Shown piece by piece: positions 1-64,000 of a stretch of DNA of 64,000 nucleotides; position 1 is the first letter of the stretch; the number at the start of each line of letters is the position of its first letter. The DNA comes from Cetobacterium sp. NK01 (GTDB lineage: Bacteria; Fusobacteriota; Fusobacteriia; Fusobacteriales; Fusobacteriaceae), in contig NZ_JANIBO010000001.1 in NCBI RefSeq assembly GCF_024506395.1, positions 1,302,001 through 1,366,000 on the forward strand. The letters run 5' to 3'. The position numbers and the translations under genes are program-made. The notes under the pieces are model-generated. The model searched no databases and was not told the origin of the DNA. It saw only the letters and a program-made list of their open reading frames with translations.

Positions 1-400
1 CTCTTAAAAGTCCTAAAGCGATTCCAACAGCAGCAGAAACTCCTTGTCCTAAAGAACCAGTTGTCATATCTATTCCTGGAGTTAAGTTTCTATTTGGATG
101 ACTAGGTAAAGTAGTACCATTATCATTTAAAGTCATCAGAGTCTCTAAAGGAAAAAATCCTTTTAAAGCAAGAGTGGAGTAAAGGCTTGGTCCTGCATGC
201 CCTTTTGAAAGTACAAAAAAATCTCTATCTAAATTTTTAGGATCTTGAGGGTTTATTTTCATAGTTGAATATAGCACTGCAAGAGTTTCTACAATGGACA
301 TAGCTCCGCCAATGTGTCCAAAACCTCTATTTAAAAGCATTTTTAAAGTTTCTTTTCGAATATCTTTAGCAAATTTTTCCATTTGGATAATATCAGGCAT
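1..400 (-). CDS. Transketolase, N-terminal subunit (partial, 3' end outside window)
   Basis: This is the first 133 codons of a thiamine-diphosphate transketolase N-terminal half, which moves two-carbon ketol units in the non-oxidative pentose phosphate pathway. The translation begins MPDIIQMEKFAKDIRK and contains the GFGHIGGA motif (ThDP/substrate histidine), HAGPSLYSTLALKG and GSLGQGVSAAVGIALG, which are family hallmarks. The ATG is preceded by an AGGAGG-like site at 403-409. Many anaerobes split transketolase into two adjacent genes; the start resembles the split form, but whether this is a half or a full-length enzyme cannot be decided because the gene runs off the left edge. It is divergent from the helicase gene. 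Confidence 0.85.
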   Translation of the reverse strand, partial: MPDIIQMEKFAKDIRKETLKMLLNRGFGHIGGAMSIVETLAVLYSTMKINPQDPKNLDRDFFVLSKGHAGPSLYSTLALKGFFPLETLMTLNDNGTTLPSHPNRNLTPGIDMTTGSLGQGVSAAVGIALGLLR

Positions 401-537
401 AAAAACCTCCTAAGTTTAGGTATTTACTATATAATTCTATAAATTTTAGAAATAACCTACAAAATATTTTTTATTTTTCATAATTATGTGAAGATGGGCG
501 ATGTGATATAATGTAGGAAAACATTAGGAGGGATTGA

Positions 538-3500
538 GTGGAATTTTTAAAAAATTTATTAGATAAAGTCGGTTCAATAATGTATAAACGTGGGGAAGAG
601 TATTATAAAAAGGGAAAGATATTAAAACTTCAAATAGAGAGTGTGGAAGAGGAATACTATGGAGAGGGTGTTCGTAATTTAACTGGAACTATAAAGGGTA
701 GTAGTGGATATTTAAACTACAGAACTGATGTTATATTTAACTATAAAGAGGTTGTTGATTACAACTGTAGTTGTATGTATTTTAGAGAGAATATGTCTCC
801 GTGTAAGCATATAGCTGCAGTGGGAATGGCAGCTTATAACCTAGTGCTAAAAAAAGAGATGAGTTCAAAATCAGAGGCAGATACTCATTTAGAATTTTTT
901 AAAAAACCAACTTTAGAGAAAATGAATCCAATATTTTTAAAAATAACTCCAGAGGTAGAGGTAATAATAGGGCATAAAAGTCTTACTTTTAATATGGAGA
1001 TAATTTCAAAGGGAAAAAAATATAAATTAACAAATAAATTTGCAAAATTTTTAGAAGCTTATGAGGCTGAGGAGTTTAGTTTTGGAAAAGCCTACAGCTA
1101 CAACCCAAAAACAGATTATTTTCAAGGATGGGAAAAAAAATTCTTAGATTTTTTTAAAGAGTATGAAGGCATATTCAAAAGAAGTTATCATGGAGAGTTA
1201 AATTTAAATGAAGTTTTAGGAAATAAAAGAAGTTTTGATAGATTTATTGATATTTTAGGAGAAGGGAATCAAGCTATTGTAAAGGAAGTTTCATTAAAAG
1301 ATATTTTAGATGTGGAGATGAAAGAGAGTGAAGATGAAACGGTAGCTGTGGAGTTTAAAAATGTAGATGATTTTATATTGAAAGGAGAAAGAACTCTTTT
1401 AAGTGTTATAAATAAAAATGAACCAGTTTTTTATAGAATTTCATCTTTAGATATGGAGATGTATAAAAATATTTTAAGAAGAACAAGTCGAAGTAAAGCT
1501 ATGATAGTAAGTGAAAAAAACCTTCCAGTAGTTATAAATTCAGCTCAAAATATGGGAAGATTAGAGATATCTAAAAAATTAGAGGAAAAGATATATACCC
1601 CTAAAGTTATAGAGGATAAAATATATATAGACTCATATAACACATATGGTTTAAAGATTTATTCTAAGAGATTTTATGATGGAAAATCAGAAAGTGAGTT
1701 AGAGGATGTTATACTTTTAAATAACTCTTTAGAGGAGGAGTCCCTATATAGTAAAGTTTTAAAAGTGTATCACAATAATTTTGAAAATGGGTTTTACCAT
1801 ATTACAAATTTAGAAAGTATCTATAGGTTTGTTGTAGAAGCTATACCTGAACTTGAGAAAAAATATGAAATCTACTACTCAGAGGAGTTTAAAAATAAAA
1901 GCTACTCAACGGCAAGTTGTAGAGTAGAAACAAAGGTTACAGATATACTAGAGATAAAGTTTAATATAGATAATATAGATAAAAGTGAATTAAATGGAAT
2001 TTTAAATGCCATTAGAGAGAGAAAAAAATATTACCTTTTAAAAAATGGTGGCATTATAGATGTGGGAGACAGTGAGGAGCTAAATGATTTAAGTGATCTT
2101 TTGAATATAGCAGAAGCCACTAAAAAAGAGATAGAGGCTGGAGTTATATCAAGAGCCAAGAATTATAGCTATTTTCTAAGCTCAACACTACAAAGAATTA
2201 AAAATGTAGTTTTTGATGAAAATTTTAAAGAGATGGAAAAAAATCTAAAAACTATATGTTTAAAAGGTGAAGAAAAAAGAATAAAAAAAGAGTTTCCAAT
2301 GTTAAGAGATTATCAACTGTATGGAGTTCAGTGGTTAAAAACCCTTGAAAAATTAGGGCTTGGAGGTATTTTAGCAGATGATATGGGACTTGGAAAAACT
2401 CTTCAAACTATAGTGTATTTGGCTTTAGAGGAGAGAGAACTACCAAGCATAGTTATAGCACCAAAATCTTTAGTTTATAACTGGAAAAGTGAATTTGAAA
2501 AATTTGCACCAAATATAAAAGTAAAGATGTGCGTAGGAGTTAAATGGGAAAGAGAGGAGGTTATTAAGAATATAGGTAGCAAAGAGATAATAATAACAAC
2601 CTATGGACTTTTAAAAAATGATTTAGGGCTTTATGAAAAGATGCTGTTTAAAGATGGGTTTGCAAATATAATTATAGATGAAGCTCAAAATATAAAAAAT
2701 ATTTTAGCAAAGACATCTAATGCTATAAAAGAGATAAAGGGAGAAACTAAAATAGCTCTTACAGGAACTCCTATTGAAAATAATATATTAGAGCTTTGGA
2801 GTATTTTTGATTTTGCATTTCCAGGGTACCTTGGAGCACACACAACTTTTAAAAAGAGATACTTAGATAATTTAAAAAGTTTAAAAAGTGTTGTGGGACC
2901 TTTTATTTTAAGACGAACTAAAAAAGAGGTATTAAAAGAATTACCAGAGAAAATAGAGCAGGATGTTGTTGTTGAGTTAGATGAGAAACAGAAAAAATTA
3001 TATCTCACATATTTAGAGAAGTATAAAAAAGAGGTAGAAGCTGATGGTAGCGATGCTATAAAGATCCTTTCGTGCTTAACAAGACTACGTCAAATATGTA
3101 ACCATCCAAAACTTTTTATAGAGGACTACAAAGGAAACAGTGGAAAATTAGAGGCTCTTTTAGAAATTCTTCAAGAAGCTAAAAGTGGTGGGCATAGGGT
3201 GCTTCTTTTTTCTCAATTTACAGAGATGCTAAGCATAATAAAAGAGTATTTGAAAAATGAGTTTAGTATGCTTTATTTAGATGGAAAAACTAAAATAGAA
3301 GAGAGATTAGAACTGGCAGAAAGGTTTAACAGTGGAGAGGGAGATATATTCATAATCTCTTTAAAGGCTGGAGGAAGCGGACTAAATTTAACTGGAGCTG
3401 ATACAGTTGTACACTTTGATCCTTGGTGGAATCCATCTGTGGAAAATCAGGCCACAGATAGAGCTCATAGAATGGGACAAAAAAATACAGTGAATGTTTT

Positions 3501-3642
3501 TAGGATTATAACTAAGGGAACTATTGAAGAAAAGATAAGTCTCATTAAAAATGAGAAATCTAAAGTGATAAGCGAGGTTTTAGAAGGGGAGAAGCAGGAA
3601 CTTTTAAAAATGAATCGAGAGGAACTTCTAAAATTATTTTAA
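538..3642 (+). CDS. SWIM zinc-finger SNF2/Rad54-family DEAD/H helicase
   Basis: This 1034-residue cytoplasmic protein is a bacterial SNF2-type ATPase, expected to translocate on double-stranded DNA and remodel protein-DNA complexes. A SWIM zinc-binding motif lies near residues 77-91 (C77, C79, C89, H91). The middle of about 480 residues is not recognisable. The C-terminal helicase has the Walker A segment DDMGLGKT around 614-621, the DEAQ box near 714, the LTGTPIENN motif, and motif VI ending in QATDRAHRMGQ. The SWIM-plus-SNF2 layout is common in Firmicutes and Fusobacteria. Translation starts at GTG after TTAGGAGGG. The upstream TGATATAAT looks like an extended -10. It appears monocistronic. 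The biological role is not established by context. Confidence 0.9.
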   Translation: MEFLKNLLDKVGSIMYKRGEEYYKKGKILKLQIESVEEEYYGEGVRNLTGTIKGSSGYLNYRTDVIFNYKEVVDYNCSCMYFRENMSPCKHIAAVGMAAYNLVLKKEMSSKSEADTHLEFFKKPTLEKMNPIFLKITPEVEVIIGHKSLTFNMEIISKGKKYKLTNKFAKFLEAYEAEEFSFGKAYSYNPKTDYFQGWEKKFLDFFKEYEGIFKRSYHGELNLNEVLGNKRSFDRFIDILGEGNQAIVKEVSLKDILDVEMKESEDETVAVEFKNVDDFILKGERTLLSVINKNEPVFYRISSLDMEMYKNILRRTSRSKAMIVSEKNLPVVINSAQNMGRLEISKKLEEKIYTPKVIEDKIYIDSYNTYGLKIYSKRFYDGKSESELEDVILLNNSLEEESLYSKVLKVYHNNFENGFYHITNLESIYRFVVEAIPELEKKYEIYYSEEFKNKSYSTASCRVETKVTDILEIKFNIDNIDKSELNGILNAIRERKKYYLLKNGGIIDVGDSEELNDLSDLLNIAEATKKEIEAGVISRAKNYSYFLSSTLQRIKNVVFDENFKEMEKNLKTICLKGEEKRIKKEFPMLRDYQLYGVQWLKTLEKLGLGGILADDMGLGKTLQTIVYLALEERELPSIVIAPKSLVYNWKSEFEKFAPNIKVKMCVGVKWEREEVIKNIGSKEIIITTYGLLKNDLGLYEKMLFKDGFANIIIDEAQNIKNILAKTSNAIKEIKGETKIALTGTPIENNILELWSIFDFAFPGYLGAHTTFKKRYLDNLKSLKSVVGPFILRRTKKEVLKELPEKIEQDVVVELDEKQKKLYLTYLEKYKKEVEADGSDAIKILSCLTRLRQICNHPKLFIEDYKGNSGKLEALLEILQEAKSGGHRVLLFSQFTEMLSIIKEYLKNEFSMLYLDGKTKIEERLELAERFNSGEGDIFIISLKAGGSGLNLTGADTVVHFDPWWNPSVENQATDRAHRMGQKNTVNVFRIITKGTIEEKISLIKNEKSKVISEVLEGEKQELLKMNREELLKLF

Positions 3643-3729
3643 GAAAAAAAAGAAAGATCAATAAAAAAAGGTATAATAGTTCAGAATAAGTATACTAAAA
3701 TTTTAGAAATAAAACATATACAAAAAAAG

Positions 3730-3745
3730 TTGAACCGAGATTCAA
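3730..3745. promoter_or_regulatory. Operator palindrome TTGAA-N6-TTCAA in the promoter of the TehA-like gene
   Basis: TTGAACCGAGATTCAA is a 5+5 inverted repeat. Its first six bases TTGAAC serve as the -35 box; TATACT follows after exactly 17 bp at 3753-3758, giving a good sigma-70 promoter for the gene at 3797. The same palindrome occurs twice at 6213-6268. Overlap with the -35 suggests a repressor site. The regulator is not known. Confidence 0.6.
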
Positions 3746-3796
3746 AAAGTGCTATACTATATTTGAAAATAATGAATAAAAACAGAGGCGAGGAAA

Positions 3797-4750
3797 ATGA
3801 AGAATTTAAAAAACTATTTTAAGTATTTGCCAGTGGCTCTAACAGGTTTAGCTTTAGGTGTATCTGGAGTTAGTGGAGCAGTGGCGGTTATACTTGATCC
3901 AAGAGCTTTATACTTAGGAAACTTTATATCTTTAATGTTGTTATTACCGATTATAATAAAGAATGTTCTTCACTTTGATGTGTTTAAAGAGGAACTAAAG
4001 CATCCAACACTTGGAAGTTTTATACCTACTTTAGATATGGCATTGATGAACTTTTCAGTTGTACTATATGAATTTTCACCAGTATTAGGAAAAGGATTAT
4101 GGTTACTATGTATATTTTTACATCTGATCTTTGGAGTATCGTTTATATATCATAGATTTCGTTCTTGGAATATAGAGCATATGGTTCCAAGTTGGTTTGT
4201 TCCTCCAATAGGTGTTGTTGTTGCTTCAGTGGACTCAGCAGCTATGGGAATGCCAGAGTTAGCTAAGGCAATCTTTTTCATAGGGTTTGCATTTTACATA
4301 GTTATGCTTCCTATGATGCTTTATAGAATTATATTTGTTGAAAAGATAGATGATGCTAGACTACCAACGTTTGCTATAATGGCAGCGCCACCTAATCTTT
4401 GTTTAGCAGGTTATTTAGTTGCTTTTGAAACTCCAAACCCAGCAATGGTAGGATTTTTATTTCCTTTAGGAATATTTATGACAGCACTACTTTATATATC
4501 TATGGTAAAAATTATAAGACTTAAATTTACACCAGTATATGCATCATTTACATTCCCACTTGCAATAGGATCTACAGCAATTTTAAAATATTCTAAGTAT
4601 ATTGCAAGTATTGACCAAAGTAGAGGAATTTTCTGGTATAACTTTGGTGTAGCAGCAACAACTTTAGCAGTATTTTTTATAACAATTATATTTGTAAGAA
4701 TAGTAAGAATAGTAATAAATCAAGTAAAAGAAATAAGAGGAAGCTTATAA
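3797..4750 (+). CDS. TDT-family carrier (TehA/SLAC1-like)
   Basis: This 317-residue integral membrane protein has about ten hydrophobic segments and belongs to the tellurite-resistance/dicarboxylate transporter (TDT) family, whose members (TehA, Mae1, SLAC1) are anion channels or carriers. Family-like segments are PVALTGLALGVSGVSG near the N terminus and VPSWFVPPIGVVVA around residues 130-143. The length matches bacterial TehA (about 320-330). The substrate cannot be read from sequence; C4-dicarboxylate, other small anions or tellurite are possible. The start ATG follows GAGGCGAGG. A TTGAA-N6-TTCAA operator overlaps its -35 box, linking it to the TonB receptor regulon at 6.2 kb. Its last codons form the left arm of the terminator. 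Confidence 0.8.
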   Translation: MKNLKNYFKYLPVALTGLALGVSGVSGAVAVILDPRALYLGNFISLMLLLPIIIKNVLHFDVFKEELKHPTLGSFIPTLDMALMNFSVVLYEFSPVLGKGLWLLCIFLHLIFGVSFIYHRFRSWNIEHMVPSWFVPPIGVVVASVDSAAMGMPELAKAIFFIGFAFYIVMLPMMLYRIIFVEKIDDARLPTFAIMAAPPNLCLAGYLVAFETPNPAMVGFLFPLGIFMTALLYISMVKIIRLKFTPVYASFTFPLAIGSTAILKYSKYIASIDQSRGIFWYNFGVAATTLAVFFITIIFVRIVRIVINQVKEIRGSL

Positions 4751-4768
4751 AGCTTCCTCTTTTTTTTA
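4735..4768 (+). terminator. Intrinsic terminator of the TehA-like gene; left copy of a direct repeat
   Basis: The stem GAGGAAGCTT / AAGCTTCCTC, with a TATA loop and a run of eight T, overlaps the last codons of the TehA-like gene. An almost identical copy (6 T) lies at 5525-5555, so the pair brackets the MNT-HEPN gene. Confidence 0.85.
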
Positions 4769-4811
4769 TAGTTATGTGTTATAATATATAAAAAAGTTTA
4801 GGAGGGAAATA

Positions 4812-5525
4812 ATGTACGGTCTATCAGAAACTGATTTTTTTCAAATAATTGATATTTTAAAAAAATATAAAGAAAAAATAAAATGGGTAAAAATTTTTGG
4901 TTCTAGAGCCAGAGAAGATTATAAAAAAACTTCAGACATAGATTTAGCAATAAATTTTAGAGTGGAAAATATTCTTAATTTTGTAAAAGAAGATTTCTAT
5001 GAATCAAATTTAAAATATACGGTAGATATTATAGAATATAATGATAAAATTGGAGAAAATATAAAAAAAAATATAGATAAAGATGGAATCTTAATATATA
5101 AAACTAATGATTTGGGGGAAATTCTAATGAATGAAAATAAATTGAAATATAAGCTTGAAGATTTTAGAAAAGCTCTTAATAAATTAAATATTGCTTTAGA
5201 AAAAGATGCTCATTTAGATGAGTTGTATTTAGATGGAACTATTCAAAGATTTGAATTTGTATACGAATTAAGTTGGAAACTTATGAAAAGTTATTTAGAG
5301 TATCAAGGAGTAGAAGTTGTTAGTCCAAGAGAAACTTTTAGAGAGGGATTTAAAGAGGGCTTAATTGAGGATGCTTCAGAGTGGATAAATCTTATGTTAA
5401 ATAGAAATAGAACTTCTCATACATATAATGAGGAAACAGCTTGGGATATATATGATAAAATTAAATTAGAATATATAAATTTATTTAATAAATTTGAAAC
5501 TATTATGATAGAGAAAATAAAGTAA
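4812..5525 (+). CDS. Fused MNT nucleotidyltransferase-HEPN (HI0073/HI0074-like) protein
   Basis: This 237-residue protein joins two partners that are normally separate. Residues 1-100 are a minimal nucleotidyltransferase with the GS-x10-DxD signature (G30-S31, D42, D44). Residues 106-237 match the HI0074-type 'nucleotidyltransferase substrate-binding' helical family, with the R-x4-H motif (R198-H203) typical of HEPN domains. Separate pairs of this kind act as type VII-like toxin-antitoxin modules, the MNT modifying (often AMPylating) the HEPN toxin; action on this fused form is inference. An in-frame ATG at 5127 (M106) has GGGGGAA upstream, so the HEPN half may also be made alone. The gene has its own extended -10 (TGTTATAAT) and is flanked by duplicated terminators. 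Confidence 0.85.
   Translation: MYGLSETDFFQIIDILKKYKEKIKWVKIFGSRAREDYKKTSDIDLAINFRVENILNFVKEDFYESNLKYTVDIIEYNDKIGENIKKNIDKDGILIYKTNDLGEILMNENKLKYKLEDFRKALNKLNIALEKDAHLDELYLDGTIQRFEFVYELSWKLMKSYLEYQGVEVVSPRETFREGFKEGLIEDASEWINLMLNRNRTSHTYNEETAWDIYDKIKLEYINLFNKFETIMIEKIK
5114..5129 (+). promoter_or_regulatory. Internal ribosome binding site and ATG before the HEPN half
   Basis: GGGGGAA lies six bases before an ATG that is in frame with the fused gene. It would give a 132-residue HEPN-only product, the usual length of a free-standing HI0074-family protein. This looks like the original start of a second gene that was joined to the first. Confidence 0.5.
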
Positions 5526-5555
5526 AGAGGAAGCTTATAAAGCTTCCTCTTTTTT
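5525..5555. terminator. Intrinsic terminator between convergent genes; right copy of a direct repeat
   Basis: This is the same hairpin as 4735-4768, including the bases that encode the last residues and stop codon of the TehA-like gene. It follows directly on the stop of the MNT-HEPN gene. It can serve the convergent gene that ends at 5560 as well. Confidence 0.85.
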
Positions 5556-5559
5556 ATAG

Positions 5560-6111
5560 TTATATAGTTCTTTCTAAAGTTTCAATAATATTTATTTTTC
5601 CTTCAATTAAATACTCTGTTGTAGGTAAAAAATGAATATCTCTATCATGACATTTCTCCCACTGAACATCGCCTTTCCAATACTCTTTTAAGCTGTCTGA
5701 TATAGATTTAAAATCAGATTTTCTAATTTCAGAGATTATATCAGCATTGTGCTTTGATAGAGTGTACTTTTGAGATGTATCTACAGAGACCTTACAAATA
5801 GTGCCTTTCCAACCGTACATCTTAGTAGCTGCTAAAAGATCTGTAAGCTTTTCAAAAGCAAATTGAGCTCCACATCTAGATGGAAGATTGGGGAAAAATT
5901 TAGAACGAAATTTTTCTAATTCTTGCTCAGCTTCAATATGTACTAAGTCATCTCTTAAAAAAGCTGGAAATTGATTTAAATTAAAATTTAGTATATAGTT
6001 AATTTTATCCTCTTTACTTTGAAGATTGTAGTGAAAGTCGTCAATTAAATTAATTAAATAAAGTTGATTTTTTATAACTTCGCCAGTATTAGCAACAGTT
6101 ATTAAAGCCAT
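5560..6111 (-). CDS. Conserved hypothetical protein, possibly DUF2441/ART-like fold
   Basis: This is a 183-residue soluble protein with no signal peptide. I do not firmly recognise it. The segment FFPNLPSRCGAQFAF followed by a basic/aromatic strand resembles proteins of the DUF2441 type, which have been compared with ADP-ribosyltransferase folds; this is a weak, motif-level impression. The start is the ATG at 6111 because GGAGGT sits at the right distance; an in-frame upstream ATG at 6171 has no ribosome site and lies across a terminator-like hairpin. The promoter is TTGACT, 17 bp, TATAAT (6240-6217), with the -10 buried in a TTGAA-N6-TTCAA operator shared with the divergent TonB receptor gene, so the two genes are probably co-regulated. 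Confidence 0.6.
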   Translation of the reverse strand: MALITVANTGEVIKNQLYLINLIDDFHYNLQSKEDKINYILNFNLNQFPAFLRDDLVHIEAEQELEKFRSKFFPNLPSRCGAQFAFEKLTDLLAATKMYGWKGTICKVSVDTSQKYTLSKHNADIISEIRKSDFKSISDSLKEYWKGDVQWEKCHDRDIHFLPTTEYLIEGKINIIETLERTI

Positions 6112-6133
6112 AATTGTACCTCCGTTGTTTCTT

Positions 6134-6168
6134 ATAAAAAAAGACTCTAATAATAAGAGTCTTTTTTT
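6134..6168 (-). promoter_or_regulatory. Leader hairpin with U-tract (attenuator candidate)
   Basis: In the 5' leader of the gene ending at 5560, AAAGACTC...GAGTCTTT forms a stem followed on the minus strand by seven T. It stands between the predicted transcription start (about 6210) and the ribosome site at about 6118-6124. It has the form of an intrinsic terminator placed before the coding region. Confidence 0.5.
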
Positions 6169-6212
6169 CATTTGGTTTTTTTGGAAAAAGTTTTAAAAAT
6201 TTCTTACCGTAG

Positions 6213-6268
6213 TTGAATTATAGTTCAAATTTTGCTAAAAGTCAAGAAAAAATTGAACCACGATTCAA
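6213..6268. promoter_or_regulatory. Twin TTGAA-N6-TTCAA operators in the divergent promoter region
   Basis: Two 16-bp palindromes lie exactly 40 bp apart: TTGAATTATAGTTCAA (6213-6228) and TTGAACCACGATTCAA (6253-6268). The first covers the -10 TATAAT of the minus-strand gene (with TTGACT at 6240-6245 as its -35). The second covers the likely -35 TTGAAC of the TonB receptor gene. The inner bases of the second site match the site at 3730 closely. The arrangement fits one repressor controlling both directions. Confidence 0.6.
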
Positions 6269-6350
6269 ATTTTTTATTTTATTTTTGTAAAAGGAATAAA
6301 ATTAAAATATCAGTAAGAACTTTAAAAGGGTACAAAAGGGGGATTTTACA

Positions 6351-8465
6351 TTGAGTTCATTAAAAACTATAGCTATATTCTGGGCTATATCTATACTTAG
6401 TTTTTCTCAAAATGGGATTATAAAATTAGAAGATTCAGTTATTGTTTCAACTAGTGGTTTTGAAACGCCTCTTCTTTCAGAGAATAAAAATGTTATAATT
6501 TTATTTAAAGAGCAGATTGATAATGGGAATTATAAAAATTTAGAAGAGGTTTTAAGAGGAGTTCCAAATGTTATTATACAAGATACATACTTTGGTCCAA
6601 GAGTTGATATAAGAGGAAATGGAGAGAAGTCAATAACGAAAGTTAAGGTGTTGTGTGACGGAGTGAGTTTAAATCCCATTGATGAGTCAATGGGAACTTT
6701 ACCTATAAATACGATACCTTTAAACTCTATTGAAAAAATAGAAGTAATACCTGGAGGAGGAAGTGTTTTAAATGGTTCAGGAAGTTCAGGTGGAGTTATA
6801 AATATAATAACTAAATCCTCTTTAAAAAAGGATTTTTTAGTTTTAGAAAGTGGTTTAAAATCTTATAATTTTAGAGATGAAGCAATATCTTTAGGACAAA
6901 ATTTAACAGAAAATTTATATACAAATTTCAATTATAACTATCTAAAAGGAGATGGTTATAGAGATGGAGATTCTCAAGAATCTAATAGCTTCAATGGTGG
7001 AATAGATTATAAAATAGATGAGAGAAACAGAGTTAAGTTTCAAATGGGTTACTTTCAGGAAAATAAAGATTATTCAACACCTGTATTTAAAGATGAGTTA
7101 GAAAAAAATAGGAAAACTATGGGGTTTCCAATAGATAGTAAATCTAAAAGAGAGAGTTATAGCTTAGATTATGAATATAAATTTACTGAGAACTTAACTG
7201 TTTTAAGTAGTTTTTACTATCAAAATTTTAAAAGAGAGTTTGAAGAGAATTCACTTATGGATTATGAGCTTCCTAAAGTTGGGAATATGCCCTTTGAAGT
7301 TTTAGGGGAGGATTTACTAGCATCTATGACAGGAGACTTTCAAGAGAGGAGTAAAGGAGCTAAAATTAGAGGTAAATATATATATGAAAATGGTGAGTTT
7401 ATTTTAGGGTATGATTACGATTATACAAAACTTTTGAGAGATAGTGAAATAAAAGCTAATGGAGATTTTTTTCTAAAACCAAGACCAGACTTTAAAATAA
7501 AAGGAGATGTAGATATTGATCTAAAAAATAATATCTATAAAAAGACCAATGGTATCTATGGAATAAATCGATATAATTTAACAGAAAAATTTGAACTAAT
7601 TTTAGGAACTAGATATGAACATTCGAGATTTGGTGGAAAAAGAAGTAGTGAAACTGAGATTTTATCTATGAATAGAATCTATGAATATAAAGAGATTGAT
7701 AATGAAGAAAAAAGTGATAACTATGCCTTTGAAGTTGGAGGAACTTATAAAGATACAAGTACAAGAACATTTTATGCAAGATATGAAAGAGGTTTTACAT
7801 CTCCTCTTCCAGGACAGATAACGGATAAAATAAATATGAAGTATATTCCAAATGATTTAAAGTCTGAAACTTCAGATAATATAGAGTTTGGAGTGAGAGA
7901 CTTTATAGAACAAACCTATATAAATCTATCTCTATTTACAACGTTTACTCATGATGAGATAGTTTTAATTCAAAAAAATTCATATAATCCAGCACTAAAA
8001 GAGTGGCAGTATAAAAATTTAAATAAAGTGAGAAAGTTTGGAGGAGAACTATATTTAGAGCAATATTTTGAAAGATTAACAACATACCAATCTCTTTCAT
8101 ATGTAAACATAAAAATAATGAAGGGATTATACGAAGGAGAGGAGCTTCCAATGGTTCCTAAAGGAAAGATTATATTGGGAGTAAGTTATGATTTAAATAA
8201 TAAAGTGGCACTAAACATAGATTTCAATTTAGTTGGAAGTTATATGTTTAAAGAGTATGGAAAAAAAGATGAGGTTATTGATACAAAAATAAGTAGTTAT
8301 AATTACACTAATCTTATGCTGACATATAAAGTCACAGATATTTTAAGCATAGCCTTTGGAGTTAATAATGTTTTTGATCAGAAATATAACTATGAAGAGA
8401 GTAGTATCACAGCAGTTCCAGCTCCAGGAAGAAACTACTATATCTCTGGAAAACTTCAAATGTAA
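6351..8465 (+). CDS. TonB-dependent outer-membrane receptor
   Basis: This 704-residue protein should import a scarce ligand (siderophore, haem, cobalamin or glycan) across the outer membrane using TonB energy. Residues 1-20 are a signal peptide; DSVIVS at 28-33 is a likely TonB box. The plug follows, with LEEVLRGVPNVIIQ, VDIRGNG, and the closing VIPGGGSVLNGSGSSGGVINIITK-type region (split here only for description). The rest alternates short strands as in a 22-strand barrel and ends YYISGKLQM, with an unusual final Met instead of an aromatic. The start is TTG after AAAAGGGGG. The ligand is unknown. A TTGAA-N6-TTCAA operator overlaps the promoter, so an environmental repressor is likely. Confidence 0.9.
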   Translation: MSSLKTIAIFWAISILSFSQNGIIKLEDSVIVSTSGFETPLLSENKNVIILFKEQIDNGNYKNLEEVLRGVPNVIIQDTYFGPRVDIRGNGEKSITKVKVLCDGVSLNPIDESMGTLPINTIPLNSIEKIEVIPGGGSVLNGSGSSGGVINIITKSSLKKDFLVLESGLKSYNFRDEAISLGQNLTENLYTNFNYNYLKGDGYRDGDSQESNSFNGGIDYKIDERNRVKFQMGYFQENKDYSTPVFKDELEKNRKTMGFPIDSKSKRESYSLDYEYKFTENLTVLSSFYYQNFKREFEENSLMDYELPKVGNMPFEVLGEDLLASMTGDFQERSKGAKIRGKYIYENGEFILGYDYDYTKLLRDSEIKANGDFFLKPRPDFKIKGDVDIDLKNNIYKKTNGIYGINRYNLTEKFELILGTRYEHSRFGGKRSSETEILSMNRIYEYKEIDNEEKSDNYAFEVGGTYKDTSTRTFYARYERGFTSPLPGQITDKINMKYIPNDLKSETSDNIEFGVRDFIEQTYINLSLFTTFTHDEIVLIQKNSYNPALKEWQYKNLNKVRKFGGELYLEQYFERLTTYQSLSYVNIKIMKGLYEGEELPMVPKGKIILGVSYDLNNKVALNIDFNLVGSYMFKEYGKKDEVIDTKISSYNYTNLMLTYKVTDILSIAFGVNNVFDQKYNYEESSITAVPAPGRNYYISGKLQM

Positions 8466-8495
8466 AAAGCTAAGTAGGTTTTTCTACTTAGCTTT
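8466..8495. terminator. Bidirectional intrinsic terminator
   Basis: The 12-bp stem AAAGCTAAGTAG / CTACTTAGCTTT lies between the convergent receptor and DnaJ-like genes, with T or A tracts on both sides. Confidence 0.85.
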
Positions 8496-8503
8496 ATTTA
8501 GAG

Positions 8504-9526
8504 TTACAATTTAAAAAATCTTTTAACTTTATCTAAGAAACTTGTTTTAATTTTTCTGTTCTTATCTTTTAGTTTTTCATCAAACTCTTTAAGTAAAGTC
8601 TTTTGCTCATCATCTAAATCAACAGGAACTTCAATTACAATTTCAGCATAATGATTTCCTTTTTTCTTAGTTTTAGGATTAAAGATACCATACTCTCTAA
8701 GTGCAAAACGTTTTCCACTTTGAGTTCCAGCAGGTATTTTTATTTTTTTATTTCCACTTAAAGTAGGGACTTCCACTTCTCCACCAAGGGATGCAGTATA
8801 GTAACTAACAGGGACTTTACAGATAATGTCATAACCATCTCTTACAAAAAGATCATCTGCTTTAATTTTTATATGTATGTAAAGATCTCCATGTGGACCT
8901 CCACTTGTACTAGCATTACCAAACTTTGCAAGTTTTAATTTCTGTCCATCTGCTATACCAGCAGGTATTTTAAATTTCTTCTCAACCTCTTCAGGAGCTC
9001 CATTTTTTCCAGTACGAGCATATCTTATAGTTTTTTCTCCGCCTTTAGCAGATTCTTCTAAGGATATCTCAATCTCCATGGAAAGATCACTTCCTGGTTG
9101 AGGACCTCTTTTTCTAGAACCTCTACCTCCAAAGAATGATCCAAAAATGTCTCCTAAATCCTCTTCGTTACCACCGCCAAACTCATTGAAGTTAAAGTTG
9201 AAATTGCCAAAGTTAAAGTCTTGGTAATTCTGTCCACCACCATATTGTCCGTAACCTTGAGAACTACTTGGACCACCACCTTGTTCAAAAGCAGCGTGAC
9301 CAAAAGTATCGTACTGAGTTCTTTTTTCAGGATCAGATAAAATCTGGTAAGCCTCATTAACCTCTTTAAATTTCTTTTCGGCGTTAGCCTTTTCAGTTTC
9401 GCTAGAAGCACTAAATTTGTCAGGGTGATATTTTCTAGCTTGTTTTCTATAAGCTTTTTTTATCTCAGCTTCACTGGCATTTTTATTAACTTCTAAAATC
9501 TTATAAAAATCCTCTTTTAGAGCCAT
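8504..9526 (-). CDS. DnaJ-family co-chaperone, CbpA-like (no zinc finger)
   Basis: This 340-residue cytoplasmic Hsp40 stimulates DnaK ATPase activity and delivers unfolded clients. The J domain covers residues 1-70 with HPD at 34-36. A Gly/Phe/Asn-rich linker (about 85-135) with many FNFG-type repeats follows, then the two beta-barrel client-binding domains (about 145-315). The CxxCxGxG zinc-finger repeats of canonical DnaJ are absent, so this is the CbpA/type II form. The start ATG has GGAGG upstream. No CIRCE element was found in its upstream region; an AAGGAA-N4-TTCCTT inverted repeat lies at 9599-9614, meaning unknown. A full DnaJ probably exists elsewhere in the genome. Confidence 0.9.
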   Translation of the reverse strand: MALKEDFYKILEVNKNASEAEIKKAYRKQARKYHPDKFSASSETEKANAEKKFKEVNEAYQILSDPEKRTQYDTFGHAAFEQGGGPSSSQGYGQYGGGQNYQDFNFGNFNFNFNEFGGGNEEDLGDIFGSFFGGRGSRKRGPQPGSDLSMEIEISLEESAKGGEKTIRYARTGKNGAPEEVEKKFKIPAGIADGQKLKLAKFGNASTSGGPHGDLYIHIKIKADDLFVRDGYDIICKVPVSYYTASLGGEVEVPTLSGNKKIKIPAGTQSGKRFALREYGIFNPKTKKKGNHYAEIVIEVPVDLDDEQKTLLKEFDEKLKDKNRKIKTSFLDKVKRFFKL

Positions 9527-9729
9527 AGCTAGCCTCCTTTTATAGTAAAACTATAATTAAATAATTTATATAACTATCTTTTTTACTTTACTAACTTAAG
9601 GAAGAAATTCCTTTAGATTTATAAAAGAAAAAAATATATAAAAAATAAAAAGAAAAATCTCTTTTTTGTAGAACAAAGGTTACAGAGAGTAAAAAAAATT
9701 ATAATATATCTAAGGAAAGGTGATTTGCT

Positions 9730-10041
9730 ATGTCTATAAAAATAACAACAGAAAAATTTGAATCATTTATTTTAGAGTGTGTTAATGAAATGAAAACTGG
9801 AGAGAAAGTTGAATTCAGTCAAGTAGAAAGAGAAGAGTTTACAAAAAAAGGAAAACCATTCTCAAAAGCTCATAAAATAACTTTAACAAAAGTTGATGAT
9901 GATAGATTTACTATCATAGATAGAGGAAATGAAGATATAGAGTACTCAAATATTGACTTTAATGAAGTTATAAAAGAGTTAATGAAATTAAAAGAAAAAG
10001 AGTTTGGAGACTGTGAGCATTTCTTTGCTTATAGAGACTAA
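9730..10041 (+). CDS. Hypothetical protein, 103 residues
   Basis: This is a small, charged, soluble protein that I do not recognise. It is predicted as mixed alpha/beta, Lys/Glu-rich, without signal peptide or membrane segment, and ends in FGDCEHFFAYRD. It has a clear ribosome site (AGGAAAGG) and an upstream TATAAT at about 9702, and is followed by a strong terminator, so it is very likely a real single-gene unit. The neighbours (DnaJ-like chaperone, cyclopropane synthase) do not suggest a specific role. Confidence 0.75.
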   Translation: MSIKITTEKFESFILECVNEMKTGEKVEFSQVEREEFTKKGKPFSKAHKITLTKVDDDRFTIIDRGNEDIEYSNIDFNEVIKELMKLKEKEFGDCEHFFAYRD

Positions 10042-10058
10042 TTAGAGCTTGAGTTATG

Positions 10059-10088
10059 AAGACTAGATGAAAAGATCTAGTCTTTTTT
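10059..10088 (+). terminator. Intrinsic terminator
   Basis: A perfect 10-bp stem AAGACTAGAT / ATCTAGTCTT is followed by a T run. Confidence 0.85.
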
Positions 10089-10180
10089 ATTTCGTATCTG
10101 AAATTATTAACTAATTTGTAGGAGAATAAAAAAACATCTTGTATATTGAGAGCGTAAAACTAAAAAATAGGAGGATGAAG

Positions 10181-11299
10181 ATGGATTCTAAAAGAGCAGT
10201 TGAAAGTTTATTGGACTATGCAGACATAAAAATTAATGGAGAGAGAGATTGGGATATACTAGTAAATGACGACTACTTCTATAGTCAAGTTTTAAAAGAT
10301 GGTTCTCTTGGATTAGGAGAAGCATATATGGATAATCTTTGGGATTGTAAACAGCTAGATCAATTTATTTTTAATGTTTTAAGAGCTGATCTAAAAAGTA
10401 AATATGATAAAGAGGTTATGTTAGCAGCAGCAAAAGAAAAGCTAAAAGGAGTATTTTCATCACATACAATAAGTAACTGTAAAAAAGATATACATCACCA
10501 CTATGATATAGGAAATGATCTTTTCAAAAATATGCTAGATGAGAGAATGGTTTATAGTTGTGGATACTGGAAAGGTGTAGGAAGTTTAGAGGAAGCTCAA
10601 GAGCAAAAGCTGGATTTAATTTGTAGAAAAATTGGGTTAAAGCCAGGAATGACACTTTTAGATGTAGGTTGTGGATGGGGTCCTTTTATGAAATATGCAG
10701 CTGAAAAATATGGAGCTGTATGCACAGGGGTGACTCTATCTAAAGAGCAGATAAAACTTGGAGAAGAACTTTGTGAAGGGTTGCCTGTAAAGTTTTTATA
10801 TGAGGACTATAGACAGATAAAGGGAGAACAATTTGACAGAATAGTTTCTGTTGGAATGTTTGAGCATGTGGGACCAGAAAACTATAAAGTTTTTATGAAA
10901 AAGATGAATGAGTTATTAAAAGATGATGGAGTATTTTTACTTCATACAATAGGAGGATCTGACTCTGGAAAAGGAACTGATCCTTGGATAGTGAAATATA
11001 TATTTCCAAATGGAGCTATACCAAGAATAAAAGGTATTGGAGAAGCAATGGAAGATAATTTCTATATGGAAGATTGGCATGATTTTGGTCCTGATTATGA
11101 TAAGACGCTTATGGAATGGTATAAGAGATTTATAAAAAATTGGGACAACATAAAAGAAAACTATGATGAGAGATTTAAAAGGATGTGGGAATACTATATC
11201 TTAGCTTGTGCAGGAGCTTTTAGAGCTAGAGATCTATCACTTTGGCAAATTGTTATGACAAAGAAAAGAGTTGATAAGATAGATTGTCGTATCTCTTAA
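10181..11299 (+). CDS. cfa: Cyclopropane-fatty-acyl-phospholipid synthase
   Basis: This 372-residue enzyme transfers a methylene group from S-adenosylmethionine to cis double bonds of membrane phospholipids, making cyclopropane fatty acids as cells stop growing or meet acid. It has the N-terminal lipid-binding region, HHYDIGNDLF, the YSCGYW segment near residue 125, the SAM motif LLDVGCGWG near 158-166, and VGMFEHVG. The length is close to the E. coli enzyme (382). The ATG at 10181 is chosen because AGGAGG lies six bases upstream; earlier in-frame starts (10139, 10175) are badly spaced. It is a single gene closed by a terminator. Confidence 0.92.
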   Translation: MDSKRAVESLLDYADIKINGERDWDILVNDDYFYSQVLKDGSLGLGEAYMDNLWDCKQLDQFIFNVLRADLKSKYDKEVMLAAAKEKLKGVFSSHTISNCKKDIHHHYDIGNDLFKNMLDERMVYSCGYWKGVGSLEEAQEQKLDLICRKIGLKPGMTLLDVGCGWGPFMKYAAEKYGAVCTGVTLSKEQIKLGEELCEGLPVKFLYEDYRQIKGEQFDRIVSVGMFEHVGPENYKVFMKKMNELLKDDGVFLLHTIGGSDSGKGTDPWIVKYIFPNGAIPRIKGIGEAMEDNFYMEDWHDFGPDYDKTLMEWYKRFIKNWDNIKENYDERFKRMWEYYILACAGAFRARDLSLWQIVMTKKRVDKIDCRIS

Positions 11300-11306
11300 A
11301 AAACAT

Positions 11307-11337
11307 AAAAAAAAAGAGGGATACCCCTCTTTTTTTA
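11307..11337. terminator. Bidirectional intrinsic terminator
   Basis: AAAAAGAGGG / CCCTCTTTTT stem with A and T tracts on both sides lies between convergent genes. Confidence 0.85.
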
Positions 11338-12657
11338 ATAGCTTAAAATTCCGAATTTAACAAGTATCATCGCGATTGAATAGATAATAGGGAATGTTAT
11401 AGCAGTTCTTAAAATAAAGAATTTAGCTACGTCTAATATAGAGAATCCCATCTTAGAGTTAACTAATATCATCCCAGTTTCACTTAAAAATATTAATTGT
11501 GCAAAAGAAAGAGTTCCAACTATAAATCTAGCTACTTCACTAGTTGTATTTTCAATAAATAAAGCAGGTAGATACATATCAGAGAAACCAACAATCATAG
11601 CTGGTGCCATTTGAGATGCAACTTCATGAGTGAATCCAAGCATCTTTAAAATTGGCATTAATGGCATAGAAAGGATATTGAAGAAACTAGTGTTTTCAGC
11701 AATAACTAAACCAATTGAACCAACACACATAATAACTGGAATGAAAGTTATATAGATAACTAAAACTTTAAAAAGAGAGTCTACAATAATCTCTTTTTCA
11801 GAGGCCTTTCCAGCTGTTGTAGTCGCTAAGTGAAGAGCTTCAGCAAAACTTTTAGCTCCGTTGTCATCCACTTTATTTCCATCGTAATATTCATTTTTAA
11901 ACTTTTTTAAAGGTAGTCTAGCAATTATGAAACCAGCAACTATTGTTGAGAAAGCTATAGTTCCATAAAATACCCAGAAAATCTTAGAAAACTTAAGTAA
12001 ATCTGCAACTACTGCAGCAAAAGATATACCAACTATTGAGAACGAAGTTGCAATTATAGCAGCTTCTCTTTGAGTATAGTAACCTTTTTGGTACTGTTGA
12101 TCTGTAACTACAATTCCAATAGTTCCATCTCCAAGGAATGAAGCTAAAGCATCAATAGCAGCATATCCAGGAACTTTGAAAACTTTTCTCATTACAGGAG
12201 CGATTAGTGTCCCAATAAATTCAACTAATCCAAAAGATGTAAGAAGTGGCATTAGCATAACTCCTATGAAGAAAGTAACCATAAGAGGAGGGATCATATC
12301 TCCAGCCATTAAACCACCAGTGTTCTCGTTGCTTAAAAATTCAGGCGCAATTCCAAGTGAGATTAAAATAAACATGAACGAACCACCTATTCTTAAGATA
12401 CCACTTAATTTATCTGTAACGAATAGATCGTTTAAATATTGTTCTTTAAAATTCTTTTTGATGAATCCAAGTATTGTTCCAGAAATTGTAATAACTGAAC
12501 AAAACATTATTAAGAAATTAACCCAGCTTGAAAAATTATTTAGAACAAAGTTTTTTAGGTGACCCATAATAATAGATGATTCACCACCAATTGTAATAGG
12601 AGCTAGAAAAGCTAAAAGTCCCATTAAAGAATAAATACCAAATTTTAGTATTGCCAT
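11335..12657 (-). CDS. YjiH-family membrane protein (nucleoside-recognition/GATE domain)
   Basis: This 440-residue polytopic membrane protein has about ten hydrophobic segments. It matches the YjiH family, which carries the nucleoside-transporter-type GATE domain. Recognisable parts are the N-terminal LAPITIGGESSIIMGHL, ASFLGDGTIGIVVTDQQYQKGYYTQREAAIIATSFS (described by its ends only: ASFLGDGT to AAIIATSFS), and VGFSDMYLPALFIEN. The transported solute is not established for the family. The gene is preceded by a roughly 200-nt leader with an intrinsic terminator just before the ribosome site, so expression is probably set by transcription attenuation. Its gene end overlaps the shared terminator with cfa. 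Confidence 0.8.
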   Translation of the reverse strand: MAILKFGIYSLMGLLAFLAPITIGGESSIIMGHLKNFVLNNFSSWVNFLIMFCSVITISGTILGFIKKNFKEQYLNDLFVTDKLSGILRIGGSFMFILISLGIAPEFLSNENTGGLMAGDMIPPLMVTFFIGVMLMPLLTSFGLVEFIGTLIAPVMRKVFKVPGYAAIDALASFLGDGTIGIVVTDQQYQKGYYTQREAAIIATSFSIVGISFAAVVADLLKFSKIFWVFYGTIAFSTIVAGFIIARLPLKKFKNEYYDGNKVDDNGAKSFAEALHLATTTAGKASEKEIIVDSLFKVLVIYITFIPVIMCVGSIGLVIAENTSFFNILSMPLMPILKMLGFTHEVASQMAPAMIVGFSDMYLPALFIENTTSEVARFIVGTLSFAQLIFLSETGMILVNSKMGFSILDVAKFFILRTAITFPIIYSIAMILVKFGILSY

Positions 12658-12856
12658 TATAAAAACCTCCAGAAATTAAAAAATTTCTGCCAAATAAAAA
12701 AACATACTTAATAAAAAGTATGCCTGAATTGAGAACTTATGTTATTAAGCGTATTACTATGGCAGCTTCGTAATACTTAATTCACAGGAACATGTCGTCA
12801 TCGCCATCGGCCTTAGGCTCAAAACATATAAGTGAACTAACCTCTGTTTAAATTGT
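12658..12856 (-). ncRNA. Structured 5' leader of the YjiH gene, riboswitch candidate
   Basis: Transcription should begin near 12856, downstream of a clear promoter. The leader contains closing arms TTCAC/GTGAA (about 12832/12782), GCCGATGGC, and a stem AAGTATTAC / GTAATACGCTT with a 12-nt loop. It then has an intrinsic terminator (GCATACTT / AAGTATGT plus seven U, about 12695-12724) and a last hairpin CAGAAATT / AATTTCTG that abuts the GGAGG site. The region is richer in G+C than the surrounding intergenic DNA. I tested it by eye against lysine, M-box, SAM, purine, TPP, FMN, cobalamin, yybP-ykoY and T-box patterns and it fits none well. Confidence 0.55.
12695..12724 (-). terminator. Intrinsic terminator inside the YjiH leader
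   Basis: On the minus strand GCATACTT, a 6-nt loop, AAGTATGT and seven T lie upstream of the gene they would control. This is the usual expression platform of attenuation. Confidence 0.7.
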
Positions 12857-12862
12857 CAGTTA

Positions 12863-12891
12863 AGTATACTTGAAATCAAAGGGAATGTAAA
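12863..12891 (-). promoter_or_regulatory. Promoter of the YjiH leader
   Basis: Minus strand TTTACA (12891-12886), 17-bp spacer, TATACT (12868-12863). Confidence 0.65.
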
Positions 12892-12942
12892 GAAAAAAAA
12901 TATTTTTTTTAGTAGAGAAATGGAAAAAAGCCTATGGCTAGA

Positions 12943-12983
12943 GAAAACGGTATATTTACTAAATATATTCAAATTAGTATATT
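12943..12983 (+). promoter_or_regulatory. GAG-regulon promoter of the cytoplasmic PL8 gene
   Basis: GAAAACGGTATATTTACT includes the -35 TTTACT (12955-12960). A 17-bp spacer leads to TATATT (12978-12983). The part just before the -35 is shared with five other promoters of the locus. Confidence 0.65.
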
Positions 12984-13039
12984 AAAGGCAAAAAGAATTC
13001 TATAAATATAGAAAAAAGATTATAAAAGGAGTGAAATAA

Positions 13040-14860
13040 ATGGGGGAGATTTTAAAAAAACGTATAGAATATTTAACAGGGAAAAATGCACCAGAAGAGG
13101 TTTTAAAAAAACTAGAGCATGAGTGTAAAGATATTTTAAAAGAGTGTAGTGAAAATAGTACATTAATAGATAAAGAGGAGAGTAAAGTTTTAGTTGAAAG
13201 GGTGAGAGATAGTTATAAAAAGATCCTGACTTTAGGAGTTGCTTATAACACAACTAATTCAAAATACTATAGAGATGAAAAAATAGTTGAAATAGCAAAG
13301 GGTGTTTTAGAAAATAACTATGAAAACTACTATAATCTAAACTCTATAGAACATACAAACTGGTGGCAGTGGGAGATTGGGTATCCTTTACTTTTAAATG
13401 ATATCTTAATCCTTTTTAATAAAGAGTTAAAAAAAGAGCTTATAAATAAAATATTAGATGTAACAAAATATTTTTTGCCAGATGAAAATTACCTTGGAAA
13501 TAATCCAGTGGCAATTCATCCTAGTGGAAAACCTTTAAGAAGAGCAACTGGTGGAAATCTAATAGATACAGCAAAGATTCTATTTTTAAGAGGGGTTCTT
13601 TTAAAGGATATGGCTATGTGTCAAAAGGCAGTGGAATCTATGTCTGAAACTTTAGAGATAATAGATGAAAAAAATGTAGAGACAATTAGTAATAGAGATG
13701 GTTTTTATGCAGATGGATCATTCATTCAACATGGATTTATACCATATGCAGGAACTTATGGAAATGTTTTACTTTCAGGGATAGCAGAGATAATATATCT
13801 AGTTAATAAAGAGTTGAGAGAGAAAATAGATACAGGTAAAATTTGTGAAAGAGTTTATGCTTCTTTTGAACCGCTGTTTTTTAAAGGAGCTATGACAGAT
13901 ATAGTCAATGGAAGAGCTATAACAAGAGCTGGTAATGATCATCAAATAGGACATGAGGTTATAAATTCCCTACTACTTTTAGCTGATGGGGTAGAGGAAA
14001 CTGATAGAATAAAACTTTTAGAGATAGCTAAAAGAGAGTTAGCTTTAGATGAGTTTTATTCATATAAGAAGAAGGAGAAAAGAGCGATATTCTACAATTT
14101 ATCTAAAGAGGTTTTAAAGAACTCAAAGATCAAAGTTAAAGATTATTCTAGTGAAGTAAAGTGTTTTAATGAGATGGATAGAGTATTTTATAGAAATAAA
14201 AATTTTGCAATAGGTATAGCTATGCATAGTAAAAATATAGGAACTTTTGAAAGTTTCAATGGTGAAAATACAAGGGGTTGGTTCACTGGAGATGGAGCAG
14301 TTTATATCTATTCTAGAGGAGATGAGTATATAGATTACTGGAAAGGAGTTGATTTTAACTATATTCCAGGAACAACTGAGATAAAAATGGATATGGAAAA
14401 AGTAAAAAATATAGAGAGTACTGTAGATAATATGCCTAAAAATAGTGTGGCAGAAGGATATGGAAATGAGGACTCTGGAGTTGCGTATATGGAGTTTATA
14501 AACTGGAATGGAAAGTTAAAAAGCAGAAAAAACTATATTTTTAAGAAGAGTGGAATGGTTTATTTAGAGAACTATATAACTGGGAAGGGAGAGGTTTATT
14601 CAACAGTTGCTAATATGAGAATATCTAATCTAAAAAACAAAACTGTACGTTTAGATGGAAAGCCAATGGAGGGAGAAAAGGTAACAGGGGAGTTTAAAGA
14701 GATCTCTTTAGGGAATTTAATATATAAATTTTATAAAAGTGAAAAAATAAATTTAGAAGTGTATGGATCAGATGAAAATAAGTTTATAAAAATTTGGATA
14801 GATTTAGGAGAGAATCCGATCAATTATACTATTGCATGGGAAGTGGTAGTTGTAGTATAA
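13040..14860 (+). CDS. Cytoplasmic PL8-family polysaccharide lyase
   Basis: This 606-residue enzyme belongs to polysaccharide lyase family 8 (hyaluronate/chondroitin AC lyases), which cut beta-1,4 bonds to uronic acid by beta-elimination. The conserved WWQWEIG segment is at 108-114. Catalytic residues of the pneumococcal enzyme (Asn349, His399, Tyr408) correspond to N173 in TGGN, H231 in GSFIQH and Y240 in YAGTYG; the His-Tyr spacing of nine is kept. Unlike classical members (700-1000 residues, secreted) it has no signal peptide, so it should act on imported oligosaccharides. It opens the glycosaminoglycan locus, has a shared-motif promoter, and is followed after 30 bp by the AraC-type regulator. 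Confidence 0.88.
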   Translation: MGEILKKRIEYLTGKNAPEEVLKKLEHECKDILKECSENSTLIDKEESKVLVERVRDSYKKILTLGVAYNTTNSKYYRDEKIVEIAKGVLENNYENYYNLNSIEHTNWWQWEIGYPLLLNDILILFNKELKKELINKILDVTKYFLPDENYLGNNPVAIHPSGKPLRRATGGNLIDTAKILFLRGVLLKDMAMCQKAVESMSETLEIIDEKNVETISNRDGFYADGSFIQHGFIPYAGTYGNVLLSGIAEIIYLVNKELREKIDTGKICERVYASFEPLFFKGAMTDIVNGRAITRAGNDHQIGHEVINSLLLLADGVEETDRIKLLEIAKRELALDEFYSYKKKEKRAIFYNLSKEVLKNSKIKVKDYSSEVKCFNEMDRVFYRNKNFAIGIAMHSKNIGTFESFNGENTRGWFTGDGAVYIYSRGDEYIDYWKGVDFNYIPGTTEIKMDMEKVKNIESTVDNMPKNSVAEGYGNEDSGVAYMEFINWNGKLKSRKNYIFKKSGMVYLENYITGKGEVYSTVANMRISNLKNKTVRLDGKPMEGEKVTGEFKEISLGNLIYKFYKSEKINLEVYGSDENKFIKIWIDLGENPINYTIAWEVVVVV

Positions 14861-14890
14861 TAAAATAAAAAGTTTTATAAAAGGGGAATC

Positions 14891-16882
14891 ATGTTAAAAA
14901 AAGAACGTAAAAATGTATTTTTTTATAAAAAAGTCTATGCTTTTTTACTTTTATCTTCAATAATTATATGTTTATTTGGGGTTAGTGAGTATATTTCATA
15001 TAAAAAAGAGGAAGAGTTAAGAGTTGAAAGAGTTTTAAATAAGATAAATTTAAAGATAGAATTAGTAATGTCATCAATAGGTGATTTAGAAAATACTGAA
15101 CCAATAAAAGAGTATTATAACTTAAAAGATGTATCTTATTACAATTTAATTAAAGTTTTACAGGAGATACAAAAAAAGAATAATATATATGGAAAACTTG
15201 GATATAATTTAAGTTTAGGAAAAGATGATTCTGATGTTATAGTTACAGGAAATGGAACAAGAGAGAAAAATGTTCATTTAAAAAAAATAGGGGCTATGAA
15301 AAAAATAGAAACAGATTCTAATTTTCTTTTAATTCCAGGAAAAAAAGAGATAAGTTTTATTTTAAAAAATAAGATTTTTAACTTACAAGAAGGGATATTT
15401 TGGATAGTAACTTTAGATAGAGATCTTTTTTTCTCTGAACTTATAGATGATGAAGAGGGAAGATGGGATATATTAAAAAATGATAAAATATACTATCTAG
15501 ATAAAAATATTGTGGTAAAAAGAAGAGGAAATGAGGGGTATATATTAAGAAGTAGTGGATTAAATTTCAAATTTTTATATACACCGAACTATTCAATTTT
15601 TTATCAGATGTTATTTTTAAAATCAGTTGTTATATTCGTGATTTTAGGTCTACTGTTTTTGCTTATTGATTACTCAATTAAGTTATATAAAGAGAGAAAA
15701 CAGCTTATTGGAGAGATAAATAATTTAGCCGTTGTAGATAGAAGAAAAAACTTAAGAGATTTTGTTTTAGGTATTAAAAAAATTGATGAAGTTGGAGAGT
15801 TGACTAGAAAAGTAAAGGGACTTCAAGGAAGAAAGTTAAAAATTGTATTAGTAGAGATATATGATAGTGATGATGAAGGATTAGACTTTAAGAATTTCAC
15901 TTCAGCTAGAGAGTATCTAAAAGAGAGCTTATCAACAGAGGGTGGATACGAATATATTAACATTGACTATAAAAGTATTGCTTTTATAATTCCAGAAGAG
16001 AGTGACTCTGTTATTGAAGACGCATTTCATTTTATATTGGAAAATATAAGTGTCAAATATGGTGTAGAATTAATAGCTGCTGCTTCTGATGAGTTTGTTT
16101 CTGTAGAAAGTTTCCCTCAAGAGTATATAACTTGTAAAAAGATTTTAGATGCTAAATTTATGGCAAAAGGAAGAAAAGTTTTATTCTCTGAAAATATAAA
16201 AAGTGGAAAATTAATACTTACATATCCAATAGAAACAGAGGCGAAATTAGTATCTAAGTTATTAAATGGAAATCTTCAAGGTGCTAAAAAAATAGTGGAT
16301 GAGATTTTTATAGATAGAATAAATCCTGAGGCTATGGATAAAAAGGATATAAAGGAGTTCACAGGACTTTTATACAACACTTTAAATAGAGTTGTTGTAC
16401 AACTAAAAGAGATTGAAAGTTCACTACATTGTGATGATTTGGATATAGAAAGTATTACAAAAACAGGAGATTTAGATAAAATTAGAAGTATTTTTAATGA
16501 TTTAATATCTGAGATATGTAAACAAAAGAAGAGTAGCGAACAAGATGAAAATGAAGCTATAAGGGATAAGATAAAAAGTTACATAGATAATAATTATCAT
16601 TTGGATTTTTCATTAGATAACTTAGCAGATTATTTAGGTCTTTCTTTTAAATATACAAGTATTTTATTCAAAAAAGTTATGGGAGATAACTTTAAAAACT
16701 ATATAAATGTCTATAGGATAGAAAAAGCAAAAGAGATATTAAAAGAGAAAAAAGACATTAAAATTAAGGACTTAGCAGAAGAATTAGGATATAACAGTTC
16801 TAATACATTTATTAGAATATTCAAGAAATATGAGGGGATATCACCAACACAATTTAATCCTGAGGAGATTTTAGAAAAATAA
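14891..16882 (+). CDS. Membrane-anchored AraC-family transcriptional regulator
   Basis: This 663-residue one-component regulator has a short cytoplasmic start, a membrane helix at about 15-33, a roughly 210-residue outward-facing sensor region, a second helix at about 245-264, a cytoplasmic linker with YesN/GGDEF-like spacing, and a C-terminal double helix-turn-helix of the AraC family (about 565-655: LADYLGLSFKYTSILFKK and LAEELGYNSSNTFIRIFKKY). Such proteins (YesS/YtdP type) usually sense an external sugar or its binding protein and activate nearby uptake genes. Its place between the PL8 and GH88 genes makes it the leading candidate for binding the shared promoter element of the locus. Start ATG follows AAAAGGGG. 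Confidence 0.88.
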   Translation: MLKKERKNVFFYKKVYAFLLLSSIIICLFGVSEYISYKKEEELRVERVLNKINLKIELVMSSIGDLENTEPIKEYYNLKDVSYYNLIKVLQEIQKKNNIYGKLGYNLSLGKDDSDVIVTGNGTREKNVHLKKIGAMKKIETDSNFLLIPGKKEISFILKNKIFNLQEGIFWIVTLDRDLFFSELIDDEEGRWDILKNDKIYYLDKNIVVKRRGNEGYILRSSGLNFKFLYTPNYSIFYQMLFLKSVVIFVILGLLFLLIDYSIKLYKERKQLIGEINNLAVVDRRKNLRDFVLGIKKIDEVGELTRKVKGLQGRKLKIVLVEIYDSDDEGLDFKNFTSAREYLKESLSTEGGYEYINIDYKSIAFIIPEESDSVIEDAFHFILENISVKYGVELIAAASDEFVSVESFPQEYITCKKILDAKFMAKGRKVLFSENIKSGKLILTYPIETEAKLVSKLLNGNLQGAKKIVDEIFIDRINPEAMDKKDIKEFTGLLYNTLNRVVVQLKEIESSLHCDDLDIESITKTGDLDKIRSIFNDLISEICKQKKSSEQDENEAIRDKIKSYIDNNYHLDFSLDNLADYLGLSFKYTSILFKKVMGDNFKNYINVYRIEKAKEILKEKKDIKIKDLAEELGYNSSNTFIRIFKKYEGISPTQFNPEEILEK

Positions 16883-16910
16883 AGCTAAAATGGAATATAA
16901 AATGTAATAT

Positions 16911-16966
16911 AGAAAAAAGATGATACAAAAAAGATGATTTACAACTGAATAAATTCCCATTATAAT
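16911..16966 (+). promoter_or_regulatory. GAG-regulon promoter of the GH88 gene
   Basis: An AGAAAAA box (16911) stands 27 bp before the -35 TTTACA (16938-16943); the -10 TATAAT is at 16961-16966 (17-bp spacer). A 12-bp direct repeat AAAAAAGATGAT with a 14-bp period covers 16913-16938 and touches the -35, as expected for an activator site. Confidence 0.7.
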
Positions 16967-17001
16967 CCACTTAAATTTAAAACTCAAAAGGGGAGATAAA
17001 A

Positions 17002-18192
17002 ATGGAGATATTAAAAAAGACAAGAGAAAAATATTCAGAAGAGTTTAGATTATCAAAAGAGGATCTGTTTTTTGCAATGCATGAAGCTATGAAAAAAATA
17101 GATGAAAATTCAAAGGTATTTATTGATACATATCCAAGAGCTGCAAGTGTGAATAATATATACCCAGGAACAAAGAATGCAGAGGATTTTGACGACTGGA
17201 CAGTGGGGTTCTGGACAGGAATGTTATGGTTATCTTATGAGGTTACAGAAAATGAAAAATATAGAAAAATAGCTGAGTATCAGTTAAAAGGATATAGAAG
17301 TAGAATTGAGAAGAAACTTCACTTAAATCACCATGATATAGGATTTTTATACTCTCTTTCAGCAGTAGCTCAAGAAAGAGTTACTGGAAGTGAATTAGCT
17401 AAAGAGGTTGGAATAAAGGCTGCAGAGCACTTAATTACAAGATTCCAAGAGAAAGGGCAGTTTATACAAGCTTGGGGAGATTTAGGAAAGCCAGAGGATT
17501 ATAGACTTATTATAGATTGTAATATGAATGTACCTTTACTATTTTGGGCAACGGAGATGACTGGAGATAAAAAGTTTGCTGAAATAGGTGCAAAACATTT
17601 AGCTACAGCTTCAAGTGTTGTTGTGAGAGAGGATTCATCAACTCATCACACTTATTACTTCAATCATGAGACAGGAGAGCCTACAAGAGGAGTTACAGCT
17701 CAAGGGTATTCAGACAACTCTGCTTGGGCAAGAGGTCAAGCTTGGGGAGTTTATGGATTCCCATTGGCTTATGGGTACACAAAGGATAAGAGATACATAG
17801 ATCTTTATAAAAGAGTTACAAACTACTTTATAAACAGTTTACCAGAGGATGACGTATGTTACTGGGATCTAGTGTTTACAGACGGTTCTGGGCAGCCTAG
17901 AGACACATCAGCAGCAGCAATAGCTGTTTGTGGAATACTAGAAATGGATAAATATTTAGATGAGAGTGATCCAGATAAAGAGATCTATTTAAATGCAGCT
18001 CATAAGATGATGAAATCTCTTATGAAAAACTATAGTACAAAAGATTTAGATTATTCTAATGGTCTTTTAACAGATGCTGTATACTCAATTCCTCATGGAT
18101 CTGGAGTTAAAGAGTGTAACATTTGGGGAGATTACTATTATTTAGAGGCTCTAACAAGAATCTTTAAACCAGAGTGGAAGAAATACTGGTAG
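17002..18192 (+). CDS. ugl: GH88 unsaturated glucuronyl hydrolase
   Basis: This 396-residue cytoplasmic enzyme removes the 4,5-unsaturated uronic acid from the non-reducing end of lyase products by hydration of the double bond, releasing amino sugar and the keto-deoxy acid precursor. GH88 signatures are DDWTVGFWTGMLW (64-76), NHHDIGFLY (109-117) and IIDCNMNVPLLFW (170-182); D112 and D172 have the spacing of Asp88 and Asp149 of the Bacillus GL1 enzyme. GYSDNSAWARGQAW is also typical. No signal peptide. It has its own regulon promoter and a terminator downstream. GH105 is a less likely alternative. Confidence 0.93.
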   Translation: MEILKKTREKYSEEFRLSKEDLFFAMHEAMKKIDENSKVFIDTYPRAASVNNIYPGTKNAEDFDDWTVGFWTGMLWLSYEVTENEKYRKIAEYQLKGYRSRIEKKLHLNHHDIGFLYSLSAVAQERVTGSELAKEVGIKAAEHLITRFQEKGQFIQAWGDLGKPEDYRLIIDCNMNVPLLFWATEMTGDKKFAEIGAKHLATASSVVVREDSSTHHTYYFNHETGEPTRGVTAQGYSDNSAWARGQAWGVYGFPLAYGYTKDKRYIDLYKRVTNYFINSLPEDDVCYWDLVFTDGSGQPRDTSAAAIAVCGILEMDKYLDESDPDKEIYLNAAHKMMKSLMKNYSTKDLDYSNGLLTDAVYSIPHGSGVKECNIWGDYYYLEALTRIFKPEWKKYW

Positions 18193-18194
18193 AA

Positions 18195-18226
18195 TAAAAA
18201 AAGCAGAGTTATAACTCTGCTTTTTT
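18195..18226. terminator. Bidirectional intrinsic terminator
   Basis: AAAAAGCAGAGTT / AACTCTGCTTTTTT stem lies between the convergent GH88 and LUD genes. Confidence 0.85.
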
Positions 18227-18242
18227 ATTTGTAAATATAGTT

Positions 18243-18788
18243 TTAAAAACCGATTATCTCTGGAACTACAATAACTGTATATTTATTAGGAAATTTTCTT
18301 CCGTGATGAACTATGCTGAAACTATCATTTGTTTCATTGAAATAGTTTCTTAAAGTTAAAATATCTTTTGATTTTTTATCGATTTCAGATAGATTTTTTA
18401 TAATTTTATTTACTCCAACAATGACAAATATCTTATTTGGACCAAAGGTAGCTGCACAGCTAGCAAAATCATCTAAAAAGATTAACTCTCCATTTTCAGT
18501 TATAAAATCACACTCTACAATAAAATTATCAGCTAAAATAGCTTGGCGCTCTTTTTTATAATCGAATACTTTACACCCTTTTTTACCAATAGGAAGAAGA
18601 AGGTCTAAGGAGTTTAAAAAAGGAGACTGATCAAGAACTACTGAATCTGAAGAAGAGATTTTAGAGATTAAAAACTCTTTTACTCTTTCTAGATTTTCTA
18701 AAAGAATAGCGTCATACTCTTTAGAAAGTAGTGTTTGTGTGATATTTTCAGCTTTAATTTTATAAAACCATTTCATATTTTGATCCAT
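18243..18788 (-). CDS. LUD-domain (LutC/DUF162-like) protein, short
   Basis: This 181-residue cytoplasmic protein has the LUD fold family features (SDSVVLDQSPFLNSLDLLLPIG, then FITENGELIFLDDFASCAATFGP, then KIFVIVGVNKI; quoted as separate pieces). LUD proteins occur with iron-sulfur lactate oxidation systems (LutABC), but many solo copies have no known function. Its start overlaps the stop of the upstream LUD gene by one base (TAATG), so they are translationally coupled. Together they form the end of the porin-PL8 operon. No LutA or LutB partner is present, so a lactate role is doubtful. Confidence 0.75.
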   Translation of the reverse strand: MDQNMKWFYKIKAENITQTLLSKEYDAILLENLERVKEFLISKISSSDSVVLDQSPFLNSLDLLLPIGKKGCKVFDYKKERQAILADNFIVECDFITENGELIFLDDFASCAATFGPNKIFVIVGVNKIIKNLSEIDKKSKDILTLRNYFNETNDSFSIVHHGRKFPNKYTVIVVPEIIGF

Positions 18789-19429
18789 TAGTATCCCACC
18801 TCTTCATTTATAATTATAACGGTTATAGGTTTACCCACTCTTTTACCAGATTTTATTATAGATGTAAAGTTACAGATTCGTTGTTTAGTCTGACAATCTT
18901 CGCAAGTTCCAGAGATATTGCAAGGGGTTTTATGATTGATTCTTTTAGAATTTAAAGGTCCTGCAAACTCTCTTATTCGAGCCATTCCATCTTGCCAAGT
19001 GCTCACTAGTTTATTTATTCCGCAAACGACAATAACGTTTTCAGGCCCCCAAAGTAGACTAGCCACTCTATTACCACCAGAATCAGTTTGTATAAGCTCA
19101 CCATTTTCACTAATAGCATTTGTACTAGTTAGAAAATAATCTGCTAAAAGGCCCTCTCTCATACACTGGAGAGTTGTGGGCCAATCAGGTTGATTGTATC
19201 TATCGAAAAGTTGATATCCTCCATCTCTGAAGGTATCTATAACGTCTAGCTCATTGATTGTTACAGAGCCTCCAAGAGCGATAGATGAGTGTATAGGTAT
19301 TAAATTTAATACGATCTCTCTGGCATCCTTTACACTATCTGCATATATAGGAATGTAGTCATTTTTAGAAAGGGTATCCATTAGAGTTAGGATTTTATTT
19401 TTATTTAAAGTTTTTTTTGATGTATCCAT
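18788..19429 (-). CDS. LUD-domain (DUF162) protein with cysteine motif
   Basis: This 213-residue protein is a typical DUF162/LUD family member: ALGGSVTINELDVIDTFRDG near residue 50, then TSTNAISENGELIQTD, NRVASLLWGPENVIVVCG, and the C-terminal C-x5-C-x2-C-x6-C motif (CNISGTCEDCQTKQRICN) that could bind a metal or cluster. It is co-transcribed with the upstream PL8 gene (2-bp gap) and coupled to the second LUD gene. Pairing LUD proteins with a glycosaminoglycan lyase is unusual. The reaction is unknown; dehydrogenation or sensing of a hydroxy acid is possible but is inference. Confidence 0.8.
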   Translation of the reverse strand: MDTSKKTLNKNKILTLMDTLSKNDYIPIYADSVKDAREIVLNLIPIHSSIALGGSVTINELDVIDTFRDGGYQLFDRYNQPDWPTTLQCMREGLLADYFLTSTNAISENGELIQTDSGGNRVASLLWGPENVIVVCGINKLVSTWQDGMARIREFAGPLNSKRINHKTPCNISGTCEDCQTKQRICNFTSIIKSGKRVGKPITVIIINEEVGY

Positions 19430-19431
19430 TA

Positions 19432-21687
19432 TTAGTTCTCCTTAGATATTAGAGTAAAGTTTTCAGTAGCTCCATTTTTTAGATTAGAAATAGTTATAGT
19501 AGTAGAATCTTTAGTAGTATCTAATTTTATATTAGTATTAATATTTTCTAAAGTGTATATTCCTTTGATAGTGAAAACAACTTTAGAGTTTTTATGTGTT
19601 GGATCACTAACTGACATGAACATTTTATTTTTATCCCTTATAGCTAATATTGATGCAGGAGTTTTACTAGTGAAAATACCAACTTCGTCATTAGATTCTT
19701 GCCAAAAGTTTATAGCGGTAATGTTTTTAAAATTTATTCCATGAGCAAAGCTATCTTGTCTTAAAACTTTAATATCATTAATAGGGAAATTTTCTACATT
19801 TGTTAAATTATTCTCAGGAATTATAGCGTAGATATAGCTTTTTTCCTTAGGATTATTTCCGTGGTTGATGTATGATTTAACAAAGTTTTTAGAAAGTTCA
19901 GTGTTATCTTTATCCCAATTACCAACTCTTCTTTCTGTTGTTGTAACAAGAGCATTATCATCTAAGATGATAAATCCAGTGTAAAGATTTGAAATTGGAT
20001 TTTTTAGAATTAGTCTATCTTTTGTAATTTTTTCAATTTCATCTTTAGTGTTGATAGATCTATTTTCAACAGTTGTGTGAACCTCTCCATCTTCACTTGC
20101 GATATTAGATCCCATAGCAACAGTGAATTCAGGAGTAATAAACCATGATTTTTTAGCTGTTGTAAGATCGTTCCAAGAGGAAAAATCCATTCCAATAATA
20201 GAGTTAATATTATCAGTAGTTCCACCGACAAAATCTTTCTGAACCATAGTTTTAGCGTGTCTTCTTTCACCAACACTATTTTCTCTATGAGTTATACTTT
20301 CAGTTGTACCAGGTAGGTGATATGGGTCTACTAAAGGCCAATATTCAGAGTACTCAGTTAAATTAGGAGTATAGATATAGTACATCCCATCAGCAGCGTG
20401 CCACCCTTTTGTATTTTCTTCTAAGATACTTTCAAAATTTCCAACTCTAGAAGAGTGTAAGCTTAAAACAATAGAATAATTAGGAGTTCTATTAACAACT
20501 CTATCCATATTTCCAAATATTTTAACTCCTGAAGGAGTGTTTGTTTTTATATTTTTGTCTTTTAATATATTTTCAACAACTCTTTTTTCTACAGGATTTT
20601 TGATTCTGCTTAAAATAACTCCTTTATCTCCTGTTTCTATGTTTCTTTTAACAATCTCTTGTAATTGAGTTTTATACTTTTCAGGAGCTCCTTGTGAGAT
20701 CATAGCGATAGCAACAAGATTGCTAACACCTCTAGTTAAGTCACTAGAGTTTTTTCTAGTTACAGCTCGTCCACTTATTGAGTCTGATACTCTTCCGTTG
20801 AAGAAAAGAGGATTATATCCAATTATTAAAGAGTCGTAAATATTATTAAATCTAGGATCTTTAATCTCTAAATTTGTACCAGCAATTAAGTTTTGGATAG
20901 TTCCTAGACCGCTTAATAAAACCTCTCCATAAGTTCCTCCGTAAGGTATACTACTATGCTGAATAAAAGAACCATCTTTATAAAAACCATCTCCAGAAGT
21001 TACGTATTCAGCAACTTCACCAAGATTATTTAAAGCGTTTAGAACTTCATCTTTATTTTGAGTTAAGATACCTCTCATAAAAACAATGTAACAGGTATCA
21101 ATTCTATTTCCACCAGTGGATAATCTTTTATTAGGTGATGTAGAAGTTTTAGCTCCTTCGCTATATCCAGACCATTCAGCGTAAGGTTGGAAATATTTGC
21201 TGCCATTTAAAAATGTTTGAACTTGTTCTTTAGAAAGATCTGGATACATATAGGCAACAATACGATTTAGTTCTTTAGGAATTCCAATCTCCCATTGCCA
21301 CCAGTTACCTAATTCAGGTAGGTTCTCTCTATAAGCATTTTCTCTTAACCAGTTTAAAGAGTTAATAATTGTATTTTTAACCTCTTTATTGTGATATAGT
21401 GATGAGTTTTTATCAGTATAGGCTTTAATTATGTCTGTTAAATTTCTATAAGTAGATAAAATGTGAGGCCCATTTTTCATATCAGAAAACTGTTCCCAAA
21501 GAAAAACTCTATCAGGATTAGTGTTTAAAGTATCTAAAAGCTTTTTAGCTTTTTCATCGTTACTATTGTTGTTTGTAAGTTCTGTAAAACGCTCTCTGAT
21601 AACAGAGTATGTATCGGTAGAAGAGGAGTTTCCAAAGGAAACCCCTCCTAAAAATATCAGTAAAAAAGATAAGAAAATTTTTTTCAT
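19432..21687 (-). CDS. Exported PL8 polysaccharide lyase (hyaluronate/chondroitin lyase)
   Basis: This 751-residue enzyme depolymerises hyaluronan or chondroitin by beta-elimination outside the cytoplasm. A signal peptide spans about 1-20 (lysines, hydrophobic stretch, GNSS). The alpha/alpha toroid holds NWWQWEIGIP (128-137). N194 (STGGN), H244 (GSFIQH) and Y253 (YGGTYG) have exactly the 50 and 9 residue spacing of pneumococcal Asn349, His399 and Tyr408. The beta-sandwich C-terminal half has GWHAADGMYYIY and LPGTT. No LPXTG or long C-terminal anchor is present, so a periplasmic or released enzyme is likely. It follows the beta-barrel gene by 8 bp in one operon. Confidence 0.92.
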   Translation of the reverse strand: MKKIFLSFLLIFLGGVSFGNSSSTDTYSVIRERFTELTNNNSNDEKAKKLLDTLNTNPDRVFLWEQFSDMKNGPHILSTYRNLTDIIKAYTDKNSSLYHNKEVKNTIINSLNWLRENAYRENLPELGNWWQWEIGIPKELNRIVAYMYPDLSKEQVQTFLNGSKYFQPYAEWSGYSEGAKTSTSPNKRLSTGGNRIDTCYIVFMRGILTQNKDEVLNALNNLGEVAEYVTSGDGFYKDGSFIQHSSIPYGGTYGEVLLSGLGTIQNLIAGTNLEIKDPRFNNIYDSLIIGYNPLFFNGRVSDSISGRAVTRKNSSDLTRGVSNLVAIAMISQGAPEKYKTQLQEIVKRNIETGDKGVILSRIKNPVEKRVVENILKDKNIKTNTPSGVKIFGNMDRVVNRTPNYSIVLSLHSSRVGNFESILEENTKGWHAADGMYYIYTPNLTEYSEYWPLVDPYHLPGTTESITHRENSVGERRHAKTMVQKDFVGGTTDNINSIIGMDFSSWNDLTTAKKSWFITPEFTVAMGSNIASEDGEVHTTVENRSINTKDEIEKITKDRLILKNPISNLYTGFIILDDNALVTTTERRVGNWDKDNTELSKNFVKSYINHGNNPKEKSYIYAIIPENNLTNVENFPINDIKVLRQDSFAHGINFKNITAINFWQESNDEVGIFTSKTPASILAIRDKNKMFMSVSDPTHKNSKVVFTIKGIYTLENINTNIKLDTTKDSTTITISNLKNGATENFTLISKEN

Positions 21688-21695
21688 AAAACCTC

Positions 21696-23594
21696 CTAAA
21701 TATCAAGTATATAAATAAATCCAACTTTTCCTAGAACTCTACTTATTCTAGAAACTGATTTATCTGAATCTTTTGTTCTTTTGAAACTATTTAATGCAAC
21801 TTCGGCATAAGTTGAGAAGTAATCAGTAACTTTATAACCCATAGTAGCAGTATATCTTGTTTCTTCGTTGTATTGAGCTACAATTCCCTGTCTATTTTCA
21901 ACTCTTTCACCATTAGTTAAAGAGAATCTTCCTTGTAACTGTAGGAATGATCCATCTACGAAGTTGTATCTGATAACAGGTCTAAATTGAGTACTGTGAG
22001 CAGTTTTGCTATTATTTCCCATATATTTTTTATCTAGTCTGTAGATATTAGAAGTTAAAATTAGATTTTTGTTAATGATAAATCTAAATCCGTATATATT
22101 TTCAGCCCAATAGTTATGAGTGAATGGATAGCTATCTCTAGAATCGCTAATTTCATCCATAGCAAGTAGAGTTGAACCAAGGAAAGCAACATTTTTGTTT
22201 ATTGTATAGTTAATTGCAGGAGCTATTCTGTATGAGTCAGTTGTGTTTCTCCAATGAGTTCCTTTAGAATCAGTTTGTTTTCTAACTTGATTTCTCCAAC
22301 CAATGTAACCATGAATTTTTAAATTATCAGTAACTTGAAGACCTTTCCAGTTGATCTGTGGATTGATTCTTCTATTTGTATCTTTCCCCTCTTTTTCTTT
22401 TCTTCCTCCAAACCAGTCCTCTGTTTTATAGAAAGTATCCATTAAATAAACAAAGTCTCCTTTTTTGTCGTTAACACTTAAAATTAATCTAGGAGAGAAT
22501 GATGTAGAACCAGCAGTTCCAGTGGTATTGTCGTCATAATCCTCTGATTCTAGCATGAAGTTAGAAGAAACTCTAAAACGCTTTTCTTTATCAAGGGTAT
22601 TGAAGTAGTCAAATCCTTCTAGCATAGGTTTATCTAAAGAGTAAGTGAAGTTAGCTCCATATAAATCAGCGTCATAATCCTTTGCTAAAAGTTTGTTATA
22701 GCTAGCTCCAATATCTAAATTTTCAGTTAGATTAATATCAGCATTTACTCCAATATTAACAATGTCATCTTTATCTAAAGCATCAACCTTTGTTCTAACG
22801 CCATTGTTCCATAAAACTTTTTTATCCTTTATATTTCCCATCTCTTTTTCGTAGCTTGTTGAAAGCTTAAGAGAAACCTCTTTGTTTTGTAAAAGGAAAG
22901 ATTTTTCTCCAGAAATACCTACAGTAGGTCTAACTGAGTCATAATATTCTGTGTTGTTTTTTGTATTGTACGTACCGTTGCTATATGTACCATGGAATAT
23001 TTTAGCCCAATCTATTCCTCCGTTTAAATAAAGATTTAAGAATTCATTTGGAATAGGGTAACTTAAATGACTTCCAAAAGATAAACTCATAGATGGTGAA
23101 GTAGAAGAGTTATTCTCTATGTGCACTGAATCATGAGAGTGATTGTAAGACAAAATAGATGATAGAGCTATTTTATTTGAAAACTCATAAAAATGATATC
23201 CACCAGCGAAAAATATATCTCTATTAATTCTAATAGGTTGATCAAATTTTATTTTATTATCACCGCCTCCAATAAAAAATGCTATTTTTTCATTTGGACT
23301 TAATCTTTTTTGGAAAGTAGCTAGGTAAAGATTTGAATTTCCACTTCCATCTAAATCTCCTTTGTAGTTATCAGAAACATGTAAGTAATCAACTGAATTG
23401 ATATATCTATCTTTTTCCCAAGTTGTTGGGTCGTTTTGTAAAGATGAACGAATAAATCTTCTGATATTATAGTTTTCTTCTAAGTTAGTTTCAGGAAGAT
23501 GAGCGATACTTTTCCCTAAGTTTTCGCTTCCTTGTGATATTGTTCCAATTAGAAGTGTTAATAAAATAAAATTAGTAAAATAAAATTTTCTCAT
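21696..23594 (-). CDS. Outer-membrane beta-barrel, probable glycosaminoglycan oligosaccharide porin
   Basis: This 632-residue protein starts with a signal peptide (about 1-21, ending near ISQG) and then consists almost entirely of alternating amphipathic strands rich in Tyr, Asn and Gly, finishing VGFIYILDI. There is no TonB box or plug domain, so it is not a SusC-type receptor. It is first in an operon with the exported PL8 lyase, which makes an oligosaccharide channel the simplest role (compare KdgM-type porins, though it is about three times longer). I cannot place it in a named family. Expression is from a shared-motif promoter at 23643-23698. Confidence 0.7.
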   Translation of the reverse strand: MRKFYFTNFILLTLLIGTISQGSENLGKSIAHLPETNLEENYNIRRFIRSSLQNDPTTWEKDRYINSVDYLHVSDNYKGDLDGSGNSNLYLATFQKRLSPNEKIAFFIGGGDNKIKFDQPIRINRDIFFAGGYHFYEFSNKIALSSILSYNHSHDSVHIENNSSTSPSMSLSFGSHLSYPIPNEFLNLYLNGGIDWAKIFHGTYSNGTYNTKNNTEYYDSVRPTVGISGEKSFLLQNKEVSLKLSTSYEKEMGNIKDKKVLWNNGVRTKVDALDKDDIVNIGVNADINLTENLDIGASYNKLLAKDYDADLYGANFTYSLDKPMLEGFDYFNTLDKEKRFRVSSNFMLESEDYDDNTTGTAGSTSFSPRLILSVNDKKGDFVYLMDTFYKTEDWFGGRKEKEGKDTNRRINPQINWKGLQVTDNLKIHGYIGWRNQVRKQTDSKGTHWRNTTDSYRIAPAINYTINKNVAFLGSTLLAMDEISDSRDSYPFTHNYWAENIYGFRFIINKNLILTSNIYRLDKKYMGNNSKTAHSTQFRPVIRYNFVDGSFLQLQGRFSLTNGERVENRQGIVAQYNEETRYTATMGYKVTDYFSTYAEVALNSFKRTKDSDKSVSRISRVLGKVGFIYILDI

Positions 23595-23642
23595 AAAATA
23601 TACTCTCCCGTTTAATATACTTTTGAAACTAGTTCAATTGCC

Positions 23643-23698
23643 ATATTACATTTAAAAAAACAGCATGTAAATATTCTGTTTTTTATGTTCTTTTTTCT
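23643..23698 (-). promoter_or_regulatory. GAG-regulon promoter of the porin-PL8-LUD operon
   Basis: Minus strand: an AGAAAAA box (23698-23692) begins 27 bp before TTTACA (23671-23666); the 17-bp spacer leads to TAATAT (23648-23643). The core AAAACAGAATATTTACA matches the other promoters of the locus. Confidence 0.7.
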
Positions 23699-23762
23699 TT
23701 GTATATTATTTTAAACAGAACGTTTTTAAATATATGTTTTTTTATTTATATGAGTTGAGCAA

Positions 23763-23803
23763 GAAAACGGAATATTGCTAACAATAGCTCAATAAAATAT
23801 ACT
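23763..23803 (+). promoter_or_regulatory. GAG-regulon promoter of the sulfatase-ABC operon
   Basis: GAAAACGGAATATTGCTA (23763-23780) contains the -35 TTGCTA; TATACT (23798-23803) follows after 17 bp. The first 12 bases are nearly the same as at 12943. Confidence 0.6.
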
Positions 23804-23830
23804 CATATAAAATTAGGAGGTGTTTTTTTA

Positions 23831-25204
23831 GTGAAGAAAAACTTGATTTTTATAACAACAGATCACCAAAGAGGGGACACCATAGGAATGGTGCAAAATG
23901 GGAAAGAGGTAACTCCCAATCTAAATAGATTAGCACAAGAGGGATTTGACTTTAAAAGAGCCTATACAACATGTCCTCTGTGTGTTCCAGCGAGAACAGC
24001 TCTAGCAACAGGTAGATTTCCAACTAAAAACAATGTGGTAATAAATGATTTGAAAAATATACCTGAGATTACAAGAGACTCTAAAACAATACATGAATAT
24101 CTATTTGAAAATGGATATAACGTAAGTCATTTTGGAATGCAACATATAACTTTAAAACCAGCTTTAGAGGATAGAGTTAAGTTTACAAAGTTTTTAACAG
24201 ATGATGACTATGAGAAAATATGTAAAAAAGAGAATATTCCACTGTTTGGAGTCGTTGAAGATAGAGTTAAGGTAAGTGAACGACATGGAAATATCTACGA
24301 GGATAGAGAGTACACAGGATCAAGAGTTTCGATTTTTGAAAAAGAGGAGAGTTTATTTAGAGATAGATTTTATCTAGATAACGCTCTTAAATATTTAGAT
24401 AAAGAGAGTTTTGAAAGACCAATGGGAATGTTTGTAAATATTTGGGCTCCACATCCACCTTTTAGAGTTTTAAAGGAACTTATGGATAGGTTTCCAGATC
24501 CAGAACTTCCTGAAAATATAAATAAAGCATGTGAAGGAGAGCCTTCTAAAAGAAGAGAGGGAATAGCTGCCCAACTTGCTGAAGAGAAGAGTTTAGATCA
24601 CTGGAAAGAGGTATGGAGAGCATATCTAGGTCTAACAAACTATGCAGATGAATTAATAGGAGAGTTAATTGAAAAATTAAAAGAGAAGGGACAGTATGAA
24701 AATACAATGTTTGTATTTACTGCAGATCATGGAGATCACCTAGGGCAACATAAGATGTTCCAAAAGATGGAGATGTATGAGCAGAGTATAAATGTTCCTT
24801 TAATAATAAAAGAGCCGGGAAAAAAGGCTAAGAAAATTGAAACAGTAGTAAGTCACTTAGATATACTGCCAACTATACTAGAAAGTTTAAATATAGAAAG
24901 CGATGAAGAGTTTGTAGGAGAGAACATATTAAATCCTAATGTACAAAATAAATCTAGATATGCTTATAGTCAATATTCAGGAAATCAAGTTGCCATTGGA
25001 GATATAAGAAGATCTATTGTCAGTGAAGATTTTAAATATATATATGATCCAAGGGATGTAGAGGAGCTATTTAACTTAAAAAAAGATCCTTTAGAGATGC
25101 AAAATGTTGAGGATAAAGTGGAGTATAAAGATGTAAAAAAAGATTTAAAAGATCAGCTGTCTTTATTTTTAAAAGAACAGAATGATTGGATAAATATTAT
25201 ATAA
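23831..25204 (+). CDS. Cytoplasmic Cys-type sulfatase
   Basis: This 457-residue alkaline-phosphatase-superfamily sulfatase should remove sulfate esters from imported glycosaminoglycan sugars. The formylglycine site is C51 in CVPAR, followed by TALATG; metal-binding TTDHQRGD (9-16) and the later FTADHGDHLGQH complete the site. A cysteine (not serine) core can be matured by an anaerobic sulfatase-maturing enzyme, none of which is in this window. No signal peptide, so it acts in the cytoplasm. The start is GTG with AGGAGG upstream. It begins an operon with a solute-binding protein; position specificity (4-O, 6-O or 2-O) cannot be told. Confidence 0.9.
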   Translation: MKKNLIFITTDHQRGDTIGMVQNGKEVTPNLNRLAQEGFDFKRAYTTCPLCVPARTALATGRFPTKNNVVINDLKNIPEITRDSKTIHEYLFENGYNVSHFGMQHITLKPALEDRVKFTKFLTDDDYEKICKKENIPLFGVVEDRVKVSERHGNIYEDREYTGSRVSIFEKEESLFRDRFYLDNALKYLDKESFERPMGMFVNIWAPHPPFRVLKELMDRFPDPELPENINKACEGEPSKRREGIAAQLAEEKSLDHWKEVWRAYLGLTNYADELIGELIEKLKEKGQYENTMFVFTADHGDHLGQHKMFQKMEMYEQSINVPLIIKEPGKKAKKIETVVSHLDILPTILESLNIESDEEFVGENILNPNVQNKSRYAYSQYSGNQVAIGDIRRSIVSEDFKYIYDPRDVEELFNLKKDPLEMQNVEDKVEYKDVKKDLKDQLSLFLKEQNDWINII

Positions 25205-25217
25205 ATTGGAGGGAGTT

Positions 25218-26756
25218 ATGAATAAGAAAATCGGTTTACTACTATTAGTTGGGGCACTTTTACAAAATGGAGTTTTTGCAAATGAGCATAAAATCTCTGA
25301 AAAACCATTGGAATTAAGCATTTTAGCTATTCAGAATGGAAAAACATATGATGAGAACTGGACAGTTTTCCAAGAGGCTTTTAAAGATACAAATGTAAAA
25401 CTAAAAAGTTATAGTTCAAAAAATTTAACAGATGAGATACAAGCGTTTAACCTAGCAGTTTCATCAGGAAATCTTCCAGATATTATATCTTTAGCATATC
25501 CTGAAAAATTAGAAAGTTTAGGTATGGATGGGGGAATTGTATCTTTAAATGAGTTGATAGATAAGCATGCACCAAACATAAAAGCATTCTTTGAAAAATA
25601 TCCAAGATATAAGATGGATGCTGTAGCCGCTGATGGAAACATCTATTTTATACCAGATTATTATGATTGGTATAACATGAAGGCAGCTCAAGGTCTATTC
25701 ATAAGAAAAGATTGGTTAAATAAATTAGGTTTAAAAACGCCTCAAACAATGGATGAACTTTATGAAGTTATGGTAGCTTTTAAAACAAAGGATCCAAATG
25801 GAAATGGAAAAGCAGATGAAATTCCATATTTTGAAAGATCAGTGGAGTTTGCAGATAAAGAGTTAGTAGGTCTTTTTGGAGCAGAGATTGGATTTTTTGT
25901 AGATGAAAATGGAAAAGTGAAGTTTGGACCAGCAACAGAAAGATATAAAGAAGCTATGCCTCAGGTTGTAAAATGGTATAAAGAGGGATTGATAGATCCT
26001 GAGATATTCACTAGAGGTTTCCAAGCAAGAGATTATATGCTAAGAAATGATTTAGGAGGAGTTACTTTTGACTGGTTTGCAAGTACAGCATCATATAATG
26101 AAGATAAAGAACTAAAGGATAAGGTAAAAGATTTTGAGTTTGTTGCAATAGCACCACCTCAATATAAAGGTAAGAGTTATGCACCAGATGCTAGAACAAC
26201 TTACTTAGGAGGTTGGGGAATAAGCGCAACTTGTAAAGATCCTGTTGCAGCAATAAAATACTTTGATTATTGGTTCTCTCAAAAAGGATATGAGTTATCT
26301 AACTGGGGTGTAGAAAATGATACTTTTGTAAAAGACGAAAATGGTAAAAAGAAATTTACAGATACAGTTATGAAAGCCGATGGAAAGACACCTTTACAAG
26401 TTTTAAGAGATAAGGGAATCCAATTTAGAATAGGAGCATTACAAGATTATGAGTATGAGAAGGCTTGGGGAAATCCAAAAGCTTCAGAATGGGCAGAGAT
26501 GTATATGAAAAATGGATATATAGTAGATCCTATGCCAACGCTAAAATATACAAAAGAGGAAAATAGAAAAATACAAAAGATAAATTCTCAACTTGATATG
26601 GCTGTAAAAGAGATGAATCAAAAATGGATTTTAGGAGCTGTAGATTTTAATAAGACATATGACGAATTTATAAAGAGATTAAATGAGATTGGTCTAAAAG
26701 AGGCGATAGAGATAAATCAGAAGGCATATGATAGATTCATTAATTCTAGCAACTAA
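25218..26756 (+). CDS. ABC importer solute-binding protein (LplA-like), soluble form
   Basis: This 512-residue protein binds oligosaccharides in the periplasm for the permease pair encoded just downstream. It has a signal peptide ending near NGVFANE and no lipobox cysteine, so it is probably free. Family traits are DIISLAYPEKLESLG, LNELIDKHAPNIKAF and DPNGNGKADEIPYF (a Ca-loop-like segment). It resembles the lipoprotein at 30449 through most of its length (shared GGMTLDWF/GGVTFDWF, YMLRN, KWILG motifs). The start ATG at 25218 follows GGAGGGAG; the region between it and the sulfatase stop is only the ribosome site. Confidence 0.9.
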   Translation: MNKKIGLLLLVGALLQNGVFANEHKISEKPLELSILAIQNGKTYDENWTVFQEAFKDTNVKLKSYSSKNLTDEIQAFNLAVSSGNLPDIISLAYPEKLESLGMDGGIVSLNELIDKHAPNIKAFFEKYPRYKMDAVAADGNIYFIPDYYDWYNMKAAQGLFIRKDWLNKLGLKTPQTMDELYEVMVAFKTKDPNGNGKADEIPYFERSVEFADKELVGLFGAEIGFFVDENGKVKFGPATERYKEAMPQVVKWYKEGLIDPEIFTRGFQARDYMLRNDLGGVTFDWFASTASYNEDKELKDKVKDFEFVAIAPPQYKGKSYAPDARTTYLGGWGISATCKDPVAAIKYFDYWFSQKGYELSNWGVENDTFVKDENGKKKFTDTVMKADGKTPLQVLRDKGIQFRIGALQDYEYEKAWGNPKASEWAEMYMKNGYIVDPMPTLKYTKEENRKIQKINSQLDMAVKEMNQKWILGAVDFNKTYDEFIKRLNEIGLKEAIEINQKAYDRFINSSN

Positions 26757-26806
26757 TAAAGAATAAAGTGTACTTTTATTGATTTAAAAGTAGAAAAATG
26801 ATATAT

Positions 26807-26862
26807 AGAAAAAGGTATATCCTAAAATGATGATTTACACTTTAAAATTTTTAAACTATAAT
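26807..26862 (+). promoter_or_regulatory. GAG-regulon promoter of the permease-KduID operon
   Basis: An AGAAAAA box (26807) begins 27 bp before TTTACA (26834-26839); TATAAT is at 26857-26862, 17-bp spacer. Both spacings equal those of the GH88 promoter, and GATGATTTACA is identical. Confidence 0.7.
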
Positions 26863-26898
26863 CACCTTACAAAACGCAGATAAGTAAGGAGGGTTAGT

Positions 26899-27876
26899 AT
26901 GAAAGAAAATATTTTAGAAATGGATGAAAGAATTGAGTCAGAAAAAGTAGGTCTCATAAAGAAAATAATGACTGGATTAAAAAGAGGAAATGTAAAAGAT
27001 CAAATGTCATTATATCTTATCTTTCTTCCATTTATACTTTGGTATATGATATTTGCATATAAACCAATGTATGGTCTTATAATCGCTTTTAAGGATTACA
27101 ATCTATTTAGGGGAATATCAGGAAGTGACTGGGTAGGACTAGCAAACTTTAAAGAGTTTTTAACAAGCCCATACTTTTATACAACTCTAAAAAATACAAT
27201 ATTTCTAAATATATATAGTTTAGTGTTTGAGTTTCCTTTTGCCATAATTTTAGCACTTATGCTAAATGAGGTAAAAAATAGATTTTTTAAATCTTTTGTT
27301 CAAACAGTTTCGTTTTTACCATACTTTATAGCAATAGTTGTAACAGCGGGAATAACTATAAATATTCTTTCTCCAAGTAGTGGGGTAATTAATCACATTC
27401 TTGAAAAATTTGGATTTGAAAGAATCTATTTCTTATCAAAACCAGAGTACTTTAGAGGAATATTTACAGGAATGAATATGTGGAAAAGTACAGGATTTAA
27501 TGCAGTTATCTATTTAGCAGCTTTAACATCAGTAGATGAGTCATTATATGAAGCAGCGAGAATAGATGGAGCTACAAAGTTCCAACAGCTTAGATTTATA
27601 ACTTTCCCATCAATTATACCAACAATAGTTATAATGTTAGTTTTAAAAGTTGGAAGTATGTTAAACGTTGCATTTGAAACAGTATTATTACTTTACCAAC
27701 CAGCAACATATTCAACATCAGATGTTATAAGTACTTATGTTTATAGAACAGGTATGTTAATGCAAGACTTTGGTCTAGCTACAGCAGTTGGATTGTTTAA
27801 TGCAGTTGTTGGATTTATCTTAGTTTACCTAGCAAATAGATGGAGTAAAAAAATAACAGCATCAGGACTTTGGTAA
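26899..27876 (+). CDS. ABC sugar permease, LplB type
   Basis: This 325-residue inner-membrane protein has six predicted helices and the binding-protein-dependent transport motif (EAARIDGATKFQQLRFITFP, near residues 217-236), where the ATPase docks. It is one half of the heterodimeric channel that imports oligosaccharides. It has an N-terminal cytoplasmic extension of about 35 residues before the first helix. The partner permease follows at 27914. No ATPase is encoded nearby, so a shared MsmK/UgpC-type ATPase must be supplied from elsewhere. LplB/YtcP importers are typical of systems for large or uronic oligosaccharides. Confidence 0.92.
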   Translation: MKENILEMDERIESEKVGLIKKIMTGLKRGNVKDQMSLYLIFLPFILWYMIFAYKPMYGLIIAFKDYNLFRGISGSDWVGLANFKEFLTSPYFYTTLKNTIFLNIYSLVFEFPFAIILALMLNEVKNRFFKSFVQTVSFLPYFIAIVVTAGITINILSPSSGVINHILEKFGFERIYFLSKPEYFRGIFTGMNMWKSTGFNAVIYLAALTSVDESLYEAARIDGATKFQQLRFITFPSIIPTIVIMLVLKVGSMLNVAFETVLLLYQPATYSTSDVISTYVYRTGMLMQDFGLATAVGLFNAVVGFILVYLANRWSKKITASGLW

Positions 27877-27913
27877 AAAGTAGTCTGTTTTAAAAAGTTG
27901 AAAGGAGAGATTT

Positions 27914-28795
27914 ATGAGTAAAATTAAAAGATCAAAAGATGAAAAAATATTTGATTTTATCAATTATTCCCTATTAGCAATCTTTGGAATAATGTTTATA
28001 TACCCAATTATATATGTATTTTCAGCATCAGTAACAAAACCTTACCTTTTAGAGATAGGAGAGATGTATCTTCTACCTAAAGGTGTTAGTATGGCCTCTT
28101 TTAAAGCAGCTATGAGCTTAGAGGGAATCTGGTTAGCTTATGCAAATAGTATCTTTATAACAGTTGTTGGAACTGCTGTAAGTATGTTTTTTACAATAAC
28201 TGGAGCTTACGTTTTATCAAAACCAGAGTTAAAGTTTAGAAAAGTTCTAACTTTAATGGTAGTTGTAACAATGTGGTTTGATCCAGGAATGATACCTAAA
28301 TATTTAAACTTTAGAGACTTAGGTCTTATTAATAGTTATACATCTGTAATCGTTGGATTTGCAGTAAACACATTCAACGTAATAATTTTAAAAAGTTTCT
28401 TTGAAGCTGTACCAAAATCACTAGAGGAGTCAGCAAGAATAGATGGAGCAACTCAGTGGCAAATTATGACAAAGATCTATTTACCACTATCTACATCAGC
28501 TTTGACAACGGTGTCATTATTCTATGCAATCTCTAGATGGAATGGATATTTCTGGACAATGGTTTTATTAACTGATGATTCTAAAGTTCCACTACAAGTT
28601 TTCTTAAAGAAATTAATTGTAGAGAAAAATATGGCTGGAGAAGCAGCACAAATTATAACACCAGAAAGTTTAACATCACCACAGTCAATAATATATGCTG
28701 TGATAGTTCTTTCGATAGTACCAATAATGATAATATATCCGTTTATCCAAAAGTTCTTTAGAAAAGGAGTTACTTTAGGAGCGGTAAAAGAATAA
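27914..28795 (+). CDS. ABC sugar permease, YtcP/LplC type
   Basis: This 293-residue membrane protein is the second channel subunit. It has six helices and the EAA-loop motif [20 protein letters not shown] near residues 173-192, and ends with the family tail [17 protein letters not shown]. It follows the LplB-type gene by 37 bp with its own AAAGGAGAG site and precedes kduI by 20 bp, so import and intracellular uronate metabolism are transcribed together. Confidence 0.92.
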
Positions 28796-28815
28796 AATTT
28801 AGGAGGAGTTTCAAT

Positions 28816-29652
28816 ATGAGATTAGATACAAGATATGCAAATCACCCAGAGGATTCAAAGCACTATACAACAGAGGAGTTAAGAAAACATTACTTAATGG
28901 AAACAGTTTTCGTAGCTGACGAAGTTAACTTAATGTATTCTCATGTAGATAGAGTTATAGCTGGAGGAGTTATGCCAGTTGAAACAGAGGTAAAATTAGA
29001 GGGATGTAAAGAGTTAGGATCTGAGTTTTTCTTAGAAAGAAGAGAGCTTGGACTTATCAATATAGGTGGATCAGGTAAAGTAGTTCTTGATGGAGTTGAA
29101 TATGATATGGCTTCAAGAGATGGACTATATGTTGGAATGGGAGTAAAAGAAATCACATTCAAATCTGATTCTGCAGAAAACCCAGCGAAGTACTACGTAA
29201 ACAGTGCACCAGCTCATGTGGCTTACCCAACTGTAAAAATAGATATAGCAAATGCTAATGCAGTTCATTTAGGAGATTTAGAAAATTCAAACAAAAGAAC
29301 TATATTCCAATATGTTCACCCTGCAGTTTGTAAATCGTGTCAACTTTTAATGGGAATGACTGTATTAGATCCAAATAACATGTGGAATACAATGCCAACA
29401 CACACTCATGAGAGAAGAATGGAAGTTTACTTCTACTTTAATATGGATGAAAACACAAGAGTGTTCCATTTAATGGGACAGCCTCAAGAAACTCGTCACA
29501 TTGTAATGGCTAATGAGCAAGCTGTAATATCTCCATCATGGTCAATTCACTCAGGTGTAGGAACTAAAAACTATACATTTATCTGGGGAATGGCTGGAGA
29601 GAACCAAACATTTACAGATATGGATCATATAGCAATGGATCAATTGAGATAA
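28816..29652 (+). CDS. kduI: 5-keto-4-deoxyuronate isomerase KduI
   Basis: This 278-residue enzyme (the exact usual length) converts 5-keto-4-deoxyuronate, which forms spontaneously from the unsaturated uronate released by GH88, into 3-deoxy-D-glycero-2,5-hexodiulosonate. Cupin metal ligands lie in [16 protein letters not shown] (His-x-His and Glu, about 194-209), with [10 protein letters not shown] near 239. It is cytoplasmic. The gene sits between the permeases and kduD with a strong AGGAGG site, as expected for a uronate pathway operon. Confidence 0.95.
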
Positions 29653-29665
29653 TTAGGAGGATATT

Positions 29666-30427
29666 ATGCTAAACATGTTTAATTTAGAGGGAAAAGTTGC
29701 AATGGTAACTGGTGGAAACGTAGGAATAGGAAATGCTCTTGCAATGGGACTTGCAAAAGCAGGAGCTGACCTATTTATCTTTACATATAATGATGATAAT
29801 ATGGCAAATATGATAAAAGAGGTAGAAGCTTTAGGAAGAAAGATTGCTTATGCAACTGGAGATTTATCAAAAGAGTCTGTGGCAATGGAAGCTGTTGCTG
29901 AGTGTATCGATGCTTTTGGAAGAATAGATATTTTAGTAAATAACGCAGGAACAATAAAAAGATCACCAATTTTAGAGGGAAGCAATGAAGATTGGAAATC
30001 AGTTATTGACTTAAATCTATCTTCAATATACTATTTAAGTAAGACTGCAGCAATAGAGATGAAAAAGCAAGGTGGAGGAAAGATAATAAACATAGCGTCA
30101 ATGTTATCATTCCAAGGTGGAAAGTTTGTACCATCGTACACAGCAAGTAAGCATGGAGTAGCAGGGCTTACAAAAGCTTTTGCAAATGAGTTAGCAGCAG
30201 ATAATATTCAAGTAAATGCAATAGCACCAGGATATATAGAAACAGCAAATACAGCACCAATTAGAGCTGACGAGAAAAGAAATGCTGAGATATTAGGAAG
30301 AATACCATCAGCAAGATGGGGACAAACATCAGACCTAGTAGGGGGAGCAATATTCTTATCATCAAAAGCAGCAGACTATGTAAATGGACATATTTTAGCT
30401 ATAGATGGTGGATGGCTAGTTAGATAA
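29666..30427 (+). CDS. kduD: 2-dehydro-3-deoxy-D-gluconate 5-dehydrogenase KduD
   Basis: This 253-residue short-chain dehydrogenase reduces the KduI product to 2-keto-3-deoxygluconate with NAD(P)H. The nucleotide-binding TGGNVGIG is at residues 15-22, NNAG near 91, and the catalytic triad Ser-Tyr-Lys in ASMLSFQGG and YTASKHG. The C terminus IDGGWLVR is typical of KduD. It follows kduI by 14 bp. The next steps (KDG kinase and KDPG aldolase) are not in the window and must be elsewhere. Confidence 0.94.
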   Translation: MLNMFNLEGKVAMVTGGNVGIGNALAMGLAKAGADLFIFTYNDDNMANMIKEVEALGRKIAYATGDLSKESVAMEAVAECIDAFGRIDILVNNAGTIKRSPILEGSNEDWKSVIDLNLSSIYYLSKTAAIEMKKQGGGKIINIASMLSFQGGKFVPSYTASKHGVAGLTKAFANELAADNIQVNAIAPGYIETANTAPIRADEKRNAEILGRIPSARWGQTSDLVGGAIFLSSKAADYVNGHILAIDGGWLVR

Positions 30428-30448
30428 AAATAAGGGGAGAAAGTTATA

Positions 30449-32008
30449 ATGAAGAGAAAAATTGCAATGGGAGCGTTACTTTTATCAGCGCTTATGTTAA
30501 ATGGATGTTCAAAAGATGCAGATGCAAAAAATACAGGGGCAGCTAAAGGAAAAGATAAAAATCTTTCTGTATTCTTAGTTTTTAATGGAATGCCTTTAGA
30601 TAATGAGTGGGAAGTCTATAAAAAAGCTGAAGAAGCAACTGGAGTTAAAATAAAATCATACGCATCTAAAAATAATACAGATTCTACGCAAGCTTACAAT
30701 CTTATGCTAGCTTCTAATGATTTCTCAGATATTATAGCTTATAGAGTTCCAGATTTAGAGAAGTTAGGTAGCGATGGAGGAATGATTCCTTTAAACGATC
30801 TAATAGATAAGCATGCACCAAATATAAAAAAGTTTATAGATGAAAATCCACTTTATAGAAAAGATATGTATTCACTAGATGGAAAGATATATGCTATTCC
30901 AACATACTATGATCTTGATAAATTAAGTGTATCATCTGGACTATTTATTAGAACAGACTGGTTAAAAAAGTTTGGTTTACCAGTGCCAAAAACATTAGAA
31001 GAAACTGAAAATGCTTTAACAATATTTAAAGAACAAGATGCTAATGGAAATGGAAGAAAAGATGAAGTTGGAATATTTGTTCGTGGAAATATACAAGCAG
31101 CACTAAATAACTTAACAGGAATTTTTGGAGCAAGACCATATAAAACATTCTACGTAGAAAATGATCAAGTTACTTTCGCAACTTTAGATCCAAATTTTAA
31201 AGAAGCGGTTAAGTTAGCAGCAGATTGGTACAAAAAAGGGCTTATAGATAAAGAGGTTTTCACTAGAGGTTGGGGCGCAAGAGATGCAGTGTTACCTACA
31301 AATATAGGTGGAATGACTTTAGATTGGTTTGGAAGTACAGCAAGTTATAATAGTTTAGCAACAACTCAAATACCAGGATTTGAATTTTATCCAATAGAAC
31401 CTATTGAAATAAAAGATGGAGTAAAAAGTGTAACAGTTGGAAGAAATACAACTCCAGAGATAGGATGGGGAATTTCAGCAGCGGCTAAAAATCCAGAACA
31501 AGCAATTAAGTTTATGGATTGGTGGTTCTCAGAAGAGGGAAGAAGAACTTGGAACTTTGGAATTGAAGGAAAGCACTATACTATGGTAGATGGGAAACCA
31601 GTATTCACAGATTTAGTGTTAAATAATCCAGATGGAAAAGGACCTTTAAAAGTTTTACAAGAAGTTGGAGCTCAAGTTTCAGGACCTGGAGTACAGCAAA
31701 ATGCAGAGTATGAATTCCAATACTCAAATGATATAGCTAAGCAGGGATTTGAAATGTATATGAGAGACGGAAACACTAAGAGACCTCTTCCTATATTAAA
31801 GTATAGTCCAAAAGATATAAAAGAGTTAGATAAGATAATGGCTCTTGTAAATCAAACAACAGAGGAGTATATGCAGAAATGGATTTTAGGAGTTTCTAAC
31901 ATAGATGCTGATTGGGATACTTATGTAAGTAGAATTCAACAAAATGGGGTAGAAAGAGCAAAAGAGATAGTACAACAAGGCTACAACCACTACAATAGTG
32001 TTAAATAA
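30449..32008 (+). CDS. ABC importer solute-binding lipoprotein (LplA-like)
   Basis: This 519-residue lipoprotein has the lipobox LNGC at about 19-22, so it is anchored to a membrane. It belongs to the same family as the soluble binding protein at 25218, with the Ca-loop-like DANGNGRKDE and GGMTLDWFGSTASYN. It ends the permease-kduI-kduD operon and is followed by a terminator. Having one soluble and one lipid-anchored binding protein for one permease pair suggests two ligands, for example different chain length or sulfation. Confidence 0.92.
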   Translation: MKRKIAMGALLLSALMLNGCSKDADAKNTGAAKGKDKNLSVFLVFNGMPLDNEWEVYKKAEEATGVKIKSYASKNNTDSTQAYNLMLASNDFSDIIAYRVPDLEKLGSDGGMIPLNDLIDKHAPNIKKFIDENPLYRKDMYSLDGKIYAIPTYYDLDKLSVSSGLFIRTDWLKKFGLPVPKTLEETENALTIFKEQDANGNGRKDEVGIFVRGNIQAALNNLTGIFGARPYKTFYVENDQVTFATLDPNFKEAVKLAADWYKKGLIDKEVFTRGWGARDAVLPTNIGGMTLDWFGSTASYNSLATTQIPGFEFYPIEPIEIKDGVKSVTVGRNTTPEIGWGISAAAKNPEQAIKFMDWWFSEEGRRTWNFGIEGKHYTMVDGKPVFTDLVLNNPDGKGPLKVLQEVGAQVSGPGVQQNAEYEFQYSNDIAKQGFEMYMRDGNTKRPLPILKYSPKDIKELDKIMALVNQTTEEYMQKWILGVSNIDADWDTYVSRIQQNGVERAKEIVQQGYNHYNSVK

Positions 32009-32014
32009 AAACAT

Positions 32015-32046
32015 AAAAAAACTAGGTAGAATTACCTAGTTTTTTT
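32015..32046 (+). terminator. Intrinsic terminator
   Basis: AAAAAACTAGGTA / TACCTAGTTTTTTT stem ends the ABC-kdu operon. Confidence 0.85.
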
Positions 32047-32079
32047 ATAGATTTATATATTGATAAGAGGGGGAGTAAA

Positions 32080-34992
32080 GTGAAAAAAATTGTATTAGGA
32101 GCGCTTATGTTAACAGGAATTTTGTATGGACAAGATGTAAAAGTTTATCAATTTGAAGATGGAGTACCAGAGAATGTGGTAGCCAAAAAAAATGATTCAG
32201 TCTCTATATCTAAAGAAAAATATAAGGATGGAGAGAACTCTTTAAAATGGAAATTTGGGAATAATGAATCTTTAAGCATTTTAGGAGATGTAGGTTATAC
32301 AGTTTTTAAGGCAGGGGAGCAAGAAAAGGCTAGAAGTAGTTATAGTATGTGGATATATAATGAAAAGCCGACTATAGGGGAAATGTTAGTTCAATTTAAA
32401 AAAGATGGAGTTGTAAAATGTTGGTTTCCAATAAAAATGAATTTTAAAGGTTGGAGAACTATGTGGGTTCAGTATGATAGAGATATGAATGGAACTCCTG
32501 AAGAGGGAATGGACGAGATAACTTTTGTGGCTCCTGCAGAAAGTGGAGAGGTATTAATAGATCAGATTATACCTTCTGTACTAATAGATCCTAGACACAA
32601 TGCAAGAGATGAGCAAGTGGATTTTATTAATTTAGAGGCAGATACAGCAGCTAATGCCCATTGGATGGCTCTATATAAAAACTATAATCAAATAGAAAAA
32701 AATGAAAAAAAGATAGTTTTAAATAAAGATGAAATAGAAGGAATAAAGAAAGTTGAAAAAAGATATAGAGATAAACTTCTAAAAAAAGTTGAAGTGACTC
32801 CAGAACTTATAAATGAAAAAGAGAGTGAATTTTCAGAATACAAAAAAATAAACTTAGAATTCATTCAAAGATTAGTTATATATAAAGACTTAAAGCCAGA
32901 AGAAAAAGATAAAATAAAATATATTGCAACTAAGGAGTTCGGAGTATATTTAAGAGAATTGGCAAATATGTATAACTCCACTGATAATGTTCAAGAAAAA
33001 GAGAGAATTGCAAAGCTTTTTAATGAAAGTTTAGAATATATGTATGATCAAGGTTGGACAAAGGGAAGTGCTCAAGGAACAATACATCATTTGGGATATC
33101 AAATGAGAGAGATATATGAAGCTATATTTTTAATGAAAGAGCCTTTAATAAAATTAGGAACTGCAAATAAAGCTAAAGAGATGGTAACTTGGTATAGCGC
33201 TATGGGAATGATATATACACCTAAAGAGAGTTTAAAAGGGGTAAATATAGATGTTTTAAATACAATGCTTCCAGGTATGTTAACTGCCATACTTTTAAAT
33301 GAAAATCAAGAGAAAGAAGCTAAGGAGTTATATCAACTTCAAAGTTACTTAATGAACTCTATAAAATACTCACCTGGAGTTTTAGGAGGGTTCAAACATG
33401 ATGGAACAGTTTTCCATCATATGCAAAACTATCCAGCTTATGCAAAGGGTGCTTTTGAAGGGTTAGTACCTATAATATACTATTTAAATGGAACTACTTA
33501 TGCAGTTACAGGAGATCCTTTAAAAATAGTTAAGGATTCAATACTATTAACAAGAGTTTACTCTAATAAGTATAACTACCTTTTATCTTTAACAGGAAGA
33601 CATCCCAATGGAAAATTTAAAATGGACGCAGAAGGGTTCAGACTTATGGCTCTTAGTGGTGAAAATGGAGTTGACAAAGAACTAGCAGAAGCATATTTGA
33701 GACTTGTTCCTCAAGGGAAAAGTGTAGAAAAGTTTAAAAGTATGGGCCTTAAAGAGGAGAAAGCTCCTGAAGGAGCATGGACTTTAAACATGGGTTCTAT
33801 TCAACTTCATAGAAGAGGTGAGTGGTTAGCTGGAGTAAAAGGGTATAGTAGATATCTAGTTGGAAATGAGACTTATATAAAAAATAATTTATATGGAAGA
33901 TATATGAGTTATGGAGCTTTCCAAATACTTGAGGGATCACTAAAAGAGAGTGGATATGTTCAAGAGGGATGGGACTGGAAACATTTTCCAGGAACTACAG
34001 CAATAGATGTACCTTTTGAAAAATTAAAATCTAATATATCACAAGTGGATACAAAAAGTGGAGTGGAAGAGATGTTACTTTCAGACGAAACATATTCTGG
34101 AGGAAACTCTTTAAATGATAACGGTATGTTTGCAATGAAACTGCATGAACATCCAAAATATAATGGTACTCATAGAGCTAGAAAATCAGTATTTTTCTTT
34201 GATGATAAAGCTGTTCTGCTAGGAAGTGGAATTGAAAATAATGATAAAGAAAACGAGACTCACACAACGCTATTCCAAAACTATCTTGGAAGTAATTTAA
34301 AAAATAGTTACACTCAAAAAGATAATATTATACTAGATTCTCAAAATAATATGTATAAAGTTGTAGAGGGTGAGGTAGTTCTAAGAAAAGGAAAGCAGGA
34401 ATCAAAAGATCAAAATACTGGTGAAAAAACAGAAAATAACTATGAGTTAGGTTATATAAATCATGGAAAAGCACCTGAAAATGGTAAATATCACTATGCT
34501 ATTTTAATAAAAGGAAATGAGGAAAAACAAGAGAAGTTTAAAAAAGATTCTAAATACCAAGTTTTAAATCAAGATAACGATAGTCATATAGTTAAAGATT
34601 TAAAAAGTAATACTATAGGATATGCATTATTTGAGGGCGGAAAAGTAAAGAATAACGAATTTATAGAGTCTGTTGATACCCCATCAATGGTTTTACTACA
34701 AAAAAGAGATAAAAACCTTCAAATGAGTTTTGTTGATCCAGACTTAAGACTTTATGAGGGAAAAGATCCAGAGCAATACGACAAGGATGGAGTTATGATT
34801 GAAAGAAGTATATACTCTAGACCTTGGATTGGAAATGTAGGTAAAGAACATACAACTTCAGTTGTTTTAAAGGGGAAATACAGTGTTATAGATAATCCTA
34901 AAGTGAAATCTGAGATAGATGGAGATTTTACAAAATTAAATATAACTTCTAAAAATGGTGAAATAGTAAAAATAGATTTAAAAGAAAAATAA
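32080..34992 (+). CDS. Chondroitin sulfate ABC lyase-like enzyme (PL8)
   Basis: This 970-residue exported enzyme resembles Proteus vulgaris chondroitinase ABC (1021 residues). The signal peptide is about 1-17 (ILYGQD). A jelly-roll carbohydrate-binding domain (about 20-175) precedes the alpha toroid and the C-terminal beta-sandwiches. In FHHMQNYPAY, H447 and Y454 align with catalytic His501 and Tyr508; R507 in LTGRHPNG has the spacing of Arg560. Such enzymes cut chondroitin and dermatan sulfates. Start GTG follows AGGGGGAG. It lies after a terminator and lacks an obvious copy of the regulon promoter motif, so its control may differ. A terminator follows. Confidence 0.88.
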   Translation: MKKIVLGALMLTGILYGQDVKVYQFEDGVPENVVAKKNDSVSISKEKYKDGENSLKWKFGNNESLSILGDVGYTVFKAGEQEKARSSYSMWIYNEKPTIGEMLVQFKKDGVVKCWFPIKMNFKGWRTMWVQYDRDMNGTPEEGMDEITFVAPAESGEVLIDQIIPSVLIDPRHNARDEQVDFINLEADTAANAHWMALYKNYNQIEKNEKKIVLNKDEIEGIKKVEKRYRDKLLKKVEVTPELINEKESEFSEYKKINLEFIQRLVIYKDLKPEEKDKIKYIATKEFGVYLRELANMYNSTDNVQEKERIAKLFNESLEYMYDQGWTKGSAQGTIHHLGYQMREIYEAIFLMKEPLIKLGTANKAKEMVTWYSAMGMIYTPKESLKGVNIDVLNTMLPGMLTAILLNENQEKEAKELYQLQSYLMNSIKYSPGVLGGFKHDGTVFHHMQNYPAYAKGAFEGLVPIIYYLNGTTYAVTGDPLKIVKDSILLTRVYSNKYNYLLSLTGRHPNGKFKMDAEGFRLMALSGENGVDKELAEAYLRLVPQGKSVEKFKSMGLKEEKAPEGAWTLNMGSIQLHRRGEWLAGVKGYSRYLVGNETYIKNNLYGRYMSYGAFQILEGSLKESGYVQEGWDWKHFPGTTAIDVPFEKLKSNISQVDTKSGVEEMLLSDETYSGGNSLNDNGMFAMKLHEHPKYNGTHRARKSVFFFDDKAVLLGSGIENNDKENETHTTLFQNYLGSNLKNSYTQKDNIILDSQNNMYKVVEGEVVLRKGKQESKDQNTGEKTENNYELGYINHGKAPENGKYHYAILIKGNEEKQEKFKKDSKYQVLNQDNDSHIVKDLKSNTIGYALFEGGKVKNNEFIESVDTPSMVLLQKRDKNLQMSFVDPDLRLYEGKDPEQYDKDGVMIERSIYSRPWIGNVGKEHTTSVVLKGKYSVIDNPKVKSEIDGDFTKLNITSKNGEIVKIDLKEK

Positions 34993-35025
34993 AAATAGAG
35001 CTCTTTTGAGCTCTATTTTCTTTTT
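34992..35025. terminator. Bidirectional intrinsic terminator
   Basis: AAAATAGAGCTC / GAGCTCTATTTT stem with TTTT loop lies between convergent lyase and sulfatase genes. Confidence 0.85.
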
Positions 35026-35033
35026 ATACATAT

Positions 35034-36428
35034 TTATTTGACATCTTTAAAAGGATCGTTATATTTTTCTCCCCATTTCACAAGATGATCCTTTAGATAT
35101 TTTGTTTCCTCTGTTAAAGGAAGAGGATTTAATTGATATTCATCTTTTGTATTATCGTATAAAAACTCTTTAGCTTCATCATTTCCAGTATAATCATTAA
35201 AATGTACATATGTGTATCTTTCGTCAATAGCTGCTCTCCAACCATAAGCAAGAGTATTTAGTCCTCTTTCTTTAAGGTTATTTAAAACCTTTGGATTTCC
35301 AGTATAACATGCTGAGATGGCAATATTATTTACCTTTTCTCCATTTAAGGTAGGAGAGAGATCAACTCCTTCCATCTCTTTAGGAGTATCTAAATCCAAA
35401 AGAGAAAGGATAGTAGGTGCAATATCCGCTCCTGAAAGAGGTGTAGTTATTCTTTTATTTTTATATCTATCTCCATGAGAAAGCATAAAAGGAACTGAAA
35501 CAGCTTCTTCAAACCAAACGTGTTTACTCCAAAGTCCATGGGAACAAAGCATCTCTCCGTGATCTGAAGTTACTATAATTATAGTATTTTCAAATAGATT
35601 ATTCTTTTTTAAATAGTCTATTATCTTTCCAAAATGTTCATCTATACCTGTTATAGCAGCATAGTATTTTTTAACAGATTCTAAATAGTTTTGTTCATCT
35701 AAAGAGAAAGGAGCTATAGTTTTAGGATGATCAATTATATCTTCTAAAATAACATTTTCTCTTTTTTCCACTTTAACCTCATTATACATATCCACATATT
35801 TTTGTGGAATCAAATCAAGAGGTGTATGTGGTGGGTTCCAAGAAAGAAAAAGAGCAAAACTATCATCTTTATTTTTATTGATAAAATCTAAAGCGATATC
35901 AGTTTCATGTTCCACGGACCATTTATTCACTTTAATCATCTCGTGAGAATCCATCCAGTAATGTGGACTTAAGTGATTATCATCAGCTCCATATGAGTAC
36001 CAAAAATCAAAACCGTGTCTTTTAGGTCCAGGAGGAGTAAAAGCATCCCAATCTCTAGCTCCTGAAAGAGGTAGATTTTCATCTTTTTTTTCAGGTTCAT
36101 CAAGATGCCATTTACCGATGTACCCTGTTTTATAGTTATTAGACTTTAAAACATCTCCAATTGTAACTTCACTCTCTTTTAGAAAGATATTCTCAAGACC
36201 GGGCTTACAGTTTGTAATAACACCATGTGAGATTGGATTTTTACCAGTTAAAATAGTTGCTCTATTTGGTGAACAAAGAGGACAACTACTATAGGCTTTT
36301 TCAAATATAGCAGCTTCATTTGAAAAAGCGTCAAAATTTGGAGTTATAACAGGTTCTTTTTTCATAAAGCCAACTGCTTCTCTTCTCCATTGATCTGCAA
36401 AGATAAATAAAAGATTTGGTTTTTTCAT
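35034..36428 (-). CDS. Cytoplasmic Cys-type sulfatase
   Basis: This 464-residue sulfatase has the formylglycine site C52 in CSPNR, followed by ATILTG, the metal-binding IFADQWRRE (9-17), and TSDHGEMLCSHG. GHS/KWH-type segment YIGKWHLDEP is also present. It has no signal peptide, like the sulfatase at 23831, from which it differs enough in length and sequence to suggest another sulfate position. It is transcribed alone from a shared-motif promoter and so belongs to the glycosaminoglycan regulon. Substrate position cannot be told from the sequence. Confidence 0.9.
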   Translation of the reverse strand: MKKPNLLFIFADQWRREAVGFMKKEPVITPNFDAFSNEAAIFEKAYSSCPLCSPNRATILTGKNPISHGVITNCKPGLENIFLKESEVTIGDVLKSNNYKTGYIGKWHLDEPEKKDENLPLSGARDWDAFTPPGPKRHGFDFWYSYGADDNHLSPHYWMDSHEMIKVNKWSVEHETDIALDFINKNKDDSFALFLSWNPPHTPLDLIPQKYVDMYNEVKVEKRENVILEDIIDHPKTIAPFSLDEQNYLESVKKYYAAITGIDEHFGKIIDYLKKNNLFENTIIIVTSDHGEMLCSHGLWSKHVWFEEAVSVPFMLSHGDRYKNKRITTPLSGADIAPTILSLLDLDTPKEMEGVDLSPTLNGEKVNNIAISACYTGNPKVLNNLKERGLNTLAYGWRAAIDERYTYVHFNDYTGNDEAKEFLYDNTKDEYQLNPLPLTEETKYLKDHLVKWGEKYNDPFKDVK

Positions 36429-36464
36429 AAAATTCTCCCCTCAAGCAAATAGTTGTTTTCTTTT

Positions 36465-36505
36465 ATGATACCTTTTGTAAAAAAATAAGTAAATATTCTA
36501 TTTTC
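36465..36505 (-). promoter_or_regulatory. GAG-regulon promoter of the second sulfatase gene
   Basis: Minus strand GAAAATAGAATATTTACT (36505-36488) includes the -35 TTTACT; a 17-bp spacer leads to TATCAT (36470-36465). It is the outermost member of the shared promoter set. Confidence 0.65.
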
Positions 36506-36549
36506 AATACTTAAAATATATGCTTTTTAAGGAGAAAAATGTATATTTA

Positions 36550-36590
36550 AAAAGAAAAGGACTTAGATTTTATAAAAAAATCTAAGCCCT
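36550..36590 (-). terminator. Intrinsic terminator
   Basis: On the minus strand a GGCTTAGATTT / AAATCTAAGTCC stem is followed by TTTTCTTTTT; it ends the operon of small secreted proteins. Confidence 0.75.
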
Positions 36591-36607
36591 CAGGGGGTTG
36601 GTGTATA

Positions 36608-36904
36608 TTAATAACCGTAATAAGGTTGTTGAACAGGTCTATAATAATCGTTATGATGATTGTTGTTATTAGCAATGATTCCACCAACAACGGCAGCACC
36701 AACAACAGCAGCACCAATAGCTTCTCTTCTTCTTTTTCTTCTAACAGCAGTTCTAATATCTCTTCTAACTTCTTTTCTAATCTCATTACGTACATGAGCT
36801 CTAACTATTGCACGTTTTACAGCTGGTCTAATAGGTCTATGATATCTAGCAAAAGATGTTGTACATAAAACTACAAGCATCACTAAAGCAAAAATCTTTT
36901 TCAT
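36608..36904 (-). CDS. Small secreted Arg-rich protein with Gly-zipper and His/Tyr tail
   Basis: This 98-residue protein has a signal peptide (about 1-19, ending SFA). Its middle (20-62) is extremely rich in arginine and helical, followed by a GAAVVGAAVVGG glycine-zipper-like stretch (64-76) and a tail of Asn, His, Tyr and Gln ending PYYGY. I do not recognise the family. It could associate with membranes or bind nucleic acid, polyanions or metal; these are guesses. It is the last gene of a three-gene group of small secreted proteins and has GGAGCG as ribosome site. Two other overlapping frames here are low-complexity shadows. Confidence 0.7.
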   Translation of the reverse strand: MKKIFALVMLVVLCTTSFARYHRPIRPAVKRAIVRAHVRNEIRKEVRRDIRTAVRRKRRREAIGAAVVGAAVVGGIIANNNNHHNDYYRPVQQPYYGY

Positions 36905-36906
36905 AA

Positions 36907-37314
36907 TTAATACGCTCCTTTTTTCAACATCTCTAAAAATGTTGAAACTTCATCTTTATTAAAGACAATATAATCTTCTGTTCCAGAAAAATCTAAAATA
37001 AGAACACCCTCTTTTTTATCATAGTGAATATGGTAAAATTGTAAAGCACTCTCTTCTGGATTGTTTGCATTTGCAATGACACCTGGGATTTCGTATCTAG
37101 GTTTTCCATCTTCAATTGCATTTATAAGCACAGATTTTGGAATACCAAAAGTTACAACACCACCATTTTTAGTTTGCAAAGCGAAAAAGGAGTTACTATT
37201 TTGAATAAACATTCCAACTTTATCAGTTGTAGTAGTTACATTATTTTTAACAATATCAGCAGCAAAAATATTTATAGAGGCTAGGATTCCTAAAATTACT
37301 AAAAACTTTTTCAT
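36907..37314 (-). CDS. Small periplasmic protein of unknown function
   Basis: This 135-residue protein has a signal peptide (about 1-18, ending FAA). The mature part is a mixed alpha/beta domain with FALQTKNGGVVTFGIPKSVL and a C-terminal FNKDEVSTFLEMLKKG. Its order of elements matches the neighbouring gene at 37317 (KEKSGEAYVFGL..., FTKDETDKIFKAVKE), so the two are diverged duplicates. It overlaps closely with its neighbours (2-3 bp gaps), giving one operon. No function is suggested by context. Confidence 0.7.
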   Translation of the reverse strand: MKKFLVILGILASINIFAADIVKNNVTTTTDKVGMFIQNSNSFFALQTKNGGVVTFGIPKSVLINAIEDGKPRYEIPGVIANANNPEESALQFYHIHYDKKEGVLILDFSGTEDYIVFNKDEVSTFLEMLKKGAY

Positions 37315-37316
37315 AA

Positions 37317-37709
37317 TTATTTTTCCTCCTTAACAGCTTTAAATATTTTATCTGTTTCATCCTTAGTAAATTCTATTGTAAAATCTTCATAAGTAGGTTT
37401 TACAATTAATTTATTTTCTAATAAGGATACATTATATAATTCAACATCTAATTTATTTTCATCTAAACTATCATAGAATCCTAAAACTTCCTGTTGATTA
37501 TGTCCGTTTTTAACATCTAAAAAAACGTCGTTAGCTAATCCAAAAACATAAGCTTCTCCAGACTTACTAGCTAAAGCTATATATGTAGCACCTTCAACTT
37601 TCTCAAGTTTTAGATCTGGGAAATTCATACTACCATTATCATTTTTAATATCAGCACTAAATAAATTCATAGATATTAAAAAAGAGGCAGCTAATAAAAC
37701 TTTTTTCAT
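37317..37709 (-). CDS. Small periplasmic protein, paralogue of the next gene
   Basis: This 130-residue protein has a signal peptide (about 1-19, ending FSA) and the same layout as the 135-residue neighbour: ATYIALASKSGEAYVFGL in the middle and EFTKDETDKIFKAVKEEK at the end. It is first in the three-gene operon, with AGGAG before the ATG. Family and role unknown. Confidence 0.7.
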   Translation of the reverse strand: MKKVLLAASFLISMNLFSADIKNDNGSMNFPDLKLEKVEGATYIALASKSGEAYVFGLANDVFLDVKNGHNQQEVLGFYDSLDENKLDVELYNVSLLENKLIVKPTYEDFTIEFTKDETDKIFKAVKEEK

Positions 37710-37816
37710 TTTAAACTCCTCTAAAATTTGTTACTTAAAACCTAGAGTATAGTAACACATATTCCTTAAATTGAGGATTTGAAAAAAGATTGTTAAAATT
37801 TGGTATTAAAATTCAA

Positions 37817-39238
37817 TTATTTTATAATTAAGCTAAGTTGTGAAAGTTCAAAACTATCATCTAAGAAACATGCTCTATTTATTTTAATTAAAGGTATATT
37901 TAATTTAAAATTTTGTAGGTCGTCTATAGTTAGAATATAGTCAACTTGAAAAACATCTTCTAAGAGAGAGTTTATCTCATAACTTTCAATTATTTCAACA
38001 ACTTCAATATAAGAGAAGTTTTTTAAATATTTTAAAAGCAATTTTGCATACATATGGTCAAATGTATCATCGACAATAGCTACTCTTTTATACTTATCTC
38101 GATCTAAGATATTGTTATTTTGATGTTTTTTTAAAATTATAGCAAGATGTAGTATATCTTCTAAATAAAACTTTGGAAAAATACTATGGATAATCTCCTT
38201 TAATGCCTTAAAAGTTTCTTTTTGAAGTTTATTAAAAGAGTAAACCTCTTTATTTTCATAGAAGTTATATTTACTTTTAAAATAACCCACTCTCAGTACA
38301 TTAGAAACTCTCATTTTAGTTTCTAAATTGTTATTAAAATCTATATTAAAATTTTCTTTAATCTTTTCCATAAAAATTTTAGTGTAGTCATCGGGAACTT
38401 CATATCTTTTAATATCTAGATAAAATAGTGTTTCAATAACTGAATCTAATTCATAAGATTTTAAATAGTCTAGTCCTCTCATCTTTAAAAACTTTAAAGT
38501 TTTTTCATAGTTTTCATGATAAGTAACTTTTTTAGGGGAGAAATATTCCTCTTCAAAATCGATCTTATTCTCTCTTGTTGAGTTAACTAAAAGTATAGCA
38601 ACTATTTTATAAAAATCCTCAGGAACTAAAGTAACTGAGATACTATTTAAAAGTCTTAAAACAAAGTTTTTATTATATTCGATTAAATCTTCATGAATAT
38701 ATTTAGATATCAAATCAGTAAAATGTTTATGGTTAATATTTTTATTAATTAAATATTTACTTAAGTAGATTGCAAAAAGTTCTCTTATTTTAGCTTCATT
38801 TCCTCTTAAAAATATTCCTCTACCAGAAATACTTTCTATCTTTATTCCTTCAGATTCTAGATAACTTTTAATATCTCTTAAATCATAGTTTAGAGTTCTT
38901 CTAGTAGTTTGAACTATATCTGTGTTGATATTTAAGTTAAGGGTGTTTTCAAAAAAAAGTTGAAGTAAAAGATAATCTTTTCTTTCAGTTACAGATAGTG
39001 GAGCAAACTGTAAAATATCTTTAATTTTATTTATAGAACAAGAGTTTAAAAAGAAAAAATCTTTAATTTTTTGGATACCTTGAATTTTATTGATAGTTAA
39101 AAAATCATTGATAATGTTTATATTGTTATCAATGGAACGTTTTTTTATATGCAGTATTTTTTCTAAATCTGAATAGCTAAATTTATTTAAAGAAAAAAAT
39201 AGACTTAGTATATGTAGAGACTTTTTATTTAAAAACAT
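37817..39238 (-). CDS. Mga/PRD-like transcriptional regulator
   Basis: This 473-residue protein has an N-terminal helix-turn-helix (about 8-40, FSYSDLEKILHIKKRSIDNNINIIN), a second winged-helix-like part (TTRRTLNYDLRDIKSYLESEGIKIESISGRGIFLRG, quoted by its ends TTRRTLNYD and GRGIFLRG), and a long helical PRD-like region, closing with an EIIB-like part (VDYILTIDDL). This is the general build of Mga/BglG-type regulators controlled by PTS phosphorylation. It is related in plan to the regulators at 60855 and 62338. Targets are unknown; the small secreted protein genes on each side are candidates. Confidence 0.7.
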   Translation of the reverse strand: MFLNKKSLHILSLFFSLNKFSYSDLEKILHIKKRSIDNNINIINDFLTINKIQGIQKIKDFFFLNSCSINKIKDILQFAPLSVTERKDYLLLQLFFENTLNLNINTDIVQTTRRTLNYDLRDIKSYLESEGIKIESISGRGIFLRGNEAKIRELFAIYLSKYLINKNINHKHFTDLISKYIHEDLIEYNKNFVLRLLNSISVTLVPEDFYKIVAILLVNSTRENKIDFEEEYFSPKKVTYHENYEKTLKFLKMRGLDYLKSYELDSVIETLFYLDIKRYEVPDDYTKIFMEKIKENFNIDFNNNLETKMRVSNVLRVGYFKSKYNFYENKEVYSFNKLQKETFKALKEIIHSIFPKFYLEDILHLAIILKKHQNNNILDRDKYKRVAIVDDTFDHMYAKLLLKYLKNFSYIEVVEIIESYEINSLLEDVFQVDYILTIDDLQNFKLNIPLIKINRACFLDDSFELSQLSLIIK

Positions 39239-39313
39239 TTTTCCACCTTTCTAAATATGATTTTAGTATTATGTAATAATGTATATTCTACAACAAAGTC
39301 CAAATATATACAA

Positions 39314-39340
39314 ATAAAAAAAATGAGCCTAAAGGCTCAA
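39314..39340 (-). terminator. Intrinsic terminator
   Basis: GAGCCT / AGGCTC stem followed on the minus strand by eight T ends the 39346 gene. Confidence 0.7.
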
Positions 39341-39345
39341 ATTAA

Positions 39346-39699
39346 CTATTTTTTAATCTTATCTAACTCTTTTTCAGTTACGAACATTGTATTGTTCTTA
39401 GTTTTTATGTATAAACCGTCTCCAACTCTGTCTAGAGTAACAACTACTTGTCTATCCACATCAAGAATAACACCGTTTTTCTCAAGATCAGCAACAGACA
39501 TTATTTTTCCTTTTCTAGTCATAGCCTTGAAAATATCAGTTTTTCTAACTTTAAAAGTTAAGTTAGGAATTCTAGATTCAAAACTAATTTGGTTTCCTTT
39601 CTCATAAGCTCTTATTTTTGTCATATTTCCATTAACTGAACCAGCTAAAGCAGTTAAGCTTAATGCTGCAGTTAACATAAGCATTTTTAATTTTCTCAA
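39346..39699 (-). CDS. Small secreted protein, tandem duplicate A
   Basis: This 117-residue protein has a signal peptide (about 1-24) and a small basic mature domain (IRAYEKGNQISFESRIPNL, then VRKTDIFKAMTRKGKIMSV, then VDRQVVVTLDRVGDGLY). It is roughly 80% identical to the neighbour at 39881. The promoter (TTGATA-17-TATAAT at 39790-39762) and flanking bases are duplicated too. Function unknown; the family appears to be restricted, and no catalytic motif is visible. Confidence 0.75.
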   Translation of the reverse strand: MRKLKMLMLTAALSLTALAGSVNGNMTKIRAYEKGNQISFESRIPNLTFKVRKTDIFKAMTRKGKIMSVADLEKNGVILDVDRQVVVTLDRVGDGLYIKTKNNTMFVTEKELDKIKK

Positions 39700-39761
39700 T
39701 TTGTATCCTCCTAAAATTCTCTATAAATTAATGTATAAATATCTCTGTAGTGATGATATTT

Positions 39762-39790
39762 ATTATATATGCATGAGAAAAAAATATCAA
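39762..39790 (-). promoter_or_regulatory. Promoter of duplicate A
   Basis: Minus strand TTGATA (39790-39785), 17-bp spacer, TATAAT (39767-39762). AATTTCAAATTGATA around the -35 is the same in the promoter of duplicate B. Confidence 0.65.
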
Positions 39791-39841
39791 TTTGAAATTA
39801 AAGACAAAAAAAATGCTACAAAATTTCAAAAGCAGAAACAA

Positions 39842-39875
39842 TAAAAAAAAAGCTGAACTTTTTAAAGTTCAGCTT
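39842..39875 (-). terminator. Intrinsic terminator
   Basis: AGCTGAACTT / AAGTTCAGCT stem with a nine-T tract on the minus strand ends duplicate B. Confidence 0.85.
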
Positions 39876-39880
39876 GAAAA

Positions 39881-40234
39881 TTATCTTCTTATTTTATCTA
39901 ATTCTCTTTCAGTTACAAACATTGAATGATTTCTAGATTTTATATGTAAACCATCTTTAACTCTATCTAAAGTAACAACTACTTTTCTATCTACATCTAA
40001 AATAATACCATTTCTTTCAAGATCAGCAACAGACATTATTTTTCCGTATCTAGTCATCGCTTTAAAAATATCTACTTTTTTAACTTGGAAACTTAAGTTA
40101 GGAATTCTAGATTCAAATCTAATTTGATTACCCTTTTCATAAGATCTTATTTTTGTCATTTTTCCGTTAACTATACCAGCAAAAGCAGTAAAACTTAAAG
40201 TTGTTGCTAATATAAGCATTTTTAATTTTCTCAA
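39881..40234 (-). CDS. Small secreted protein, tandem duplicate B
   Basis: This 117-residue protein is the sister of the 39346 product: same length, signal peptide, and near-identical segments (KMTKIRSYEKGNQIRFESR, FKAMTRYGKIMSVADLERN). It has its own promoter and terminator, so the two copies are independent transcription units produced by duplication of a whole unit. Differences are spread evenly and mostly conservative (Lys/Arg, Val/Ile), which suggests both are under selection. Confidence 0.75.
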   Translation of the reverse strand: MRKLKMLILATTLSFTAFAGIVNGKMTKIRSYEKGNQIRFESRIPNLSFQVKKVDIFKAMTRYGKIMSVADLERNGIILDVDRKVVVTLDRVKDGLHIKSRNHSMFVTERELDKIRR

Positions 40235-40300
40235 TTGATGTCCTCCTAAAATGTGTATAATAATATATAAAATTTGTTTATATTTTAAGTACTGTATAAT

Positions 40301-40329
40301 ATTATACGACTGTCATAAGAAAATATCAA
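40301..40329 (-). promoter_or_regulatory. Promoter of duplicate B
   Basis: Minus strand TTGATA (40329-40324), 17-bp spacer, TATAAT (40306-40301). Confidence 0.65.
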
Positions 40330-40390
40330 TTTGAAATTTAATGTCAAAAAACATGTATTAAATTTCAATAATTTAGTTATAAATGAAATT

Positions 40391-41362
40391 TTATTTCGTT
40401 AAAAATGTACAACTTTCTCTTTTAATTAAAATAGGATTGAGACTTTTTTGTATAGGCATTTTATAACCAGTTAAAAGATAATCAATAGCTTTTGTCATCA
40501 TAATATCTACAGGATGTTTAATACTAGTTATGTTTAAAGCTGTAGATATAATTGTGTCATCAAAGCTCAAAATAGAGATGTTTTTAGGAATATTTAATCC
40601 TCTTTTTTCTAACTCTTTAGTAAGATTTAAAGCTATGACATCATTTGATGTTATAAAAGCAGTTGGAAATTCATTTAAATTATCTAAAAGTGTAGATAAA
40701 TTTTGAAGATTACTATTTGTAGTGTCAGTTTCAATAAACCATTCATTTAAAAATTTCATTTTTTTCTCTGAAAAAAACTCTTTAATTCCTAAAAGTTTTA
40801 TATTCTTTTTATCAGCTCCAATAAAAGCTATTTTTTTATGATTTAAGCTATAAAGATACTGTGCGGCAATTTTTCCTCCATCTAAAAGTGAAGTGAAAAT
40901 GCATGGATACTGAGGTATTTCAGAATCAATTACCACAAAGTTTTCAGATTGTTTTTTTAAAAACTCCAAATTTTCTCTATCAACAGGAGCTATAATTATA
41001 CCATCTACATTTCGAGCTTGCAAATTTAAAATATGTTCTTTTTCTAAGTTTTTATCTCCTTGAGAGTTTAAAATAATAACTGTATAACCATTTTCTCCAG
41101 CTGCTTTTTCGACATATTTAATCATTTCTAAATAGTAATAGTTAGATAGATCAAAAAGAATAACTCCAATTATTTTAGATGAGTTGCTTCTTAAAGTTTT
41201 AGCACTAGAGTTAGGTTTAAAGCCTTGTTGTAAAATTATTTTTTCCACACGCTCTCGAACTTCAGGATCAACAGTGGGATTTCCATTTACCACTCTTGAG
41301 ACAGTGGGCTGTGAAACTCCAGCTAGTTTAGCTATATCTTTCATTGTTAAATTTTTTTTCAT
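40391..41362 (-). CDS. LacI-family repressor of the GH35/ABC operon
   Basis: This 323-residue repressor has the N-terminal LacI helix-turn-helix (MKDIAKLAGVSQPTVSRVVNG, quoted in part: IAKLAGVSQPTVSRVVNG, about 8-25) and a periplasmic-binding-like effector domain (GVILFDLSNYYYLEMIKYVEKAA, IIIAPVDRENLEF in pieces). The ATG at 41362 is chosen because GGTGG lies just upstream; a longer frame to 41422 would cross the promoter. It is divergent from the GH35 gene, whose promoter holds two palindromic operators, so it probably represses galactosidase and importer in the absence of the sugar. Confidence 0.9.
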   Translation of the reverse strand: MKKNLTMKDIAKLAGVSQPTVSRVVNGNPTVDPEVRERVEKIILQQGFKPNSSAKTLRSNSSKIIGVILFDLSNYYYLEMIKYVEKAAGENGYTVIILNSQGDKNLEKEHILNLQARNVDGIIIAPVDRENLEFLKKQSENFVVIDSEIPQYPCIFTSLLDGGKIAAQYLYSLNHKKIAFIGADKKNIKLLGIKEFFSEKKMKFLNEWFIETDTTNSNLQNLSTLLDNLNEFPTAFITSNDVIALNLTKELEKRGLNIPKNISILSFDDTIISTALNITSIKHPVDIMMTKAIDYLLTGYKMPIQKSLNPILIKRESCTFLTK

Positions 41363-41449
41363 AGAACCACCTTTCAAAAGTATTGAGAACTCAATTAAAG
41401 TATTTTTTTTGGAATTTGTCAAACAATTTTTAAAAAAACTATATTACTC

Positions 41450-41502
41450 TTGACAAAAACGTATTCATAGAATACACTCGTATCAAGAATACGTATTCTT
41501 GA
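41450..41502 (+). promoter_or_regulatory. Promoter with two LacI-type operators before the GH35 gene
   Basis: The promoter is TTGACA (41450-41455), 17 bp, TACACT (41473-41478). Operator 1, GTATTC-ATA-GAATAC (41461-41475), lies within the spacer. Operator 2 is a perfect 20-bp palindrome TCAAGAATACGTATTCTTGA (41483-41502) just downstream of the -10. Both have the central LacI-family character, and operator 2 has the CG centre. Confidence 0.8.
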
Positions 41503-41532
41503 AAAAGGAAAAGGTATTGATAGGGAGGAGAA

Positions 41533-43290
41533 ATGAGATTTGTAGAGGAAAATATAGAGATAGATGGGGAAAAAACCCTTCTAATATCTGGAGCTATTCA
41601 TTATTTTAGAACTTTACCTGAACAGTGGGAGGATCGATTTGAGAAGATTGCAGCAGCAGGTTTCAACTGTATAGAAACCTATGTACCTTGGAATTTACAT
41701 GAACCTAAAGAGAAGGAGTATAATTTTTCAGGAATGCTAGATCTTGAGAGATTCTTAGAGTTAGCTGATAAAAAAGGACTTTACGTTATTTTAAGACCGT
41801 CTCCATACATATGTGCAGAGTGGGAATTTGGAGGATTGCCTGCATGGCTTTTAAAATATTCTGGAATAAGGCTTAGAACAATGGATTTAACATATATTGA
41901 AAAAGTTGACAGATACTACGATGTATTAATTCCTAAATTTACAAAATATCTTTCTACAAATGGCGGTCCTATAATAGCTGTTCAAATTGAAAATGAGTAT
42001 GGAAGTTATGGAAATGACCATAAGTATTTAAGTTATTTAGAGGAAGCTTTAATAAAAAGAGGAGTAAATGTGCCTTTATTTACTTCAGATGGACCAACAC
42101 ACTGGATGTTATCAGGAGGAACACTTCCTCATATTTGGAAAACAATAAACTTTGGTTCAAAGACAGAGGAATCATTTGAACTATTTAAAAAATATCAAAG
42201 TAATATGCCTAAAATGGTTATGGAGTTTTGGATTGGATGGTTTGATCATTGGGGTCAAGAGCATATAACTAGAAAAGGTGAAGAGGTGGCAGAGGAGTTT
42301 AAGTATATGTTAGAAAATAATATATCTGTAAACTTCTATATGTTCCATGGAGGAACTAATTTTGGCTTTATGAATGGAGCAAACTATCATGATGAGCAAC
42401 GTTGCACAGTAACAAGTTACGATTATGATGCTCTTTTAACTGAGGCTGGAGATTTAACTAAAAAATACCATTTAGTAAAGGACACTATTGATGGATTAAA
42501 AGGAAAAATAAATATTAAAAAACATAAAAATTACAAAGAGTATGAAGTAAAAGATTCAAAAAAAATAGCTTGTGGAAAAGTAGAGTTTAAGAGAAGTGCA
42601 TCTCTTTGGAATAATTTAAATATACTATCTAAACACTATACTTCACCATATGTAAAAACTATGGAGGAGTTAGATCAAGATTATGGTTTTATACTTTATA
42701 AGACAAAAGTTAAAGGAATTATTGAAAATATGCCACTTACTTTACAAGAGGTTAGAGATAGAGCTCTAATCTATTTAAACGGGGAGTTTAAAGGAGTTAT
42801 TGATAGAAATAATAAACAAGAGATAATATTGAACTGTGAAAAAGAGGAATCAACATTGGAGATCTTAGTTGAGAATATGGGAAGAATCAACTATGGGCCT
42901 CTATTAAAAGATAGTAAAGGTATAACAGAGGGAGTTAGACTTGATAGACAGTTTCTATTTAACTGGGAAATTTATACAATACCACTAGATAACATATCTA
43001 GTTTAAATTTTGAAGAGAATATTAAAGATGTTAAAAATCACCCAAGATTCTTTAAAGGAATTTTTAATGTATCTGAGATTGGAGATACTTTCTTAGATTT
43101 TACAGGATGGGAAAAGGGTGTTGTATATATAAATGGATTTAACTTAGGAAGATACTGGAGTGAAGGACCTCAAAAGAGATTATATGTTCCATCCCCTATT
43201 TTAAAAGAGGGTGAGAACGAAGTTGTTATCTTTGAACTTCATAGTAATGGAGAAACTATGGAGCTTTTTGCAGAAGCTAAACTTTTTTAA
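41533..43290 (+). CDS. GH35 beta-galactosidase, cytoplasmic
   Basis: This 585-residue glycoside hydrolase family 35 enzyme releases terminal beta-galactose. The TIM barrel covers about 1-320 with acid/base E155 in IENEYG and nucleophile E231 in VMEFWIGWFDHWG; FHGGTNFG follows. The C-terminal jelly-roll domains end with GWEKGVVYINGFNLGRYW. Its length matches short bacterial GH35 enzymes. There is no signal peptide, so it acts on an imported galactoside, consistent with the ABC importer that follows in the same operon. Likely substrates are beta-1,3- or 1,4-galactosides from host glycans; this is inference. Confidence 0.93.
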   Translation: MRFVEENIEIDGEKTLLISGAIHYFRTLPEQWEDRFEKIAAAGFNCIETYVPWNLHEPKEKEYNFSGMLDLERFLELADKKGLYVILRPSPYICAEWEFGGLPAWLLKYSGIRLRTMDLTYIEKVDRYYDVLIPKFTKYLSTNGGPIIAVQIENEYGSYGNDHKYLSYLEEALIKRGVNVPLFTSDGPTHWMLSGGTLPHIWKTINFGSKTEESFELFKKYQSNMPKMVMEFWIGWFDHWGQEHITRKGEEVAEEFKYMLENNISVNFYMFHGGTNFGFMNGANYHDEQRCTVTSYDYDALLTEAGDLTKKYHLVKDTIDGLKGKINIKKHKNYKEYEVKDSKKIACGKVEFKRSASLWNNLNILSKHYTSPYVKTMEELDQDYGFILYKTKVKGIIENMPLTLQEVRDRALIYLNGEFKGVIDRNNKQEIILNCEKEESTLEILVENMGRINYGPLLKDSKGITEGVRLDRQFLFNWEIYTIPLDNISSLNFEENIKDVKNHPRFFKGIFNVSEIGDTFLDFTGWEKGVVYINGFNLGRYWSEGPQKRLYVPSPILKEGENEVVIFELHSNGETMELFAEAKLF

Positions 43291-43303
43291 GGAGGGTAAA
43301 AAA

Positions 43304-44587
43304 ATGAAAAGATATTTAAAGGTTTTAGGAATGGGGACAATGTTATTTATGGCTGCTTGTGGTGATGGGGAAAAGAAAGAGGTAGCTAAGACAGAGGATA
43401 AAAAAGTTGAACTGACTTTTGTAACATATTCAGGAACTGGAGAAGAGTACATGATGGATACAAATAGTCTTTCAGAAGCATATAAAAAGATCGCTCCAAA
43501 TGTGACAATAAAAATGGAGAAAATACCAGCAACAGAGTATGACAATACAATGAAAATAAGAAACTCAGCTCAAAAACTTCCAGATATATTCCCAGTAAGG
43601 GTTGTAACTATGGAAAGTTTTAAAAGTGTGCTACTTCCTTTAAATGGAACAGAAGCTGCAAAGGTAAATAAATTTGCTAAAGATTTTGAAATAGATGGAA
43701 ATATCTATGGATTGCCTATGTATGGATTTAATGAGTTTGTTTACTATAGAAAAAGTGTATTTAATGAATTAGGATTAGAGATACCAACGACTTGGGGAGA
43801 GTTTGTAGCTTTATCTGCAAAGATTAAAGAAAATGGAGTTTATACACCAATGGCACTAGGGGCTAAAGACTCTTGGACAACATATCCTTTTAATGAGTTT
43901 ATGCCATTTTTAGTACCAGGAGGTAACGATATTTGGAGCAAAATGGCAGTGGAAAAAGATCCGTTTTCACCAGGAAAGCCATTTTATACAGCTTATGATA
44001 TGTTAGATAAATATTATAATACAAAACCTTTTGGAGAGGATCCACTAGGGTATGGTTGGGACCAAGAAAAAAGTATGTTTGCTTCTAAAAAAGCAGCTAT
44101 GTTAGCTTCAGGGCAGTGGTTTTATATGGATTTAGAAAAGGAGATGTCTAAAGAGACGTTAGAGGATATAGGGGTATTTGTGCTACCAGCTCGTGAAACA
44201 AAAGATGAACCATTTAGATACCTAGTTTCAGCAGAGGTATTTTTATCAATTCCAAAATATAGTAAAAATGCAGATGAAGCTAAAAAATTCTTAGACTGGT
44301 TCTTTACAAGTGACTACTATAAAGAGTATGTGACTTATATGAATGTGTTACCAGCTGTAGAGGGTGTAAAAGGTAGAGAGAGCATGTTCAATGTAGCTAT
44401 AGCAAATATTCCAAATCCAGAGGTTGTACTTCAAAAAGGTGGAGATGAAAGATTTAGAAAAATAGCTAACTATATCTCTTTTGATGTTAAAAGAATGGGA
44501 CAAGAGATGATTCAAGGAGTTAACTTTACAGAGTACATGAATGAGTTTAATAAAAGATGGACAGAAGCTCAAGAAAATACAAAGTAG
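43304..44587 (+). CDS. ABC importer sugar-binding lipoprotein
   Basis: This 427-residue lipoprotein has lipobox MAAC (about 16-19) and the type 1 extracellular sugar-binding fold (YSGTGEEYMMDTNSLSEAYKKIAPN in part, then KLPDIFPVRVV, then AAMLASGQWFYMDL). It captures the galactoside for the two permeases that follow. The start ATG at 43304 has GGAGGG upstream; an in-frame start at 43211 lies inside the GH35 gene and is rejected. 13 bp separate it from the GH35 stop. Confidence 0.9.
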   Translation: MKRYLKVLGMGTMLFMAACGDGEKKEVAKTEDKKVELTFVTYSGTGEEYMMDTNSLSEAYKKIAPNVTIKMEKIPATEYDNTMKIRNSAQKLPDIFPVRVVTMESFKSVLLPLNGTEAAKVNKFAKDFEIDGNIYGLPMYGFNEFVYYRKSVFNELGLEIPTTWGEFVALSAKIKENGVYTPMALGAKDSWTTYPFNEFMPFLVPGGNDIWSKMAVEKDPFSPGKPFYTAYDMLDKYYNTKPFGEDPLGYGWDQEKSMFASKKAAMLASGQWFYMDLEKEMSKETLEDIGVFVLPARETKDEPFRYLVSAEVFLSIPKYSKNADEAKKFLDWFFTSDYYKEYVTYMNVLPAVEGVKGRESMFNVAIANIPNPEVVLQKGGDERFRKIANYISFDVKRMGQEMIQGVNFTEYMNEFNKRWTEAQENTK

Positions 44588-44603
44588 TTGTTAGGAGTAA
44601 AGT

Positions 44604-45590
44604 ATGAAAGATAAAACACAAAGAAGTATATTGTTAGCATGTTTTTTAGCAATACCAACTATATTGTTATTTGTATTTGTTCTTTATCCAGGATTTAAAT
44701 TAGCTCTAATAAGTTTTACTGATTGGGATGGAATTAATCCAAATTATAACTATGTGGGACTAAAAAACTATACTCAGGTATTTCAAAGAAAAGATATCTG
44801 GCAAAGTTTAAAAAATAATAATCTATATTTTATGTTGCATCTACTTTTTATTCCAATAGAGATGTATTTAGCAATGCTTTTAGATAGATATATCAAAAAA
44901 AGTGAGTTTTTCAAAACTATAGTTTTTATGCCATACATAATAAATGGAGTTGCAATAGCCTATATGTTTTCATTTCTATATAGTTCAGAAGATGGTGTGT
45001 TAAATGGACTTTTAGCTCTTGGACATATTGGGAAAATTAGGTGGTTAAGTGATCCTAAAATTGTAAACTACTCATTAGTTGTAGTTTCTCTTTGGAGATT
45101 TACAGGAGTTCATATAATACTTTTCTTAGCGGGACTTCAATCTATAAATAAAGATATGCTAGAGGCTGCATTAATAGATGGAGCCTCAGTATTTCAGCAA
45201 TTTATAAAAATAATAATACCTAATATGAAATCGATTCTTAGTATAGTATTGTTTTTAAATGTTAGAGGAGCACTGATGGTCTTTGATATACCTTTTGTTA
45301 TGACTAGTGGAGGTCCTGGAACAAGTAGTACAACATTTGCTCTTCATACAGTAAAAACAGCCTTTGAATTTAGTAACTTTGGTTTAGCTTGTGCAATGGC
45401 TATAGTTTTAATAATAGCAATTATAGTTATATCAGTAGTTCAAGGATTAGTTTTAGAGCCTGAAAAATTTAAAGGTAAATTAGATAAAATAAAAGGATTA
45501 GTTAAAAAAGAGAAATTAAAAGTTGAAGAGGTAATAGAGAAGGAGGGAGAGAGACTTGAAGAAGAAAAAAGCAAGCGAGTTACTGTTTAA
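44604..45590 (+). CDS. ABC sugar permease, MalF type
   Basis: This 328-residue membrane protein has six helices and the EAA-loop LEAALIDGASVFQQFIKIIIP (quoted in part: EAALIDGASVFQQF, about 189-202). It has an unusual 45-residue, highly charged C-terminal tail (Lys/Glu-rich, probable coiled coil) after the last helix. The tail's coding sequence holds the ribosome site of the next gene, and the two genes overlap by 35 bp, so translation is coupled. Confidence 0.9.
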   Translation: MKDKTQRSILLACFLAIPTILLFVFVLYPGFKLALISFTDWDGINPNYNYVGLKNYTQVFQRKDIWQSLKNNNLYFMLHLLFIPIEMYLAMLLDRYIKKSEFFKTIVFMPYIINGVAIAYMFSFLYSSEDGVLNGLLALGHIGKIRWLSDPKIVNYSLVVVSLWRFTGVHIILFLAGLQSINKDMLEAALIDGASVFQQFIKIIIPNMKSILSIVLFLNVRGALMVFDIPFVMTSGGPGTSSTTFALHTVKTAFEFSNFGLACAMAIVLIIAIIVISVVQGLVLEPEKFKGKLDKIKGLVKKEKLKVEEVIEKEGERLEEEKSKRVTV

Positions 45591-46392
45591 TGCCCTTAAT
45601 CACACAGTTTTTGTAGGTATAACTTTGATAGTTTTAGTACCTTTGCTTCTTGTAGTGTTATCATCTTTTAAAACTCCAGAGCAGATAGCTCAAGGTTATC
45701 ATCTCTCTTTACCTGCACCATTTTCACTAGATAACTATAAAGAGGTTTTCAAAAATGGAAATGTTTTAACAGGATTTAAAAACTCTATGCTTTTAGTTTT
45801 AGGAACCATAACAATTAATGTTATTTTAAGTAGTATGGTTGCTTACTCTTTAAGTAGATTTGAGTTTAAATTAAAAAAAGTTTATTTCTTTCTATTTAGT
45901 TTTTCAATGTTGATACCTAGTTTTATTGCTGAGATAACAAGATTTGGAATAATAGGAAGACTTGGAATATATGATACTCTTTTAGCACCAATGGTAATCT
46001 ATATATCAACAGATATACTTCAAATATATGTCTATAAACAATTTATAGATCAGATTCCATACTCTTTAGATGAAAGTGCTAGAATAGATGGATGTTCATA
46101 TTTTAAAATCTATTGGAAAGTTATATTTCCACTTATATTACCAGCTACAGCAACACTTATAATATTAAAGTCTGTAGATGTATTAAATGATATGTTTACA
46201 CCATATCTATATATGCCTAGTGCTGCTAATGCAACACTTACAACAATGCTAATGAATTATGTGGGGCGTAGTGGATCATGGGCTAAATTATCAGCTGCAA
46301 TAGTAATAGTTATGTTACCAACAGTTATAATGTATTTGATATTTAAGAAAAAGATTTTATCAGGAATAGTTGCAGGAGCTGTTAAAGAGTAA
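45556..46392 (+). CDS. ABC sugar permease, MalG type
   Basis: This 278-residue membrane protein is the second channel subunit, with six helices and the EAA-loop DESARIDGCSYFKIYWKVIFP (in part: ESARIDGCSYFKIYW, about 176-190). It ends with the usual GIVAGAVKE. Translation begins at TTG after AGGAGGGAGAG inside the preceding gene. No ATPase gene follows; the operon stops at a terminator, so a shared ATPase is required. Confidence 0.9.
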   Translation: MKKKKASELLFNALNHTVFVGITLIVLVPLLLVVLSSFKTPEQIAQGYHLSLPAPFSLDNYKEVFKNGNVLTGFKNSMLLVLGTITINVILSSMVAYSLSRFEFKLKKVYFFLFSFSMLIPSFIAEITRFGIIGRLGIYDTLLAPMVIYISTDILQIYVYKQFIDQIPYSLDESARIDGCSYFKIYWKVIFPLILPATATLIILKSVDVLNDMFTPYLYMPSAANATLTTMLMNYVGRSGSWAKLSAAIVIVMLPTVIMYLIFKKKILSGIVAGAVKE

Positions 46393-46397
46393 AAGAA

Positions 46398-46432
46398 AAT
46401 GGAGAAGTGAAAACTTCTCCATTTTTATTTTT
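46398..46432. terminator. Bidirectional intrinsic terminator
   Basis: AAATGGAGAAGT / ACTTCTCCATTT stem with T and A tracts lies between the two convergent ABC operons. Confidence 0.85.
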
Positions 46433-46442
46433 CATTAGAGTT

Positions 46443-47261
46443 TTATTTTATACCAGTTGATGCCATTCCTTCAATAAATTTCTTTTGGAATATTATAAAC
46501 ATAATTAGCATAGGTAAAACTCCTAAAATAGCTCCAGCCATAGCTAAAGGATAATCAGTTCCGTGTTGTCCAGATAGAGCAGCAAGACCAGCAGAAAGGG
46601 TCATCTTATCAGTAGAAGTGTTAACAATAAGAGGCCACATAAGTTGGTTCCAACTAGCAAGAGCTGTTATTATAATTAAAGCTACAATACCAGGTTTAAC
46701 AAGAGGTAGCATAATTTTATAATAGATTTGAAAATGATTACATCCATCTATAATTGCAGCTTCTTCTAATTCTTTAGGAAGAGTCATAAAAAATTGTCTC
46801 ATTAAAAAAGTTCCAAAAGAACTAAATAATCCTGGGATAATAAGACCACTTAAAGTATTTAATAGTCCTAATTTTTGAATAATCATATATTGTGGTAGTA
46901 AAAAAATCTGCCCAGGAACCATTAAAACAGCTAGTAATAATAGAAATATTGTATTTCTAAATGGAAACTCAATCCTAGCAAAAGCATACGCAGCCATAGA
47001 ACAAAAGATTATTTGTCCAATTGTTCTAACCACAGTATAAGCAATGGTGTTATAGTAAAACTTCATAAAAGGCATAGTAGCCATAACATCTTTATAATTA
47101 CTCCATTTAAATTCAGATGGAAAAATAACAGGTGGAACTTGTATACTTTCCCCTAAAGTTTTAACAGAGGTTAGAAACATCCAAATAAATGGAATTAAAG
47201 TAAATATAACTCCAGTTATAAGAACAATATGCAAAAAAACTTTTTCTTTTTTGTTGTCCAT
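46443..47261 (-). CDS. ABC sugar permease, MalG type (second importer)
   Basis: This 272-residue membrane protein has six helices and the EAA-loop ELEEAAIIDGCNHFQIYYKI (about 162-181, then MLPLVKPG). It ends EGMASTGIK, as is common for MalG-like subunits. It is the last gene of the operon binding protein - MalF - MalG read on the minus strand. The substrate is unknown; the control by a LacI regulator that also controls a Gfo/Idh dehydrogenase suggests an unusual sugar, inositol-like or deoxy-sugar ligand. Confidence 0.9.
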   Translation of the reverse strand: MDNKKEKVFLHIVLITGVIFTLIPFIWMFLTSVKTLGESIQVPPVIFPSEFKWSNYKDVMATMPFMKFYYNTIAYTVVRTIGQIIFCSMAAYAFARIEFPFRNTIFLLLLAVLMVPGQIFLLPQYMIIQKLGLLNTLSGLIIPGLFSSFGTFLMRQFFMTLPKELEEAAIIDGCNHFQIYYKIMLPLVKPGIVALIIITALASWNQLMWPLIVNTSTDKMTLSAGLAALSGQHGTDYPLAMAGAILGVLPMLIMFIIFQKKFIEGMASTGIK

Positions 47262-47270
47262 ATTTTCCTC

Positions 47271-48152
47271 CTAATAGTTAACTAGCTTTTTTTGTAGTTT
47301 AAGTTGAATCCAAGTGAAAGCCATAATAATGATAAATAAAACAACAGCAATAGCAGCAGCATAACCTCTTTCAGACATTTGGAAAGCATTTGTATAGAAG
47401 AAATATACAATTGTCATACTACTTTCAAAAGCTGGGTTAGTTCGATTTACCATCATAAAAACTAAGTCAAATATTTGGAATGAATTAATAAAAGACATTA
47501 CGGTAACAAAGAATAGTGATGGACTAAGTAGTGGTAAAGTAATCTTAAAAAAACAGGTAACAGGACCAGCACCATCTATTTTAGCAGCTTCATAATACAT
47601 TTTAGGAATACCTTGTAAACCAGCAAGAAGTATAACCATGTTATAGCCTATATTAGACCATATAGCAACAACTATAACAGCATATAAGGCTGTTTGAGGG
47701 TCTGACAACCAAGCTCTAGATTCAAAGCCAAAGTTATTTAGAAATTGATTTAAAAGACCAAACTCTTTATTATACATCCATCGCCAAACCATAGCAATAG
47801 CTGTAGGCATTGTAACAGCAGGTAGAAAATATAAAACTCTATAAATTGTAAGACCTTTAATTTTACTATTTAACATAGTAGCAACTAATGTAGAGCAAGT
47901 TATTCCCAAAGGAACAGAAAACAAAACATAAACAAAAGTATTTTTTAAAGCTTGATACATTTTAGGATCATACATAAGTTTTTCATAGTTTTTAAAACCA
48001 ATATATTTAAATTGTCCAAAGGCTCCAAGGTTAGTTAAACTAAAATAAAGATTTTGGAAAAATGGAAATATATAAAAAATTCCAATACCAATAACTAAGG
48101 GGGCAATCATAAGATATGCCCACATACTATTTTGAAATTTATCTTTTCTCAT
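47271..48152 (-). CDS. ABC sugar permease, MalF type (second importer)
   Basis: This 293-residue membrane protein has six helices and the EAA-loop YEAAKIDGAGPVTCFFKITLP (in part: EAAKIDGAGPVTCFFK, about 186-201). It starts 2 bp after the binding-protein gene and ends 9 bp before the MalG-type gene, so all three are one operon. Length and layout are standard. Confidence 0.9.
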   Translation of the reverse strand: MRKDKFQNSMWAYLMIAPLVIGIGIFYIFPFFQNLYFSLTNLGAFGQFKYIGFKNYEKLMYDPKMYQALKNTFVYVLFSVPLGITCSTLVATMLNSKIKGLTIYRVLYFLPAVTMPTAIAMVWRWMYNKEFGLLNQFLNNFGFESRAWLSDPQTALYAVIVVAIWSNIGYNMVILLAGLQGIPKMYYEAAKIDGAGPVTCFFKITLPLLSPSLFFVTVMSFINSFQIFDLVFMMVNRTNPAFESSMTIVYFFYTNAFQMSERGYAAAIAVVLFIIIMAFTWIQLKLQKKLVNY

Positions 48153-48154
48153 AA

Positions 48155-49411
48155 CTAAACTTCCTCTTTTAAAATAGCATTCATTTTTTCGTTTATAATC
48201 TCACAAGCTTTTTCAGGAGTTAATTCCCCCATCCAAACTTTATTTAGATACTCATTCATAACATCTTCCCATTTACCAGTATTTAAAGATGCAGGGTATT
48301 CAATTCCATTAGGTAACATCTTAGAATAACCATGTAGATTTAAGTTAGGATATGACTCAGTCCAAATCTCTTGAGATTCTATATAAGCAGGGATAACTAT
48401 ACCACTCTTAGCTTGAGTGTCGTGTGAATCTTTACTAGATAAGTATGTCACTAATTTTTTAGCTTCTTCAGGATGCTTAGTTTGTGAATAGATAGCGTAA
48501 CCAAGACCATGAATAATAGCAGCATCCTTAGTTTTTAAAGGTAATTTAGCCAAATCAACTTTATCTTTTATGATTTCATTTTTCATATATTGTTTAACCA
48601 TCCAAGAACCTGAATATGTCATAGCAACCTTCTGAGATTGGAAAAGATCAGAAGATCTAGTGTCTGCAATCTCTCCAAGACTAGGAATAACTTTTTCATC
48701 TAAAAGTTCTTTTATCTCTTTTACTGCAGCTATAGTATTTGGATCTGAAAATCCACTAGTTTTTTTATCAGGAGATATAACTCTTCCACCAAACTGAGAT
48801 ATTATTTCATAATAGTCCTCTTGTCCAGCAAAACCTAGAGCTAAACCATAGTTCCCAGTTTTATTTTTTATCTCTTTAGCAGTTGTTACCATGTCGTTCC
48901 AAGTCCAATTGTCATTAGGATATTGAAGTTTTAAAGAGTCAAAAATTTCTTTATTGTACCAAAGAGCTGTAGTATCAATATCTTTTGGAGCGGCCATAAG
49001 TTTATTGTCATAAGTATACATCTTGATCATTCCTTCAGGAAAAGAATCCTTGTTAATAGATTTATTATCTACTAGATCTTGAATAGGAAGAATCATATTG
49101 GCTTTAGCATATTTTGTAAAATTTGGAGCATTGATCCAGAATATATCTTGAAGTTGTCCGCCAGTAGCTGCAGTTTCAAGTTTAGTCCAATATTGAGAAA
49201 AAGGAGTTATTTCAACAACAACTTTAACACCTGGGTTTTCTTTTTCAAAATTACTGATCATACTTTCAATAACAGGTTTTTGGTTGGCATCCCAAAGAGC
49301 AAGTTTTAAAACTTTATCTTTATTTGAAGAAGTAGTTTTTTCATCACTACCACACCCTGTTAAAGAAGTTAAAAGACCTAGACTTAATAATGATAGAATA
49401 ATTTTTTTCAT
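48155..49411 (-). CDS. ABC importer sugar-binding lipoprotein (second importer)
   Basis: This 418-residue lipoprotein has lipobox LTGC (about 17-20) and family 1 sugar-binding features (LALWDANQKPVIESMISNFEKENPGVKVVVE in part, then GQLQDIFWINAPNF, then MTYSGSWMVKQYM). It is first in the operon. Its promoter is TTGACA (49484-49479), 17 bp, TATATT (49461-49456), and the LacI operator GTATACGTATTC lies between that promoter and the gene. Confidence 0.92.
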   Translation of the reverse strand: MKKIILSLLSLGLLTSLTGCGSDEKTTSSNKDKVLKLALWDANQKPVIESMISNFEKENPGVKVVVEITPFSQYWTKLETAATGGQLQDIFWINAPNFTKYAKANMILPIQDLVDNKSINKDSFPEGMIKMYTYDNKLMAAPKDIDTTALWYNKEIFDSLKLQYPNDNWTWNDMVTTAKEIKNKTGNYGLALGFAGQEDYYEIISQFGGRVISPDKKTSGFSDPNTIAAVKEIKELLDEKVIPSLGEIADTRSSDLFQSQKVAMTYSGSWMVKQYMKNEIIKDKVDLAKLPLKTKDAAIIHGLGYAIYSQTKHPEEAKKLVTYLSSKDSHDTQAKSGIVIPAYIESQEIWTESYPNLNLHGYSKMLPNGIEYPASLNTGKWEDVMNEYLNKVWMGELTPEKACEIINEKMNAILKEEV

Positions 49412-49428
49412 AATACCCCCTTAAAATT

Positions 49429-49484
49429 GTATACGTATTCATAATTATTTGATAAAATATACCTCATAGATTAAGATTTGTCAA
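49429..49484 (-). promoter_or_regulatory. Promoter and LacI operator of the second ABC operon
   Basis: Minus strand TTGACA (49484-49479), 17 bp, TATATT (49461-49456). Operator GTATACGTATTC at 49429-49440 (CG-centred, 10 of 12 positions palindromic) is exactly repeated at 50584-50595. Confidence 0.75.
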
Positions 49485-49486
49485 AT

Positions 49487-50458
49487 TTATTTTAAACTAC
49501 TCTTTCTAATTTCAATTCCTGGAGAAAGTTGAAGTGTTTTTTTAATACTTTGGTTGTTTAATATAATCTCAATACCCTCTTTAACCATAGCCTCTGTAGG
49601 TTGAGTGATACTTGTAATTTCAAGAAGTTTAGAAACTATAGTATTATCAAATCCTACTAAAGCAATATCTTCTGGAATTTTATAACCTGCTTCGTTGGCT
49701 TTTTTCATAAATAAACATGCAACTTCATCATTAGATGCAACATAAGCAGTACAAGAAAGTTTTTTCTTTTTTAAAACGTTCTCAATATCTTCCCCTGTTA
49801 GATTAACAGTATCAACTTTAATAAAAGAATCAGACTTAAAGTTTAAATTATTCTCTTTTAAAGCTTTCTTTACTCCATCAAGTTTTGGATTATATTTTTT
49901 ATGATCTCCACCGATATAACCTATATGTTTATGTCCTTGATTAATAAGATGTTGACACGCTATTTCTCCACCTTCAACTAAAGATGTTGTAACGTAATTA
50001 TGACCTGGAAAGTCTTCATTTAAAGCGACAAAAGGAACTGCAGTGCTCTCTAAAAAATCAAGATTTTTTTCATCTACAGGTGCTATAAGTATTCCTTCTA
50101 CATTTCTAGCTAGCATCATTTTTATATGTTCTAATTCAAAATCAGCACTTTTTTCAGAGTTCATAACAAGTAAACTATATCCTTTTTCTCGAGCTAATTT
50201 TTCAGCATACTTAATCATATCTAAATAGTAATAATTAGAAAAGCTAAAAACAATAAATCCCAGTATTTTACTACCAACTCCTCTCATAGTTTTAGCATTT
50301 TCATTGGGAATAAATTTATATTTATCTATAAAATATTGTATTTTTTCTCTAACTTCAGGTTTTACTTTTTCTGGTTGATTAATGGCTCTTGATACGGTAG
50401 CTTGAGATACACCAACTAAATTAGCAATCTCTGTCATTGTCATTCTTTTGTTTTTCAT
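49487..50458 (-). CDS. LacI-family repressor of the second ABC/Gfo-Idh unit
   Basis: This 323-residue repressor has the LacI helix-turn-helix (MTEIANLVGVSQATVSRAIN, about 8-27) and effector domain (GFIVFSFSNYYYLDMIKYAEKLA, ILIAPVDEKNLDF in pieces). It resembles the regulators at 40391 and 54628 over the whole length; all three have the NYYYL/NQYYL segment, so they are paralogues. It lies between two identical operators, one before the binding-protein operon and one before the Gfo/Idh gene, and is presumably their common repressor. Confidence 0.9.
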   Translation of the reverse strand: MKNKRMTMTEIANLVGVSQATVSRAINQPEKVKPEVREKIQYFIDKYKFIPNENAKTMRGVGSKILGFIVFSFSNYYYLDMIKYAEKLAREKGYSLLVMNSEKSADFELEHIKMMLARNVEGILIAPVDEKNLDFLESTAVPFVALNEDFPGHNYVTTSLVEGGEIACQHLINQGHKHIGYIGGDHKKYNPKLDGVKKALKENNLNFKSDSFIKVDTVNLTGEDIENVLKKKKLSCTAYVASNDEVACLFMKKANEAGYKIPEDIALVGFDNTIVSKLLEITSITQPTEAMVKEGIEIILNNQSIKKTLQLSPGIEIRKSSLK

Positions 50459-50538
50459 GTATCCTCCCTGTTAAATAACTATATATGAAAAATAATACTC
50501 TATAAAATTGGGATAAGCAAATTTTTATGAAAAAAAAT

Positions 50539-50595
50539 TTGACAATTTAAAAATCATAGACTATACTCACATTAAAAATATATGTATACGTATTC
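50539..50595 (+). promoter_or_regulatory. Promoter and LacI operator of the Gfo/Idh gene
   Basis: TTGACA (50539-50544), 17 bp, TATACT (50562-50567), then operator GTATACGTATTC (50584-50595), placed to block transcription just after the start. Confidence 0.75.
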
Positions 50596-50613
50596 AAAAT
50601 AGGAGGAAATTTT

Positions 50614-51882
50614 ATGTTAAGAATCGGTGTAATAGGGGCAGGAAATAGGGGAAAGGATGTTTATGCTAATTTTATTTTAAAAAATAGTGATGAAGCAGAG
50701 ATTGTAGCTGTGGCAGAACCAAATCCTATAAAGAGAGATCAGATGATAAAAGCTCATGGAATTTTACCTGAGTATGTGTTTAACTCTTGGGAGGAGTTTT
50801 TAGAAAAAGATAAATTTTGCGATGCTATAATTCTGGCAACAGGTGACGATATGCACTTTGAGCCGATAGAACTTGCAATGAAAAAAGGTTATGATATTCT
50901 TCTTGAAAAGCCTATGTCAAACAAAGTTGAAGAGTGCATTGAGATAGTTAAAATGGCTGAAAAATATGGAGTTAAGGTAATGGTTTGTCATGTACTTAGA
51001 TATACACCATTTTTTAGCAAATTAAAAGAGTTAATTGATAGTGGAATAATAGGAGATGTTGTTGATATACAGCACAATGAGAATATAGGGAATTTTCACT
51101 TTGCTCATAGCTTTGTAAGAGGTAATTGGAGAAACTCAGATGAGACAAGCCCTCTTATTTTACAAAAGAGTTGTCACGATTTAGATATTTTATCTTGGCT
51201 TTTAAATGGAAATCCTTGTAAAAAAATTGCTTCTTTTGGAAATTTAAAACATTTCAGAAAAGAAAATGCCCCAGAAGGTTCAGCAGATAGATGCTTAGAT
51301 TGTAAGTATATTGATAGTTGTATATATTCTCCTAAGAAAATATATTATAATAATATTGGAGCTTGGCCAACTTTAGTTGCTAGTGAGATTCAAACAGAGG
51401 AAGCTTTAACAAGATCTTTAGAGCATAATCAATATGGAAGATGTGTTTACAAATGTGATAACAATGTTGTAGATAATATGGTTTCTATAATTGAGTTTGA
51501 AAATGGAGTAAATGTGACTTTTAATCTATGTGCTTTTACAGATGAAGTATGTAGAACAATAAAAATTATGGGAACTAAAGGTGAAATAAGAGGAAATGAT
51601 GCAAAAAATCATATAGAAGTTTATGAGTTTGGAAAAGGAAATGGACGTTTTGCAAATGGAAAGAGAACAGAGATTGTTCCAGATGTATTAGAAGGAGGAC
51701 ATGGAGGAGGAGATACAGGACTGATGAAAGATTTTGTAAATCTATGTTTAGGAAGACAAGAGGATTCTAGAACTAATCCAAGAACATCTTTAGAAAGTCA
51801 TATAATGGCTTTTGCAGCAGAAGACTCTAGAGTTAATGGAAATGTTGTTTATATGGATGAGTATTTAAATAGATTTAATTAA
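50614..51882 (+). CDS. Gfo/Idh/MocA-family oxidoreductase
   Basis: This 422-residue enzyme has an N-terminal Rossmann fold (RIGVIGAGNRGKDVYANF, 3-20) and the conserved EKPMSNK (about 97-103) whose lysine is catalytic in the family; CHDLDILSWLL and GGHGGGDTGLMKDFV are family-like later pieces. Members oxidise or reduce sugars, inositols or sugar derivatives with NAD(P), and some are NAD-dependent glycosidases or lyases. A cysteine-rich insert (CLDCKYIDSC, about 224-233, with further Cys) is notable and could hold a metal. It is cytoplasmic. Shared operator with the ABC importer implies it acts on the imported ligand. Confidence 0.88.
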   Translation: MLRIGVIGAGNRGKDVYANFILKNSDEAEIVAVAEPNPIKRDQMIKAHGILPEYVFNSWEEFLEKDKFCDAIILATGDDMHFEPIELAMKKGYDILLEKPMSNKVEECIEIVKMAEKYGVKVMVCHVLRYTPFFSKLKELIDSGIIGDVVDIQHNENIGNFHFAHSFVRGNWRNSDETSPLILQKSCHDLDILSWLLNGNPCKKIASFGNLKHFRKENAPEGSADRCLDCKYIDSCIYSPKKIYYNNIGAWPTLVASEIQTEEALTRSLEHNQYGRCVYKCDNNVVDNMVSIIEFENGVNVTFNLCAFTDEVCRTIKIMGTKGEIRGNDAKNHIEVYEFGKGNGRFANGKRTEIVPDVLEGGHGGGDTGLMKDFVNLCLGRQEDSRTNPRTSLESHIMAFAAEDSRVNGNVVYMDEYLNRFN

Positions 51883-51923
51883 AAATAGGGGTTAGCCATT
51901 TTGGTTAACCCCTTAGTTTTTTA
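51882..51923. terminator. Bidirectional intrinsic terminator
   Basis: GGGGTTAGCC / GGTTAACCCC stem (one wobble) with flanking A and T tracts lies between convergent genes. Confidence 0.8.
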
Positions 51924-53105
51924 TTTAATATTTGTTAAAGCCTTATTTAAATCATCAATAAGATCGTCAACATGCTCTAATCCAATAGAAACTCTCATTA
52001 CTCCAAGAGATAAACCAGTTGATTTAAATTGCTCAGGACTCATCTCTTTTAGATAACTTATAGCAGGAGCGTGAATAAGAGACTCATGTCCTCCCCAGCT
52101 AACTCCAATACTAAAGTGTTCTAAAGCGTTAACAAAGTTTTTAATATCTGCTAACTCCTCTGAGTCTATAACAAAACTCATAAGTCCACTGTAACCGTTC
52201 ATTTGCTTTTTTCCAAGTTCAAATTGAGGGTGAGATTTCAATCCAGGATAGTTCACCGATTTTATCTTAGGGTGATTTTCTAAGAAACTAGCAACTTTTA
52301 AAGCGTTATTCTGATGTCTCTCCATTCTCATAGGTAGTGTTCTTAAACTTCTCATAAGTAACCATGCTTCAAATGGAGCCATTTTAGCACCGAATAAAAG
52401 AAATTCATTTTGGTAGATGCTATCAATATCTTTAGCTGAACCAATAATAACACCAGCTATAATATCACTGTGTCCTCCTAGATATTTAGAGCATGAATGT
52501 ACCTCTAAATCAATTCCTAACTCTAAAGGCTTTTGAAATATAGGAGTTGCCCAAGTGTTATCAACGATAGTTTTAATATTGTGTTTTTTAGCTAAATCAG
52601 CGATAGCTTTTAAATTTTGCATAGAAAATATAGCTGATGACGGTGATTCTAAGTAGATAAGAGTAGTATTTTCTTTTATAGCATTTTCAATCTCTTCAAC
52701 AGATTCTCCACTTACAAAAGTTACATCTACATTGAATTTATCTCTTAAATAGTTATCTAAAAAATTCATAGCAGGACCATAGATATTTCTTAAAGTAATC
52801 ACATGACAATTAGCTTTAACACAACTCATAATAGCACTTGAAATAGCGGCCATTCCAGAAGAGAAAAGTCTAGCTTTTTCTCCACCAGCAATTTTGGCTA
52901 ATTTTTTTTCAACAATAGAAACTGAAGGGTTGTTACCTCTAGTATATATATTGTTGTTTATAGGATCAGAAAAGGCATTATCAATATGATCCCAACTTTC
53001 AAAAGCAAATAGAGTATTTTGATAGATTGGTGGAACAATAGCTCCATTATGTTTATCTCTTTCCTCTCCGTAATGAGCAAGAATAGTTTCTAAATTATTT
53101 TTCAT
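51921..53105 (-). CDS. PLP-dependent Cys/Met metabolism enzyme (MetC/MGL/CGS family)
   Basis: This 394-residue fold-type I enzyme acts on sulfur amino acids. Family features are YTRGNNPSVSIVEKKLA, FSSGMAAISSAI, the aspartate region IKTIVDNTWATPIFQKPLELG (in part) and the cofactor lysine in HSCSKYLGGHSD. Cystathionine beta-lyase, methionine gamma-lyase, or a synthase cannot be separated by eye. It is last in the LacI - NhaC - PLP operon, so its substrate is probably linked to what the antiporter carries; an amino acid exchange or degradation role is likely. Cytoplasmic. Confidence 0.88.
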   Translation of the reverse strand: MKNNLETILAHYGEERDKHNGAIVPPIYQNTLFAFESWDHIDNAFSDPINNNIYTRGNNPSVSIVEKKLAKIAGGEKARLFSSGMAAISSAIMSCVKANCHVITLRNIYGPAMNFLDNYLRDKFNVDVTFVSGESVEEIENAIKENTTLIYLESPSSAIFSMQNLKAIADLAKKHNIKTIVDNTWATPIFQKPLELGIDLEVHSCSKYLGGHSDIIAGVIIGSAKDIDSIYQNEFLLFGAKMAPFEAWLLMRSLRTLPMRMERHQNNALKVASFLENHPKIKSVNYPGLKSHPQFELGKKQMNGYSGLMSFVIDSEELADIKNFVNALEHFSIGVSWGGHESLIHAPAISYLKEMSPEQFKSTGLSLGVMRVSIGLEHVDDLIDDLNKALTNIK

Positions 53106-53138
53106 AGTTAATCTCCTTATTTAAAGTAATCTTCGTTA

Positions 53139-54599
53139 TTAGATAGTTTCATTAGCAGCAGTTTCGTATTCAGAGATGCTACTTGTATTAGATTTATTAA
53201 GTTTTCTAGAAAGCATATATGTTTGAATAAAGAAAACAAATATACCAAATATATTAAAGAAACTCCATTTAACATATTCTGTGGTGAACACTCCTAAAGT
53301 AGTAGACATATATATAGCTGTAACATGCCAAGGTAAAAGACTTTCAAGTAAAGTCATACTATTTTCCATTGTTCTAGATAAAACTGAAAGAGGAACTCCT
53401 TGCTTTCTAAAACTTTCCTTAAATAGTTGTCCAGTAGTCATTATAGAAAACTGTCCATTACCAGTTATACCATTCATAACTCCACCAGTAAGGAATGTAA
53501 CTGTAGTAAGACTAAATACACCAGTGATAGCTTTACTCATCTGTTGAACAACCTTATCTAAAGCTCCAGATACTTCCATGAAAGATCCAAAAGGCATAGC
53601 TAAGAAACAGAATAAAACAGCTCCACCCATCATTGATGCAAAACCACCACGATTTAAAAGTCCAAGTAATCTAGGAGTTATATCAGCTACGTTGATTCCA
53701 ACACTTTCAGCCATGCTAATATTAAAACCTGATATTAAAGCATTAGCTGCATCATTAAATAAAAATCCATTGCTAAATACACCAATTAACATAGCTGTTA
53801 TAGATGAACCAAGCATTAAAAGAAGTGGTGAAATACCAAAATATCCTCCACCAAAAACAATGATAGGTGGTATTAACATAGCAATATTGAAGTTATAGAT
53901 AGAGTTTAAATCAGACATTATTTTTAAAGTTGTATCTGTAAGTTCAGAATTACCATTGAAATAGTATGAACCTACAATTGTAAAAGCTATTAGAGATAGA
54001 GCACCAGATATAATTACATTTGGTAACATACCTTTAATATGCTCATAAACAGTTATTTCTGAAGACATAGCACTTAAGTTTGTAGTATCAGAAACAGGAG
54101 AAACCTTATCTCCGAAAAAAGCACCAGATATAATAGCTCCAGCTACAACTGGTAAAGGAATTCCCATACTTTGAGCTATTCCCATAAACGCTACTCCAGA
54201 CGTTGCAGCAGATCCCCAGCTAGTTCCAGTGAAAGTTGAAACTAATGCAGTAACAAGAAATGCGGTAACAACTACAAATTTTGGATTTAAAAATTTAAGA
54301 CCATAATAAATCATCATAGGAACAGTTCCACTGAACATCCAAGTTCCAACTACACCACCAATAGCAATAAGAATAAGAATTGCTGGAAAAGCATCAGAAA
54401 ATTTTTTAGTATAAGCATTCATCATTTCATCCCAAGATATTCCCACTCTGATAGCAATAATTGCAGAAAAAATAGAAGCTATAATCAATAAAAATTCTAA
54501 TCTTATTCCCATAATGATATTCCCCACTAATACCATTAAAGCCATAACTATTATTGGTAGAAAAGCTTCAAAATTTGTTGGTGTTCTTTTTGATTTCAT
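53139..54599 (-). CDS. nhaC: NhaC-family Na+/H+ antiporter or Na+-coupled exchanger
   Basis: This 486-residue membrane protein has about twelve helices. NhaC-family signatures are FTGTSWGSAATSGVAFMGIA (in part), AIISGAFFGDKVSPVSDTTNLS (in part) and TGNGQFSIMTTGQLF. Besides Na+/H+ exchangers, the family includes malate/lactate and amino-acid exchangers (MleN, LysW-like). Its setting between a LacI regulator and a sulfur amino acid PLP enzyme favours substrate exchange over pH control. Start ATG follows GGAGGGTA on the minus strand. Confidence 0.88.
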   Translation of the reverse strand: MKSKRTPTNFEAFLPIIVMALMVLVGNIIMGIRLEFLLIIASIFSAIIAIRVGISWDEMMNAYTKKFSDAFPAILILIAIGGVVGTWMFSGTVPMMIYYGLKFLNPKFVVVTAFLVTALVSTFTGTSWGSAATSGVAFMGIAQSMGIPLPVVAGAIISGAFFGDKVSPVSDTTNLSAMSSEITVYEHIKGMLPNVIISGALSLIAFTIVGSYYFNGNSELTDTTLKIMSDLNSIYNFNIAMLIPPIIVFGGGYFGISPLLLMLGSSITAMLIGVFSNGFLFNDAANALISGFNISMAESVGINVADITPRLLGLLNRGGFASMMGGAVLFCFLAMPFGSFMEVSGALDKVVQQMSKAITGVFSLTTVTFLTGGVMNGITGNGQFSIMTTGQLFKESFRKQGVPLSVLSRTMENSMTLLESLLPWHVTAIYMSTTLGVFTTEYVKWSFFNIFGIFVFFIQTYMLSRKLNKSNTSSISEYETAANETI

Positions 54600-54627
54600 A
54601 AATACCCTCCGTGTTTTAAAATATATA

Positions 54628-55584
54628 TTAATTTCGAATTAGAAGAGTTGGATCTAATTCAATATTTAATACCTTATTTTCATCCTTACAAGTACCATTT
54701 ATTTTTTTGGTTAAAGTATCTAAAGATAACTCAATCATTTTTTTCATAGGCTGCTCAATACTAGAGATACCTAAAGCTTCAGCTAAAAGTGTATTATCAA
54801 AGCCTATAAATTCAATGTTGGAATAATCGATTTTTAGTTTTTTTAAAGTTTTGAGAAAGTGAAGTGCCATAAAGTCACTAGATACAAAATAAGCAGAACA
54901 TTGAATTCCTTTATTTTTTATAAAACTTTCTAAGTCATTTATAAAGTTTGAATCTAAATTAGCAAAAAAATTACACTCATCTATATTAGAGATATATCGA
55001 CTCTTAAAACCATCGAATTTAAGAGAGGGATACTCACCAATGTAACCAATATTAGAATGCCCCTTATTAATAAGAAAATTAGCTGCAATTTCACCACCTT
55101 TAAAAAGTGAAGTGGAGAAACTATCATAGTCTTTTAAAATTTCATTAACAACAACAAAAGGAATGCCTAATTTTTTAATAAAAGACATATTATCTTCAGA
55201 CACTGGACAAGCTACGATTCCATCAACACCTCTTTTTTGAAGTTCAATAATATGTTTTTTTTCAAGAATAGATGAACGTTCAGAGTTCATGACAATAATA
55301 GAGTATCCCTTTTCTCTAGCGATTTTTTCAACATAATTGACTATTTCTAAATAGTATTGATTCTTAAAATCAACGGTAAGTAAACCGAGTATTTTTGATT
55401 TCTCTCCACGTAAAATCTGAGCACTATAATCAGGAAGAAATTCATTTTCATCTATAAATTTTAAAATTCGCTCACGAACGTCTTTTTTTATATTGGGGTG
55501 ATTATTTATAACTCTTGAAACAGTTGATTGAGAAACACCAAGAAGATCTCCAATTTGTTTCATAGTTAGTTTATTCTTTTTCAT
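54628..55584 (-). CDS. LacI-family regulator, autoregulated, of the NhaC-PLP operon
   Basis: This 318-residue repressor has the helix-turn-helix KQIGDLLGVSQSTVSRVINN (about 9-28) and effector domain (GLLTVDFKNQYYLEIVNYVEKIA, GIVACPVSEDNM in pieces). The ATG at 55584 is chosen because AGGAGG precedes it; a longer frame to 55617 would include its own operator. A perfect palindrome TTGCATACGTATGCAA lies 18 bp upstream, so it probably controls itself and the two genes behind it. A LacI protein governing an antiporter and an amino acid lyase, not sugar genes, is unusual. Confidence 0.88.
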   Translation of the reverse strand: MKKNKLTMKQIGDLLGVSQSTVSRVINNHPNIKKDVRERILKFIDENEFLPDYSAQILRGEKSKILGLLTVDFKNQYYLEIVNYVEKIAREKGYSIIVMNSERSSILEKKHIIELQKRGVDGIVACPVSEDNMSFIKKLGIPFVVVNEILKDYDSFSTSLFKGGEIAANFLINKGHSNIGYIGEYPSLKFDGFKSRYISNIDECNFFANLDSNFINDLESFIKNKGIQCSAYFVSSDFMALHFLKTLKKLKIDYSNIEFIGFDNTLLAEALGISSIEQPMKKMIELSLDTLTKKINGTCKDENKVLNIELDPTLLIRN

Positions 55585-55601
55585 AAATACCTCCTTTAAT
55601 T

Positions 55602-55631
55602 TTGCATACGTATGCAAGAAAGGTTTGTAAA
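55602..55631 (-). promoter_or_regulatory. LacI operator in the promoter of the 54628 operon
   Basis: TTGCATACGTATGCAA (55602-55617) is a perfect 16-bp palindrome. A promoter TTTACA (55631-55626), 17 bp, TATGCA (55608-55603) would have its -10 inside it; a TTGACA at 55664-55659 is another possible -35. Confidence 0.7.
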
Positions 55632-55996
55632 CGAATTATTGCATACATTATGTACTGATGTCAATAAAAAAGTTTTAAAAAAACATAAAATATACAAAAA
55701 AATATATAAAAACATAGAGATATAAAGAGGTTGTAAAGAGTTATAAAAAATTCAAAAAATGAAATTAAATATTGAATATGAAATAAAATAAAAAAACAAA
55801 AGAATAGAAACATACAATATTAGAATATTATTATATATTTCAAAGAATAGGAATGAAAAAGAAAAATTGAAATGTTTAAATAAAAAACAAATTATGATAT
55901 CATTTTTTTATAACGAAAATAGTTAAAGAATTTTGCATCTAAGGAGCGAGCTTAATTTACTTTTTTTACCGTTAAATAGTTAAGGGGGCAAAACTA
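55632..55996. other. AT-rich intergenic region, no gene seen
   Basis: This stretch of about 365 bp is extremely A-rich. I see no ORF with a ribosome site. Near its right end (about 55937-55990) AAGGAGCGAGCTT and CTTAATTTA / TAAATAGTTAAG could form a weak hairpin whose 3' arm touches the AAGGGGG ribosome site of the sigma factor gene. Confidence 0.4.
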
Positions 55997-56587
55997 ATGG
56001 ATGAAAGAGATGTAATGTTAGCAAAAAATGGTGACAGCGAAGCTATGGAAAAAGTTTTCTTAAAATATAAAAGTGATATTTTGAGAAATAGCAAGAACTT
56101 CTTCATAAAAGGTGGAGACATCGATGATCTACTACAAGAGGGGTATATAGGTCTTATGAAGGCGATAAAATCATATGATGAAACACGTGAGGTATGCTTT
56201 AGTACTTTTGCAAATCTATGTATAAAAAGACAGATTATTACAGCAGTAAAATCTTCTAATTCAAATAGAAATCAGAAGTTAAATAACTCAATAATTGGTG
56301 ATAAAGATGTTAATTTAGATGATTTAGCTCAATATGCAAAGCCATCTGTAAATTTCTTTTCTCCTGAAGATATTCTTTTAGGAAAAGAGTTAGTAGTAAT
56401 GCTTGGAGAGTTTTTAAATAAAAGTTTAACACCTTTAGAAAAAAAAGTTTTTTTCTACACATGTAAACAATATAAGTACAACGAGATTGCAGAGATGCTA
56501 AATGAGCCAAATAAAAAAATAGACAATGCAATTCAAAGAGTAAGAAAAAAAATATTGGGATATTTATCTGAGTATAGCAGAGGATAG
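55997..56587 (+). CDS. RNA polymerase sigma factor, sigma-70 family (SigH-like)
   Basis: This 196-residue protein has sigma region 2 (KGGDIDDLLQEGYIGLMKAIKSYDE in part, about 37-61, and FSTFANLCIKRQI) and region 4 (LTPLEKKVFFYTCKQYKYNEIAEMLN in part, ending DNAIQRVRKKIL). Region 3 is short or missing, as in SigH/SigI-like group factors. It lacks the region 1.1 of housekeeping sigma and has no anti-sigma gene next to it. It should redirect RNA polymerase to a stress or competence-type regulon; targets cannot be seen here. A terminator follows. Confidence 0.88.
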   Translation: MDERDVMLAKNGDSEAMEKVFLKYKSDILRNSKNFFIKGGDIDDLLQEGYIGLMKAIKSYDETREVCFSTFANLCIKRQIITAVKSSNSNRNQKLNNSIIGDKDVNLDDLAQYAKPSVNFFSPEDILLGKELVVMLGEFLNKSLTPLEKKVFFYTCKQYKYNEIAEMLNEPNKKIDNAIQRVRKKILGYLSEYSRG

Positions 56588-56598
56588 AGCAAATTGTT

Positions 56599-56629
56599 AG
56601 GATGAAAGATTTAACTTTCATCCTTTTTA
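56599..56629 (+). terminator. Intrinsic terminator
   Basis: AGGATGAAAG / CTTTCATCCT stem followed by a T-rich run. Confidence 0.85.
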
Positions 56630-56686
56630 TTTACTAAAAATTTACTTAAACTGTGATATAATATTTAAAACTTAAAGAGGTGGAAA

Positions 56687-57370
56687 ATGAGATACAATAT
56701 TTTAATTTTTGATGCAGATGATACACTATTTGATTTTAAAGCTTCTGAGAAAGAGGCTTTAGAAAAGACTTTAGTAGATTATAATATGAATTATGATGAG
56801 GATTATCATTTGAAAATTTATAAAGATATAAATACTAAGATTTGGAAAGAGTTAGAAGATGGACTTATAACACAAAAAGAACTTAAGATAGAACGTTTTA
56901 GAAGGTATTGCATGCAGTTAAATTTAGATTTTGATGTAACTGATTTTGCAAACAGATATATGGAGAATTTGTCTAACTCTTCAATATTATTTGAGGATAG
57001 TTTAGATTTAATTAAAGAGTTACATGGAAAGTTTCAACTTTTTATAATAACTAATGGTTTAAGCAAAGTTCAAAATGGAAGAATAAAAAACTCAATAATT
57101 TCAAAGTATTTTAATGATATTATAGTATCTGAAGAGGTTGGAGTTTCAAAACCAAATCCTGATATTTTTAAAATAACTTTAGAAAAGAATAAAATAAAAG
57201 ATTCGGATAATATACTTATGATTGGAGATAGTTTAACTTCAGATATAAAAGGTGGAATAAATTTTGGAATTGATACCTGTTTATATAATCCAAAAAGGAT
57301 TCAAATAACTGAAGAGATAAAGCCTACATATGAAATCTCAACTTTAAAAGAGCTTTTAAATCTATTGTAA
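56687..57370 (+). CDS. HAD-superfamily hydrolase, YjjG/YfnB-like nucleotidase
   Basis: This 227-residue phosphatase has the nucleophile motif DADDTLFDF (D9 and D11), ITNGL (motif II threonine), the motif III lysine in SKPNPDIF, and acidic motif IV IGDSLTSDIKGG. A helical cap of about 80 residues follows motif I (type C1). YjjG/YfnB members are pyrimidine 5'-nucleotidases that clear odd nucleotides. An extended -10 TGATATAAT lies upstream, and the next two genes follow within 16 bp each, so the three form an operon. Confidence 0.88.
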   Translation: MRYNILIFDADDTLFDFKASEKEALEKTLVDYNMNYDEDYHLKIYKDINTKIWKELEDGLITQKELKIERFRRYCMQLNLDFDVTDFANRYMENLSNSSILFEDSLDLIKELHGKFQLFIITNGLSKVQNGRIKNSIISKYFNDIIVSEEVGVSKPNPDIFKITLEKNKIKDSDNILMIGDSLTSDIKGGINFGIDTCLYNPKRIQITEEIKPTYEISTLKELLNLL

Positions 57371-57385
57371 AAATTAGGAGTAAAT

Positions 57386-57919
57386 ATGAGTTATTTAGAG
57401 AAAAAAATAATAGTAGCAATAGATACAATTGGTCCTACATTTGTGTCTAAGTTAGCAAATAGAATATTGGAAAATCAAAATGAGGTTAGAGAGTGTGTAA
57501 GAAAACTAATTAAAGAAAAGGTTTTAGAAAGAGTAGAAAATATAATGGTCGAGTATAAAACAAAAGAGGATAACATAGTTGTAAAGCATAGAAATCATAC
57601 GTATTATAAGCTCACTAAATTGGGAGAGAAGATAGCTAAAGAGATAGAGGAAATAGAGGGGCTTGAAATAAGAGAGGCTTTTAAAACATATAATAAGGCT
57701 CTCCAGAACAAACTTGATAACTCTAAGGAGGAATCTCCAAAAAGATGTTATTGTGTAATAGATCTGCCATATTCTCAAGAGATAAATGTAAAATCAATTT
57801 TAGGTGATACTTTTGAACTTCTTCAAAAAGAATATGGACATACAATAACTTTAAGAGGAGAGATAACAGAACAAGAGAAGGAGAAAATATCAGATTTACC
57901 AAATATTGTTATTATTTAA
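57386..57919 (+). CDS. Winged-helix-like protein of unknown function
   Basis: This 177-residue protein has an N-terminal part (about 1-90) that looks like a winged-helix domain: FVSKLANRILENQNEVRECVRKLIKEKVL with a beta-wing KHRNHTYYKLTKLGEKIAKEIE (pieces). The C-terminal part (118-177) is a small alpha/beta domain ending LPNIVII. I cannot name the family. It lies between the HAD phosphatase and DedA genes in one operon. A transcription role is possible. Confidence 0.6.
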   Translation: MSYLEKKIIVAIDTIGPTFVSKLANRILENQNEVRECVRKLIKEKVLERVENIMVEYKTKEDNIVVKHRNHTYYKLTKLGEKIAKEIEEIEGLEIREAFKTYNKALQNKLDNSKEESPKRCYCVIDLPYSQEINVKSILGDTFELLQKEYGHTITLRGEITEQEKEKISDLPNIVII

Positions 57920-57934
57920 GTAAAAGGAGAATTT

Positions 57935-58537
57935 GTGGAAGAGATAATAAAACAAGCAAGTGAATTTTTTATGAGTTTAGGATATTTCGGTATATTTATA
58001 ATGATGTTTTTAGAATCATCTTTTATACCATTTCCATCTGAAGTTGCGTTATTACCAGCTGGATATTTAATAGGAACAAAAGAGATGAGCTTCTTACCAG
58101 TACTTTTTGCAGGAACACTTGGAAGTGTTGCAGGGGCTTGTTTGAACTATTTTTTAGGAAGAACTTTGGGAAGAAATCTTTTGTTGAAATATGGAAAATA
58201 TTTTTTCCTAGATGAAGACAGATTATTACAAATGGAGGACCTTTTTAATAGAAGAGGGGAACTAATAGTATTTTTAGGTAGATTTATTCCTGTTGTAAGA
58301 CAATATATATCTTTTCCCCCTGGAATTTTAGAAATGAATATTTTTAAATTTAGTATTTTTACAGGTTTAGGAGCTGGGATATATGTAGCTTTTATGGTTA
58401 ATGTAGGAACTGTATATAAAGATTATGAAAAATTAATAAACACTTATATTTTAAAATATAGATATTTAGTGATATTATTAGCTTTATTTTATGTAGCGTA
58501 TAAAATCTTAAAAATGAGAAAAAATAAAAAAGACTAA
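57935..58537 (+). CDS. DedA-family membrane protein
   Basis: This 200-residue inner-membrane protein has the DedA/SNARE-associated domain: GYFGIFIMMFLESSFIPFPSE near the start (in part), the PAGYL segment, GRTLGRN, and FLGRFIPVVRQYISFPPG with the conserved arginines that are needed for proton-coupled function in E. coli members. DedA proteins flip lipids (undecaprenyl phosphate or phosphatidylethanolamine carriers). Start is GTG after AAGGAG. It closes the three-gene operon and is followed by a terminator. Confidence 0.9.
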   Translation: MEEIIKQASEFFMSLGYFGIFIMMFLESSFIPFPSEVALLPAGYLIGTKEMSFLPVLFAGTLGSVAGACLNYFLGRTLGRNLLLKYGKYFFLDEDRLLQMEDLFNRRGELIVFLGRFIPVVRQYISFPPGILEMNIFKFSIFTGLGAGIYVAFMVNVGTVYKDYEKLINTYILKYRYLVILLALFYVAYKILKMRKNKKD

Positions 58538-58556
58538 CAAAAAGTTAGTCTTTTTT
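58525..58556. terminator. Bidirectional intrinsic terminator
   Basis: AAAAAAGACTAAC / GTTAGTCTTTTTT stem lies between convergent DedA and MipA/OmpV genes. Confidence 0.85.
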
Positions 58557-58569
58557 ATAAGTATTTCTA

Positions 58570-59316
58570 TTAGAAGAAATACTTAGCTCCAATACTTGCA
58601 ATGAATAAAGGATCTTCATTAACTATAGGAGAGTCTGTGATTTCACTAGAGAATTTTTCTACTCCTAAGATTCCAATAAGTGAGAATTTCTCATTGTATT
58701 TGTATTCAGCACTTAAGTTAGCTCCAATAGATGCAGCTGCGTCAGCTTTATACTCTCTAGTTAGATTGTCTCTATTTGATCTATTAACTTCGCTTGATGT
58801 AACTCCAAAGTAGTAATCAGTATAGTCTCCAGAGAATCCTTTAACGTAGATTCCAGGAACTAAAGTGAACTTGTCATTAATGTTGTATGGTCTAAATGCA
58901 CTGATTTTAGCTTCAGAACCGTGCTCACCAAATTGTACAGAAGCTCCTGTTCTAATACCAGCTATACCAGTATTTAAGTCAGCTCTTAATCCAACCATAG
59001 CTTGGAAATCTCTATCATCAATATTAGTATAACCGTGTCCCATATCTTTAGCTTTAATAGGGAAACCAGCCATTGGATCAAGGAAAACAGATAGTGATAA
59101 ATCCTCTCCTTTAAAGAAGAAATATCCAGGTGTAATTCCTTTAACATAGAAGTTTCCATAGTTAATATCTAAAAGTGGTACAGGATAAGCTTTATCTTCT
59201 GCTCCTTTATAAATACTGTTAGAAACCCCAACTCCAACTCCAACTCCATATTTATTTTCTGCTAAAGCTAAAGTAGATAAAGACATGGCTAAAATACCAA
59301 AAATAATTTTTTTCAT
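58570..59316 (-). CDS. MipA/OmpV-family outer-membrane protein
   Basis: This 248-residue protein has a signal peptide (about 1-19, ALAE) and the MipA/OmpV beta-barrel pattern: SIYKGAEDKAYPVPLLDINYGNFYV (in part), then VGLRADLNTG, and the terminal IASIGAKYFF with the C-terminal phenylalanine needed for assembly. MipA scaffolds peptidoglycan enzymes in E. coli; OmpV is an osmolarity-related porin. The role here is not decidable. A ribosome site GGAGG precedes the ATG. It appears to be a single gene. Confidence 0.88.
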   Translation of the reverse strand: MKKIIFGILAMSLSTLALAENKYGVGVGVGVSNSIYKGAEDKAYPVPLLDINYGNFYVKGITPGYFFFKGEDLSLSVFLDPMAGFPIKAKDMGHGYTNIDDRDFQAMVGLRADLNTGIAGIRTGASVQFGEHGSEAKISAFRPYNINDKFTLVPGIYVKGFSGDYTDYYFGVTSSEVNRSNRDNLTREYKADAAASIGANLSAEYKYNEKFSLIGILGVEKFSSEITDSPIVNEDPLFIASIGAKYFF

Positions 59317-59450
59317 AAGTGCTCCTCCAAATAATAAATTTATAACGGAACAATTATATCATAGAATACTCAGTTTTAAAACCAAGGCCAATATTGAAAT
59401 CTATTGCTAAAAGCAGTGTATTTTTTTTCCAAATGTAAGAAATCTCATCG

Positions 59451-60467
59451 TTAGATACTTATCTTATAATCTTCCTCTTTTATTAGAACTAATTTATTTA
59501 TAAAAATAAAATTGCAAATATAACCAAAAAAGATTGGAAGGACTATAAATAAAACAAAAACAATAATAATATTTTTTAAATCCCAAGACATATGATTAAG
59601 AGCATTTATAGGACCAATTAATCCACTTATTCCAAATCCAGCACTAAAAGCAGTTCCTTTTATATTGAAAAAAGCTCCTAAGACACCTAAGATAAAGGCA
59701 TTGGTAATAATAGGAATTATGATTAAAGGATTTTTTACGAAATTTGCCATTTGAATTTTAGCAGAACCCAAAACAGGAACTAAAGTAATACCAATGGGAT
59801 TAACTTTAAATCCAGCAAGAGCAAGTCCAAAGGCAGCGGCACAAACTCCTAAATTAGCTGCTCCAGCAGCAATACCGCTAAGGTTAACAGCAAGAGCTAT
59901 ACCAACAGTAGAAAAAGGAGATATAATTAAAATAGAGAAAATGATAGCTATTATTCCTCCAGTTAAAAGCGGTTGCATTTTAACAATCTCTTCAATAGCC
60001 ATTCCTATTCCACCGTTAATTTTACTGATAAGCGGAAGAAGAGTTAGACCAATCCATCCAACAGCAATAGAAATAATAATAGGAAGAGCTACCATACTTA
60101 AACTTTTAACTTTTTGTCTGAAAAAGTAGATAGCTAAAGAAGCAATAAAAGCTGTAACACCAGCATTTACAACATCCCCAGTTCCTGTTAGAACAATACT
60201 ACCATTTGTAAAGGATACAACTCCTGATCCAATAAAAGTAGCAACTGAAACACAAATACTTTCTAGAGGAGTAAAACTAAGTTGATATGAAACACCAGTT
60301 CCAATTGCAAATGGAAGCAAACTTGTTGAAATTTTAGTTAAATTTAATAGATTCATTAAATTTAAACTTTTAGCAATTTCTCCAAGAATTGCAGAAGGGA
60401 TTAAAGTTGCAACAATACCTAAACTCATACCATTTAATATTTTAAACATTAGTTCTTTTGTTTTCAT
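59451..60467 (-). CDS. EIIC-like PTS membrane transporter (PTS_EIIC_2 type)
   Basis: This 338-residue membrane protein has about ten helices and matches the small EIIC_2 family (start KELMFKILNGMSLGIVATLIP; GVSYQLSFTPLESICVS; and GITLVPVLGSAKIQMANFVKNP, each family-like). No EIIA or EIIB gene lies beside it, so it either uses shared PTS parts or transports without phosphorylation. Two Mga/PRD-like regulators lie about 400 bp upstream on the same strand. The substrate is unknown. Confidence 0.75.
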   Translation of the reverse strand: MKTKELMFKILNGMSLGIVATLIPSAILGEIAKSLNLMNLLNLTKISTSLLPFAIGTGVSYQLSFTPLESICVSVATFIGSGVVSFTNGSIVLTGTGDVVNAGVTAFIASLAIYFFRQKVKSLSMVALPIIISIAVGWIGLTLLPLISKINGGIGMAIEEIVKMQPLLTGGIIAIIFSILIISPFSTVGIALAVNLSGIAAGAANLGVCAAAFGLALAGFKVNPIGITLVPVLGSAKIQMANFVKNPLIIIPIITNAFILGVLGAFFNIKGTAFSAGFGISGLIGPINALNHMSWDLKNIIIVFVLFIVLPIFFGYICNFIFINKLVLIKEEDYKISI

Positions 60468-60550
60468 TTCTTCACCGTCCTATATTATTAATTATATTTA
60501 AAACAATTCAGTTTTGTCATATTTATCAATAGACTTAATTTTGATAAAAT

Positions 60551-60580
60551 AAAAAAGCTTTTGGTTTCCCAAAAGCTTTA
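60551..60580 (-). terminator. Intrinsic terminator of the small-peptide transcript
   Basis: AAAGCTTTTGG / CCAAAAGCTTT stem followed on the minus strand by a T tract. Confidence 0.8.
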
Positions 60581-60610
60581 TACTGAAAGTGTCTTTAATA
60601 AAGTTGGGAT

Positions 60611-60645
60611 ATAAGCCTATATTTTTTTAATACAAATAGGCTCAT
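60611..60645 (-). other. Stable stem-loop within the small-peptide transcript
   Basis: ATGAGCCTAT / ATAGGCTTAT forms a 10-bp stem (one G-U) with a 15-nt AT loop, between the small ORF and the terminator. Confidence 0.55.
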
Positions 60646-60655
60646 ATCTATAGTG

Positions 60656-60724
60656 CTAGATATAAACCTTAGTTTTAAAATAATATGTAAACCAAAATAT
60701 AGCTCTAAAATTTCTTAAAGACAT
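60656..60724 (-). CDS. Small ORF, 22-residue hydrophobic-basic peptide
   Basis: ATG at 60724 with CGGAGG eight bases upstream begins a 22-codon frame, MSLRNFRAIFWFTYYFKTKV plus two residues, stop TAG. The peptide is aromatic and basic, suited to membrane contact. It has its own promoter (60785-60757), a stem-loop and a terminator, giving a transcript of about 200 nt. It may be a small membrane peptide, a type I-like toxin, or a regulatory leader; none of these is shown. No matching antisense RNA was recognised. Confidence 0.45.
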   Translation of the reverse strand: MSLRNFRAIFWFTYYFKTKVYI

Positions 60725-60756
60725 CTTATTAACCTCCGAATTTTTTTATTTGCATA

Positions 60757-60785
60757 AATATAACATAAAAAAATATTGTTGTAAA
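60757..60785 (-). promoter_or_regulatory. Promoter of the small-peptide transcript
   Basis: Minus strand TTTACA (60785-60780), 17 bp, TATATT (60762-60757). An inverted repeat ATTTTTGAAAA / TTTTCAAAAAT (about 60790-60815) lies directly upstream. Confidence 0.6.
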
Positions 60786-60817
60786 CATATTTTTGAAAAA
60801 ATATTTTCAAAAATAAA

Positions 60818-60846
60818 AAAAGGTGACTATTATATAACAGTCACCA
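60818..60846 (-). terminator. Intrinsic terminator
   Basis: GGTGACT / AGTCACC stem with seven T on the minus strand ends the 60855 gene. Confidence 0.8.
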
Positions 60847-60854
60847 TGAGATTA

Positions 60855-62249
60855 TTATAGTTGACAAAACTTGTTAAGACCTATATTAAAGGCTTTTTCT
60901 TCTAAAATCCCCTGGACTTTAGAATTACAATAAAAATCTATAACAAAAACATTAGAATTAACTTTTTCATCACTGATAATTAAATCGTAATTGCTACAGT
61001 TTGTAAGAAGATTTTTTTTATGAAAAAAAGAAGCTTCTAAATCAAAATTTATATTAGGAATAAGTTTATTTAAACTTTTTTTAAATAAGCTGTAATGGTT
61101 AGCATTGACCTCATTAAATAAAAATAAAACATTTTTAATATTGCTAAAATTTTCCTCTATTAGAGCTCTTTTTAAAGCAAAAACGACTGAAAATTTATCC
61201 CCTAAAAAGAAATCATAAGAGTATTTTTGTAAAACTAGATTTAATTTATCTAAAAGAATTTTTTCTCCTTCATCAAAATATGTATTCTTAAAATCTATTA
61301 TTTTATTTTCAAACTTAAAAAAACCAAGATAGATATTGTGGAATAACATTTTTTCTAAATCTTTATTTAGATTAGAAATTTTAAACTCATCTTTTAAAAC
61401 TTCTAAAATGTCTAGAGCTTTTTGTTTATTGTCACAATCAATATAATAATAATTTAGAATTATTGCTGTAAGGAAAAAAGTAAGATTTTCTTTATATTTT
61501 GGACTAAAGTCTTTACCATATTTATTGACTAAAAGCTTTATATTTTTAAACTCTTTAGTTTGTTCATAATCTTCATTTCTATAAAGAGACTCTTCAAAAA
61601 GTTCTGAACAAATTTCTAATGAATATAAAAATGCAAAAAGAAAATAGTTTATAGACACATCTGAAAACTTAAGTATAGGATAAATTTGAGATAATCTAGT
61701 CTTAGTGTCGAAGCTTTTAACGTCCTCTAAAAGAGATCTTAATGGAGGAACAAGAATATCCTCTTCAATGAAAAGTTTCATGACTTTTCTATGAAAAATT
61801 TTCTTATCAGCAAAACTCAATTCAGTTATGAGAAGTCCTTTACCATGAAGGTATTCATATCTAGTACCATTTTTTAAAAATTCATCTTTAACGCTTTGAA
61901 AACATCTAAGAATAGTACTTCTAGATAGATCTAAAATTTCTTTTTCTTTTTCTAAATTTAAAAAACCGTGAGCAATAAATTTAATATAGAGATAGTCTAT
62001 TCGCTCCTCTGCAGTTAAGACATTAAAATTATTAAATAATGTTCTCCACTGATCTTTTGTGAGAATTAAATAAAAAATATCCTCTTTTTTTTCAATTTTC
62101 GGTAAATCAATAGACTCTAAAAAATCATTAATTTGCGAAATTGTTTTTAAAATGGCATTTTTTTCAACGTTTAAATACAGGTGCATATCTTCTACAGACA
62201 TTTCAGTTTGTGATAAAATCTTTAAAATATTAGCAGCTGTTGTATTCAT
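60855..62249 (-). CDS. Mga/PRD-like transcriptional regulator, tandem copy 1
   Basis: This 464-residue protein has an N-terminal helix-turn-helix (MNTTAANILKILSQTEMSVED onward, quoted in part as ANILKILSQTEMSVED), a second DNA-binding part (LDLSRSTILRCFQSVKDEF, about 108-126, followed by HGKGLLITEL), a helical PRD-like middle, and an EIIB-like end (NYDLIISDEKV). It is the same length as copy 2 at 62338 and clearly homologous along its whole length. It should be a PTS-responsive regulator. Target may be the EIIC-like gene or the small-peptide unit downstream. Confidence 0.75.
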   Translation of the reverse strand: MNTTAANILKILSQTEMSVEDMHLYLNVEKNAILKTISQINDFLESIDLPKIEKKEDIFYLILTKDQWRTLFNNFNVLTAEERIDYLYIKFIAHGFLNLEKEKEILDLSRSTILRCFQSVKDEFLKNGTRYEYLHGKGLLITELSFADKKIFHRKVMKLFIEEDILVPPLRSLLEDVKSFDTKTRLSQIYPILKFSDVSINYFLFAFLYSLEICSELFEESLYRNEDYEQTKEFKNIKLLVNKYGKDFSPKYKENLTFFLTAIILNYYYIDCDNKQKALDILEVLKDEFKISNLNKDLEKMLFHNIYLGFFKFENKIIDFKNTYFDEGEKILLDKLNLVLQKYSYDFFLGDKFSVVFALKRALIEENFSNIKNVLFLFNEVNANHYSLFKKSLNKLIPNINFDLEASFFHKKNLLTNCSNYDLIISDEKVNSNVFVIDFYCNSKVQGILEEKAFNIGLNKFCQL

Positions 62250-62303
62250 TGAACCACCTCCTACATGAAATAGTGTATCATATCTTTAATAAGAATAAAA
62301 CTT

Positions 62304-62335
62304 AAAAAAGAACACCTGAAAAAGTGTTCTTTTAT
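62304..62335 (-). terminator. Intrinsic terminator
   Basis: AAAAGAACAC / GTGTTCTTTT stem on the minus strand ends the 62338 gene. Confidence 0.8.
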
Positions 62336-62337
62336 GT

Positions 62338-63732
62338 TTAATTATTGTTTAATTTTTTTAAACCACTTGTTAAAGCGTGATTTTCTAAAATATCATGAAC
62401 ATTAATAGTACTATAATATTCAACAACTTCTACATTAGAGACAATGTTACTGTCACTAATAATGATATCATAGTTTTCATGATTTTGGATAATATTTTTT
62501 TTATGAAAAAAAGTAGCTTCAACATCAAAGTTGATATTAGGAAGAAATACTCTAAGAGATTTTTTAAAAATAATCTGATCAGTAGCAGCAACTTCGTTAA
62601 AAAGAAGTAACACATTTTTTATATTAGAAAAGTTTTCATCTATAATAATTCTTCTAATAGCATAAACAATCATAAACTTATCAACTAAATACAAATCATA
62701 ATTAAAATCTTTTAAAATAGATTCAAAATTATTTAAAATAAATTTGTGTGGCTTATTAAACGATACATTAATAATTTTTATAATTTTATTATTATATTTA
62801 AAAAATGAAAGATATAACTTATTAAAAAGCATTTTTTCAAGCTCTTTATTTTTTATATCTATTTTAAATTTCAATTTAATAGATTCAATGAGATTAAAAC
62901 AAATACTTTTTATACTATTTTCTAAAATTCCCTTTTCCAAATAAAGATTCGTTAAAAAATGAGAAAGTTGATTTTTAAACTCTTCATTAAACTCTGGACC
63001 AAAAGTATCTATATTTTCTCTAATCTCTTTAAACTTATCTAAAGTTAAATTTGATTTATCAATAAAATTAAATCCTCCAAAAATATTTATACAAATTTCT
63101 AAAGAGCATATAAAAGAGAGTAAAAAATAGTTAATAGAAATATTAGAGTTTTTAAGTATAGGATAAAGTTGAGAAAGTCGTTCTTTTGTATCAAATGGTT
63201 TAATTGTATTTAAAAGATTTTTTCTTGCAGGAACAAGAATATCCTCCTCAATAAAAAGTTTCATAAGCTTTTTATAAAAATTTTGTTTATCTTTAAGTGA
63301 GAGTTCTTTTAAAACAAGGCCTTTTCCATGGTTATATTCATAGGTACTTCCATTCTTTGAAAATTCATCTTTAACATTTTGAAAGGATCTTAAAATAGTG
63401 CTTCTTGAAATATCTAAAATCTCTTTTTCTCTTTCTAAATTTAAAAACCCAGTGGAAATAAATTTAATAAAAAGATAATCAATTTTTTCATCAAAAGTTA
63501 AAATTGTAAAATTTTCAAAAACTATCTCTAGTTCTTTAGGTGTTAGTTTTAAAAAATAAATGTCATGAAATTTTGAAATAATAGGAAGTTCAATTGATTC
63601 TAAAAACTCATTAAGTTGTGTAATTGTTTTGATAATTGAGCTTCGCTCAACGTTAAAATACAGTTGCATATCATCAATAGACATCTCATTTTGAGATAAA
63701 ACTTTTAGAACATTAGCAGCTGTTGTATTCAT
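62338..63732 (-). CDS. Mga/PRD-like transcriptional regulator, tandem copy 2
   Basis: This 464-residue protein starts MNTTAANVLKVLSQNEMS, like its neighbour, and has the same segments (LDISRSTILRSFQNVKDEF, HGKGLVLKEL, MKLFIEEDILVP, NYDIIISDSN). The ATG at 63732 is chosen by the GGGGGGTGG site and by match to copy 1; an upstream in-frame start at 63765 adds 11 unrelated residues. Each copy has its own terminator, so they are separately controlled. The duplicates differ most in the middle sensory region. Confidence 0.75.
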   Translation of the reverse strand: MNTTAANVLKVLSQNEMSIDDMQLYFNVERSSIIKTITQLNEFLESIELPIISKFHDIYFLKLTPKELEIVFENFTILTFDEKIDYLFIKFISTGFLNLEREKEILDISRSTILRSFQNVKDEFSKNGSTYEYNHGKGLVLKELSLKDKQNFYKKLMKLFIEEDILVPARKNLLNTIKPFDTKERLSQLYPILKNSNISINYFLLSFICSLEICINIFGGFNFIDKSNLTLDKFKEIRENIDTFGPEFNEEFKNQLSHFLTNLYLEKGILENSIKSICFNLIESIKLKFKIDIKNKELEKMLFNKLYLSFFKYNNKIIKIINVSFNKPHKFILNNFESILKDFNYDLYLVDKFMIVYAIRRIIIDENFSNIKNVLLLFNEVAATDQIIFKKSLRVFLPNINFDVEATFFHKKNIIQNHENYDIIISDSNIVSNVEVVEYYSTINVHDILENHALTSGLKKLNNN

Positions 63733-63949
63733 TAATACCACCCCCCGACTATAATAGTTTATCATAGATAGAGCAAGATTAGAATAGTAACACTATAAAA
63801 ATGACTAAAGATCCAATATATCACTTTTGCTTCTCTAAAAAGAAAAATTGAAATATTTAATTTATAGATTATATATGATACTATAAATGCATATAAGAGA
63901 TTAATTAAATCTCTATAAAGCTTTTATAAATGCGGAGGGGAACAGAATT

Positions 63950-64000
63950 ATGACAAAAGGAACAGTAAAATGGTTTAACAAAGAGAAAGGATTTGGATTT
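63950..64000 (+). CDS. Cold-shock protein, CspA family (partial, 5' end only)
   Basis: The first 17 codons, MTKGTVKWFNKEKGFGF, are the start of a CspA-type nucleic-acid-binding protein with the RNP1 motif KGFGF. GGAGGGG precedes the ATG. The leader of about 70 nt includes an AGAGATT / AATCTCT hairpin (about 63896-63915), in keeping with the structured leaders of cold-shock genes. The rest lies outside the window. Confidence 0.92.
   Translation, partial: MTKGTVKWFNKEKGFGF

Follow-up and report, generated by a model that had tools for sequence, protein, structure and literature searches.

A structured leader RNA of Fusobacteriaceae before amino-acid acquisition genes: an unclassified candidate riboswitch, possibly for arginine or a related amino acid

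Upstream of a YjiH-family transporter gene of Cetobacterium sp. NK01 lies a conserved structured RNA, accompanied by promoter-like and terminator-like sequences, which is found repeatedly before several families of functionally related genes. The finding is larger than the initial annotation of this DNA held, which concerned the leader of the transporter alone. Our leading interpretation, held with somewhat less than even confidence, is that this unclassified cis-regulatory RNA is most likely a metabolite riboswitch of the Fusobacteriaceae, situated in the leaders of amino-acid acquisition genes. Its placement before amino-acid transporters and an arginine-making enzyme suggests L-arginine, or a basic amino acid close to it, as the probable ligand, although there are no ligand data. 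If true, the RNA would constitute a new riboswitch class and would tie the YjiH transporter family to basic amino-acid uptake. To our knowledge, no bacterial riboswitch for arginine has been validated, and none was found in a literature search. No description of the present RNA was found in the literature either, the coverage of which was incomplete.

Leader of the YjiH-family gene

The window (the whole stretch of DNA that was analysed) comprises 64,000 nucleotides of contig NZ_JANIBO010000001.1, and coordinates without a locus name refer to it. The following features were assigned to the leader and to the gene that it is presumed to control.

12863..12891, minus strand: sigma-70 type promoter TTTACA-17-TATACT (10/12 matches), like the promoter before most other copies
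12731..12846, minus strand: aptamer-like core, a four-helix junction of P1, P2 (with P3 and P3b), P4 and P5 (refined covariance model, 127.5 bits, E 5.4e-28)
12841..12844, minus strand: P1 5' strand GAGG, pairing with UCUC at 12731-12734 (the 3' strand is also given as UUCUC)
12832..12840, minus strand: P2 5' strand UUAGUUCAC, pairing with GUGAAUUAA at 12777-12785; double changes in 5 of 9 pairs
12803..12820, minus strand: nearly invariant GAGCCUAAGGC region, with P3b (GCC/GGC) and loop L3 UAAGGCCGAU; kept in all copies
12751..12776, minus strand: P4 hairpin with loop L4 GAAGCUGCCAUA, a possible kissing partner of L3; double changes in 4 of 7 pairs
12736..12749, minus strand: P5 hairpin CUUA..UAAG; double changes in 3 of 4 pairs
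About 12696..12725, minus strand: intrinsic terminator GGCATACTTTTTATTAAGTATGTTTTTTT followed by a U tract; hairpin of -8.9 kcal/mol
12666..12689, minus strand: SD-proximal hairpin CAGAAATT/AATTTCTG (also given as CAGAAAUU/AAUUUCUG); -7.1 kcal/mol
11335..12657, minus strand: YjiH-family (Gate domain) membrane transporter, the presumed controlled gene (PF07670, 1.5e-12)

From the sigma-70 type promoter, transcription is predicted to start at about 12856 (minus strand), and a leader of about 200 nt extends between the promoter-like site and the YjiH-family gene. The G+C content is 39.7% in the core, compared with 29.5% in the window and 20.9% in the 148 bases upstream. The clear promoter, the structured and G+C-rich leader, the intrinsic terminator before the ribosome site (12724-12696) and the hairpin touching GGAGG (SD at 12666-12670, minus strand), which had been described from the letters alone, were all recovered here. 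The assignment of the gene to YjiH is likewise supported, both by the Pfam Gate domain and by the Cetobacterium somerae orthologue, which is annotated 'YjiH family protein'. The terminator was missed by a rule-based scan because the scan requires three G-C pairs. The sequence of the SD-proximal hairpin is not common to the copies before other genes.

The folding energy of the leader is only moderately unusual (z = -1.86, with 8 of 200 shuffles folding equally well); the evidence for the leader RNA rests on comparison, namely on paralogous copies within the genome, a covariance model and covariation. At 13040-18192 of the window is a divergent polysaccharide-degradation cluster with a PL8 (hyaluronate/chondroitin-type) lyase, an AraC-type regulator and a GH88 family hydrolase.

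Conserved core and covariation

The core measures 116 nt, with P3 and P3b sitting on the P2 arm of the four-helix junction, and no second core was detected at E<1 when the refined covariance model was run against the whole window. A first alignment, for which no structure model was used, had standard pairs in 98% of pair cells and two-sided changes in 13 pairs; none of 500 shuffles was as good. A first covariance model was built from 14 aligned copies. A second alignment, of 30 distinct sequences, was fitted to this model, from which P3b was absent; again 98% of pair cells were paired, now with double changes in 21 pairs, values reached by none of 500 shuffles, and pairing fell to ~35% when the partners were slid by one base. 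P3b itself is supported by changes from G-C to A-U and G-U among the 30 distinct sequences. The riboswitch criterion of a conserved, complex secondary structure backed by covariation is met.

Bases that hardly vary among the copies (GAGCCUAAGGCYGANRGY and GANGCUGCCAUA) are concentrated in L3, L4 and the internal loop beneath P3b. L3 (UAAGGC) is complementary to L4 (GCCAUA) in all 30 sequences, which suggests a probable kissing contact between the P3b and P4 loops; since the L3-L4 pairs never vary, there is no proof by covariation and the kiss remains an inference. L3, L4 and the adjoining internal loop likely form a ligand pocket, for which no ligand-binding data are available.

Two alternative pairings were considered and rejected. 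A triloop hairpin GCC-UAA-GGC is broken by a G-C to A-U change in one copy (L060), and was replaced by the pairing of GCC with the later GGC; in an extended AUGGC/GCCAU pairing, one position changes without its partner. A shortened copy before yfcC (L032:9468-9584, minus strand) lacks P1 and most of P2 but retains both conserved loops. As this copy is shorter and starts almost at its promoter, the minimal unit may consist of the P3b-P4 part.

Genes behind the RNA

Each of the 29 distinct copies that could be read is followed, 82-138 nt from its L4 loop, by a same-strand start codon, namely that of YjiH1 (8 copies), YjiH2 (8), an NhaC-like protein (6), an AstE-like hydrolase (5), YfcC (1) and argH (1). 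The riboswitch criterion of a 5' leader position before functionally related genes is thus met in 29/29 cases. Profile searches gave 601 bits for argH, and 741 bits for YfcC against the model of a putative basic amino-acid antiporter, while the NhaC-like proteins show weak similarity to ArcD. In Cetobacterium and in another genus, argH comes after NhaC; in one species (G007), nhaC has been lost and the leader abuts argH. Downstream of YjiH2, two species encode an ABC transporter whose binding protein is of the Lys/Arg/Orn type. The presence of the same RNA before several gene families points to basic amino acids. No substrate of the YjiH family is named in the titles and abstracts that were found.

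Distribution

By blastn among relatives, the window leader or diverged copies of it were found in all sampled Cetobacterium genomes; the genome of the window itself has, unexpectedly, three additional diverged copies. Of 98 Fusobacteriota genomes, 17 had matches to the covariance model, 45 in all and up to five copies per genome; the positive genomes comprise 12/12 of the fish-gut genus Cetobacterium and 2/2, 2/7 and 1/3 of those from three further Fusobacteriaceae genera. The refined model recovered the same set; its two extra matches (E 0.4-0.8), from a different family of the order, were taken as chance. An exact-pattern scan of ~85,000 species genomes returned only Cetobacterium and one uncultured Fusobacteriaceae. 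Since other phyla were reached by the exact-pattern scan only, a wider, diverged class cannot be excluded. Divergent versions were also sought before the arginine operons of relatives, and none was found there.

The conservation of the leader in homologues with compensatory changes, on which the initial annotation had staked its reading, was observed; five of the seven YjiH homologues in one genus have no leader and are directly 3' of another gene. The only plasmid matches to the leader are on two C. somerae replicons, and none came from phages. A 0.7-Mb replicon with a plasmid annotation (L163, NZ_CP092520.1, 704,842 bp) carries the YjiH gene and leader of C. somerae, among neighbours that differ from those in the window.

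Comparison with known RNA families

A search of Rfam with the leader at E<=10 returned no relevant family, only chance matches of eukaryotic snoRNA or lncRNA type, in keeping with the earlier claim of a riboswitch-like element of no known class. The whole window gave no match at gathering thresholds, and seven loci with other copies gave only weak, unrelated matches at E<=5. A control showed that the scan can recover such RNAs: it detected a true lysine riboswitch as well as TPP and purine riboswitches in loci of related genomes or of the same genome, including a purine riboswitch at L132:19578-19678.

The lysine riboswitch (L-box, RF00168) is a five-helix junction, unlike the present RNA with its four supported helices, and what we take to be its core sequences are absent from the Cetobacterium leader RNA. 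Its covariance model gave no match in the leader (E<=10) or in the seven loci with other copies (E<=5). The two RNAs are alike in having a multi-helix junction, a possible loop-loop kiss by the junction, a terminator platform and a 5' AGAGG. They are also alike in their amino-acid transporter regulon, as NhaC and YfcC genes are under lysine riboswitches in C. difficile (PMC11477304).

The trpB motif, an orphan riboswitch candidate of Firmicutes and Fusobacteria with >900 members, resembles the present RNA as an orphan Fusobacteria leader that precedes amino-acid transporters and carries a terminator (PMC11109978). However, its published description gives at least two hairpins and an antiterminator in P1 (PMC11109978), as opposed to the four-helix junction of narrow range found here.

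Arginine context

The genome lacks an ArgR C-terminal domain and arcA. Both argG and argH are present, argB is missing and OTC gave a sub-threshold match only, so that only the citrulline-to-arginine steps are seen. In related genera (G071, G014), a YjiH homologue with 45-48% identity is clustered with genes for a polar amino-acid ABC transporter and for binding proteins, with argH, and with argG or argF; short ORFs in which Arg codons abound, such as MLKLRRRRIRRSRTKNNNSYLIQLA, precede the cluster. Thus yjiH and argH, which are joined under apparent Arg attenuation in these genera, are both found behind the present RNA in Cetobacterium.

A bolder proposal, possible but in our estimate doubtful, is that the RNA represents a natural class of bacterial L-arginine riboswitch with a four-helix kissing-loop fold, which replaces ArgR and leader-peptide control in Cetobacterium and marks YjiH as a transporter of basic amino acids (arginine or related). 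The argG operon of Cetobacterium apparently has its own Arg leader peptide, so that arginine would be sensed in two ways, which counts against arginine as the ligand.

Arg-rich short ORFs with terminators occur before argG and YjiH-argH operons of Fusobacteriaceae at L132:11290-11520 (the argG operon, in the same genome as the window), L122:8530-8600 and L124:9390-9480, and look like classical arginine leader-peptide attenuators. The start of the short ORF, MTMR(R/K)xLRT, is kept in six Cetobacterium genomes. In the arginine cluster of the related genera, a dehydrogenase (L122:2748-3854) is encoded between the binding protein and argH; it looks like an opine/octopine dehydrogenase, with no NCBIfam match at E<=1e-8.

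Alternative explanations

The RNA could be the same kind of riboswitch with lysine, ornithine, citrulline or another amino-acid signal as its ligand in place of arginine, which we regard as rather unlikely. Lysine is made possible by the C. difficile regulon described above; moreover, the AstE-like hydrolase resembles diaminobutanoate deacetylase, and in some species YjiH2 adjoins genes for methionine gamma-lyase and 2-oxoacid oxidoreductase, which do not point to arginine. Against such a ligand stand the species in which argH is directly behind the leader and the ordinary lysine riboswitch (RF00168, 105.8 bits; L132:9156-9330, minus strand) that already precedes an aspartokinase-like gene in the same genome.

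That the fold is bound by a regulatory or antiterminator protein, and not by a small molecule, appears improbable. Such binding would accommodate several operons having the same leader, each with a terminator, with no RNA antiterminator found, and a YheO-like regulator is encoded behind YjiH2 in some species. However, no YheO gene is directly behind other copies, including the YjiH2 copy of the species with the argH-abutting leader (G007). Ligand pockets are typically large invariant internal and loop segments combined with a junction, and the present RNA resembles them in this respect.

Sensing of tRNA in the manner of a T-box, or leader-peptide attenuation answering charged tRNA-Arg, seems very improbable. 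The T-box (RF00230) also controls amino-acid genes by attenuation, but Rfam gave no match to it in the leader, the window or the other copies. Arg leader-peptide attenuation in Fusobacteriaceae concerns the same genes (a YjiH homologue and argH), likewise with a terminator before the first gene, and Arg-rich leader peptides precede arginine operons of relatives as well as the argG operon of Cetobacterium. It depends, however, on an Arg-rich ORF, which is absent from the Cetobacterium leader RNA: no short ORF is conserved in the leaders, several of which have no ORF of at least 5 codons, and those of the others disagree. Finally, a promoter-terminator cassette, mobile or duplicated and with no sensory role, would explain several copies per genome with similar promoters and terminators, but is scarcely credible given that the fold is kept by compensatory changes while sequences diverge, and that the copies are found before functionally related genes only, always in the same orientation.

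Proposed mechanism

For a riboswitch with arginine or a basic amino acid close to it as ligand, we hypothesize that direct binding of this ligand, itself inferred, would stabilise the core. The stabilised core would then set the balance between read-through and either the downstream terminator or masking of the ribosome site by the P1 3' strand. With plentiful ligand, expression of the importers and of argH would likely fall; this OFF response is favoured by inference, because the controlled genes look like acquisition genes.

A terminator is present just after P1 in 13/13 leaders examined. The promoter, terminator and SD hairpin of the initially proposed classical attenuation layout were recovered; a classical antiterminator was not found, no consistent antiterminator pairing being common to the leaders examined. 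UUCUC, the 3' strand of P1, is complementary to GGAGG; with P1 prevented from forming, pairing with the SD region was predicted in some leaders only. With a terminator in each leader examined and SD pairing predicted in some, regulation may operate through termination, translation or both.

In most Cetobacterium copies, a segment GGCAG (YjiH1) or GGGGUAG/GGGUAG (NhaC, AstE) is found 3' of the terminator. These segments, which exist in the read-through RNA only, are complementary to CUGCC of loop L4; the segment of the window lies within 12666-12695, and the other copies have matching sites.
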